Of a stretch of 38,182 bases of DNA, positions 1 to 38,182 are shown piece after piece. Position 1 is the stretch's first letter. Every line of letters begins with the position of its first letter. The DNA is from a virus. The position numbers and the translations under genes are program-made. The stretch is from positions 1 to 38,182 of IMG/VR virus record IMGVR_UViG_3300010994_000002; one strand, given 5' to 3'. A model generated the notes under the pieces. That model had not been told where the DNA came from, did no database searches, and saw only the letters and a list, made by a program, of their open reading frames with translations.

Positions 1-125
1 ATCACATTTTTTAATTTTTACTTTGTCACCAACTTCAAACTTCTTTTTTAACATTTATATTACCTCACTTTCATTGATTAAGTGCTTTTGGTGTGTCCAC
101 CAACCACGTTTATATCCAGCGATTG
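1..125. repeat. Terminal direct repeat, left copy
   Basis: These 125 bases are identical to 38058-38182. The most likely meaning is a circular or circularly permuted genome assembled with an overlap of this size, so the unique length is about 38,057 bp. The repeat holds the 5' end of the small minus-strand gene at 37836-38111 (here bases 1-54) and the 3' end of the helicase gene, which makes one leftward operon continuous across the contig ends. A true short terminal repeat in the virion cannot be excluded from the sequence alone. Confidence 0.95.
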
Positions 126-1473
126 ATTGCCACCTTTTTAAATCTTCTTCTTTTATTATTATTTCATTTTTTCTTTCCTGAACCTGATGAAATATTACGC
201 CAGGCTTATACTTTTTAAGTTCTACAAAATCTAAAATTTCTGATAATGTAGAAATTTTTTTAATATATCCAAACGGTTTTCTTGCTAAAATATCTTTTCT
301 TTTTATTTCTTCAAGTTCTACATCTTCTACAGTTTTTTCTTGTCTTGTTATCATTTTTGGGAATTCAAGTCCACAAGATGGACAAACTTTTGTCCCTGGT
401 TGCATTACTGCAAAGCAACGAGGACATACTTTAATTTTTGTCTCAGCTTCTTTTTTGTGTTTGCCTTTTAGTGTCCAAGCTCTTTCGTCATCAGGTAAGC
501 CATGCTCGAAGCAATTACCTACGTGGTCAATTATTATAGCTAATTTATTTTCTTTATACCGCATTGATCTCATAGATTGTTGAATATATAAAGATAGCGA
601 TTTTGTAGGTCTAAGCAATATTACGCATTCACAATCTGGAACATCAAAACCCTCTCCAAATAAATCTACATTGCATAAAACTTTTATTTCTCCGTCCCTA
701 AATTTTTGAATAGCATTTTTACGCTCTAATTTTGGGGTATTTCCGTCTAAATGTTTGGCAGGTATATTATTGCTATTAAATTCATTTGCGGTCTCTATAG
801 ACGATTCTACACTGCTACAATACACTATAGTTTTTTTATCATTCGCAAGCTTAATATAATTTTTAATAGTCTCACCATATATTGTATTATTTTCCATTAA
901 TGTATTTGTTTCTTTTTTATTAAATTCACCAGCTTTTATATGTAAATTACTGGTATCGGCAAGTTTCACAGAAAATAATTTATATGGTGATAAATAATTA
1001 TTTTCTATTAGCCATTTTATTTCTGGTCCTTTTATCATATAATTATAGATGTTCCCTAAACCTTCGCCGTTTAATCTGATGGGGGTAGCTGTAAACCCCA
1101 GTAAAAAAGCTGTATTAAAATGCTCATATATTTTAGTATAGCTTTTCGCTAGACAATGGTGATTTTCATCAGTAATAATTACTGATGGCGTTTTAATTTT
1201 ATGCAAACGTCGAACTGCTGTTTGCACCATCAAAAGATCGATTAGTTTAAAATCAACCTGGAATGTTTTTAAAGTGTTATATATTTGTTCTATTAATTCT
1301 TTCCTGTGAACAAGGAATAACACCCGGTTGCCTTTATCTGTAGTATCTTTTATAATTTTTGCCAATATTACAGATTTCCCAGATCCACATGGTGCCTGTA
1401 TACATATTTTTTTATGTTGTAAGTTTTTTCTTGTTTCTTGAATTAGTTGTTTTTGATATTCTCTTAATTCCAT
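55..1473 (-). CDS. Superfamily 2 DEAD/DEAH-type helicase with C-terminal zinc finger
   Basis: A 472-residue SF2 helicase, probably acting in phage DNA replication, repair or recombination. Seen: Walker A APCGSGKS at about residues 27-34, a DEAH-box variant DENHH near residue 104, the GFTATP motif III region near 128, a second RecA domain with an IVYCSS segment near 215, and the motif VI-like QQSMRSMR near 297. Near residues 350-371 a CPRC...CPSCG zinc ribbon ends the helicase core; this arrangement is common in phage helicases of this type. It is the first gene of the leftward operon. Its start codon lies just behind the leader box AAGGAACATTAAA and a promoter at 1515-1544. Its stop abuts the start of the next gene across the circular junction. 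Confidence 0.9.
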   Translation of the reverse strand: MELREYQKQLIQETRKNLQHKKICIQAPCGSGKSVILAKIIKDTTDKGNRVLFLVHRKELIEQIYNTLKTFQVDFKLIDLLMVQTAVRRLHKIKTPSVIITDENHHCLAKSYTKIYEHFNTAFLLGFTATPIRLNGEGLGNIYNYMIKGPEIKWLIENNYLSPYKLFSVKLADTSNLHIKAGEFNKKETNTLMENNTIYGETIKNYIKLANDKKTIVYCSSVESSIETANEFNSNNIPAKHLDGNTPKLERKNAIQKFRDGEIKVLCNVDLFGEGFDVPDCECVILLRPTKSLSLYIQQSMRSMRYKENKLAIIIDHVGNCFEHGLPDDERAWTLKGKHKKEAETKIKVCPRCFAVMQPGTKVCPSCGLEFPKMITRQEKTVEDVELEEIKRKDILARKPFGYIKKISTLSEILDFVELKKYKPGVIFHQVQERKNEIIIKEEDLKRWQSIAGYKRGWWTHQKHLINESEVI

Positions 1474-1475
1474 TG

Positions 1476-1488
1476 TTTAATGTTCCTT
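1476..1488 (-). promoter_or_regulatory. Leader box (AGGAACATTAAA) before the helicase
   Basis: Read on the minus strand this is GAAAGGAACATTAAAC, directly in front of the helicase start codon. It matches the GGAACATTAAA half of the leader box seen behind four rightward promoters (5111-5132, 8125-8147, 11469-11491, 13079-13101). The ATAGTCAA half lies about 12 bases further upstream at 1501-1508. The box doubles as the Shine-Dalgarno sequence (AAAGGAA) of the helicase gene. Confidence 0.6.
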
Positions 1489-1500
1489 TCAAAATTTTTG

Positions 1501-1529
1501 TTGACTATAACTATATTATATATTATAAT
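1501..1529 (+). promoter_or_regulatory. Divergent promoter for the AbrB-like/primase operon
   Basis: TTGACT (1501-1506), 17 bases, then TATAAT (1524-1529). The two divergent promoters share the same DNA. Their ends form an inverted repeat, TTGACTAT (1501-1508) and ATAGTCAA (1537-1544), so the region is nearly two-fold symmetric and looks like a regulatory switch. Confidence 0.75.
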
Positions 1530-1544
1530 ATGTATCATAGTCAA
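1515..1544 (-). promoter_or_regulatory. Promoter of the leftward operon
   Basis: On the minus strand there is TTGACT (1544-1539), an 18-base spacer and TATAAT (1520-1515). It lies fully inside the divergent rightward promoter, so one bound protein could block both. It is the only good promoter seen ahead of the helicase and probably drives the genes from 1473 leftward across the contig junction to about 36722. Confidence 0.75.
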
Positions 1545-1564
1545 GAAAAAAATAAGGAGGAAAA

Positions 1565-1735
1565 ATGATGTTAATTAAAACTATTGAAAAAAAAGGAACT
1601 TCAAATTTTGTCCTGATTCCAAAGCCTTTTATGGATATGTTAGGATTATCGACAAAAGATAAAGTTGAGGTAAGAATGGAAAATGATAAAATAATAATCA
1701 TTCCAATTAAAAAAGAAGGAAGTGTAAAATTATGA
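1565..1735 (+). CDS. AbrB/MazE-like small DNA-binding protein (first of two)
   Basis: A 56-residue protein, probably a swapped-hairpin (SpoVT-AbrB or MazE-like) transcription factor. Seen: the pattern KTIEKKGTSNFVLIPK, then LGLSTKDKVEVRMENDKIIIIPIKK. This matches the family layout of a basic N-terminal strand, an IP-x-x-F/L turn, an LGL...D-x-V helix-turn and a final I-x-I-x-P strand. The start is ATG 1565 or, with better spacing from GGAGG, ATG 1568. It is the first gene behind the divergent promoter at 1501-1529, so it may control that switch and itself. A second protein of the same type lies at 36513-36692. No toxin partner is adjacent, so an antitoxin role is less likely than regulation. 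Confidence 0.7.
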   Translation: MMLIKTIEKKGTSNFVLIPKPFMDMLGLSTKDKVEVRMENDKIIIIPIKKEGSVKL

Positions 1736-1780
1736 GAAGAGTATTAAATTTAAATATCCAAATGAGGGGGAAACATAATT

Positions 1781-1942
1781 ATGAATTATATATGTAAAAA
1801 GTGTAATAATGATGTTTTTTACACTAGAAAAAAAAATATGGTTAATGGTTTTTTTCACATAGGATTATATTGTAAAAAGTGTAATAAGTGGTACAAATGG
1901 ATATCTAAATACGAAATTCAAAAAATTAAAGAATCGAGGTAA
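1781..1942 (+). CDS. Small zinc-ribbon protein
   Basis: A 53-residue basic protein with two Cys pairs, YICKKCNND near the start and LYCKKCNKWYKW in the middle, expected to bind one zinc ion. It starts at ATG 1781 behind GAGGGGG and ends four bases before the primase-helicase start. A paralogue with the same spacing of Cys pairs and the shared GLYCK-x-C core is encoded at 14318-14485. Function unknown; nucleic-acid binding is an inference from the fold. Confidence 0.7.
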   Translation: MNYICKKCNNDVFYTRKKNMVNGFFHIGLYCKKCNKWYKWISKYEIQKIKESR

Positions 1943-1945
1943 ATT

Positions 1946-4717
1946 ATGAATATAAATTACTTTTATGGAAAAACAATGCTTAGTAATGAAGGCAAAAATT
2001 ATTCTACTCAATGGAGTAATTTTATAAAATTATTTGAAAAACCTATTGTTCAAAATATAGAATACAATGAATTACAAAAATTATTAGTCGAGAAAAATAA
2101 TTTACAAAATATTCATGTTTCAGACAGAACAAAAGAACAAAGACAGCAATTAAAATTACTTCAAGATAAAATTTCAAATTATAAAAATGTTCACTATATT
2201 ATAGGTGGTAATTTTAGTGCAAACAAACGTACAAATGGTGATGATGCATTATTATATAGGAATTTAATAGCTTTAGATATTGATAATTGTAATGAGAAAA
2301 TTTGGGAAAAATTAAAGGTATTTGATAATACAGAATACCTTTTACATTCTAGTTTTTCTCATTCACCAGAAAAACCAAAACTTAGATTATTTATACCTAT
2401 TAATAATAATATTCGTAATAAACATGATTACATTAACATTGTTACAAATATTATAACATATAATGGTTTTTCACTGCAAAACAAAGATAACCTTGATGGT
2501 GATATAGACCAAGCAAGTACAAAATTTAATCAATTAATGTTTCTTCCAAATATACCAAAAAATGGTGAATATATATTGAAACATAATAAAGGAGAAATTT
2601 TAAATATTAATGATTACAAAACTAAAGAAAATACTATATTTGATAGTACAGAAAAAAAGAATAATGGTACTAAAATTCAATCACCTTATGATATGAAAGA
2701 TCAAAGTATTATTAAAAAATTCTGTATAAAATATAATATTCATCAATGTATAAAAGAATTTTTATCGGATATATATATTGATAGAAAAGGAGACCGGTAT
2801 ACATATTCTTTAAGCAGTAGTAAGCATGGAGCAATAGTCTATTCAGATCAATATAATAATCCAGCTATATTTTTATATAGCAATCATGGATCAGATCCAT
2901 TGAATGATTATCATTGTCATAATAGTTTTGATTTAATTAAAGAATATAAATTCGGTGGAAATATTGATAAAACTATAGAATGGGTAAAAACATTATTTCC
3001 ACAGCCTGTGAATAAAAAAGTGGATATTTTTGAAAAAATAAATCAAGCAATTTCAGATATTAAAAAAAATGAAAAGATTTTGCCTTTAGCGGATGGTTGT
3101 TTTTTACCAGTAAATTACAAGTCTGGATATTATATGGTAAAACAAGGTTTTTGTAAAAGATATATTTTTAAACAAACTAATGAAATTGGCAATAAAGAAG
3201 AAATTTATGTAGATAAAATTTTAATACCTATTAAAATTTATCCAACAAAAATTATACATGTAGAGGAGCAAGAAATAGAATTTAATAATAAAATTTATAT
3301 GGATAATGATAGTTTTTCAAGTATAGCAAAATTTAAGACATGGTTAAAACAATTTGGAAAAATGCTATATTTTGATGGTGATACTAAAGATATTACCGGT
3401 TTTGAAAAATATATAAAATTATATGCTAAATTTGCAGATTTAAAAATCATTCAGGGAACGGAAAAATTAGGTTGGAGTAAAGATTTTAAAAGTTTTAATC
3501 CTTATACAGAAAATAGTTTATTTATTAAGGACGATAAACAGTTTGATTTTTTGTTAGAATGTTTTGAGAAAAATGGTAATTATGAAATATGGAAAGAAAA
3601 TGTTAATAAGTATAATAATAATGATATATTTAGATTAATTTTTAATACAAGTTTATCAAGTCCTTTAGTAAAATTATTAAGACGTCCGCCTGTTTGGGTG
3701 CATCACTACGAGGCGGCAAGTACAGGAAAAACACCAGCTGCATATGCAGCTGCTAGTATATGGGCAAAACCTGGAGAAAATTATTATACCCCTAATTTTA
3801 ATATTACTAGAGCTGGTATAGAATTTCTGTGGCATACTCTAAATAATTTACCTTGCATTTTGCAAGATACTCAAAATTTAGATAAATCTATGAAAGACAA
3901 ATTATCTGAAATAATTTATGATATGTTTAATGGTTCAGGTAAAATTAGGGGTAATATAGTTGGCAAAAATCATAAAATAAAAATTTGGAATTTATCAATG
4001 ATAACGAACGGAGAACAAAAAATATTACAAGGTAATGAATTTGAAGGAGCAACAAAAAGACTTATTGAAATCAGTGGTTTACCTTTTAAGAATACCAAAG
4101 AAGCAAAAATTGCAAGAGATATTTTCCAGGATAATTACGGTTTTTATGGCGAAGATTTTATAAAAATAATTATAAAATATAAAAAAGAAATTAAAGATTT
4201 GATATTACAAATAGAAGACGAAATATCAAATGATATTAACATTGAGACACATATTGAAAGTATATCTACATTAATTATTTGTGATTATTTATTTAATGTA
4301 TATTGCATGAATAAAGAAAAAGAAAAAACAATACAAGATTCTATTAATTGGGGGTTAAATATTTTAAAGCTATTACCTTTAAAAGCTGATATTGATAAAA
4401 CTACATTGGCATTAAGTAAAATTAATGAATTTGTTTTATCTAATACTCATAGATTTAGATTAGAATGCCCTCAGGGGAGAGTAGGTTTTTTCCAAAACGG
4501 AATAGTTTATTTTTTCCCTGAAGAACTTAAAATTTTATTGAAGAAATGGGATATTCCACAAGATCGTTTTTTTAAAGATATTAAGGAAATGGATATAGTT
4601 TTAACTGATAATAAACAAAATTTTAAACCTAAATTTTACAATAATAGAACAATAAGGCCTATAGCTTTTAATAATATTGATTTAGAAGGTATTGAAAATA
4701 TAGATGAATATCGATAA
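1946..4717 (+). CDS. Primase-helicase (AEP-type primase plus DUF927/VirE-like ATPase)
   Basis: A 923-residue replication protein. The N-terminal third resembles archaeo-eukaryotic primase (PrimPol) domains of mobile elements: NLIALDIDNC near residues 108-117 supplies the D-x-D metal site, SSFSHSPEKPKLRLFIPI near 135-152 resembles the S/H...RLR motif, and DQASTKFNQLMFLPN near 188-202 the third motif. A middle HCHNSFDLI segment resembles the linker of VirE-type proteins. The C-terminal third has a DUF927-like P-loop ATPase: YEAASTGKTPAA near residue 590 is a Walker A variant, and ILQDTQNLD near 639 the acidic motif. It is followed by a strong terminator and an origin-like region, which fits an initiator/primase role. 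Confidence 0.8.
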   Translation: MNINYFYGKTMLSNEGKNYSTQWSNFIKLFEKPIVQNIEYNELQKLLVEKNNLQNIHVSDRTKEQRQQLKLLQDKISNYKNVHYIIGGNFSANKRTNGDDALLYRNLIALDIDNCNEKIWEKLKVFDNTEYLLHSSFSHSPEKPKLRLFIPINNNIRNKHDYINIVTNIITYNGFSLQNKDNLDGDIDQASTKFNQLMFLPNIPKNGEYILKHNKGEILNINDYKTKENTIFDSTEKKNNGTKIQSPYDMKDQSIIKKFCIKYNIHQCIKEFLSDIYIDRKGDRYTYSLSSSKHGAIVYSDQYNNPAIFLYSNHGSDPLNDYHCHNSFDLIKEYKFGGNIDKTIEWVKTLFPQPVNKKVDIFEKINQAISDIKKNEKILPLADGCFLPVNYKSGYYMVKQGFCKRYIFKQTNEIGNKEEIYVDKILIPIKIYPTKIIHVEEQEIEFNNKIYMDNDSFSSIAKFKTWLKQFGKMLYFDGDTKDITGFEKYIKLYAKFADLKIIQGTEKLGWSKDFKSFNPYTENSLFIKDDKQFDFLLECFEKNGNYEIWKENVNKYNNNDIFRLIFNTSLSSPLVKLLRRPPVWVHHYEAASTGKTPAAYAAASIWAKPGENYYTPNFNITRAGIEFLWHTLNNLPCILQDTQNLDKSMKDKLSEIIYDMFNGSGKIRGNIVGKNHKIKIWNLSMITNGEQKILQGNEFEGATKRLIEISGLPFKNTKEAKIARDIFQDNYGFYGEDFIKIIIKYKKEIKDLILQIEDEISNDINIETHIESISTLIICDYLFNVYCMNKEKEKTIQDSINWGLNILKLLPLKADIDKTTLALSKINEFVLSNTHRFRLECPQGRVGFFQNGIVYFFPEELKILLKKWDIPQDRFFKDIKEMDIVLTDNKQNFKPKFYNNRTIRPIAFNNIDLEGIENIDEYR

Positions 4718-4723
4718 TTACAT

Positions 4724-4786
4724 AGTGTGTAATGTATGAAACGTAGTTAAATAGCTATGTTTCATTTTTAAATTACACACTTTTTT
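4724..4786 (+). terminator. Two-tier hairpin terminator after the primase-helicase
   Basis: Outer arms AGTGTGTAAT (4724-4733) and ATTACACACT (4772-4781) enclose an inner stem ATGAAACGTAG/CTATGTTTCAT with an 8-base loop. The outer stem runs straight into TTTTTT (4781-4786). This fits a rho-independent terminator. The outer arm contains the GTGTAATG word that recurs as an iteron in the following 330 bases. Confidence 0.75.
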
Positions 4787-5110
4787 AAAATGTAATTTTT
4801 GTGTAATGTTTGAAAGCCTTATTAACACTATATATATATATATATATTACAAAATTACATATTATTTATATATATATATATATAAGATTTTTTTTTATAC
4901 AAATGTATTGTTTTTAGTATACATTTGTATAATTTTTTATATATATTTTTGATAGGTGTTTTTTATGTAATTTTGTAATGTTTTGGTTATAATATAGTAA
5001 TATCAAGGCTTTCAAGCATTACATTGATGTGTAATTTATATGTAATGCTTGTAATGCTTGTAATGTTTATTATTTATATATTGATTTATATGATAATGCA
5101 TGATAAGATA
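4787..5110. other. Candidate replication origin: AT-rich, inverted repeats and TGTAATG iterons
   Basis: This gene-free stretch of over 300 bases holds alternating TA runs (about 4831-4847 and 4868-4884) and a perfect inverted repeat ATACAAATGTAT/ATACATTTGTAT (4897-4908, 4919-4930). It also has a 19-base inverted repeat with one mismatch (4802-4820 against 5005-5023; core TTGAAAGCCTT/AAGGCTTTCAA). A tandem triplet of a 9-base unit TGTAATGYT lies at 5041-5067, and further TGTAATG words at 4802, 4974 and in the terminator. Position directly behind the primase-helicase supports an origin. No ORF is visible. Confidence 0.55.
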
Positions 5111-5132
5111 ATCATAGTCAAGGAACATTAAA
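5111..5132 (+). promoter_or_regulatory. Conserved leader box with weak promoter
   Basis: CATAGTCAAGGAACATTAAA occurs here in the leader of the gene at 5154, matching the copies at 8125, 11469 and 13079. GATAAT (about 5107-5112) may be the -10, but no good -35 is seen at 17 bases and the GGATA...TATCC operator of the other copies is absent. This copy may therefore be regulated differently. Confidence 0.5.
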
Positions 5133-5153
5133 TGTAAAAAGGAGATTAAAACT

Positions 5154-5339
5154 ATGACAACAACTGAATTAATAGTTTTGTTACAAGCTGTGGAAAAAGG
5201 TGCCTCGGGAAGATCGAGGGAGATAAAGGTTAAAATAGGAAAAGAATATTTCTCAAAAGTAACCTTCTATATAGAAGGTACAGGCGACGGGTGTGCAGGA
5301 GCTGAATTACTAATAAACATTAAACCGGAGGAATGTTAA
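5154..5339 (+). CDS. Hypothetical protein, 61 residues
   Basis: Not recognised. It starts at ATG 5154 behind AAAAGGAGATT and has no Cys cluster or membrane segment. The C-terminal half (FYIEGTGDGCAGAELLINI) looks like a beta hairpin. It ends one base before the next gene, so the two are probably co-translated from the leader-box transcript. Confidence 0.6.
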   Translation: MTTTELIVLLQAVEKGASGRSREIKVKIGKEYFSKVTFYIEGTGDGCAGAELLINIKPEEC

Positions 5340-5340
5340 A

Positions 5341-5676
5341 ATGAGAATAATTGAAATAATTAATTTAGCCATGGAATATAATGAATTATTAGTTAAGTTT
5401 ACCAAAGGTTCAATATGGTTTGGTAAACCTAACATATCATATCAAAGGAAAGAAGCGTTTATTCCTAAATGGGATAAGCTATTAAAAAAAATGGATGAAA
5501 CATTAAAAAAACTTGAAAGTATGGGTATTACATTTGATGATTGTGAGTCAATCGAATGTATAGAAATTCCAAAAATAATGAAAAGGATGGATGTAGAAAT
5601 TTATTTAGAAAATTTCTACAAGTTAGAAAAAAAAGATTATATTGAACAAGAAAGGCAAGGAATTAGATTATTTTAA
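5341..5676 (+). CDS. Hypothetical protein, 111 residues
   Basis: Not recognised. Mostly helical and charged, with a predicted coiled-coil-like stretch around residues 45-62 (KLLKKMDETLKKLESMGI). Start ATG 5341 lies behind GGAGGAATGTTAAA, which overlaps the end of the previous gene. Just behind its stop the heptamer TAAGGCA is repeated three times (5674, 5684, 5705), before the promoter of the structured RNA. Confidence 0.65.
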   Translation: MRIIEIINLAMEYNELLVKFTKGSIWFGKPNISYQRKEAFIPKWDKLLKKMDETLKKLESMGITFDDCESIECIEIPKIMKRMDVEIYLENFYKLEKKDYIEQERQGIRLF

Positions 5677-5759
5677 GGCAATTTAAGGCAAAATATAATC
5701 AAAGTAAGGCAATTTAATTATAAAATTATACTGTTTTATAGGATTTTTATTGAAAGTTA

Positions 5760-5789
5760 GTGACAAAAGGTAGACTTTTATGGTATAAT
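5760..5789 (+). promoter_or_regulatory. Promoter of the large structured RNA
   Basis: GTGACA (5760-5765), 18 bases and an extended -10 TGGTATAAT (5781-5789). Transcription would start near 5796. The same extended -10 sequence TGGTATAAT recurs at the late promoter (15981-15989). No ribosome binding site with an open frame follows for almost 600 bases. Confidence 0.65.
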
Positions 5790-5796
5790 TTTTATG

Positions 5797-6290
5797 AAAG
5801 TTTCCTATAGATTTTTGTTATTATTGCGATGTGGGAGGTAATAAAAGGGCGTAGCGATTACCAAGTATATCAAAGGGGTTTAGGGTGAGGATATACATTA
5901 TAATTTGGGGAATAGTTTATAGGGTAAAACATTTTTGAAACTGGCTATATGACGATATAGTAAAGACTTAAAAGAAAATAAAATCTATTATTAAATTATA
6001 TGTAAGTAATAATTTAGCTGATTATAAAAGCTTTAATTTAAAATAGACGGGTTCAAATCCCATTCTCCCCACTCGAACCAACACAGTATTAAACAGGTTA
6101 CGGGAAGTCAATGACTGTGATATCAAGATTCCCGGCTTAGTGTATGGGCCTATAGGATTCGTGGGAAATCCTAAAATACACAATCCCACAAAAAAAAATA
6201 CACTAATTAATTAGTTTCCCGTTAATAAATTAGGAATACCTTATGGTTACCGGTTCGAATCCGGGAACGGGATTAGTTTCATTTATAATA
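5797..6290 (+). ncRNA. Candidate large structured non-coding RNA (ROOL/GOLLD-like class)
   Basis: About 500 nt without a usable reading frame and with GC-rich islands unusual for this genome. Seen: hairpin GGTAAT/ATTACC (5837-5862); CGATGTGGGAGG near 5828 complementary to CTCCCCACTCG near 6064-6075, a possible closing stem; hairpin CGGGAA/TTCCCG (6101-6134); stem GTGTAT/ATACAC (6140-6181) enclosing TAGGATT/AATCCTA (6153-6173), whose loop GTGGGA is complementary to TCCCAC at 6184-6189, forming a pseudoknot. Two tRNA T-loop-like motifs occur, GGGTTCAAATCCC (6050-6061) and CCGGTTCGAATCCGG, the second between TCCCGTT (6217-6223) and AACGGGA (6266-6272). Established: phages of Firmicutes carry large ornate RNAs such as ROOL and GOLLD. 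Assignment to either family is inference; I cannot match a consensus by eye. Confidence 0.6.
6217..6273 (+). other. tRNA-like acceptor/T-arm element
   Basis: TCCCGTT (6217-6223) pairs perfectly over seven bases with AACGGGA (6266-6272). The 3' strand follows directly after a T-arm with the loop TTCGAAT on a four-base-pair stem. The whole element is only 57 nt, and no D-arm or proper anticodon arm fits, so it is not a normal tRNA. It may be a tRNA mimic or a domain of the large RNA around it. Confidence 0.5.
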
Positions 6291-6378
6291 ATGTTTAATG
6301 TTCCATTATGTCCTCGGTTCCGGTTGTTACAATCAGATCCGGGGACTTTATCAAATAAATAAGAAAGGTGGTAATACG

Positions 6379-6681
6379 GTGCCAGATAATGAAATATTAA
6401 TAAAAATAATTCAGGATAATTTTAATAATTTTCGTCAAGATATGAATAATCGATTTGATAAGTTTGAAAAGAAAATTGAAAAAATTGAAGAGAAACTGGA
6501 AGACGTTGTTACTAGTGAAGATTGTAAAAAAAACCGTAAATTTTGCATTGAAAATTTACAGTTGAAAAGATCGGAAATGAGTATAAGAAAAATTACAGCC
6601 ATTGGTGGCGTAGTAACCGGAACTATTGCGGCTAGTTCTGTGATCGTGATCGCGATTCTTAAAATATTTTTTCCGATATAG
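6379..6681 (+). CDS. Coiled-coil membrane protein of the lysis cassette (XhlA/BhlA-like)
   Basis: About 100 residues starting at GTG 6379, chosen because AAGAAAGGTGG lies six bases ahead; the longer frame from 6298 has no ribosome site and overlaps the structured RNA. Residues 10-45 form a charged coiled coil (RFDKFEKKIEKIEEKLEDV), and a single membrane segment lies at the C-terminus (IGGVVTGTIAASSVIVIAILKIFF). This layout matches hemolysin XhlA-type or BhlA-type proteins that assist holins. Immediately upstream of the holin and endolysin genes. Confidence 0.7.
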   Translation: MPDNEILIKIIQDNFNNFRQDMNNRFDKFEKKIEKIEEKLEDVVTSEDCKKNRKFCIENLQLKRSEMSIRKITAIGGVVTGTIAASSVIVIAILKIFFPI

Positions 6682-6697
6682 GAGAGGGGTTTTTATT

Positions 6698-6997
6698 TTG
6701 AAAATAGAAGATTTAAAATTAAACGTGGAAGTTGATACACAACAACTGGACGAAGCTCTAAAAAAAGCTACTGAATTAAATTCTTTAGTTGGCAAAGGAA
6801 CTTTGCAAAGCAGACTAAAAAGCAAGGTTTTATGGGTTGGTCTAACCAGTGCATTGTTGTTACTATTGGGCGAATGGGGACTATATGAAACCATTGGAAT
6901 TAAACAGGAAGCATTACAGCACACAATAGACTTTATTCTTTTAATACTAACTGGATTTGGAGTAATCAATAGTCCAGATAACAAGGATACTTTATAG
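6698..6997 (+). CDS. Phage holin (phi LC3 family-like)
   Basis: A 99-residue protein with two membrane segments, VLWVGLTSALLLLLGEWGLY and HTIDFILLILTGFGVI, joined by a short loop and ending INSPDNKDTL. The RLKSK-VLW entry and the GxINxPxxK exit are typical of phage_holin_1 members. An unusual N-terminal charged segment of about 35 residues precedes the first membrane helix. The start is TTG 6698 behind GGAGAGGGG. It would permeabilise the host membrane to release the amidase encoded two genes downstream. Confidence 0.8.
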   Translation: MKIEDLKLNVEVDTQQLDEALKKATELNSLVGKGTLQSRLKSKVLWVGLTSALLLLLGEWGLYETIGIKQEALQHTIDFILLILTGFGVINSPDNKDTL

Positions 6998-7015
6998 AAA
7001 GGTTGGGTTGATATC

Positions 7016-7210
7016 ATGGATGAAAAAATATGGTGTGAAACACCAGAAATAACAATTAATAGACTGACAGAAGAAAACAATAAACTACATGAAGAAATAA
7101 AATTGTTAAATAATAAATTAATTGAATATACTAACATGATTAAACACATTGAGTATAGCGTAAAATTAACAGTTGATCAAATTAGACATGATATATGGAC
7201 GCAAGATTAA
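7016..7210 (+). CDS. Small coiled-coil protein of the lysis cassette
   Basis: A 64-residue soluble protein with a heptad-like region (NRLTEENNKLHEEIKLLNNK), no membrane segment and no signal peptide. It starts at ATG 7016 behind AAAGGTTGGG, between the holin and endolysin genes. Function unknown; by position it may modulate lysis. Confidence 0.65.
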   Translation: MDEKIWCETPEITINRLTEENNKLHEEIKLLNNKLIEYTNMIKHIEYSVKLTVDQIRHDIWTQD

Positions 7211-7239
7211 AATTATCAAAAATGAAAGGAAGTGATTTT

Positions 7240-8019
7240 ATGTGGTTCGAATTATCAGGATTAACTACAATTCAATCGGATCAGAAAATTAATGAAGATA
7301 TTCTTTATTTAGATTTTGGGCATGGTGGATCTGATTCTGGTTGTACATTTTATGACGGGACAAAAGAAAAAGATTATGTATTAAAGTTTGGTATGGCCGT
7401 TTACGAACTTGTTAAACCATTCTTTAAAAAAGTTTATTTGACAAGGTCAACAGATAAAACCATTAGCTTGACTACAAGGGCTAAAAATATGTCTGATATG
7501 GCCAAGGAAGCTAAGAGCTTACAAGTATATAGTATTCATTGTAATGCTTATAATAAAGTTGCTAAAGGTACGGAATGGCTTTTAAGTATCCATACACCGA
7601 AATCTCATAGTGATTATACATTTTGCACACAATTTTTAAAGGATTATTGTAGTACTTTTAGTCTGGAGAATCGGGGAATCGTACAAAAAAAATCAAAGAA
7701 AACTTTAAATGATTATTACGCTTTGCATAGGGATACATCGGAGAATTGCAAAGTAAAATATCTTGAATTGTTCTTTGGTGATAATCGTAATGATTGCAAA
7801 AAAGGACAAACACAAGCATATTTTGATAAGGCTACTTTTTTCGTAGCTTCCTATATCTTAAAAAGATATGGGGTTCAGATTCAAAAGCCAAAACTAGAAT
7901 CAGATGTTTTGTATTTAGTCCAGACTGGAGCATTTAGTGATAAGAAAAATGCAGATGATTTATCGGATGAATTGAAGAAAAAAGGATTTGAGGTAATAAT
8001 TAAGACACAAAAAAAATAA
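7240..8019 (+). CDS. Endolysin: N-acetylmuramoyl-L-alanine amidase (Amidase_3) with SPOR domain
   Basis: A zinc amidase that cuts the lactoyl-peptide bond of peptidoglycan. The start ATG 7240 lies behind AAAGGAAGTG; an upstream in-frame ATG at 7195 has no such site. Seen: DFGHGGSDSG at residues 25-34 (zinc His), SIHCNA near residue 100 (second zinc His with the family S-x-H-x-N pattern) and LELFFGDN near 185 (catalytic Glu). The C-terminal 40 residues, YLVQTGAFSDKKNADDLSDELKKKGF, form a SPOR domain, which binds denuded glycan strands. Total 259 residues, no signal peptide, so release depends on the holin. Confidence 0.9.
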   Translation: MWFELSGLTTIQSDQKINEDILYLDFGHGGSDSGCTFYDGTKEKDYVLKFGMAVYELVKPFFKKVYLTRSTDKTISLTTRAKNMSDMAKEAKSLQVYSIHCNAYNKVAKGTEWLLSIHTPKSHSDYTFCTQFLKDYCSTFSLENRGIVQKKSKKTLNDYYALHRDTSENCKVKYLELFFGDNRNDCKKGQTQAYFDKATFFVASYILKRYGVQIQKPKLESDVLYLVQTGAFSDKKNADDLSDELKKKGFEVIIKTQKK

Positions 8020-8041
8020 TTTAATTTATTTAAAATAAAAG

Positions 8042-8066
8042 AACCCTGTTAAATCGGGTTTTTTTA
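8042..8066 (+). terminator. Intrinsic terminator after the lysis cassette
   Basis: AACCC (8042-8046), nine-base loop, GGGTT (8056-8060) running into seven T residues. It separates the lysis genes from the first operator-controlled promoter 28 bases downstream. Confidence 0.8.
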
Positions 8067-8093
8067 TTTTTTAAAAAAATATTTAAAAAAGTG

Positions 8094-8147
8094 TTGACAG
8101 GATAAATTATCCTTGATATAATAGTATCATAGTCAAGGAACATTAAA
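8094..8147 (+). promoter_or_regulatory. Operator-controlled promoter 1 with leader box
   Basis: TTGACA (8094-8099), 17 bases, TATAAT (8117-8122). The spacer holds a palindrome, GGATAA-A-TTATCC (8100-8112), placed to block RNA polymerase. Behind the -10 comes the leader box CATAGTCAAGGAACATTAAA (8128-8147). Closely related promoters lie at 11438 and 13048. Confidence 0.85.
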
Positions 8148-8177
8148 AAATAATTATTTGAAAGGTGGATTTAAATT

Positions 8178-8471
8178 ATGGCTACTCAAAAACAAACAGA
8201 ATTAATTAATGATATGTTGGACGTGTTGGACACTGAATTTGATTTTGGAACAATAGGAAAAAAGAAATTTTATACTGGCAAGGAAGCTTATGAATTAATT
8301 GGATTAAATGTAGATATGTTTTTTGGAATTAAAGACGGCGGTCAATGCACCGTTAAACAGTATAATATATTGACTCAAATAGCAGGAAGAAAGCCAAAAC
8401 ATGAAAGACATCTAATCGGCTTCTCGCAAGCCGTTGATTGGATAAAAAAATATCAAAGAAAAATTGCATAA
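8178..8471 (+). CDS. Hypothetical protein with an internal tandem repeat
   Basis: A 97-residue protein, not assigned. Two halves share a pattern: ATQKQTELINDML...TGKEAYELI and CTVKQYNILTQIA...GFSQAVDWIKKY, suggesting a duplicated helical unit. T-x-KQ-x-x-x-L/I openings of this kind are often seen in the C-terminal helical regions of phage recombination proteins (compare TPPQLKRYFAIAK in the ERF protein here). It is the first gene behind promoter 1, start ATG 8178 after AAAGGTGG. Confidence 0.65.
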   Translation: MATQKQTELINDMLDVLDTEFDFGTIGKKKFYTGKEAYELIGLNVDMFFGIKDGGQCTVKQYNILTQIAGRKPKHERHLIGFSQAVDWIKKYQRKIA

Positions 8472-8483
8472 AGGAGAAATATT

Positions 8484-8648
8484 ATGTGGAATGACAAGAA
8501 AGAAAATGATATCAATTTTTATGATGATAATTACATATCAGGAAAGATCATCATAGGAAAAAAAAAGAAAGAAAAAAATGTAAATGACAATAAAAAACTA
8601 GATAAATATTCGTTTGATAGCTTAAGCAAAAAAGAAGGACAAGTTTAA
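8484..8648 (+). CDS. Hypothetical highly charged protein, 54 residues
   Basis: Starts at ATG 8484 behind AAAGGAGAAAT and ends at TAA 8648. Lysine-rich, with the run GKKKKEKN in the middle and an acidic start (NDKKENDINFYDD). No known domain. The good ribosome site and tight spacing (12 bases after the previous stop) support it as real. Confidence 0.6.
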   Translation: MWNDKKENDINFYDDNYISGKIIIGKKKKEKNVNDNKKLDKYSFDSLSKKEGQV

Positions 8649-8650
8649 AA

Positions 8651-8673
8651 AAGAAGGAACTTAGTTCCTTCTT
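8651..8673. other. Perfect hairpin between genes
   Basis: AAGAAGGAAC (8651-8660), loop TTA, GTTCCTTCTT (8664-8673). There is no U tract on the plus strand; only a minus-strand transcript would end in U residues. It could be an mRNA-stabilising or processing hairpin, or a leftward terminator. Confidence 0.5.
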
Positions 8674-8692
8674 AAAAAAAATAAAGGGGATA

Positions 8693-9037
8693 ATGAAAAT
8701 GATATGTAAAAAAAATTTGATTACTATAAAAGATTTTAGACAGGCTGAAGATAATTATATATCCAGTACGCTTGAAAGAACCGGATATCAAATTAAAAAA
8801 CTGAAATCGAAAAAAGTACAAAAATTCGTCAAGATGATGAATACTTATCATCTAAGATATTATGATAGTGGAGATAATCACTATGTAGTTAATGAGGATG
8901 GTGTGAAATTGTATCAATACAATGAAATGATAGGCGAATTGTCAATGTTAAGTAGGGGTGGACTTTTAAATATAGTTGATATTTTTCTAGAAGACTTAGA
9001 AAAAAATACTGATTATTACAATGAGAATAATCAGTAA
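8693..9037 (+). CDS. Hypothetical protein, 114 residues
   Basis: Not recognised. Starts at ATG 8693 behind AAAGGGGATA. Basic N-terminal half (QIKKLKSKKVQKFVKMM) and acidic C-terminal end. No membrane segment or metal site seen. It sits in the run of small co-directional genes behind promoter 1. Confidence 0.6.
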   Translation: MKMICKKNLITIKDFRQAEDNYISSTLERTGYQIKKLKSKKVQKFVKMMNTYHLRYYDSGDNHYVVNEDGVKLYQYNEMIGELSMLSRGGLLNIVDIFLEDLEKNTDYYNENNQ

Positions 9038-9053
9038 TATGGAGATGATTTGT

Positions 9054-9197
9054 TTGAAGAAAAAACTAGTTTATTGTGTTTTAATCTCAAGGTGGATAGT
9101 AGAAGATAATATGTGTTTGGGGTGTGATCTATGTAGGAAAAGATTAGAAAAAATTAAAAAAATTTTAGAAGAGAATACAAAAAAGGGGGATTTATAA
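9054..9197 (+). CDS. Small Cys-containing protein, 47 residues
   Basis: Probable start TTG 9054 behind GGAGATG; in-frame ATG codons at 9039 and 9045 are alternatives. A cluster C-x-x-C-x-x-C (MCLGCDLCRK) suggests metal binding, followed by a basic helix (RLEKIKKILEE). It fills the gap between two longer genes and its stop lies three bases before the next start, supporting expression. Confidence 0.5.
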   Translation: MKKKLVYCVLISRWIVEDNMCLGCDLCRKRLEKIKKILEENTKKGDL

Positions 9198-9200
9198 ATT

Positions 9201-9695
9201 ATGAAACCTAAAAAAAATACAAGTATGACGAACGATGTTAACATGGAAATATTATTAATAGAATTAAAACAGTTTAAGGATGACAAAGAAAGATTAATTA
9301 ATACATGTGAAAAAATGATTAATAATTATCAAGAAAAAATAGAGCTTTACAAGTCTCAGCTTGATGTTAAAGAAACCAATGTAAAAGAACGATTGTTCGG
9401 AATGATTGAATTATATGAAATGAAAGAAACCAAAACAGAATTTAATTATAAGTTACCAAGTGGGAAAATATTTTTTAAAAAAGAAAGTCAATCTATGAAA
9501 TTAAAATCAGAATACGATGATGGAGAAATTCCTGAAAGATTTTTAAAAGTTGAAAAATCTGTAAAATGGGGAGATTTCAAAAAAATACTTAAAATTGATG
9601 GGGATTGTGTTATTAATGCTCAGACAGGCGAAATAATTAAGAGTGTTGAAATTGAAAAAAAACCAGCAGGACAACTCGACATAAAATTAGATTAA
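9201..9695 (+). CDS. Gam-like host-nuclease inhibitor
   Basis: A 164-residue protein resembling the Mu Gam/host-nuclease inhibitor family found in many Firmicutes phages, which coats DNA ends against exonucleases. Seen: an N-terminal coiled coil (residues 10-60), the KLPSGKIFFKK hairpin near residue 85, and the C-terminal KWGDFKKILKIDGDCVINAQTGEII segment that resembles the family's W-x-x-x-K-K-x-L...G motif. Start ATG 9201 behind AAAGGGGGA. Encoded upstream of an ERF annealing protein, as expected for a recombination module. Assignment is from recalled family patterns. Confidence 0.7.
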   Translation: MKPKKNTSMTNDVNMEILLIELKQFKDDKERLINTCEKMINNYQEKIELYKSQLDVKETNVKERLFGMIELYEMKETKTEFNYKLPSGKIFFKKESQSMKLKSEYDDGEIPERFLKVEKSVKWGDFKKILKIDGDCVINAQTGEIIKSVEIEKKPAGQLDIKLD

Positions 9696-9706
9696 GGAGA
9701 AGGATC

Positions 9707-10057
9707 ATGAGTAAAATATTAAATGCATATAAAAAATTTATAAAAAGAACTGATAATCCAATTAATGTTATATATGATGATGATTTGAAAGAATTAAATG
9801 AACTTGAAGATAAATTACTTGAGCTTAATCTTTTTAATAATAAATATTATGATGATTTTATTAATTGGATATGTGATGAATTTTCCATAGAATGTTGTTT
9901 TACATGTGGAAAACATATATTTTTAGACGACTTGGATTGTTGCGAAGGTTGCGACGAATATATTTGTAACAGTTGTAAGGAATCCGGTTGTAGTTGTGAC
10001 GACGGGATACCAGACGAAGACGATTACGAAGATAATATTAATTGTTACTATTTGTAA
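9707..10057 (+). CDS. Cys-rich zinc-binding protein with acidic tail
   Basis: A 116-residue protein with nine Cys and a His between about residues 64 and 98, including CCFTCGKH, CCEGCDEY, CNSCKE and CSCDDG. This resembles a cross-brace (RING/B-box/PHD-like) zinc fold, but I cannot assign a family. An acidic stretch (PDEDDYEDN) follows. The DNA of the tail is GC-richer than its surroundings. Start ATG 9707 behind AAGGAGAAGG. Confidence 0.6.
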   Translation: MSKILNAYKKFIKRTDNPINVIYDDDLKELNELEDKLLELNLFNNKYYDDFINWICDEFSIECCFTCGKHIFLDDLDCCEGCDEYICNSCKESGCSCDDGIPDEDDYEDNINCYYL

Positions 10058-10069
10058 AGGGGTGGGAGC

Positions 10070-10261
10070 GTGAATAGAAAAGATCATTTTTATAAATTAT
10101 TTTCTAAAAACAATATTAAAATTGAAGAAATGGCAGATTTAATGGGAATCAAAAAAGATTCCCTTTACAGAAAAATTATAGGAAAAAATGGATTTAATGA
10201 GAAGGATATTAAAAATATATTAAAAGTTTTGAATTTAAAATTTGAGGAGGTATTTATATGA
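10070..10261 (+). CDS. XRE-family helix-turn-helix regulator
   Basis: A 63-residue single-domain HTH protein: KIEEMADLMGIKKDSLYRKIIGKNGF is the helix-turn-helix with recognition helix KKDSLYRKI, and the last strand LNLKFEEVFI closes a five-helix Cro/CI-like domain. The start is GTG 10070 behind AAAGGGGTGGGAG. It overlaps the next gene by four bases (ATGA), so they are translationally coupled. It is the only classical HTH regulator in the genome and a candidate repressor of the GGATA...TATCC promoters. Confidence 0.75.
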   Translation: MNRKDHFYKLFSKNNIKIEEMADLMGIKKDSLYRKIIGKNGFNEKDIKNILKVLNLKFEEVFI

Positions 10262-10578
10262 TTCTTAAAAAGTTAATTGAAAACGAATTGAAGGTGGCAA
10301 ATGATAAATTTCCGCCTTTTCAATCCCGGCATGAAGCTTATAGCGTATTATTGGAAGAATTACAAGAATTACAAGAAGAAATAGACGATATTAGTTATGG
10401 TATTATTCAAGACTATTGGAAGTTATGCCGTGGAAGTAAAAAACGCGGTCCTGAGGAAGCTAAGAGACTATTAGATTGTTTGGAAACTGCAATTAATTGT
10501 GCATTTAAAGAATTATTACAACTTGGTGCCATGGTGAAGAAATCCAAAAATTTAGAAGAGGTTCAAAGAAAGGAATGA
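10258..10578 (+). CDS. MazG-like nucleotide pyrophosphohydrolase-related protein
   Basis: A 106-residue all-helical protein resembling phage MazG-like proteins. Seen: FPPFQSRHEAYSVLLEELQELQEEI near residues 20-44, whose E-E-x-x-E pattern is the expected metal site, and a C-terminal helix (ETAINCAFKELLQLGAMVKK) matching the family's E-x-x-Q-x-x-AM helix. The second metal motif (E-x-x-D) is not clearly present, so catalysis is uncertain. It overlaps the XRE gene by four bases. Confidence 0.6.
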   Translation: MILKKLIENELKVANDKFPPFQSRHEAYSVLLEELQELQEEIDDISYGIIQDYWKLCRGSKKRGPEEAKRLLDCLETAINCAFKELLQLGAMVKKSKNLEEVQRKE

Positions 10579-10584
10579 TAAATA

Positions 10585-10812
10585 ATGTTAGTGAATGATA
10601 AAATGATTGAAGATTTAATTAAAATAGAATTATTTATTTGTAAAATGGGAGGAGAACCAGCGTATAATATGCATTATACTCTCCAAGGAAAAATGTTAGA
10701 TACATTAAAAAGGTTAGAAAATTTGATACAGATAGATAATAAAAAATTAACATTATCAGGCAAATTAGAATATGCCGTTAATTGTATTGAAAAATTAGAA
10801 AGGAATAAATAA
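10585..10812 (+). CDS. Hypothetical protein, 75 residues
   Basis: Not recognised. Helical and charged. Start ATG 10585 behind AAAGGAATG. Its stop shares a base with the next start (TAATG at 10810-10814), showing tight coupling in the small-gene cluster. Its ending (CIEKLERNK) resembles that of the next protein (LIEKLERIDK), which may hint at a common origin. Confidence 0.6.
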   Translation: MLVNDKMIEDLIKIELFICKMGGEPAYNMHYTLQGKMLDTLKRLENLIQIDNKKLTLSGKLEYAVNCIEKLERNK

Positions 10813-11084
10813 TGTCTATGCAAGATCAAGATCAAGAAAAAATAATTATTGATATAATTTTAGAAAGTGATTTTTTCCCAAATATAATAAAAAACGAAAT
10901 TAGAAATTTTCGTAACTGGGGTTACAAGCTTGAGAAACTTGAGATAGAACGTAATATATCTTGCAAGAAAATTAATAACAATAAGGTAATTTTAATTTGG
11001 GACAAAGATAAAACAATTGTAAACCTTGGAAAATTTAATTTATTAAAAGCTTTGATCGAAAAATTAGAAAGGATTGATAAATAA
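10812..11084 (+). CDS. Hypothetical protein, 90 residues
   Basis: Not recognised. Overlaps both neighbours by one base (TAATG). Contains an ISCKKINNNKVILIWDKDKTIV segment that looks like a small beta sheet, ending in the LIEKLERIDK helix shared in pattern with the previous protein. The ribosome site AGAAAGGAATAA lies inside the previous gene. Confidence 0.6.
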   Translation: MSMQDQDQEKIIIDIILESDFFPNIIKNEIRNFRNWGYKLEKLEIERNISCKKINNNKVILIWDKDKTIVNLGKFNLLKALIEKLERIDK

Positions 11085-11437
11085 TGGCATTACAAAGAGT
11101 AAAATGTGAAAATAAAGATTGTGATAAGGAATTTTCTTTAAATGTAAAGGTAGGTCCAGAAGTTGACGGTAAATTTGAAGTATACTTTGTTTGTCCGTTC
11201 TGTAATAAGCATTATCATGCTTATTACGAAAATATACAGACAATGTCTATACAGGATCAAATAAACGAATTTAATTCTTTGATCCAAAACACAAGAATAA
11301 TAAAAAAAGGAATGGATTTTGCTAAGGAATTTAACAAGAGACAGGATTATATAGAAAAAATAGGTAAACTAAAAGTACAGAAAAAATTAATACTTGAAAA
11401 AATAAATTCAAAAAATAAAATATTTGATAAAAAGTAG
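11084..11437 (+). CDS. Zinc-ribbon protein with C-terminal helix
   Basis: A 117-residue protein with CENKDCDKEF near residue 8 and CPFCNKHYH near residue 37, a C4 zinc ribbon, followed by a long helix rich in Lys. Similar small zinc-ribbon proteins are common in clostridial phages; the role is unknown. Start ATG 11084 overlaps the previous stop. The next operator-controlled promoter begins at its stop codon. Confidence 0.65.
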   Translation: MALQRVKCENKDCDKEFSLNVKVGPEVDGKFEVYFVCPFCNKHYHAYYENIQTMSIQDQINEFNSLIQNTRIIKKGMDFAKEFNKRQDYIEKIGKLKVQKKLILEKINSKNKIFDKK

Positions 11438-11491
11438 TTGACGGATAAAATATCCTATGATATAATTATATCATAGTTAAGGAACATTAAA
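11438..11491 (+). promoter_or_regulatory. Operator-controlled promoter 2 with 20-bp palindrome and leader box
   Basis: TTGACG (11438-11443), 17 bases, TATAAT (11461-11466). The spacer contains the palindrome GGATA-AAA-TATCC (11443-11455). The -10 lies at the centre of a perfect 20-bp palindrome TATGATATAATTATATCATA (11456-11475). The leader box with one change (CATAGTTAAGGAACATT) follows. Drives the ERF gene. Confidence 0.85.
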
Positions 11492-11518
11492 ATTATTAAT
11501 ATAAAGGAGATTGATCTT

Positions 11519-12366
11519 ATGACTACAAATAAAACTGAAGAAATAAAAAAAGATTTAAGTTTTAATAAAAGAATATCATTGGTTAAAAAGTATGTATTTG
11601 AAAATTTAAAGGAAACTAAAGAATTAGACAATATAAAGGGAACTAATACAACAGGATTTTACAGTCTATCGACAATTGAAAAATATTTATTTCCAGCTTT
11701 AGATATGTATGATTTAGATTTGGACTTAGAAATATTTTCAGACAAAATTATTGGTCATTGGTACGATTGTTCAGGCGATAATCAGAGAAATATTGAAATT
11801 GATTTTAGTAGAATTGAACATGTAGAAAAGTTGCAGTTAATGGCTAACATGGTACAAAGTGAGGGAGCTGTAAAAAGTTATACAAGACGTTATGCTTTAA
11901 CAGCTATTTTAAGACTTCCAAGTACTGATCTTATAGATAGTGACTTTGATAAAAATAATTTTCGTGGAAATAACAACAAAGCAGCTGTACAAACTGGACA
12001 AAATAATCAAGGAAATAAATCAGCCAATGACGGAAAAAAAGTAACTCCGCCTCAGTTAAAAAGATATTTTGCAATTGCTAAAGATAAAGGATTTGACATA
12101 GATTATCTAGATGAGCTAATTAAAGTAGCTTATAGTATTCCAACTAAAAATGACTGGCTAAAATCTGATTACGATGCATTTACCAAGTACATGGAAGGCT
12201 ATACAATGCAAGATACTCATAATGCATTGATAGCAAAAATTAAAAAGGCAGGTAAGCCAGTGCCAGTAAAAAAGTAACTGAATGCGGTATGGCAACCGGT
12301 GGCTTAAATGATGAGTTACCGGTCTGGATACCGGCTAATTATTACGCAATACCATATTTAAATTAA
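11519..12366 (+). CDS. erf: ERF-family single-strand annealing protein, with probable -1 frameshift extension
   Basis: An ERF recombinase that anneals single strands during phage recombination. The frame-0 product is 252 residues, ending at TAA 12275-12277. Seen: the family core from about residue 20 to 140, with GTNTTGFYSLSTIEKYLFPAL, a GHWYDCSGDN strand pair and the conserved SEGAVKSYTRRYAL motif near residue 119; then a glutamine/asparagine linker and a helical C-domain (TPPQLKRYFAIAKDKGF). The last sense codons read GTA AAA AAG TAA, which contains A_AAA_AAG (12268-12274). In the -1 frame translation continues 30 codons to TAA 12364-12366, giving 282 residues, and stops on the ribosome site of the next gene. 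A hairpin lies behind the heptamer. Family call strong; frameshift is inference. Confidence 0.8.
12268..12335 (+). promoter_or_regulatory. Probable -1 programmed frameshift signal in the ERF gene
   Basis: Slippery heptamer A_AAA_AAG (12268-12274) in the correct phase, nine bases of spacer, then nested stems: (G)CGGTAT near 12284-12290 with ATACCG(GC) near 12328-12335, and ACCGGT (12295-12300) with ACCGGT (12318-12323). The same heptamer occurs at the tail chaperone frameshift (27303-27309) in this genome. Confidence 0.65.
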
Positions 12367-12379
12367 GGAGTTGGTTAAA

Positions 12380-12586
12380 ATGAAAAAAACAAAAATAATG
12401 GATATAAACTTAGGATTCGATGAAGGCTCGAAAAATTTCTATGTTGAGGTTGAAACATATATAACGAAAAATAACGAGAATATTTCACTCGGAAAAGTTA
12501 TTGAGAATATAGATGTAGCTTGTATATACAAGCTAATAAAAACAATACAGACAGAAGTGGGACAAGAAGGAGGTCAGAGTAAATGA
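12380..12586 (+). CDS. Hypothetical protein, 68 residues
   Basis: Not recognised. Start ATG 12380 chosen because TTAAGGAG ends ten bases ahead; TTG 12371 is too close to that site. Its ribosome site overlaps the stop of the frameshifted ERF product, so the two could be translationally coupled. It looks like a mixed alpha/beta fold (NLGFDEGSKNFYVEVETYI). Overlaps the next gene by four bases. Confidence 0.6.
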   Translation: MKKTKIMDINLGFDEGSKNFYVEVETYITKNNENISLGKVIENIDVACIYKLIKTIQTEVGQEGGQSK

Positions 12587-12756
12587 ATTTTTGTGGTGGG
12601 TGTGGAACCCAATTAATAAATGATGAGTGCCCTAATAAAATGTGTCCTTATAAGATAGGTTTTATTGAAAAACTGTACAATAGAGAATTTGGTGATGATA
12701 TAGAGGAGGTTTATGATGGGAATAATGAAAATTTTAAAAAATATGAAAAAAAATAA
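12583..12756 (+). CDS. Small zinc-finger protein
   Basis: A 57-residue protein with CGGCGTQLI near the start and CPNKMCPYK about 12 residues on, giving four Cys for one zinc. The C-terminal half is acidic then basic. Start ATG 12583 behind AAGGAGGTCAG; its 3' end overlaps the next gene by 44 bases, which is unusual for this genome, so one of the two starts may differ. Confidence 0.6.
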   Translation: MNFCGGCGTQLINDECPNKMCPYKIGFIEKLYNREFGDDIEEVYDGNNENFKKYEKK

Positions 12757-13051
12757 TAAATTATATTCACAATATAAATTTAATTTGGTGGGATATAATT
12801 TATTGCAAGATGAATTAGTACATCTTGTAGATGGATATTATGACGAATTATATTTTGAAAGCATTGGTAAATTTAATTTTATTAAGCTTTCCAATCAAGG
12901 AATTACACCGTACACGATCGTATATGGTGTAAACTACGCTTTAAATAGAGAAAGAGAAAATAAAGATGTATTATTTTATCTTCCGATATCGAAAGATATT
13001 GATAATATTGGGAGAAAAAAATATTTTCAAGAATATTTAAAAAAGTGTTGA
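12713..13051 (+). CDS. Hypothetical protein, 112 residues
   Basis: Not recognised. Start ATG 12713 (or 12716) behind GAGGAGG. Mixed alpha/beta, no Cys cluster except a final KKC. Its last codons overlap the -35 element of promoter 3 (13048-13053): the TGA stop is the start of TTGACG. Confidence 0.6.
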   Translation: MMGIMKILKNMKKNNKLYSQYKFNLVGYNLLQDELVHLVDGYYDELYFESIGKFNFIKLSNQGITPYTIVYGVNYALNRERENKDVLFYLPISKDIDNIGRKKYFQEYLKKC

Positions 13052-13101
13052 CGGATATTTTATCCTATGATATAATTATATCATAGTCAAGGAACATTAA
13101 A
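13048..13101 (+). promoter_or_regulatory. Operator-controlled promoter 3 with 20-bp palindrome and leader box
   Basis: TTGACG (13048-13053), 17 bases, TATAAT (13071-13076). Operator GGATA-TTT-TATCC at 13053-13065, the perfect 20-bp palindrome at 13066-13085 and the leader box to 13101. Almost identical to promoter 2 apart from the operator centre (TTT instead of AAA). Confidence 0.85.
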
Positions 13102-13125
13102 AAATTATAAAGGAGATTAAAATTT

Positions 13126-13332
13126 ATGAAAAAGATTAATAATTATGACGATTTTTATAACTGGATGCAAGAAAATAATCTGGATTATGAGTTTGGGACA
13201 AAAAAATACTTTAACGATACAATATATGCGTTTAATAAAGAAGAACACGACAATTGGATAAGTGTCCCTTATCCAGGTAAAAACGGAAGCTGGAACAAAA
13301 CAAAAAATACTATAAAAAAAGCATTGTTATAA
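13126..13332 (+). CDS. Hypothetical protein, 68 residues
   Basis: Not recognised. Acidic N-terminal half with many aromatic residues (YDDFYNWMQENNLDYEF), basic end. A small acidic first-in-operon protein of this kind could be a host-takeover or DNA-mimic protein, but nothing in the sequence proves it. Start ATG 13126 behind AAAGGAGATT. Confidence 0.6.
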   Translation: MKKINNYDDFYNWMQENNLDYEFGTKKYFNDTIYAFNKEEHDNWISVPYPGKNGSWNKTKNTIKKALL

Positions 13333-13336
13333 AAAC

Positions 13337-13357
13337 GTGGGATATACAATATCCCAC
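13337..13357 (+). other. Perfect hairpin GTGGGATAT/ATATCCCAC
   Basis: Nine-base stem with a three-base loop between two genes, not followed by a U tract. May be a weak attenuator or an mRNA end-protecting hairpin. The arm GTGGGA...TCCCAC also occurs in the large structured RNA; chance similarity is possible. Confidence 0.55.
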
Positions 13358-13386
13358 CAAAATTTAAAATTATGGAGGAATGAAAG

Positions 13387-14271
13387 ATGAAAATCAAATT
13401 ATTTACAGATAGTGATTTAGATGGCATAAGTTGTGCAGTAGTAGCGAATGTGGTATTTGGAGATGAAAACGTAGATTATGAAATATGTGGATATGGAAAT
13501 GTTAATGAAAAAATATCCGCATATTTAGAAAATAAGGAATATGCGGATTACGACAAAATATATATTACTGATATTTCAGTAAGTAGAGAAATAGCGGAAA
13601 AAATAAACCAATGTAAGAAAACATTTAGATTACTAGATCATCATAAGACAGCTGATTTTCTTAATACATATGAATGGGCAACTGTGATTGTCCAAAACAA
13701 AGATGATATCAAAGAATGTGGTACAAGCCTATTGTATCAAGAATTGTATAAAGAAGAAGCCTATAATGGTAATGAGTTAGGTAATTTTGTAGAAATGGTA
13801 AGACAATATGATACATGGGAATGGAAACAGACACAAAATGATTTACCAAAGAAACTAAATGATATCTTTGGAATAATAGGCTATAAAGATTTTATTGACT
13901 ATTATAGTAATAACTATTATAAATCAATTGAAGAGTTTGCAAATATGTTTCCAGATAAATTTATGGAACTTTTGAAATACAAAAGAAGAGAAATTGATTT
14001 GGCAATAGATGAAAAACTTAAAAAAGTAAAAATCAAAGGAGATTATGCAATTGTGTTGTGTGACAGGAAAGATCTAACAAGTGAATTAGGAAGTAAAATT
14101 TTAGATCAATTTGAAAACATAAATTATGTAATGCTAGTGTATGATGGTGGCGTAGCATTACGAAGTGTTAGTGATTTTGACGTGAGTGAAATCGCAAAGC
14201 AATATGGCGGTGGAGGACACAAAAACGCCGCTGGATTTATTCATAATGAATGGTATAAATTTTTAAAGTAA
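13387..14271 (+). CDS. DHH/DHHA1 phosphoesterase (NrnA/NrnB-like nanoRNase)
   Basis: A 294-residue DHH-family phosphoesterase that would degrade short oligonucleotides or cyclic dinucleotide products with Mn2+. Seen: FTDSDLDGISC at residues 6-16 (D-x-D-x-D-G motif I), YITDIS near residue 59 (motif II), LLDHHKT near 82-88 (DHH motif III), a central ECGTSLLYQEL segment, Asp of RQYDTW near 141 (motif IV), and a C-terminal DHHA1 domain with ALRSVSDFDVSEIAKQYGGGGHKNAAGF. All catalytic motifs are present, so it should be active. Start ATG 13387 behind GGAGGAATG. Family call is strong; the exact substrate is not known. Confidence 0.9.
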   Translation: MKIKLFTDSDLDGISCAVVANVVFGDENVDYEICGYGNVNEKISAYLENKEYADYDKIYITDISVSREIAEKINQCKKTFRLLDHHKTADFLNTYEWATVIVQNKDDIKECGTSLLYQELYKEEAYNGNELGNFVEMVRQYDTWEWKQTQNDLPKKLNDIFGIIGYKDFIDYYSNNYYKSIEEFANMFPDKFMELLKYKRREIDLAIDEKLKKVKIKGDYAIVLCDRKDLTSELGSKILDQFENINYVMLVYDGGVALRSVSDFDVSEIAKQYGGGGHKNAAGFIHNEWYKFLK

Positions 14272-14283
14272 ATATAAAAAAGA

Positions 14284-14300
14284 GAGGGCGTTAAGCCCTC
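14284..14300 (+). other. GC-rich hairpin before the zinc-ribbon gene
   Basis: GAGGGC, loop GTTAA, GCCCTC (14284-14300). No U tract follows; the downstream AAAGGAG ribosome site begins three bases after the stem. It could limit read-through or protect mRNA. Confidence 0.55.
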
Positions 14301-14317
14301 GAAAGGAGATTAGAAAA

Positions 14318-14485
14318 TTGATAACAAACTGTAAACATTGTAACAGTGATAATCTCATAATGAGGATAGAAAATGGTGTCATAGGCTTGTATTGTAAGGA
14401 TTGCGAGGCATGGCTACAAACTTTAACCGCGGCGGGTATGCGGAAATATAAGATGAGAGGGATTGAATTGGAGGGGTATTATTGA
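14318..14485 (+). CDS. Small zinc-ribbon protein, paralogue of 1781-1942
   Basis: A 55-residue protein from TTG 14318 behind GAAAGGAGATT. Cys pairs CKHC and CKDC are spaced as in the protein at 1781-1942, with the shared GLYCK-x-C core. It overlaps the next gene by four bases (TTGA). Two copies of one small zinc-ribbon family in a 38-kb genome suggests a useful but unknown role. Confidence 0.65.
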   Translation: MITNCKHCNSDNLIMRIENGVIGLYCKDCEAWLQTLTAAGMRKYKMRGIELEGYY

Positions 14486-14781
14486 ATAGAATACAAGAAC
14501 ATCAAAACATAAACAATAAATATTATTCGAAGAAGGCAAGAATAGCGAGGATGGATATGTTACATCCTCAATATGATTCAGATATCAAATTATATATAGT
14601 CGATTTGAAGAATTTGACTATAGAAGAATTTCTCAAAAGAAATTCTTTACAAGGATTAAAAGACCTTAAATTATTAAACGTGAGAGAAAATAACGTCTGT
14701 GTACCTCTCTACACAAGCGAAGTAGAGAGTTTGAGAGGCGACAAAGAAATTTCGCTATTCGGTACAAATTGTCTCGAATAA
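14482..14781 (+). CDS. Hypothetical protein, 99 residues
   Basis: Not recognised. The start is TTG 14482, overlapping the previous stop, with GGAGGGG upstream. The N-terminal part is basic (KYYSKKARIARM). The middle contains YIVDLKNLTIEEFL. No motif assigned. Confidence 0.55.
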   Translation: MNRIQEHQNINNKYYSKKARIARMDMLHPQYDSDIKLYIVDLKNLTIEEFLKRNSLQGLKDLKLLNVRENNVCVPLYTSEVESLRGDKEISLFGTNCLE

Positions 14782-14810
14782 GCAATATATAGAGAAGGGA
14801 AGTAAAATAT

Positions 14811-15071
14811 ATGAAAAAGTTATATATCGTGATGATTTATAACCACGGTCGCAAGGCTTGGGAAATGACAACTGGTTTTTATCACAAACTAGAAGATGCG
14901 GAAAAAGTTATAAAAAGTATGTTCTACAATGTGGCTATTGCCGCATTGGAAGAACAACCAACAATAATAATTTTTTATACGACTGATATATACGCGGAAA
15001 ATGTAAAGCTTACAAGTATGGATGATAAAGAAGAAATTATAATCGAAGGGGGACTTTTTGAAAATGACTAA
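14811..15071 (+). CDS. Hypothetical protein, 86 residues
   Basis: Not recognised. The pattern LYIVMIYNHGRKAWEMTTGFYHKLEDAEKVI suggests a small alpha/beta protein. Start ATG 14811 behind AGAGAAGGGAAG. Ends FEND inside the start region of the next gene, overlapping it by 8-14 bases. Confidence 0.6.
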   Translation: MKKLYIVMIYNHGRKAWEMTTGFYHKLEDAEKVIKSMFYNVAIAALEEQPTIIIFYTTDIYAENVKLTSMDDKEEIIIEGGLFEND

Positions 15072-15558
15072 TTGTACATTTTATGTAGATCGAAACAAAA
15101 CAAATGAAGATCTTAAAATATTGAAAGGAGATGGGCGTATTATAATTGATGATAAATATTTTTTACGTCCTGGAATAGAAACAAATATTTATAAAGGTAA
15201 TATACAGCCTTTATATAATTTATCGGCACTTAATGACTTACAAATAGATATAATTGAATTAAAAAAAACCAATGGTTTTATTTTAACAGATATAAAAAAA
15301 ACTGAAAAGGATTTAGAACTAAAATTTGAATATAAAGATGACTTCATAATATTCAAATTAAAGCTTTATAAAGATACAATAATTAATCTTTGGGAAGGCT
15401 TACCAACTTTATGTATTAATGAATTAATGGACAAAATTGAAAATAAAGATTTTGATTTTAGAATTTACAAAGAAATTAAAGTTGTAAATTCTAAAAAAAG
15501 AAAAAAATCTTTGATGGGTGCTATAAAATCATGGTTCAATGGAGGGATCAAAAAATGA
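15064..15558 (+). CDS. Hypothetical protein, 164 residues
   Basis: Not recognised. The start is ATG 15064, or TTG 15058 which is also well placed behind GAAGGGGGA. Mixed alpha/beta, ending in a basic tail (SKKRKKSLMGAIKSWFNGGIKK) that may contact nucleic acid or membrane. Stop overlaps the next start (ATGA). Confidence 0.6.
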   Translation: MTNCTFYVDRNKTNEDLKILKGDGRIIIDDKYFLRPGIETNIYKGNIQPLYNLSALNDLQIDIIELKKTNGFILTDIKKTEKDLELKFEYKDDFIIFKLKLYKDTIINLWEGLPTLCINELMDKIENKDFDFRIYKEIKVVNSKKRKKSLMGAIKSWFNGGIKK

Positions 15559-15941
15559 AATATTTGCCTTTAGGAAAAATAACAAATTCGAATAATCCGG
15601 AATATATTGGTTGTTTTTTAGAAATATCTGAAATAAATTATAACATAATTAAGGAAGCTATGAACAAAGTTTTAAAAGATAATGACTTTGAAAAACATTT
15701 AAATGACTTTACATATCACTTAATAGAGGAAGTAATAGAACCTGATGTATTGACTATAAAAGACGGACAGGAACATATAATTAATAGTAATTTTATAACA
15801 TATAAAACATTTACTGTATATGTCTTTTATACAATAGATACTAAGTTTAAATTTCAATTGTTTTATGATTCAAAATATCCGACTCATTTACCTGTAAACA
15901 TATATATTAAGGAGATATTCATCTTTAAGCTAAGTAATTAA
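15555..15941 (+). CDS. Hypothetical protein, 128 residues
   Basis: Not recognised. Start ATG 15555 chosen because GGAGGG lies ten bases ahead and it overlaps the previous stop; an in-frame ATG at 15531 has no ribosome site. Last gene of the early/middle region before the 32-bp palindrome. Confidence 0.6.
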   Translation: MKYLPLGKITNSNNPEYIGCFLEISEINYNIIKEAMNKVLKDNDFEKHLNDFTYHLIEEVIEPDVLTIKDGQEHIINSNFITYKTFTVYVFYTIDTKFKFQLFYDSKYPTHLPVNIYIKEIFIFKLSN

Positions 15942-15946
15942 ATGAT

Positions 15947-15978
15947 AAGAGGGTGTTATTTTAAAATAACACCCTCTT
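15947..15978 (+). terminator. 32-bp perfect palindrome: terminator and possible late operator
   Basis: A perfect inverted repeat with arms of 16 bases (AAGAGGGTGTTATTTT and its complement), ending in a short T run. As RNA it is a strong hairpin that would end early transcription. As DNA it covers the -35 region of the next promoter, so it may also be a binding site. Confidence 0.75.
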
Positions 15979-15989
15979 TATGGTATAAT
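15961..15989 (+). promoter_or_regulatory. Late promoter with extended -10
   Basis: TGGTATAAT (15981-15989) is an extended -10. The only -35 candidate at 17 bases is TTAAAA, inside the palindrome, a poor match that suggests activator dependence. It lies 23 bases before the terminase small subunit and probably drives the late operon. Confidence 0.6.
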
Positions 15990-16012
15990 AGCATGAAAGG
16001 AGATAGATATTG

Positions 16013-16483
16013 ATGTTGACCGAACGTAAAAAGCTATTTTGTGATTATTATATAATATCATTGAATGCAACTGATGCCGCACGAAAAGCAGGATATAGTT
16101 CCAAATCTGCAAATGGGTTAAAAAATAAGGCTTACAAATTGATGAAAGAGCCAGATATAAAAGAATATATAGCAGAAAGACTTAAGCAAAAAGAAGCCGA
16201 TTTAATAGTCAAACAAAATGACATATTAAAATATTTGTCTGGTTGCGTTCTTGGGATAGAAAAAGAAAATAAAATTTATATTTTAAGAGCCGGCAATAAA
16301 GGAAATTATAATGATGAATTAATAGAAAAAGAAACCGATCTACAGCCAAGGGATCGTATTAAAGCGGCTGAAATTATGGCTAAAATTTATAAGTTAATGG
16401 ATAAAAACGAAAATACGGAACCACAAAAAGTCATTATTGAATGTAATATACCTTTGAAGAATGAGGAGCCGCCAGATGAATAG
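16013..16483 (+). CDS. terS: Terminase small subunit
   Basis: About 156 residues (Terminase_2 family), recognises packaging sites and hands DNA to the large subunit. Seen: LTERKKLFCDYYIISLNATDAARKAGYS-like N-terminal helix-turn-helix at residues 3-30, then KLMKEPDIKEYIAERLKQK, a classic small-terminase segment. Start ATG 16013 (TTG 16010 possible) behind AAAGGAG. Overlaps the large subunit gene by eight bases. Confidence 0.88.
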   Translation: MLTERKKLFCDYYIISLNATDAARKAGYSSKSANGLKNKAYKLMKEPDIKEYIAERLKQKEADLIVKQNDILKYLSGCVLGIEKENKIYILRAGNKGNYNDELIEKETDLQPRDRIKAAEIMAKIYKLMDKNENTEPQKVIIECNIPLKNEEPPDE

Positions 16484-17816
16484 TATAAAGATTTCTTTAA
16501 CTGATTGTTTCGGTCCTGCTTATTATGAATTATTTCATGACGTGGAATCTAGGAATAATATGATTTATTGGTTAAAAGGTGGACGTGGAAGTTTAAAAGG
16601 TTCATTTGCTTATTTATACACTATATTTGACCTGACTCGTGATGCTGAAAATGGTGTTGTTACTCATGCGGTAGGGCTTAGAAAAGTTGGGGCAACAATA
16701 AGAGATTCAGTATTTACAAATTTTTTATGGGCTATTAATAAACTAGGATTAAAGGATTCATGGGATTATACAATAAGTCCTATGAAAATTTTTCATAAAA
16801 AAACAGGTAATACAATATTATTCCGTAGTTGTGCTAATCAAAGGGATTTTGAAAAAATTAAAAGTTTAAAGTTTGAAAAAGGGTATTGTAAAATTGCTAT
16901 ATTTGAAGAATTAACTGAATTTGCTGGAATGGATGAAATCGACAGTATACAGCAATCATTATTTAGAGGAAGCGACGAAGAAATAGGAAATGAAGAAAGT
17001 ATTACTTTTGTAATGTACAATCCACCGGCAAGTCGTAAGAATTGGGTAAATGAAGAATCAAGGAAGCTAAGACAGTTAAATGAAAACGGTGAAGATACAG
17101 GTGTATATATTTTGCATACTACATATTTGCAAGCAAAAAAAAGCTGGTTAGGCAAACCGTTTGTTGATAAGGCAGAAAAAATAAAAAAGTATAATCCGCG
17201 AAAATATCAACATATGTATCTTGGTGAAGAAACAGGCGAAGGATTAGAAATTTATCCACCAATAACCAAGGATAATCCAAATGGCTTGGTTGAATATCGA
17301 ACTATAACAAACGAAGAAATTAAACAATTTACTAAGATTGATAGGGGACTAGATTTCGGATACAGTCATGCCAGTTGTTACGCCGAAATGTATTATGATA
17401 GCAAACACGAAATACTGTATATATTAGACGAAGTTTATTTATATGGTGCTAATAATTTTACATTAGCAATTAAAATAAAATATAAAGCTGGTAAATTATT
17501 TATTATTGGAGATAGTGAAGATCCAAGAACAATAAATGAAATGATTTTATATGGTCTTAATGTTGGTAAAGCTAAGAAAGGGAAAGATAGTAAAAGTCAC
17601 GGCATTATGTGGTTAAAAGGTAGAGCAAAAATAGTAATCGATAAAAAAAGGACTCCTAATATAGCTAACGATTTTGAAACTTATGAGTATAAAAAAGATA
17701 AAGAAGGTAAAATAATATATGACTTTCCAGATGAACCCGACGGTTCAGCGGCTGTAAGGTATGGATTAGAAAAATATATTTTAGACAGTAAATTAAAATT
17801 CGGTGTAAAAAGGTAA
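16476..17816 (+). CDS. terL: Terminase large subunit (PBSX/Terminase_3-like)
   Basis: A 446-residue packaging motor. Start ATG 16476 behind GAGGAG. Seen: WLKGGRGSLKGS near residues 34-45 as an atypical Walker A, IAIFEELTEF near 143 as Walker B with the catalytic Glu, and YNPPASRKNWV near 185 as coupling motif. A C-terminal RNase H-like nuclease follows, with DRGLDFGYSHASC near 289 (first Asp), ILDEVY near 319 and IGDSEDPRTI near 349. The family match to PBSX-type large terminases suggests headful or cohesive-end packaging, but this cannot be settled by eye. Confidence 0.9.
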   Translation: MNSIKISLTDCFGPAYYELFHDVESRNNMIYWLKGGRGSLKGSFAYLYTIFDLTRDAENGVVTHAVGLRKVGATIRDSVFTNFLWAINKLGLKDSWDYTISPMKIFHKKTGNTILFRSCANQRDFEKIKSLKFEKGYCKIAIFEELTEFAGMDEIDSIQQSLFRGSDEEIGNEESITFVMYNPPASRKNWVNEESRKLRQLNENGEDTGVYILHTTYLQAKKSWLGKPFVDKAEKIKKYNPRKYQHMYLGEETGEGLEIYPPITKDNPNGLVEYRTITNEEIKQFTKIDRGLDFGYSHASCYAEMYYDSKHEILYILDEVYLYGANNFTLAIKIKYKAGKLFIIGDSEDPRTINEMILYGLNVGKAKKGKDSKSHGIMWLKGRAKIVIDKKRTPNIANDFETYEYKKDKEGKIIYDFPDEPDGSAAVRYGLEKYILDSKLKFGVKR

Positions 17817-17820
17817 TACA

Positions 17821-17849
17821 TTGACATAATATATAATTTTTAATATAAT
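17821..17849 (+). promoter_or_regulatory. Consensus promoter behind the terminase gene
   Basis: TTGACA (17821-17826), exactly 17 bases, TATAAT (17844-17849): a perfect sigma-A consensus inside the late operon, starting five bases after the terminase stop. Its transcript would start near 17856. Confidence 0.85.
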
Positions 17850-17855
17850 TATAAT

Positions 17856-17960
17856 AATTATATGGTGTGTAATGATTCCCGACCATTCCAGACTGTATAA
17901 AAGTCATAGCAGGTATATAAATTCGAGTCGGGAAATTTGGATTTATATACCTGCTTTTTA
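17856..17960 (+). ncRNA. Candidate small RNA with pseudoknotted terminator
   Basis: About 105 nt between a perfect promoter and an intrinsic terminator, with no ORF. The terminator stem has 15 base pairs, AGCAGGTATATAAAT/ATTTATATACCTGCT (17908-17922, 17941-17955), then TTTTT. Its 18-nt loop contains GTCGGGAA (17927-17934), the exact complement of TTCCCGAC (17876-17883) upstream, so a pseudoknot or antiterminator switch is possible. A small hairpin GACT/AGTC lies between. Either an independent small RNA or a leader controlling the portal-capsid operon. Confidence 0.7.
17908..17959 (+). terminator. Strong intrinsic terminator of the small RNA
   Basis: Fifteen perfect base pairs followed by five U. 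It would stop most transcripts coming from 17821 and also those from the terminase genes, unless antitermination occurs, yet no other clear promoter is seen before the portal gene. Confidence 0.8.
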
Positions 17961-18031
17961 TATCGAGTATTTTAAAAAGAAGATTAATAAATAATCATAA
18001 ATTCTAAAAATATATGAAAGGATGTGATAAA

Positions 18032-18229
18032 ATGTATACATGCAAAAAATGCGGTAAAACTTTTGATTTACCAATAATCAAAGAAGCACCGTCAACATTA
18101 AAGAAAACATTAATGTTTTTAATCGGTGGATTCTTTACATGTGGATTATTGTGGTTATTGTCTCCAGTTGCTTTAATTCCACAACCAGATATCAAAAAGT
18201 GTCCACATTGTTTATCTAAACTAACTTAG
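18032..18229 (+). CDS. Zinc-ribbon membrane protein, 65 residues
   Basis: Start ATG 18032 behind AAAGGATGTG. CKKCGKTF at residues 4-11 and CPHCLSKL at the end frame one zinc site. A single hydrophobic segment (TLMFLIGGFFTCGLLWLLSPVALI) lies between, so the two knuckles would flank a membrane or buried helix. Similar short proteins occur in clostridial genomes. Function unknown; odd place between terminase and portal. Confidence 0.65.
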   Translation: MYTCKKCGKTFDLPIIKEAPSTLKKTLMFLIGGFFTCGLLWLLSPVALIPQPDIKKCPHCLSKLT

Positions 18230-18290
18230 AAAGGATTAAACGTAGGAAGCTAAGAAGCTAATAATTATTATGAAGAAAGGAAGTGCATTA

Positions 18291-18470
18291 ATGACTGATA
18301 ATGAAAATATGAATTTTAATAGTTTAGAATTCAGAAAAGAATTAACAGATTTAATTAATAAACATTCAATAGAAAACGATTTAGATATACCCGATTATGC
18401 TATTGCGAGTTCAATTATACAAAATATATTAGCCTTTAGAATATTATTGCAATCAAAGGAAGTGGATTAA
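18291..18470 (+). CDS. Hypothetical protein, 59 residues
   Basis: Not recognised. Start ATG 18291 behind AAAGGAAGTG, the late-gene type of ribosome site. Acidic and helical. Overlaps the portal start by one base. Small proteins at this position are common in Firmicutes phages without known role. Confidence 0.6.
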   Translation: MTDNENMNFNSLEFRKELTDLINKHSIENDLDIPDYAIASSIIQNILAFRILLQSKEVD

Positions 18471-19858
18471 TGGATAATATAATCGAAATTATCAATATAG
18501 ACTTAATAAAAAAAGCAGGCAAATATATAGCTCGCAATTATTATTACTATAAACCGGAAATAAAACAAAAAGAAGTAAATACATATTCAAATGGGCAAAT
18601 ACATACAATAAAATTAGATACAAATTGTTATTTATATACTAATTATTTTAAGATGTTGGTCAATCAAAAAAGTGATTTTCTTTTAGCCAGGGAACCGGAA
18701 CTTAAAATTGCTAATAGTGATATAACAGTTGCTACAATTACAGATATGCTGGAAGAAGGTCTTTTAAATGCTTCTTTAGATTCCGCGGCATGGTTGCATT
18801 TCTATGTCGAAAATAATAAACTAGATTGGATATTTGTACATGATTCTGAGATTATACCAATATATGATAAGTACAATAAAAATATTATAGAAATTATAAG
18901 ATATTATAAAATAGATGAAGATAATTACAGAATCGAAACATGGACAACTAAAGGCGTAAAAATTGAAACTATAGATAAAGATAAAATTATAAATAGTAAT
19001 AATGTAGAGACATGGACACCCCAAAAAGTAAATTTTAAAAATATAGAAAAAGATAAAATTATAATTAATGATATTTTATATCATTACGAAGAAATAACAT
19101 ACTATCAAGGGGAAATCGAAAATATAGAAGGTAAAAACTTGCCATTTATTCCTTTTATACCATTGTTTAATAATAAGGCAAAAAAATCAGACCTTGATGG
19201 CATACGGGATTTACTTGATATGTATAATTCTATTAATAGCGGTTTTGTAGATAATATTAACCTATTTCAGGAAGCAATTGTAAAATTAAAAGGTTTTACA
19301 GGCGATACCGAAGAACTCGAAACAATTAGAAAAAATATGCAAAAATATAAAATGGTTGGTATTCCACAAGGTGGCGGAGATAATGCCGACATGGAATATA
19401 TGGGTATAGAAATACCAGTTGAAGCAAGGAAAGTAATTTTAGATATATTAAAAGAAAATATCTTTAAAATTGGTCAAGGGTTAGATCCTGATAGATTAGC
19501 CGGAGAATCAAATATTACTAATGTTGTCATAAAGTCTCGTTATAGTCAATTAGATATGAAGGCTAATAGGACTCAAAAACAATTAAAGATATTTTATGAA
19601 AAATTTGTAGATTGTGTCAACCAATTTTATAATTCTGGACTTGATAAAGAAATTACTTTTAATAGGTCTATGATTTTTAACGAATCTGAATCTATAGATA
19701 ATTGCTTAAAGTCTATGAATCTATTGGACCAAGAAACTATACTTGATAATCACCCATGGGTGACTGACTCCAAAAAAGTAATGGAAAAAATAAATAAGGA
19801 AAAGGAAGAAAACATAAAAAGACAACAAGAAAATATGCAAACAAATGATTTGCAATAA
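18470..19858 (+). CDS. Portal protein (SPP1 gp6-like)
   Basis: A 462-residue portal that forms the dodecameric DNA channel at the capsid vertex. Seen: N-terminal NRYYYYKP-like helix, a YLYTNYFKMLVNQKSDFLLAREPE segment near residue 55, the central DLDGIRDLLDMYNSINSGFVDNINLFQEAIVKLKG near 240-275, the acidic crown PQGGGDNADMEYMG, and the stem helices GQGLDPDRLAGESNITNVVIKSRYSQLDMKAN, all typical of the Phage_prot_Gp6 family. Ends Gln-rich. Follows terminase, as expected. Confidence 0.9.
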   Translation: MDNIIEIINIDLIKKAGKYIARNYYYYKPEIKQKEVNTYSNGQIHTIKLDTNCYLYTNYFKMLVNQKSDFLLAREPELKIANSDITVATITDMLEEGLLNASLDSAAWLHFYVENNKLDWIFVHDSEIIPIYDKYNKNIIEIIRYYKIDEDNYRIETWTTKGVKIETIDKDKIINSNNVETWTPQKVNFKNIEKDKIIINDILYHYEEITYYQGEIENIEGKNLPFIPFIPLFNNKAKKSDLDGIRDLLDMYNSINSGFVDNINLFQEAIVKLKGFTGDTEELETIRKNMQKYKMVGIPQGGGDNADMEYMGIEIPVEARKVILDILKENIFKIGQGLDPDRLAGESNITNVVIKSRYSQLDMKANRTQKQLKIFYEKFVDCVNQFYNSGLDKEITFNRSMIFNESESIDNCLKSMNLLDQETILDNHPWVTDSKKVMEKINKEKEENIKRQQENMQTNDLQ

Positions 19859-19969
19859 TAAATTATTGTAAAGAGTTTGTACTATAAACTTGTTTAATAT
19901 GATATAATAAATAATAATATATTTATATAAGTTTATTATTAAGTCAAATAGGAAAGGAAGTGTTTTTTA
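19859..19969 (+). other. AT-rich gap with possible weak promoter before the scaffold gene
   Basis: TATAAT near 19905 with no convincing -35, and an inverted repeat ATAAACTT/AAGTTTAT at about 19885 and 19928. It may give extra transcription of scaffold and capsid genes. Confidence 0.35.
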
Positions 19970-20557
19970 GTGAGCGAAAAAATAAAAAATAAAATCGGGG
20001 AAGAATTATATAATCAAGTTCTTGCCAAAGGTTTAAAGCCGGAAGATTTTGACCTAGTAAATGACGGGTCATGGATATCCAAACCAAGCTTTAATGAAGT
20101 TAACAACAAATTAAAAGCAACTGAGGATAAAATTAAAACTTATGAAAGTCAAATAAAAGATTATGATACATTAGTATCCACTAATAAAGAATTAAAAGGC
20201 AATTACGATACTTTAAAAGAACAACATACAAATGATTTAGCCGCGAAGGATAAGGAAATTTTGAATGTTTCAAAAAGATTTATAGTTGAAAGAAAATTAG
20301 GTGAAGCCGGGGCGAAACATACAAGTTTGCTAATGAAGGATATTGATTTAGAAACAATTACAGTTGAAAATGATAATTTGTTAGGTTTTGATTCAGTTAT
20401 AGAAGGTTTAAAAACTAACTATTCTGATTTATTTGTCACTAAAACAGCAAATAATAATATTACAAGCCAATCAAATAATAATCCGGGTGGCAATGATAAT
20501 CAAAATTACGATCCTAATAATATTGATTGGGAAGCTAAATTAAAAGATATAAAATAA
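19970..20557 (+). CDS. Scaffolding protein (phage GP20 family)
   Basis: A 195-residue scaffold, expected to guide capsid assembly and then leave or be degraded. Start GTG 19970 behind AAAGGAAGTG. Residues 40-90 form a coiled coil (NKLKATEDKIKTYESQIKDYDTL). A family-typical RFIVERKLGEAGAKHTSLLMKDIDLETI segment follows near 100-128, then an Asn/Gln linker and a basic C-terminal tail that usually contacts the coat. Directly upstream of the capsid gene. Confidence 0.85.
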   Translation: MSEKIKNKIGEELYNQVLAKGLKPEDFDLVNDGSWISKPSFNEVNNKLKATEDKIKTYESQIKDYDTLVSTNKELKGNYDTLKEQHTNDLAAKDKEILNVSKRFIVERKLGEAGAKHTSLLMKDIDLETITVENDNLLGFDSVIEGLKTNYSDLFVTKTANNNITSQSNNNPGGNDNQNYDPNNIDWEAKLKDIK

Positions 20558-20579
20558 ATGAAAGGAAGTGTTTTTAAAA

Positions 20580-21488
20580 ATGGCAAATACTATGTCATAT
20601 CCAGTTGTCTATAAAAAGAAAATGGACGAAGTTTTTAAGGCAAGTGCCGTAACTTCTATCTTAGAAGCTAGTGAAGACGCAATAAGCTTTAAAGGGACTG
20701 AGGAACAGGAATTTAAAATTCAAAAATTAGCATTACAAGGTCTTGGTACATATTCAAGGACAAATGGATACACAGATGGAAATATTACTGAATCTTGGGA
20801 AACTCATACATTCGGACAAGATAGATCGAGAAAATTTGGACTTGATGCAATGGATGAAATGGAAGCCTTTGTTAAAATTGCAAAGGTTGGAGCACAGTTT
20901 ACAAGGGAACATGTGGCACCTGAAATTGATGCTTATAGGTTTCATAAAATTTGTTCTTTATGTTCCGTTGATGCAACCGCAAACTTGACAGTTGATAACG
21001 TGATTGCCGCAATTGATACAGGCATCGAAACATTAGATGATGCAGAAGTGCCACAAGAAGGAAGAGTTATGTTTGTTTCTAACGAAGTTTATAGACTTAT
21101 GAAACAATCCGGTGAATTTTATCAGACCAGAGTAACACATGATAATATGGTTACTAAAATTAATAGAAAAATTTCTATGTTGGATGATATACCAGTAATA
21201 AGAGTTCCAAAAGCAAGATTCTACAGTGCATTCACTTTTTACGATGGTGTAACAGGTGGACAAGAAGCAGGTGGATTTGTTGTGGCGGATGGTGCTACTC
21301 AATTAAATTTTATCATTGCACCTATTAATATACTTTTAGGCATTATAAAATATATTGATCCTAAAATCGTAGACAAAAGATTTAATACAGACAGTGACAA
21401 ATGGATTTATGCATTAAGAGTATATCATGAATTATTTGTCCTTGAAAATAAATTACCAGGTGTTTATATTTCTAAAAAAGAAAGTTAA
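20580..21488 (+). CDS. Major capsid protein
   Basis: A 302-residue HK97-fold-like coat protein. Start ATG 20580 behind AAAGGAAGTG; the longer GTG frame from 20568 would start inside the ribosome site. Seen: N-terminal YPVVYKKKMDEVFKASAVTSIL, the central FGQDRSRKFGLDAMDEMEAFVKIAKVGAQFTREHVAPEIDAYRF helix region, FVSNEVYRLMKQS and VRVPKARFYSAFTFYDG-like beta strands, all typical of capsid proteins in clostridial siphophages. It follows the scaffold gene at the expected distance. Confidence 0.88.
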   Translation: MANTMSYPVVYKKKMDEVFKASAVTSILEASEDAISFKGTEEQEFKIQKLALQGLGTYSRTNGYTDGNITESWETHTFGQDRSRKFGLDAMDEMEAFVKIAKVGAQFTREHVAPEIDAYRFHKICSLCSVDATANLTVDNVIAAIDTGIETLDDAEVPQEGRVMFVSNEVYRLMKQSGEFYQTRVTHDNMVTKINRKISMLDDIPVIRVPKARFYSAFTFYDGVTGGQEAGGFVVADGATQLNFIIAPINILLGIIKYIDPKIVDKRFNTDSDKWIYALRVYHELFVLENKLPGVYISKKES

Positions 21489-21504
21489 TAAGGGGTTGGG
21501 TTAA

Positions 21505-22089
21505 ATGGATATGCAAAATAGATTAATTGGCTATTATGCTAATGTGTCAGACATGGCAATTGAAAACTTAAAACAAGAAAAAAAGTTTCAATTCAGAAAA
21601 CATTTAACCAACCATTCTTTATTAAAAGTAGTTGAAAGCAATTACGAAAAAATAACAAATTCCGAGGAAGCTAAGAAATTAATTAAAGATTATATGTTGT
21701 CTATGAATGGTATGTATAAACCAGCAAGGGACGAATATAATAAAACATTACAATTATTAAAAGCAACTAAGGACCCAATGTTAAAACAACAAATTATTGA
21801 CGCTTATTGTGAACGCGGTATACATGGTTTTACGGCAAAGAATGGGGCAAGGTGGAATATTGAAACATATAGTAACATGTGTACTACTCATTTTAATAAT
21901 GAATTAGTTAGATTATCTGTATTAGAAACCAGAAAAGAAGGGGATAAGTTCGAAGTGTCAAGTCATGCGAAGGCTTGTCCTTTATGTATACCATTTGAGG
22001 GTAAAATTTTAACATATGAAGAATTACAAGAAGCCAAGGCAGCTGGATTATTTCATGTTCGCTGCAAACACTTGGTAACAAAGGTTTGA
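21505..22089 (+). CDS. Phage minor capsid / head morphogenesis protein (short)
   Basis: A 194-residue protein carrying the C-terminal signature of Mu gpF-like or minor capsid type 2 proteins: GIHGFTAKNGARWNIETYSNMCTTH, then SSHAKACPLCIPFEGKILTYEEL and LFHVRCKHLV, with conserved His and Cys residues. It is shorter than the usual 300-400 residues and lies after the capsid gene instead of between portal and scaffold, so it may be a stand-alone C-terminal version. Start ATG 21505. Confidence 0.75.
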   Translation: MDMQNRLIGYYANVSDMAIENLKQEKKFQFRKHLTNHSLLKVVESNYEKITNSEEAKKLIKDYMLSMNGMYKPARDEYNKTLQLLKATKDPMLKQQIIDAYCERGIHGFTAKNGARWNIETYSNMCTTHFNNELVRLSVLETRKEGDKFEVSSHAKACPLCIPFEGKILTYEELQEAKAAGLFHVRCKHLVTKV

Positions 22090-22093
22090 TATT

Positions 22094-22261
22094 ATGAGAA
22101 CTAAAAAAGAATTAGAAAAATTAATGCTACCTAATATCGCAACGGAAACACCATTAAGAAAATGGAAACGTAGATATTTAGGAGCATTAACAGAAGAACA
22201 CCGTCAAAAGTGTTTATATTTTATAAAATTATATGGTGGAAGTATAAGAGGTGGGATATAA
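22094..22261 (+). CDS. Hypothetical basic protein, 55 residues
   Basis: Not recognised. Starts at ATG 22094, four bases behind the previous stop, and shares a base with the next start (TAATG). Basic and helical (PLRKWKRRYLGAL). Its place in an unbroken run of structural genes supports it. Confidence 0.55.
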   Translation: MRTKKELEKLMLPNIATETPLRKWKRRYLGALTEEHRQKCLYFIKLYGGSIRGGI

Positions 22262-22512
22262 TGAATAGTTCATATGTAAATATTAAAGCAAGTATGGGTG
22301 GATATGGTGGGTCGGTTAAATCTGCAGGAACATATGAAGGTAACTTTTGTGCTATTAAAGCCATGGAAGATAGTGTTATCACCGCGACCGGTAATATTGA
22401 AGACTTAACCACTTTAATAATATTAGGTGGTGACGTGGTACCGGGCGAATTTACCGAAGTTGTAGTTACAAGCGGAAAAGTAATATTGTATAACAATATA
22501 GAGGGTGAATAA
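22261..22512 (+). CDS. Small beta-rich protein, possible head decoration
   Basis: An 83-residue protein from ATG 22261 behind AGAGGTGGG. Predicted all-beta with a ILGGDVVPGEFTEVVVTSGKVILY ending typical of small beta-barrel decoration or fibre-base proteins. No family assigned. Lies between the minor capsid gene and two adhesin-like genes. Confidence 0.6.
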   Translation: MNSSYVNIKASMGGYGGSVKSAGTYEGNFCAIKAMEDSVITATGNIEDLTTLIILGGDVVPGEFTEVVVTSGKVILYNNIEGE

Positions 22513-22514
22513 CT

Positions 22515-23057
22515 ATGTTAGATATCTCTTTTAAAAACAAAATTAAAAGCAATAAGATACCATATAAAAGTTTATCTTTAAATCCTACTAAAGACGATTT
22601 TATAAATATTTATTCACCCGACGAAACGTATAATTTAAGTAATATTCAAGTATATAATGGTGGACCATTAGATTCATTATATGGACTGCTATACTTTGAT
22701 TTGTCAGACATAATTAATAAAACAATAATTAATGCTGTATTAAGCATGTATGCTGATGACTTATCTGCAGCAACTATAATAGGAATCAAAAGAATAACAT
22801 CAGCTTGGAATGAAGGAGTTGTAACATGGAATACTAAACCAACAATATCAGAAACTGTGTATTATGAAGAATCAGTTCCTATAGGTTCAGGTTGGAAAAC
22901 ATTTGACATAAAAACATTAATACAGGCAATTGCAGATGGAGCATCCTATGAAGGTATCTGGTTATATGTAGGTAATGAATACACAGATTATAGATGGTGT
23001 CAGTTTAGTTCCAAAGAAGGTGACAATAAACCAGTTTTAGAAATTAAATATTATTGA
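22515..23057 (+). CDS. DNRLRE-like beta-sandwich protein (surface-binding)
   Basis: A 180-residue protein resembling the DNRLRE/CBM-like domain of secreted bacterial proteins. Seen: YGLLYFDLSDII and INAVLSMYADD strands, then the hallmark SAWNEGVVTWNTKP near residue 96 and the final WCQFSSKEGDNKPVLEIKYY, close to the S-R-E...P-x-L-x-I-x-Y ending of that family. A second DNRLRE-like domain is embedded in the tail fibre protein at 31350. By position it may decorate the head and bind glycans; this is inference. Confidence 0.7.
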   Translation: MLDISFKNKIKSNKIPYKSLSLNPTKDDFINIYSPDETYNLSNIQVYNGGPLDSLYGLLYFDLSDIINKTIINAVLSMYADDLSAATIIGIKRITSAWNEGVVTWNTKPTISETVYYEESVPIGSGWKTFDIKTLIQAIADGASYEGIWLYVGNEYTDYRWCQFSSKEGDNKPVLEIKYY

Positions 23058-23113
23058 CAACTTAGATATTATCGAAAATAATTATAAAATAATTAAAAGG
23101 AAGTGTTTTGAAA

Positions 23114-24016
23114 ATGGCATATACCTTAGAAGGAATGTTTAATGAATTAATAAACGGTAGGGTATTTAATAATAAAGGCAATACTTATTATGTAGAATTA
23201 GCCGCTAACGGTGGAAGTGACAATAACGACGGGTCAAAAGATAACCCTTTTTTAACAGTCAATAAAGCTTATGATAATTGCGTTGATTGGAATGGTGATA
23301 CTATCGTAGTTGGTAAAGGAACACATAGTGTTGATGCTGCCGTAGAATGTGATGTTGCAGGGGTAACACTTATAGCAAGACAATCCGGAGGGTATAAGGA
23401 ATGTTTAGGTGAAAGATATACTATTGCGGCAAGTGAAGACCTTGACGACGATTATGTTTGTAAAATTACGGCACCGACTAGAATTATCGGATTAGGGTTT
23501 GCTGGTAGAGATTTAACCAAATCAAGTTTGATAATTGATAGTGATGAAACCGGTGGTTTTACAGGTGGATTTAATGAATTGATTAATTGTCGTTTTAGTT
23601 GTTGGTACGGTGCATTAGATTATGGATTATATATTTTAGGCGGTGTGAGCAATTTAATAAAAGGGTGTACTTTTGACGGATTATTCGGCGGTTTTGATAT
23701 TGCAGCTATAGGTTTAGCAGATGATGGAGCTCTGAATCCTTGTGATGTTAGACTTATTGATAATATATTTAGTGGTATTGGATCAGGTAAACATGCAATT
23801 AAATGTATAGGTAATCCAAAAAGTTTGATCGTAGAACATAATTATTTAGTACCAGGTATCGGAGCGGCAACAGGTAAAATGTTAGATAATGATAGTAAGG
23901 TCTCAAGCGGAATAATATTTAATAATGTACATGGTGGAGCAAATAAAGCGGCTATGTATGAAAATCTTACAAATAGTTTATTAGTATTTGCTGGTAATGC
24001 TGTAGATGATTCTTAG
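23114..24016 (+). CDS. Right-handed beta-helix protein
   Basis: About 300 residues (TTG 23108 possible; ATG 23114 has the AAAGGAAGTG spacing of other late genes). Begins with a short anchor, then NTYYVELAANGGSDNNDGSKDNPFLTVNKAYD near residue 24, a motif seen at the start of DUF1565/pectate-lyase-like beta helices, and repeating short strands such as INCRF, IKGCTFDG, LIDNIFSG and VEHNYLV. No signal peptide. It may be a head fibre or capsid decoration with a glycan-binding or depolymerising role. No catalytic residues can be named. Confidence 0.7.
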   Translation: MAYTLEGMFNELINGRVFNNKGNTYYVELAANGGSDNNDGSKDNPFLTVNKAYDNCVDWNGDTIVVGKGTHSVDAAVECDVAGVTLIARQSGGYKECLGERYTIAASEDLDDDYVCKITAPTRIIGLGFAGRDLTKSSLIIDSDETGGFTGGFNELINCRFSCWYGALDYGLYILGGVSNLIKGCTFDGLFGGFDIAAIGLADDGALNPCDVRLIDNIFSGIGSGKHAIKCIGNPKSLIVEHNYLVPGIGAATGKMLDNDSKVSSGIIFNNVHGGANKAAMYENLTNSLLVFAGNAVDDS

Positions 24017-24043
24017 AATACTATTAATGCTAAAGGTGATTAA

Positions 24044-24364
24044 ATGATTAAATTAGTTAATAGGTCCGGAAAATTTATGAGGCAATTAAAGTCTAATGAA
24101 TTATCAATGTTGAATCAAATGGGATATTTTTTGATGTCTAAAATGGATTATCATGTAGCAGTTGACACCGGTTATTTATTATCTAGGAATACATATGTAA
24201 TTAACCGAAATGAGTTATTTTTAATGAATGATTGTGATTACGCTATACACCAAGAATATGGAACTTATAAAATGAAAGCTCACCCATTTATGAGACCGTC
24301 GGCAATGAATTATCATAATGAATTAAAACAAATTGCCGCGGCGTATCTTGGAAAAGGAATGTAA
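24044..24364 (+). CDS. Neck protein, HK97 gp10-like
   Basis: A 106-residue head-tail joining or tail completion protein. Seen: VAVDTGYLLSRNTYV near residue 40 and YAIHQEYGTYKMKAHPFMRPSAM near residue 66, the family's V-D-T-G-x-L and YGT...PFMRPA signatures. Upstream of the tail terminator-like gene, as in other siphophages. Confidence 0.88.
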   Translation: MIKLVNRSGKFMRQLKSNELSMLNQMGYFLMSKMDYHVAVDTGYLLSRNTYVINRNELFLMNDCDYAIHQEYGTYKMKAHPFMRPSAMNYHNELKQIAAAYLGKGM

Positions 24365-24376
24365 GGGGGTTATATT

Positions 24377-24772
24377 GTGGAAATAGATAAATTAGAATAT
24401 TATATCGGTGAACGATTAAAAACTTTAACTGATATACAAGTTTATAATAAAAAAGTACCAGATAATAAAACATTCCCTTATTTAGTATATAAATTCTATG
24501 CTTGTAATTATGCGGTTAGGCATAGAAAGGATTGGATTTTAGAAATTGATTACTGGCAAGATTCAAACGATGATACCGATATATTGGAAGCCGCAATTAC
24601 AGTAAAAAATGGTCGAACAGTTGACGAAATTGATTATGTGGGGCTAAATAATAGCACACAAAATGAAACAGAAGGATTTTATCAATGTACCGCTGAATTT
24701 GAAGGAAGTATTCCGGATACAGAACCAAATATATCAAGGTATAACCAAAGATTTATATTAAAAGTAGATTAG
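24377..24772 (+). CDS. Tail terminator-like protein
   Basis: A 131-residue protein from GTG 24377 behind AAGGGGGTT. The pattern of an N-terminal helix (LEYYIGERLKTL), PYLVYKFYA, WILEIDYWQDSNDDTDILEAA and a final FILKVD strand matches small alpha/beta tail terminators (gpU/gp17-like). Its place between the gp10-like and tail-tube genes supports this. Confidence 0.7.
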   Translation: MEIDKLEYYIGERLKTLTDIQVYNKKVPDNKTFPYLVYKFYACNYAVRHRKDWILEIDYWQDSNDDTDILEAAITVKNGRTVDEIDYVGLNNSTQNETEGFYQCTAEFEGSIPDTEPNISRYNQRFILKVD

Positions 24773-24783
24773 GAGTGTAGATA

Positions 24784-25077
24784 ATGGATTTTGGAGAAGC
24801 AATAAGAGAATTAAAAAAAGGTAAAAAATTAGCAAGGGAAAAATGGAATGGTAAAAATATGTTTATTGTGTATATGTCAGGGATGAAATTACCATCATAT
24901 AATACACAAGGAACAAATAGAAAAGTAAATGATAGGACAGCGAAATTTATTGGTGAAGATACGCCTTTAAATAGTCAGCCTTATTTGGCTATGTATAACG
25001 CTCAAAAAGAATGGATACCTGGGTGGTTAGCTAGTCAATCAGATATGTTAGACAATGATTGGTTTGTAGTTGATTAA
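24784..25077 (+). CDS. DUF2829 protein, Tad2-like anti-Thoeris sponge
   Basis: A 97-residue single DUF2829 domain. Seen: MDFGEAIRELKKGKKLAREKWNGKNMFIVYM at the start and PGWLASQSDMLDNDWFVVD at the end, both hallmarks of the family. Established: Tad2 proteins, which are DUF2829 proteins of phages, bind the cyclic ADP-ribose signal made by Thoeris defence and so block it. The link to anti-defence here is inference from family. It is an odd resident of the structural operon, between tail terminator-like and tail-tube genes. Start ATG 24784 behind AGGAGTG. Confidence 0.85.
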   Translation: MDFGEAIRELKKGKKLAREKWNGKNMFIVYMSGMKLPSYNTQGTNRKVNDRTAKFIGEDTPLNSQPYLAMYNAQKEWIPGWLASQSDMLDNDWFVVD

Positions 25078-25115
25078 AAGTAGGTTAAAATAATTAAGAA
25101 AGGAAGTGATTTTTT

Positions 25116-26219
25116 ATGCCAATTAATGCAGTTGAACCAACAATTCCAGTTGCTAACGATGTTATAATGGGGGAATTTAAAGCATACGCAAATTATGGAT
25201 TACCTACACAAACATTACTAGGTGCAACTAGGGAAGGGTGTAAAGTTGACATCGAAAGAACTATAAAAGAATTAGCCTTTGATGGTGCTTATGGTCCTAC
25301 TTTGGATAGTGATGGGGTACCACTTGTAAGATATGAAAAGTTAATCGGCAGAATTACATTAAATAATCTTTATTTGAAGTATTTTAATAGAAAAGTTATT
25401 TCAGATATGGAAACAACGGATACTTGGGAATCAAAAGATTGGGCGGCGACTGGTGGAACATACGCGGCGGAAACGTCAATTGTAAATTCCGGTAATCAAT
25501 CCGCTAAATGCAGTATAGCAAGCGGACAAACAGCCCATGGAATACATGCGGTTTTTGCTTCAACTAAAGATTTAACAGTTTTTGACAATGCAGAAACAAG
25601 CGTTGTAGGCGATTATATAGGTATAGCAATATATATAACAAGTGCAATGAAAACAATTTTAGGAACTGATAGTATACAAGTTAGATTTCATAATGACGCC
25701 GAAGAAACAGAAACTAATTATCTATATTACGATATAGAAGCAACCGCATTAACAGCCAATGTTTGGACAACTTTAAAGATTGCAAAATCTTCATTTACAG
25801 CGGTAGCGGCGGGAGCATGGACCGGTATAACTGGTATATCTTTTCAGGTTCCAGACGAAACTGACGACGCTTTAGAATTTTATGTTGATAGTGTTGATCT
25901 TATACAAAATCAATCTGATAGTGCTATTGTACCTGTAAATGGTTCTGGTTTTGGCTATACAGACGAAACCGATTACAAGGAATATACTCCAGACCTTGAA
26001 ATTTCCGATACTGATTATTTAGAAAATGTTACTTTGGTCGGTCAAAGATTAGACGGTAACAAGGTTAAAATAGTTGCTAAGAATGTACTTAATGACGGTA
26101 ATATTAGTCTAGCTTTAGAATCTAAAGACGAAGCGGTGCACGAAACACAGTTTACAGGTCATTATAAATATGGTGCGGGGTTAGTGGTACCAATAGAATT
26201 ATATGAATATGTTTCATAA
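25116..26219 (+). CDS. Tail tube-like protein 1 with an inserted beta-sandwich domain
   Basis: A 367-residue protein. Residues 1-92 and 270-367 align in pattern with the next protein: TLLGATREGCKVDIERTIKELAFDGAYGPT here against TLIGATRGGTKLEIEW...DYDGSMGPT there, and NVTLVGQRLDGNKVKIVAKNVLNDGNISL against NITFRGFKANGEFCVIILKNALNIDNISL. Residues about 95-265 are an insert with Ala/Thr-rich strands (SIVNSGNQSAKCSIASGQT...YVDSVDLI) resembling a carbohydrate-binding jelly roll. A tail-tube subunit with a surface domain is the likely reading. Start ATG 25116 behind AAAGGAAGTG. Confidence 0.75.
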   Translation: MPINAVEPTIPVANDVIMGEFKAYANYGLPTQTLLGATREGCKVDIERTIKELAFDGAYGPTLDSDGVPLVRYEKLIGRITLNNLYLKYFNRKVISDMETTDTWESKDWAATGGTYAAETSIVNSGNQSAKCSIASGQTAHGIHAVFASTKDLTVFDNAETSVVGDYIGIAIYITSAMKTILGTDSIQVRFHNDAEETETNYLYYDIEATALTANVWTTLKIAKSSFTAVAAGAWTGITGISFQVPDETDDALEFYVDSVDLIQNQSDSAIVPVNGSGFGYTDETDYKEYTPDLEISDTDYLENVTLVGQRLDGNKVKIVAKNVLNDGNISLALESKDEAVHETQFTGHYKYGAGLVVPIELYEYVS

Positions 26220-26235
26220 GAAAGGAGTGGTGTAA

Positions 26236-26805
26236 ATGCCTACAAATACATTTAGTCCTGCCGTAATACATAAAGCCAAAGATTTACTTTTAGGAGAAGG
26301 AGCATTATATAAAGATTATGTTGACGAAGATACAAAAGGAACTTTAATCGGGGCAACAAGGGGCGGCACTAAGTTAGAAATTGAATGGTCCAAAAAAGAA
26401 GTTGATTATGATGGTTCCATGGGTCCTACTAAAGGAATGAGAAGGACCGAACGATTTGTTGCTAAGTTAGTCATAAATTTTCTAAAGTTAACTTATACTA
26501 ACCTTGCTTATGGTTTAAATGTAACAGTATCCGACGGTACCGATGCCGACGGTACTTATAAAAAGATTGCATTTAGGACAAATTTTGAAAGCACTGACCC
26601 AATGACTAATATTACTTTTAGGGGTTTTAAGGCAAACGGCGAATTTTGTGTAATAATTTTAAAAAATGCTTTGAATATAGATAACATAAGTTTAGAATTT
26701 AAGGAAAAAGATGAAGTTGTTAACGAAATGACTTATACCGGTTTTTATACTTATGCGGCACCAACGACACCGCCTTTGGCAATAAGAGAAGAAATACCGG
26801 CATAA
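26236..26805 (+). CDS. Tail tube-like protein 2 (short paralogue)
   Basis: A 189-residue paralogue of the previous protein without the inserted domain, probably the bare tail-tube subunit. Shared motifs: LIGATRGGTK, YDGSMGPT, ALNIDNISLEFKEKDEVVNEMTYTGFYTY. Ends in a Pro-rich tail. Two tube proteins could alternate or be used at different places or ratios in the tail. Start ATG 26236 behind AAAGGAGTGGTG. Confidence 0.75.
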   Translation: MPTNTFSPAVIHKAKDLLLGEGALYKDYVDEDTKGTLIGATRGGTKLEIEWSKKEVDYDGSMGPTKGMRRTERFVAKLVINFLKLTYTNLAYGLNVTVSDGTDADGTYKKIAFRTNFESTDPMTNITFRGFKANGEFCVIILKNALNIDNISLEFKEKDEVVNEMTYTGFYTYAAPTTPPLAIREEIPA

Positions 26806-26925
26806 AATTATATGGGTGTATTTGACACCCTAGAATCAATTTTAAGACATGTTGTGTTGAAGGGGTAATAATTTACCCAATGAGAATAAATGTGATAAAA
26901 ATTAAACGTGAGAGGTGTGTATTAA
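26806..26925 (+). other. Two hairpins between tube and chaperone genes
   Basis: GGGTGT/ACACCC with a five-base loop (26814-26830) and GGGTAA/TTACCC with a four-base loop (26863-26878). Neither has a good U tract. They may reduce transcription of the chaperones relative to the abundant tube proteins. Confidence 0.6.
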
Positions 26926-27333
26926 ATGAAAGAAAGAAAGTTAAAGAAAAAAGAGGTAATGATTGTATCAAGAATCTTGGAAGACGTAAATTTCAAATAT
27001 TATGTTGAATATTTATTATCAAATAAGGTTGATAAAATATTGCGAACAGGTGAAAATAAGAATGAAAGAATAATTATGCTTATGGGCGATATAATAGCAT
27101 TTGTACTTCAAAATATGAATAAAGCCGAAGAAAATATTGATGCTTTAATCATATCTTATAAAAATATTACACAGGAACAAGTTGAAGACCTAGACGTTGA
27201 CGAATATATAAATGTTCTGAAGAGTATATGGATGGCGGGAATTCCTAACATACTCGCTGATTATGTAGATTTGACAGAAGTTAAAAAAAAGTTCAAAGAG
27301 CTAAAAAAGGATACGGAGAAAGAGAACTATTAA
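26926..27333 (+). CDS. Tail assembly chaperone, frame-0 product (gpG-like)
   Basis: A 135-residue helical, acidic protein behind the tail-tube genes. By position and by the frameshift it is the gpG-like chaperone that binds the tape measure protein. Near its end the codons CTA AAA AAG contain A_AAA_AAG (27303-27309). Unshifted ribosomes stop at TAA 27331-27333. Start ATG 26926 behind GAGAGGTG. Confidence 0.75.
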   Translation: MKERKLKKKEVMIVSRILEDVNFKYYVEYLLSNKVDKILRTGENKNERIIMLMGDIIAFVLQNMNKAEENIDALIISYKNITQEQVEDLDVDEYINVLKSIWMAGIPNILADYVDLTEVKKKFKELKKDTEKENY

Positions 27334-27725
27334 TTGGATATGGTAAGCAATATGAATTCATTATGAATTTTTTTACCGATGAAAACATAATAGAACCATT
27401 GATTAGATATTATAAAGACTTTAATTATGTAAATTATATTATGAACCTGTCATTTAGAGACGGGTTCAAATTATATCTAAAATGTATCGAATTAATGAAA
27501 GAAGATCAAGAAAAAGAAATTAAAGATCACGTAAGACAAGTATGGTTAATTGAAATCCAACATGGGTATAAAGGGGATTTTGAAAGTTATTATAAATCTA
27601 AAGTTAAAATATCAGAAAATAGGGCTTTAGGCAAACAATTCAGGGATTCAGAAGAAGAAAGAATTATAAATGAAATTGAAGACAAAAAAAATATTAAATT
27701 AAAAGAAAGGATATATAAATTATGA
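26926..27725 (+). CDS. Tail assembly chaperone, frameshifted product (gpGT-like)
   Basis: A -1 shift at 27303-27309 joins the first 128 codons to the -1 frame, which is open from GGA 27309 (GYGERELLIGYGKQYEFIMNF) into the downstream frame to TGA 27725, total 266 residues. The join leaves no gap or extra stop, and the downstream part has no ribosome site of its own, which is the classic G/GT arrangement. The T part (YYKDFNYVNYIMNLSFRDGFKLYLKC) resembles gp-T extensions of Firmicutes phages. Confidence 0.8.
27303..27309 (+). promoter_or_regulatory. Slippery heptamer of the tail chaperones
   Basis: A_AAA_AAG in phase (CTA AAA AAG). It is identical in sequence and phase to the heptamer at the end of the ERF gene. 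No strong hairpin is obvious behind it, which is common for tail chaperone sites. Confidence 0.8.
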
Positions 27726-28321
27726 TTATAACACGAAGTGAAGCCAAGGCATTATTAAAAATAACCAATACAGACCAGGATTCTTTTATAGATTTGAATT
27801 TACCTACAATAGAACAGATCATCTGTGATTATTGCAATACAGACTTTATTAATAAACAATTTGATTATTTTTCTTCAGGTTCAATTAGTTTTATATCTGA
27901 AGATAATAGTATTAATATGTCTGGAATAGAAAATAAAAAACTTGTGGCTGGTGATAGTATAAGAGTTTATAAAAGTTTGAGAAATAATCAAACCTTTACA
28001 ATTGATTCTGTTAGTACAGGCAAAATAATAGTTAACAATATAGATACAATAACAGACGAAGACGAAGGTAAAGGGGTTTACATTACGAAAATAACATATC
28101 CAAAACCATTAAAATTAACGGCTGCTAAAATGATGAATTTTTTAATAGCTGATTTAGACGAAGATAAAACACCAGGAGCCAAAAGCGAAAAGATAGATGA
28201 TTATAGTATTACTTATGAAGACGATTTCCAAGGTTTTCCGTTATCTATAATGAAAGCATTAAATTTTTATAGACAAGCATACAAAATTAATCTATTTAAT
28301 CATTCGAGTAAGGAGGTTTAA
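27722..28321 (+). CDS. Head-tail connector (gp6/adaptor-like)
   Basis: A 199-residue protein. The N-terminal ITRSEAKALLKITNTDQDSFIDLNLPTIEQIICDYCN is the helical adaptor signature of gp6/gp15-type connectors. A beta insertion (GDSIRVYKSLRNNQTFTIDSV) follows. The end returns to a helix (KPLKLTAAKMMNFL) and FPLSIMKALNFYRQ. It overlaps the chaperone stop (ATGA). Its place between chaperones and tape measure is unusual: adaptors normally follow the capsid gene. Confidence 0.75.
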   Translation: MIITRSEAKALLKITNTDQDSFIDLNLPTIEQIICDYCNTDFINKQFDYFSSGSISFISEDNSINMSGIENKKLVAGDSIRVYKSLRNNQTFTIDSVSTGKIIVNNIDTITDEDEGKGVYITKITYPKPLKLTAAKMMNFLIADLDEDKTPGAKSEKIDDYSITYEDDFQGFPLSIMKALNFYRQAYKINLFNHSSKEV

Positions 28322-28323
28322 CC

Positions 28324-28665
28324 GTGGGTATAAAAAGGTTTTATATTACATGTTATAAATTAGAACCAACTGAAACGTTAAACAGTCGTAATATACCAAT
28401 TAAGACATATGCAGAAACCGAAATTAAAGGATATATGGGAAGCGGTTCCGACACAATAATAAAAGTAGCAGATAAAGATACAATAGAAACAAGATTTAAA
28501 TTTTATTGCAATGATTTTGATTTAGCTTTAGGTGATCTTATAAAATACGAAGGAGAAACTTACGAAGTGGTAGGACAACCAAGAAATACAGCCCATAGAA
28601 ACCACCATATAAAGACATTATTAAGAAAGGTTGACAACGTAAAGCAAAATAAAGAGGGGGTGTAA
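28324..28665 (+). CDS. Head-tail stopper-like protein
   Basis: A 113-residue beta-barrel protein from GTG 28324 behind AAGGAGG. LALGDLIKYEGETYEVVGQP matches the G-D-x-I-x-x-x-G-x-x-Y-x-V hairpin of gp16/gpFII-type stoppers, and TRFKFYC and HIKTLLRKV are flanking strands. Like the adaptor before it, it is out of its usual place next to the capsid genes. Confidence 0.7.
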   Translation: MGIKRFYITCYKLEPTETLNSRNIPIKTYAETEIKGYMGSGSDTIIKVADKDTIETRFKFYCNDFDLALGDLIKYEGETYEVVGQPRNTAHRNHHIKTLLRKVDNVKQNKEGV

Positions 28666-28668
28666 AAT

Positions 28669-31329
28669 ATGCAAATAGCAGATTTATTTTACAGTGTCAG
28701 AGGCGAAGGCTTTGACCAATTAGAAAGTAAAATAAATAAAACTAGTAAAAAATTAGCCGGTTGGGGTGTCGCTTTTAGTGCTGGTGTTACAACTCCAATA
28801 TTGGCAATGGGAACCGGTATAATTAAAACAACTATGACTTTTGACGAGGAAATGTCAAGGGCTAAAGCTGTAACAGGCGAAACCGGAGAAGGCTTTGACA
28901 CATTGCGAAATCTTGCTTTAGAAATGGGTGCAAGTACTTCAAAAAGTGCTACCGAAGCAGCACAAGCTATTAGTTATATGGGATTAGCCGGTTGGGACTT
29001 AACACAAATACAAGAAGGTTTGGAACCAGTTTTACGTGCCAGTGAAGCGGGCATGATGGACTTAGGGACTACTTCTGATTTAGTAACGGATAGTATGTCG
29101 GCTTTAGGTATTGGAACCGAAGATTTAGGGCGATACTTAGATATTGCCGCCAAAGCACAAAATACAAGTAACCAAAGTATGGAACAATTTTTAAATGCCA
29201 TGGTAACAGCCGGGGGAACTTTTAAAATGTTCAATATACCTTTGGAAGAATCCGGGGCGTTATTGGGTATTTTGGCTAATCGTGGATTTAAAGGAAGCGA
29301 AGCCGGAAATGCTTTAACTTCTGTATTCGCAAATTTAACCAGTGGAACAGGACAAGCCGGTAAAGCTATGAAAAAATTAGGAATAGAAGTATATGACGGT
29401 CAAGGTAAATTTAGAGGAGCAACAACTATATTAAAGGAAATGAATGAAAAATTTGACGGTATGACAGAAGCACAAAGAAATACTTACATACAAATGATAG
29501 GTGGAAAGACAAGGACTAAAGAGCTTAACGCATTATTAAATGGTACTAGTGAAGAATTAGACAATTTAACAGATGGATTATATAACAGTGATGGTGCTTT
29601 ATCTGAAATGGCTAAAACTATGAAAGATAATTTCTCGGGACAGGTAACAAGTCTTTTAAGTAGATTAGAAGGCATAGCAATTTCAATAGGAGATAGGTTG
29701 ACTCCTTATTTAAGACTTGCGGCTGAATGGGTTCAAAAATTAGCAGATTGGTTTTATCAATTGTCAAATCCAATCAAAGATGCAATTATAGTTATTGGAT
29801 TAATTGCGGCGGCTATAGGTCCGCTATTGTTAGGTTTCTCAAGTATTGTTGCTGCTATTGGTTTTGTAGCCGGGGCATTTTCAACGGTGGCGGCTGTAAT
29901 TGGGTCAATTAGTGCACCGGTAGCAATTGCAGTTGTGGCAATAGTCGGAATAGTTACAGCATTAGGGGCTTTATTATTAAGTAGTGAAGAAGTCCGAAAC
30001 GGTATAAAAGAAAAATTTCAAGACATTTGGAATAAAATAAAAGAAGTAGCCGCATGGATAAAAACACATATAGAAGATATTAAAAATGCTTTTAAAGGAT
30101 TGTTACAAGGTTTAACAACCGGAGATTTTTCAACATTTACCGAAGCCATGAAAAACATGGTACCACCAGAAGCCATGGAAAAAATAAATACAATAATTGA
30201 AAAAATAAAAGATTTCCGGGAAAAAGTAATAGAAATAAGGGATAAAATAATTGAATTTGCTAAAAAAGTAAATGAATCATTAGGTATAGTAAAACAAATG
30301 CTTGCGGATACATTTTCCAAATTTGATACAGCTCCAATAATAAAATCTTTTAATCAAATTAAGGAAACCATGGGTCCTGTAATTGAATTATTTAAAATAT
30401 TAGGTGATATAATCCTTGGAGTTGTTGCTGTAGCTATTGGAATTATTATCGGATTATTTAATGGAATTGGAAAAGCTATCGATAATGTAATAGCGGCACT
30501 TTTAAATATAGTTGGTATTTTTACAAGCGTAATAGGGATTATAGTCGGTATAATAACTACTAATAATGATATGATAAATAAATCAATTGATAATTTAATC
30601 GATAATGTAATTGGTCTATTTAAAAATCTTGGTACGGCAATTTTGGACATTGTATCTGGATTTATTGAAGGAATTATTATTTGGTTTCTTTCACTATATG
30701 ATACATTAGTCGGACATTCAATAATCCCTGATTTGGTAAATAGTATTATTAATTGGTTTAAAAGTTTACCAGGGGAAGTTATTTCATATATTACAGCCCT
30801 TGTTAGTCAAGCAGTAACGAAATTTACAGACTTAAAAGATAAGATTGTATCTAAGGTAAAAGAATTAATTAATAAAGTTTTAAATCAATTTGATACTTTA
30901 AAAAATCAAATTGGGTCTAAGTTTGAAGCCATTAAAAACTTTATACAACCTGTAATTGATAGATTTAATGATATAAAAAATGCTATACAGGGCATTATTG
31001 ATAAAATTAAAGCAATAAAATTTCCAAGTGTTCCAGATTGGATTCCGGGGTTTGCTGGTGGCGTTCGTGACTTTGCCGGTGGTTGGGCAATGGTAGGAGA
31101 ACAAGGACCTGAATTAATGTATGTGCCTAAAGGTAGTGATATTTACAGTAATGCACAAAGTAAAAACTTATTAAATAATGCAACACCAAGTAAAATGGTA
31201 ACAAGTAATAACAGACAGGAAAATATTAATTTATATGGTGATATAGTAATTGATGCAAAATCCGTTGAAGAATTTAACGATATAGTTTCTTTATTAAAAG
31301 GTGTAAAACATTATAAAAATACACAATAA
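28669..31329 (+). CDS. Tape measure protein
   Basis: An 886-residue tail length-setting protein. Seen: N-terminal TMP core (TMTFDEEMSRAKAVTGETGEGFDTLRNLALEMG near residues 62-94, FKGSEAGNALTSVFANLTSG near 208-227), hydrophobic segments near residues 370-445 and 575-625 that may form the channel during DNA entry, helical middle, and the C-terminal AGGVRDFAGGWAMVGEQGPELMYVPKGSDIY motif common to these proteins. By the usual rule of about 1.5 angstrom per residue, the tail would be near 130 nm. Confidence 0.92.
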   Translation: MQIADLFYSVRGEGFDQLESKINKTSKKLAGWGVAFSAGVTTPILAMGTGIIKTTMTFDEEMSRAKAVTGETGEGFDTLRNLALEMGASTSKSATEAAQAISYMGLAGWDLTQIQEGLEPVLRASEAGMMDLGTTSDLVTDSMSALGIGTEDLGRYLDIAAKAQNTSNQSMEQFLNAMVTAGGTFKMFNIPLEESGALLGILANRGFKGSEAGNALTSVFANLTSGTGQAGKAMKKLGIEVYDGQGKFRGATTILKEMNEKFDGMTEAQRNTYIQMIGGKTRTKELNALLNGTSEELDNLTDGLYNSDGALSEMAKTMKDNFSGQVTSLLSRLEGIAISIGDRLTPYLRLAAEWVQKLADWFYQLSNPIKDAIIVIGLIAAAIGPLLLGFSSIVAAIGFVAGAFSTVAAVIGSISAPVAIAVVAIVGIVTALGALLLSSEEVRNGIKEKFQDIWNKIKEVAAWIKTHIEDIKNAFKGLLQGLTTGDFSTFTEAMKNMVPPEAMEKINTIIEKIKDFREKVIEIRDKIIEFAKKVNESLGIVKQMLADTFSKFDTAPIIKSFNQIKETMGPVIELFKILGDIILGVVAVAIGIIIGLFNGIGKAIDNVIAALLNIVGIFTSVIGIIVGIITTNNDMINKSIDNLIDNVIGLFKNLGTAILDIVSGFIEGIIIWFLSLYDTLVGHSIIPDLVNSIINWFKSLPGEVISYITALVSQAVTKFTDLKDKIVSKVKELINKVLNQFDTLKNQIGSKFEAIKNFIQPVIDRFNDIKNAIQGIIDKIKAIKFPSVPDWIPGFAGGVRDFAGGWAMVGEQGPELMYVPKGSDIYSNAQSKNLLNNATPSKMVTSNNRQENINLYGDIVIDAKSVEEFNDIVSLLKGVKHYKNTQ

Positions 31330-31349
31330 TTAAAAAAGGAAGTGATTAA

Positions 31350-34190
31350 ATGGGATGGTATTATTCAAATGGTGGGGGTACTGGCTATTCATGGTCGGGA
31401 AATAATACTTATAATCAACATTGTGCCTTAGTATCTGGATTGACTCCAGATACAGCCATTATAAAAATATATGTAAAAGCTGCAGGATATAACACCGGCA
31501 CAGTATCTACAAGATTGGCATGTTGGAATGTTGGTGGAAGTGCCATAGCACAGTCAAGCACTTTTAGTATGGCTGACGGCAACGAATCTACACAGTATAA
31601 CTATGAAAAATCGGTTAGTACTCCTTATGTAATAAGTGGTACAAGTATTTGGGTTGGACTATATCGTAGTCCGTCTGAATCTCATATTATGGAAACTACG
31701 AGTGGAAGCGGGAACGGATATAGAAAAACTAATATTTCAAGTTTTCCATCGATTGCATCAATGTCTGGATATAATACAGATAGCAATGATGAACCATATG
31801 TAGGTGTATTTATGATCGAGGCACCGTCTGCACCTAATAGCTTGCAAGTGACAAGAAATTCTGATGCAAGCCAGACATTGCAATGGAACCGTACGGCTTC
31901 GGAAGATGATCCGTATTATAATCAATACCTGGAACGTTGGGATACCTATTCTCAATCATGGTCAGTAATTTATACTAATACGGCTGATTATACAACCGCT
32001 GGTACAAATAGTTATACAGATACAACAACAGTGGCAAATAGACAATATCGTTATCGTGTAAGAGCCTGGAATAATGCGGGATATAGTAGTTATTCAAGTA
32101 CAGTTTATATTCACACAACTCCGGCAAAGCCTACAAATGTAGTAGCCACAAGAATTGGAAGTAATGTAGAAATTACGTGGACTGATAATTCATACTATGA
32201 AGACATATTTAGAATACAAAGAAGAGAATCATTAGATAGTGGAGAAACGTGGGAAGCTTGGGAAGACTTGACTACTGAAACGGGAGGAACAACAGAAACA
32301 ACGGATACAAATCCTTATACATATGGACAATATAGAGTACAAGCCGAAGAAGGAACATATCAAAGCCCGACTTTATTATCAGGATACACAGAATCAAACG
32401 AAGTTGTAACACTATCGACACCAGATGCACCAACTGGTTTAAGTCCTAATGGTGGAGCAGTATTTGATGCAGACGAAGCAAAAATTTTTATGTGGAACCA
32501 TAATCCTACAGATCAAACAGATCAAACAAAATTTAGTTTAACTTATAAAATAAGTGGTGGAAGTTATCCAGGTACAGATCCTTATGATGAAGAAGTAAGC
32601 ACCGACGAATTTGTAGAAATAGCAGCAGAAACATTTACAAATGGCAATGATTATGTATGGAAATGTAAAACTTGGGGAGAATATGCGACGGGATCGGCTT
32701 ATTCAGATGAGGCGACTTTTAAATGTATAAGTCGTCCAGTTGGTACAATTTTTGATCCTTCGGTTAGTAATTACGCCTATAGTGAATTAACGGTCCAGTG
32801 GACATATACACAGGCAGAATCAGAAGATCAAAAAACATATTTATGTAAATTATATGATAGTGAGGATGCATTACTTGAAAGCATACAGACTAGTCAAGTT
32901 GTCACTAATGGTAATACTGGGAGCTGTACTTTTAATACTACTTTGGAAAATGAAACAACTTATACAGTCACTTTACAAGTACAAGAGGATAATGGATTGT
33001 GGAGTGCAGAAACCGAACAAGAATTTACAACCGAATTTTTAGAACCTATGCAACCAAGCTTAGCCTTAACATTAAACGTAGAATCTGGAAGCATAGATAT
33101 TGATATTGTAAACCCAGATGTTGTCACTGAATATACAGAAGAAAGTACACAGGATACTTATATAGATTCTGATAATTCAGGAACCAATTATAATGACAAT
33201 GGGCAATTGCAGCTTGAAGATGATACAGCCGGTGGGACCACATTAAAAAGAATACTTTTAGATTTTGATTTAAGTTTCTTTGTTGGTAAGACTATTGTAA
33301 GTGCTCAATTAAATTTATATAGAAAAACAACTTTAACACCGGGTATTGATTCAGCGATTAATTATATAAAAAGTAGTTGGGACGAAACAACAGTTACACA
33401 TGGAACCGTGCCAACACTTGACACAACAGATTATGACGATCATACACACGCGGCGGGTGATACTGAATCATGGGATATAACAAGCCTTGTAGAAGATATA
33501 GCAGATGAAACAATAACCGACTTTGAAGGCTTGGCAATAGTTGCTACCACAACAGACGGAAGTGTTGACGAATTTTACGATAGTACTATTACAGACAATG
33601 AACCAGAATTATTAATTGAAATTTCGCCTTTAAATGCAGAAACCGACCACAACGTATTATATAGAAGTATAAATAACGGGACTTGGGAAATTGTTGAAGA
33701 TAATATACCAAAAAATACTACAGTAACCGACTATATACCAAGCATCGGTGGCAATAATAATTATTATGTACAGGCTGTAAGTGATACCCCAAGTACAAAT
33801 AATAGTGATGAATCAGACCTTGATGTCATATTGACAGGAATGTTTTTTGTAAATGGAGGCAATGGATTTGAAAACTATGTTAGGTTGGTTGGAGATATCT
33901 CCATTAGTGAATCAATCAACAGAAACGAAATAATAAAACAATTTGCAGGTCGTACTTATCCAGTTAAATATCAAGGTAATAGTAAAGTACAACAATTGGC
34001 ATTTTCTGCAGATTGTCCCATTACTAAATATGACGATTTAAAAGAAATAATAGAAAGTGTTGGAGATATATTTTACAGGGATTGGCGTGGACGTTGGTTT
34101 TATGCTGTATTATCTGGTGCAAAATTTGATAAAAAAGATAATTTAGCTTATCAATTTAGTTGTACTATTACAAGATTAGAAAGTATTTAA
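31350..34190 (+). CDS. Tail fibre/distal tail protein with Fn3 and DNRLRE-like domains
   Basis: A 946-residue protein. Residues 1-155 are a beta-rich N-terminal domain. Fibronectin type III-like units start near 156 (APSAPNSLQVTR), 256 (KPTNVVATR), 357 (DAPTGLSPNGG) and 460. A DNRLRE-like domain spans about 592-760 (SSWDETTVTHGTVP and DNEPELLIEI). A further Fn3-like unit leads to the C-terminal 115 residues (VRLVGDISISESINRNEIIKQF...WRGRWFYAVLSGAKFDKKD), which resemble the distal tail attachment domains of other clostridial phages. Probably binds host surface glycans. Start ATG 31350 behind AAAAGGAAGTG. Confidence 0.8.
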   Translation: MGWYYSNGGGTGYSWSGNNTYNQHCALVSGLTPDTAIIKIYVKAAGYNTGTVSTRLACWNVGGSAIAQSSTFSMADGNESTQYNYEKSVSTPYVISGTSIWVGLYRSPSESHIMETTSGSGNGYRKTNISSFPSIASMSGYNTDSNDEPYVGVFMIEAPSAPNSLQVTRNSDASQTLQWNRTASEDDPYYNQYLERWDTYSQSWSVIYTNTADYTTAGTNSYTDTTTVANRQYRYRVRAWNNAGYSSYSSTVYIHTTPAKPTNVVATRIGSNVEITWTDNSYYEDIFRIQRRESLDSGETWEAWEDLTTETGGTTETTDTNPYTYGQYRVQAEEGTYQSPTLLSGYTESNEVVTLSTPDAPTGLSPNGGAVFDADEAKIFMWNHNPTDQTDQTKFSLTYKISGGSYPGTDPYDEEVSTDEFVEIAAETFTNGNDYVWKCKTWGEYATGSAYSDEATFKCISRPVGTIFDPSVSNYAYSELTVQWTYTQAESEDQKTYLCKLYDSEDALLESIQTSQVVTNGNTGSCTFNTTLENETTYTVTLQVQEDNGLWSAETEQEFTTEFLEPMQPSLALTLNVESGSIDIDIVNPDVVTEYTEESTQDTYIDSDNSGTNYNDNGQLQLEDDTAGGTTLKRILLDFDLSFFVGKTIVSAQLNLYRKTTLTPGIDSAINYIKSSWDETTVTHGTVPTLDTTDYDDHTHAAGDTESWDITSLVEDIADETITDFEGLAIVATTTDGSVDEFYDSTITDNEPELLIEISPLNAETDHNVLYRSINNGTWEIVEDNIPKNTTVTDYIPSIGGNNNYYVQAVSDTPSTNNSDESDLDVILTGMFFVNGGNGFENYVRLVGDISISESINRNEIIKQFAGRTYPVKYQGNSKVQQLAFSADCPITKYDDLKEIIESVGDIFYRDWRGRWFYAVLSGAKFDKKDNLAYQFSCTITRLESI

Positions 34191-34203
34191 AGGTGGTGAT
34201 AAT

Positions 34204-35304
34204 GTGAGCACAATATTTGATAATGGCGGACAAGAATTTTTTACATATGAACTATTAACTTTATCAGGTGGTGTATATAAACATAGCCAATGGATAAGTG
34301 ACTATGTTGAAAGTGCTGGTATTGAAATTGATTTTGATAGGTCCATTGTAACAAGTGCTAAATTTCAACTAAAAGATATATCAGATATTAATTATCTATC
34401 TGACTTAATAAAGCCATGGTATAATTTCGTGGCTAATGGAACAACTTATCCAATTCCTTTAGGGCATTATATGCTATTATCTCCACAAAAACAAAGTGAC
34501 GGTAATTTAGTATCAAGAAATATAGACGGATATGATCTATTAAAAGCATTAGATCAAGATAAAACAATTGTAAGTAAAAGTTTTGCCAGTGGTGTAAATG
34601 TAGTCGAAACAATCGAAGGTTTACTTGATGATGTTGGAACTTGGGTAAATTATAACATAGAACCAAGTGACGAAACATTAAGCGAAGATGTAAGTTATGA
34701 ACTTGGGAAAAGTACTTTATATATTATAAATTCTTTGCTTAATATGATAAATTATTATCCATTATGGGTAAATGGTAATGGCATTTATAAAGGGGTGCCA
34801 TGGACTGCTACTCCTAATATTGCACATGAATTTATCGATAATAATTTATCTTTATACGAAGAAGATATAAGCCTAGATGTTGATTATAGTGAAATATATA
34901 ATAGAGTCGTAATAATTAATAATCAATTAGAAGAAAATACTGAGCCATTATATAAAGTTTGGACCATGGAAAACGAAGGATTAGCCACTCATCCATTTAG
35001 TTATACTAATATAGGACGATATGTGACGAAAATATTCGAATCAGAGGCAACAAGCCAAAGTTATGTTGATTTACGGGCACGTAGAGAGCTAAGAAAAATG
35101 CTAGAAATAGAAGAGTCCGTTAATTACAAACATGCGTTTGTTACTTCCAGATTAGACGACGGTATACCTTGGCAAGGCGATGCATATAAATTTAAAAATG
35201 AATTATTAGGACTTGATTATACATATAAAATAGTCAAACAATCTTATAATTTAGAACCTGGTGTAACTGTAAAATCTGATATAAAGAGGGTGAAATTGAC
35301 ATGA
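34204..35304 (+). CDS. Baseplate hub / minor tail protein
   Basis: A 366-residue protein from GTG 34204 behind AAAGGTGGTG. The N-terminal part (IEIDFDRSIVTSAKFQLKD), IPLGHYMLLSPQ near residue 87, the DGYDLLKALDQDK segment near 110 and the C-terminal YVDLRARRELRKMLEIEESV resemble gp27/gp44-like hubs of Firmicutes siphophages, which form the ring at the tail tip. No protease or lysin domain is seen. Overlaps the next gene by four bases. Confidence 0.7.
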   Translation: MSTIFDNGGQEFFTYELLTLSGGVYKHSQWISDYVESAGIEIDFDRSIVTSAKFQLKDISDINYLSDLIKPWYNFVANGTTYPIPLGHYMLLSPQKQSDGNLVSRNIDGYDLLKALDQDKTIVSKSFASGVNVVETIEGLLDDVGTWVNYNIEPSDETLSEDVSYELGKSTLYIINSLLNMINYYPLWVNGNGIYKGVPWTATPNIAHEFIDNNLSLYEEDISLDVDYSEIYNRVVIINNQLEENTEPLYKVWTMENEGLATHPFSYTNIGRYVTKIFESEATSQSYVDLRARRELRKMLEIEESVNYKHAFVTSRLDDGIPWQGDAYKFKNELLGLDYTYKIVKQSYNLEPGVTVKSDIKRVKLT

Positions 35305-35960
35305 TGAAAGATTTGTTAGCAAACATTGTAAATAAAAAAGATGGTGAAAATCAATCATTATATACGGGTATAGTTTCGAGCGTCAATCCCTTAGAAGTAA
35401 AATTTTATCCTGGTGATGATGCTATTAGTGTAATAGCTACAAATGGATTACCGGGCTTAATTGTTGGCTCGAATGTATTAATGGTTAAATATTTAAACAA
35501 ATTTATTATTACGAATGTAATTGGAAATGATTCATTGCACAAATGTATTCTTGATAATACATCAACACAATCAATTCCAACAGCAACTGAAACGTCCGTC
35601 GAATTTGGATCTGGAACTGAGGAATACGATCCATTAAATATGCATGATACAACCACAAATAATGATAGAATTACAATCCTAAAAGATGGGATATACAGTT
35701 GTACAGCTGGCTGTTCATTTGCCGCAAACTCAACAGGAATAAGAATTACATACATAAAAGTAAACGATCCAGATAATACACAAGCATGTTTAAGATATCC
35801 AGTTGATAGTGGTGGACATTGGCGGGGAACCTTATCAAGAACATTAGTTTTATCAAAAGATGATTATGTAATGTTCAGGGTATATCAAAGTTCTGGCGGA
35901 AATTTAAATATTGGTGGGACCAATGTATATAAAAGTTTTTTCAGTGTCGTAAAAATTTAA
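35301..35960 (+). CDS. Tail-tip protein with beta-barrel and C1q/TNF-like domain
   Basis: A 219-residue protein. Residues 20-75 look like a small beta barrel (SVNPLEVKFYPGDDAISV...NVLMVKYLNKFIITNVIG), as in baseplate tip proteins. Residues 85-219 resemble a C1q/TNF-type jelly roll (FGSGTEEYDPLNMHD, ILKDGIYSCTAGCSFA, LVLSKDDYVMFRVYQSSGG). It may trimerise and be the receptor-binding tip. Last gene of the late operon; start ATG 35301 overlaps the hub stop. Confidence 0.7.
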   Translation: MMKDLLANIVNKKDGENQSLYTGIVSSVNPLEVKFYPGDDAISVIATNGLPGLIVGSNVLMVKYLNKFIITNVIGNDSLHKCILDNTSTQSIPTATETSVEFGSGTEEYDPLNMHDTTTNNDRITILKDGIYSCTAGCSFAANSTGIRITYIKVNDPDNTQACLRYPVDSGGHWRGTLSRTLVLSKDDYVMFRVYQSSGGNLNIGGTNVYKSFFSVVKI

Positions 35961-35974
35961 TAATCTAGCAAAAA

Positions 35975-36180
35975 AAATGAACTATTTGCTAGGTTCATTT
36001 TCTTGCTAGGTTTAATTCTTTGCTAGGTTTAATTTTTTCTTGCTAGGTTTAATTCTTTGCTAGGTTCATTTTTTTGCTAGGTTTAATTTTTTTGCTAGGT
36101 TTAATTTCTTTGCTAGGTGCAATAAATTGCATCTAGCAAGGATTTTATATTTGCTAAATCTAGCAAATGAACCTAGCAAA
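35975..36180. repeat. Iteron-like array of TTGCTAGG repeats at the convergent junction
   Basis: Eight direct copies of TTGCTAGGTTYA start at 35986, 36003, 36020, 36040, 36057, 36074, 36092 and 36110, with spacings of 17, 17, 20, 17, 17, 18 and 18 bases and T-rich filler. Inverted copies (CTAGCAA) flank the array at 35975, 36133, 36160 and 36173. An inner palindrome GCAATAAATTGC lies at 36119-36130. No ORF is present. The array lies where rightward late and leftward transcription meet. Terminator array, replication iterons and centromere-like site are all possible. Confidence 0.85.
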
Positions 36181-36183
36181 AAA

Positions 36184-36519
36184 TTATCTAATCTGATAAA
36201 ATTCTTCGCCATTTTGATATAAAAGTCCGTTTATATCACATAACCTTTGGATAGGTCTAAATTGTACATATGGCACTAAGTCCTTAGTTTTATATGTCTC
36301 GAAAATATTTTCCCCTGTTTGGATATATTCCTCAATCACGGCATATCCAAAATCATAATTTTTTTCTATAATTACATATTTATGTTTTTTAAGACATTCG
36401 AATTCACTTTCTAAGAATCCAATATCAGAATCAGCAATTAATAATTCTGGATTTTCTTTGTAGGAATCATTAAGTGATTCCCTATAACTAACATGCCAGT
36501 AAATTTTCTCCCTTAACAT
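36184..36519 (-). CDS. Hypothetical protein, 111 residues
   Basis: Not recognised. Last gene of the leftward operon. Acidic and aromatic-rich (YVIIEKNYDFGYAVIEEYIQTGENIFETY). Its start ATG 36519 overlaps the AbrB-like stop by seven bases, with AAGGAGG upstream inside that gene. It ends a few bases from the repeat array. Confidence 0.65.
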   Translation of the reverse strand: MLREKIYWHVSYRESLNDSYKENPELLIADSDIGFLESEFECLKKHKYVIIEKNYDFGYAVIEEYIQTGENIFETYKTKDLVPYVQFRPIQRLCDINGLLYQNGEEFYQIR

Positions 36520-36692
36520 TTTACAGCCTCCTTAAATTCTGTTTTTTTAATAATAATTTCGTTGTCAGTTTCAGTAATAGTCAGATAATCACCGCGTTGA
36601 ATTCCTTTGTTTTTTGCGAAATCAATTGGAATATTAAAAATTAAACTATTACTGCCTTTTTTAGAATATACTTTTCTTAAAATCCCTTTCAT
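36513..36692 (-). CDS. AbrB-like small DNA-binding protein (second of two)
   Basis: A 59-residue protein with the SpoVT/AbrB-like pattern: ILRKVYSKKGSNSLIFNIPIDFAKNKGIQRGDYLTI, then EIIIKKT. It matches the layout of the protein at 1565-1735 (basic strand, N/V-x-I-P turn, helix, G-D-x-L-x-I strand), though identity is low. Start 36692 lies behind AGGAGGTGAT. It has its own promoter at 36714-36742. A pair of such regulators, each close to a TTGACTA-type promoter, suggests a regulatory circuit. Confidence 0.7.
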   Translation of the reverse strand: MKGILRKVYSKKGSNSLIFNIPIDFAKNKGIQRGDYLTITETDNEIIIKKTEFKEAVKC

Positions 36693-36713
36693 TAAATATC
36701 ACCTCCTGCATAA

Positions 36714-36742
36714 ATTATACATTAATTAATACATGTAGTCAA
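36714..36742 (-). promoter_or_regulatory. Internal leftward promoter for the second AbrB-like gene
   Basis: On the minus strand TTGACT (36742-36737), 17 bases, TATAAT (36719-36714). It overlaps the 3' end of the nuclease gene. The DNA around its -35 (TAGTCAAGGAACAT on the plus strand) is the same word as the leader box of the rightward promoters, but here it forms the -35. Confidence 0.75.
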
Positions 36743-37042
36743 GGAACATAAGTCAAGTGCCTGTTCAACATTATAAACTATACCTGCATTAAAACCATTT
36801 TTTTTCATTTGTTCGATGAAATTTTTTTGTGCTTTTGATGGTTTACCGCCCGGCTTTTTTACTTCAATAAAGACGGTTTTCCCGTCTTTAAGTGCTAGCA
36901 GATCAGAAAAGCCAGGAGGTAAACCGGTGTCAAAAAAACGTCCGTCGGCAAGTTTTACCTTGCCAACATTTGTCCTAAAAGTTGTCCAACCAATTTTTGA
37001 TAATTCTAATCTAATTTTATTTTGTAAATCATGTTCAATCAA
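36722..37042 (-). CDS. VRR-NUC domain nuclease
   Basis: A stand-alone VRR-NUC nuclease of about 106 residues, a PD-(D/E)XK-fold enzyme expected to act on branched DNA. Seen: E near residue 3 (IEHDLQ), GLPPGFSDLLALKDGKTVFIEVKKPGGKPSKAQKNFI with the catalytic D...E-V-K triad, and the conserved Q of KAQ. The start is probably TTG 37042 behind GTGAGG; GTG 37057 is an alternative but lies in the previous gene. Part of the leftward operon, upstream of the AbrB-like gene and in the same unit as the helicase. Confidence 0.88.
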   Translation of the reverse strand: MIEHDLQNKIRLELSKIGWTTFRTNVGKVKLADGRFFDTGLPPGFSDLLALKDGKTVFIEVKKPGGKPSKAQKNFIEQMKKNGFNAGIVYNVEQALDLCSLTTCIN

Positions 37043-37043
37043 T

Positions 37044-37225
37044 TTAATTTTCCTCACTTTCAGATTCTAATATTATTTGTTTTATACCAACAAAACAAAA
37101 GCAAACATCTTCATCAGAATTACATTCTACTCCATTACACAAATTACATATATTTTTTTCATTGTTAATTTCTTCAATAGAATTATAAACACTATCATTT
37201 TTTAATATTATTCTAAATTTCATAA
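37044..37225 (-). CDS. Small Cys-rich protein with a frameshift at A8
   Basis: From ATG 37225 the frame reads MKFRIILKK and then runs off into a nonsense frame at an A8 run (complement of 37198-37205). In the -1 frame translation continues as NDSVYNSIEEINNEKNICNLCNGVECNSDEDVCFCFVG to TAA 37044-37046, clearly protein-like with five Cys. No start codon lies in that frame before an upstream TAG. Either -1 slippage on A_AAA_AAA, a real inactivating indel, or a homopolymer error explains this. About 60 residues if joined. Confidence 0.5.
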
Positions 37226-37226
37226 T

Positions 37227-37427
37227 TTAATTTTCCTCCAATTCTTGCAATTCTCTAATTGCATATTCGCGATTGATTAGATTATTTTTATATGCTTCCA
37301 TTACACCTGATCTTGTCTCATCTCCATATACAGCATGGTATTGAGATAGCATATAATCAAATAATCTAATCATATTTTTTAGTCTTCTTTTTTCTTTTAA
37401 TATCCATATCTTTCTTATATTTGACAT
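37227..37427 (-). CDS. Hypothetical basic protein, 66 residues
   Basis: Not recognised. The basic N-terminal half (NIRKIWILKEKRRLKNMIRLFDYML) and acidic end suggest a small helical nucleic-acid-associated protein. Its start abuts the stop of the previous gene in the leftward operon and its stop abuts the next. Confidence 0.6.
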   Translation of the reverse strand: MSNIRKIWILKEKRRLKNMIRLFDYMLSQYHAVYGDETRSGVMEAYKNNLINREYAIRELQELEEN

Positions 37428-37835
37428 TTAATTCACCTCACTTTTTACTTTATTGATTTTCGTGTAATAAGGTTTACACAATTTTATTACTTTCTCTGTA
37501 GTTTCTTTATCAAAATACCCTATATGAGTATCATTGATATTAATTTTTAGTTGTTCGCTTAACCATTTATAAGCAATGGTACGCGAATTGCTAAATCCTT
37601 TCTTTTCCCTATGTTTCCATAGGGTGTCAAAATACAGGTGGGCTGTAATTTTTAGTTTTCTTAATTCCTCATTTGCCAACCGTCCAAGTGGTTTTAATGT
37701 TTTCTTATGTGTCCCCACATAAGAATTACAACTTGGATAATTTTCACAGACATATACATAACCATAATCATCACGGTAAATTTCAAATGATGACTTAAGG
37801 AGAGCCTCACCGCCGCAATATGGACATCTTAACAT
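37428..37835 (-). CDS. DUF3268 zinc-finger protein
   Basis: A 135-residue protein: CPYCGGEALL at residues 4-13, YVCENYPSCNSYVGTHKKTLKPLGRLAN near 29-55, then AHLYFDTLWKHREK and YKWLSEQLKININDTHIGYFD, matching the zinc-finger-containing DUF3268 family found in many phages. Cys pairs at 4/7 and 30/36 make the zinc site. Its role is not established; linkage to helicase and nuclease suggests DNA metabolism. Confidence 0.85.
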   Translation of the reverse strand: MLRCPYCGGEALLKSSFEIYRDDYGYVYVCENYPSCNSYVGTHKKTLKPLGRLANEELRKLKITAHLYFDTLWKHREKKGFSNSRTIAYKWLSEQLKININDTHIGYFDKETTEKVIKLCKPYYTKINKVKSEVN

Positions 37836-38111
37836 TTATATCATCAACTCCATTTCTTTGTAATCATTACAAAACACATAATAATCGTTTCCGCTTCTAA
37901 TAATATAATGATTATATTTTCCTACCAAATAAATTTCACCGATTAATTCATCTTTCCAACAAGTATTAAAGCCTTTATCGGCTTTAATACCAAAATATAT
38001 TTTTATAGCTTCTTCTGTCATATGATTATGTATTCCGCCAATAAAGAATAAATCTTCATCACATTTTTTAATTTTTACTTTGTCACCAACTTCAAACTTC
38101 TTTTTTAACAT
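37836..38111 (-). CDS. Hypothetical protein with SH3-like start, 91 residues
   Basis: Not assigned. The start FEVGDKVKIKKCDED resembles a KOW/SH3-like small barrel, and the end YIIRSGNDYYVFCNDYKEMEL another strand pair. Its 5' end lies in the terminal repeat and is repeated at bases 1-54. It directly follows the helicase gene across the circular junction. Confidence 0.7.
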   Translation of the reverse strand: MLKKKFEVGDKVKIKKCDEDLFFIGGIHNHMTEEAIKIYFGIKADKGFNTCWKDELIGEIYLVGKYNHYIIRSGNDYYVFCNDYKEMELMI

Positions 38112-38182
38112 TTATATTACCTCACTTTCATTGATTAAGTGCTTTTGGTGTGTCCACCAACCACGTTTATATCCAGCGATTG
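38058..38182. repeat. Terminal direct repeat, right copy
   Basis: Identical to bases 1-125; see the left copy. It holds the first 54 bases of the SH3-like gene and the end of the helicase gene. Confidence 0.95.

Follow-up and report, generated by a model that had tools for sequence, protein, structure and literature searches.

The end of the ERF gene in this 38-kb virus record raises the question of whether a single-strand annealing protein is produced in two lengths by programmed -1 frameshifting. In the window, by which we mean the whole 38,182-nucleotide stretch of DNA that was analyzed, the gene terminates in CCA GTA AAA AAG TAA, and the elements that bear on the question were located as follows.

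11519-12277, + strand: ERF-family single-strand annealing protein, 0-frame product of 252 amino acids (PF04404, E=2.5e-8; phrog_155, E=2.3e-8)
12268-12274, + strand: slippery heptamer A_AAA_AAG, in phase and adjoining the 0-frame stop (read from the sequence)
12275-12277, + strand: 0-frame stop TAA abutting the heptamer; every full-tail relative has a neighboring stop, and in L053 one sense codon lies between
12274-12366, + strand: -1 frame tail of 30 codons, VTECGMATGGLNDELPVWIPANYYAIPYLN (12274-12363), followed by TAA (12364-12366)
12367-12370, + strand: GGAG, the ribosome-binding site of the next gene (ATG at 12381), directly after the TAA of the tail (read from the sequence)

The PF04404 score of the window ERF was 34.5 bits against a gathering cut-off of 25. 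An earlier note on this DNA had claimed that the gene ends with an in-phase A_AAA_AAG, that the -1 frame stays open for another 30 codons, and that this frame stops at the ribosome site of the next gene, and each of these claims agreed with the coordinates and translation. Termination in the 0 frame gives a product of 252 residues, while inclusion of the -1 tail gives a predicted product of 282 residues with a junction peptide of ...PVPVKKVTECGM.... The same note had described the 100-base gap behind ERF as unusual for this region, but several neighboring gaps measured 54 to 210 nt. Upstream of the ERF stop, the -1 frame of the window was open for just 6 codons, which confines any shift to a short segment that includes the heptamer.

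Most known cases of programmed frameshifting in phages concern structural genes. Within one AT-rich genome alone, the combination of a heptamer and an open -1 frame is weak evidence. An AAAAAAR sequence in an open overlap was found for 8 of the 54 ORFs of this AT-rich genome and a -1 extension of at least 25 codons for 13 of the 54, with ~2 coincidences of both patterns expected by chance in the window. When the A_AAA_AAG form was specified, only the ERF gene and the tail chaperone gene (26926-27333) qualified. The frameshift of the tail chaperone is of the classical kind; its heptamer was also present in L027, L029, L030 and L031, in keeping with the prior claim that the tail chaperones use the same heptamer as ERF. 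Two in-phase copies of A_AAA_AAG occur in the tail assembly chaperone (27285-27291 and 27303-27309), 18 nt apart, and both are found in L027. The significance of the ERF pattern derives from its conservation and not from a count of coincidences in one genome.

The same ERF was detected in three independent IMG/VR phages (L001, L002 and L003; identities of 96, 90 and 83% over the best tblastn segment). In all three the A_AAA_AAG heptamer, the stop next to it and the -1 frame were intact, a conservation that the earlier note had proposed to check. The tails of these phages were 30, 38 and 33 residues long, and the first 27 tail codons aligned without gaps among the window and the three relatives. 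The 68-residue gene that follows ERF in the window (12381-12586) is absent from L002 and L003, and because of this absence the tails of these two phages end in different sequences, with the -1 tail running into the ribosome site or the start of the following gene. Stop-codon readthrough was rejected, as the 0 frame past the stop amounted to 9 codons in the window and L001 and was different in L002 and L003. An assembly error in the A run was considered unlikely, since the run had an equal length in four independent contigs, with six A residues ahead of the G in each of the four phages of the window group.

Selection was then apparent at the level of codons. Twelve columns of the tail alignment were variable, and 7 of these were third positions of the -1 frame. 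Six of the 12 changes were silent in the -1 frame compared to an expectation of 2.9 (P=0.034, or P=0.019 when no stop was created), a permutation test of the window-group tail gave a P value of about 0.02 to 0.03, and a codon model gave an omega of 0.27 for the -1 frame (LRT p=0.03) and of >1 for the other two frames, results that are marginal on their own given that the four sequences (the window and three relatives of 83 to 96% identity) are close. These values agree with the codon-level constraint that had been put forward as a check, and chance fixation keeps a small probability for the window clade taken alone.

A conserved -1 frame could also be all, or the conserved 3' end, of a small gene in its own right, with its own start used by ribosomes that re-initiate past the ERF stop, and the tails of the window, L001 and L003 do contain an ATG. 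In L002, however, this ATG is replaced by AAG and the first possible start is a TTG at the fifteenth tail codon, on which ground an independent start for the tail was rejected.

No close relatives of the window ERF were found in GTDB genome contigs. A comparison with 50,697 named phages produced no match at an E value of 1e-5, and a relaxed limit detected weak, distant ERFs only. Searches with the window tail, utilizing a DNA pattern, the phage collection, Pfam, PHROGs and the PDB, detected no relatives beyond the four phages. The nearest tail-less relatives of the window ERF, L042 and L043 (with a 49% identical core; PF04404 score of 42.1 bits for L042) and L013, had neither heptamer nor tail, indicating that the feature is not essential to ERF function. 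Elsewhere, a strong sigma-A-like promoter (TTGACG-17-TATAAT) overlaps a perfect palindrome, CTATGATATAATTATATCATAG, at 11438-11477 and 13048-13087 of the window. One of these almost identical copies precedes ERF and the other the ORF at 13126, and the element is also found before ERF in L001; the arrangement resembles an operator-promoter common to the genes of an early regulon.

The RNA behind the heptamer was examined for stimulatory structures, and two nested elements were detected.

12295-12323, + strand: stable 12-bp hairpin (ACCGGT/ACCGGT) starting 20 nt after the heptamer, role uncertain (folds; 94% of cells paired in four relatives)
12285-12333, + strand: outer stem CGGTAT/ATACCG around the hairpin, 10 nt after the heptamer, weakly kept (79% of cells paired)

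Stems 9 bases behind the heptamer had been described in the earlier note as a typical stimulator layout, but the observed distances were 20 nt for the hairpin, which is too far for a classical stimulator, and 10 nt for the outer stem. When conservation among relatives was checked, the outer stem was eroded, with 3 of its 6 pairs broken in at least one relative, and no covarying pair was detected in the hairpin or outer stem among the four relatives. A stimulator usually lies 5 to 9 nt behind the heptamer, a spacing that is usual and not obligatory; behind the ERF heptamer no structure lies at this spacing, nor is there a clear Shine-Dalgarno-like stimulator as far upstream as one would normally be. 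The missing close stimulator lowers the expected efficiency of frameshifting, although such a structure is an accessory and not a defining element, and the hairpin is possibly helpful to the shift.

The fold behind the ERF heptamer in the window was stronger than those of shuffled sequences (z of about -4) and the stretch is GC-rich in an AT-rich genome, as might be seen if the conserved entity were an RNA or DNA structure, such as a regulatory hairpin, a terminator-like element or a replication element, and the -1 frame were a by-product. The changes among relatives nevertheless respected the codon structure of the -1 frame, and pairs were broken by some of them; one of these, GAG to GAA, disrupts a C-G pair yet is silent in the -1 frame. 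Pairs did not covary, and an Rfam element or terminator behind ERF was rejected, as there was no Rfam match and a terminator-like match did not coincide with the conserved hairpin. Furthermore, a second group of ERFs (see below) keeps the frame even though no significant downstream fold was found in L044, L045 or L061, whose folds were no better than those of shuffled sequences. An explanation by conserved structure was judged very unlikely, and a protein-coding -1 tail reached by frameshifting is preferred.

This second group of ERFs was reached by using as queries the terminase of the phage family, then the C-terminal domain of ERF and then the new tail. The PF04404 scores were 76.7 bits for L044, 77.3 for L053, 80.2 for L061 and 52.8 for L045. 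The ERF genes of L044 and L045 end in AAA AAA AAA TAA (nine A residues and then TAA, giving A_AAA_AAA), and those of L061 and L062 end in TCT AAA AAA AAG TAG TAA (A_AAA_AAG). In these four records the -1 frame encodes a tail of 53 to 54 residues with 58 to 79% identity, and a zinc-ribbon-like CxCGG...CxxC pattern was invariant across the three distinct tails that make up this set. In L053 a single codon separates A_AAA_AAG from the stop, and what follows is a shortened copy of the tail, ISYCECGGIIPRKGN. An in-phase A_AAA_AAG or A_AAA_AAA was therefore present in 8 of 8 full-tail records (the window, L001 to L003, L044, L045, L061 and L062) and also in L053, and the element common to both groups was a heptamer directly before the stop codon. 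Analysis of the second-group tail with the codon model detected an omega of 0.17 for the -1 frame (p=1.6e-5) and values of ~1 or above for the other frames. At the junction, L061 and L044 differed by one whole codon. The junction of the window tail reads TAACTGAATG and that of the zinc-ribbon-like tail TAATAGAATG; on this comparison, the two tails may or may not share an origin at the junction.

The zinc-ribbon-like tail matched no Pfam family above the cut-off (the weak match was to RING, at 0.038) and had no match in the PDB, while a structure model was of low confidence (pLDDT 60). A search of 391 Clostridia genomes with this tail produced two weak matches with E values of about 0.001; L065 was rejected as a match, as the sequence belonged to an ABC-permease reading frame.

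The second group was also informative for translation of the tail as a separate gene. Its zinc-ribbon-like tails have an ATG 9 codons past the start of the CxC motif, and in L044 and L045 a GGAGG is present about 13 nt upstream of that ATG, as re-initiation might utilize. The CxCGG half, however, precedes the ATG, with no ATG, GTG or TTG ahead of CxCGG in the -1 tail of L061, and this pre-ATG part was itself constrained at the codon level (P=0.02). In the tailed records, moreover, the -1 frame begins 2 to 6 codons 5' of the ERF stop, over the heptamer. Together with the AAG of L002, these observations render a separate gene very unlikely. The A runs of this group are relevant to another possibility, namely that RNA polymerase inserts an extra A while copying the run, after which ordinary translation of such a transcript produces the same long protein. 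Polymerase slippage as a subject is reviewed in PMC5009743. Runs of 8 to 9 A residues are long enough for it and are present in L044, L045, L053 and L061, so that this route is possible for the A8 to A9 forms. Against this, the window group has only six A residues before the G in its four phages, which is short for slippage, the runs of L061 and L053 also end with AAG in phase, and the conserved feature is a phased ribosomal heptamer followed by a stop. Transcriptional slippage was accordingly judged to be unlikely, and ribosomal frameshifting was retained as the more probable explanation.

Comparison of the two groups by an identity matrix identified a domain at the C-terminal end of the 0-frame product that differs in its affinities from the core.

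12038-12274, + strand: C-terminal domain (KVTPPQLKRYFAIAK...) swapped between annealing-protein cores, present on ERFs and on the non-ERF protein of L057

The core of the window ERF had 49% identity to that of L042 and 21 to 33% identity to those of the second group, while its C-terminal domain had 36% identity to L042 and 40 to 50% identity to the second group. For L045, the core was 32 to 35% identical to those of L044, L053 and L061, but the C-terminal domain was 64 to 72% identical (70 to 72% for L044 and L061) and the tail was 58 to 79% identical to those of the two second-group members that keep the tail. The combination of a divergent core with a similar C-terminal domain and tail in L045 indicated that domain and tail stay together. 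A protein of L057 (1958-2755) matches phrog_7838, which is annotated as an exonuclease, and is not an ERF by Pfam. Its C-terminal domain had 46% identity to that of the window ERF and it is without a slippery end, suggesting that the domain is common to different phage DNA-metabolism proteins. Judging from these identities, the C-terminal domain appears to be passed from core to core along with the slippery end and the tail.

The potential role of the tail was approached through a short motif and through a survey of other ERFs.

12310-12327, + strand: acidic-hydrophobic motif DELPVW within the tail (NDELPVW in the window, DDELPVW in L002 and L003; from the translation)

The survey covered 391 Clostridia genomes, 398 genomes of the phylum and several phages, with L068 and L080 left out, and no other A_AAA_AAR end with a tail was detected in it. 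In-frame C-terminal zinc ribbons were found on the ERFs of L079, L092, L093 and perhaps L088, and in-frame acidic-hydrophobic ends on those of L078 (...KDELPWK) and L087 (...EEDLPEF). An ERF from a genome of the same phylum (L090, about 1003-1740) ends in frame with ...NDDDLPF, an exact bacterial SSB-type tip. As other ERFs carry comparable modules in frame, the -1 frame adds kinds of tail that are encoded directly elsewhere. These ERFs belong to the same PF04404/phrog_155 family, but, unlike the window ERF, they have no heptamer at the end and carry the module (the tip of L090 or the zinc ribbon of L079, L092 and L093) on every subunit.

Bacterial SSB tips, through which partners are recruited, have the sequence DDDLPF. 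Recruitment by the SSB C terminus is described in PMC10164576 and PMC7913777. The likeness of the window tail to SSB tips, as suggested in the earlier note, was supported in part by the in-frame ends of other ERFs and by an order of acidic and then hydrophobic or aromatic residues that is shared with DDDIPF/DDDLPF; it did not extend to position, as the SSB tip is strictly terminal whereas DELPVW is internal, with 12 residues after it in the window. We infer that the long ERF form may equip a minority of subunits with an additional module for docking or DNA contact.

Shifting in dnaX occurs at A_AAA_AAG, one of the most shift-prone heptamers in E. coli (PMC5009743). The dnaX gene of E. coli (tau/gamma) resembles ERF in this heptamer, in the production of a pair of proteins with a shared N terminus and in a role in DNA replication or recombination. 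The two differ in that the shifted product is shorter for dnaX and longer for ERF, and in that dnaX has an upstream Shine-Dalgarno-like element and a close hairpin while ERF has neither at the canonical place. Tail chaperones of the lambda gpG/gpGT type utilize the same heptamer in this phage family and also generate the long form by a -1 shift, but these are structural assembly genes with an extension of ~100 residues or more, whereas ERF is a recombination protein with a tail of 30 to 54 residues. No described frameshift in ERF or annealing proteins was found in open-access full texts, in line with the earlier note, and term searches revealed none in the PRFect paper or in the accessible part of a large recoding review. 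To our knowledge, -1 frameshifted tails on ERF annealing proteins have no earlier description.

Overall, the programmed -1 frameshift put forward in the earlier note was supported by the heptamer, stop and frame of the relatives, by selection in the -1 frame only, by the lack of an early start in L002 and by the second group. The ERF annealing protein is very probably made in two lengths through -1 frameshifting, with a conserved tail; that ribosomes slip, how often they do so and what the tail does are inferences from the sequences. Most ribosomes would stop at 12275 and produce the 252-residue annealing protein, while some would slip back one base at A_AAA_AAG, with two lysine tRNAs re-pairing with AAA AAA, and read 30 codons to produce the 282-residue form with its conserved acidic-hydrophobic tail. 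Slowing of the ribosome by the stop that directly follows the heptamer, and perhaps by RNA structure, would probably help this process. The tail would most likely be an extra contact surface on a minority of the subunits of an oligomer, for a replication or recombination partner, and a junction of this type would instead append a zinc-ribbon-like tail in related phages. A broader proposal, which is plausible but tentative, is that the slippery end is an exchangeable docking point in a clade of annealing proteins, at which acidic-hydrophobic or zinc-ribbon modules might be added so that a set minority of subunits carries a partner- or DNA-binding tail, with the C-terminal domain, site and tail moving as one cassette.

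If frameshifting at this site is true, the proportion of annealing subunits with and without a tail would be fixed at translation, as happens with dnaX for the replication clamp loader. Such a ratio would explain limited recruitment of partners in an oligomeric annealer and would yield a testable docking tail. Furthermore, standard gene calling would miss the C-terminal part of a recombination protein.
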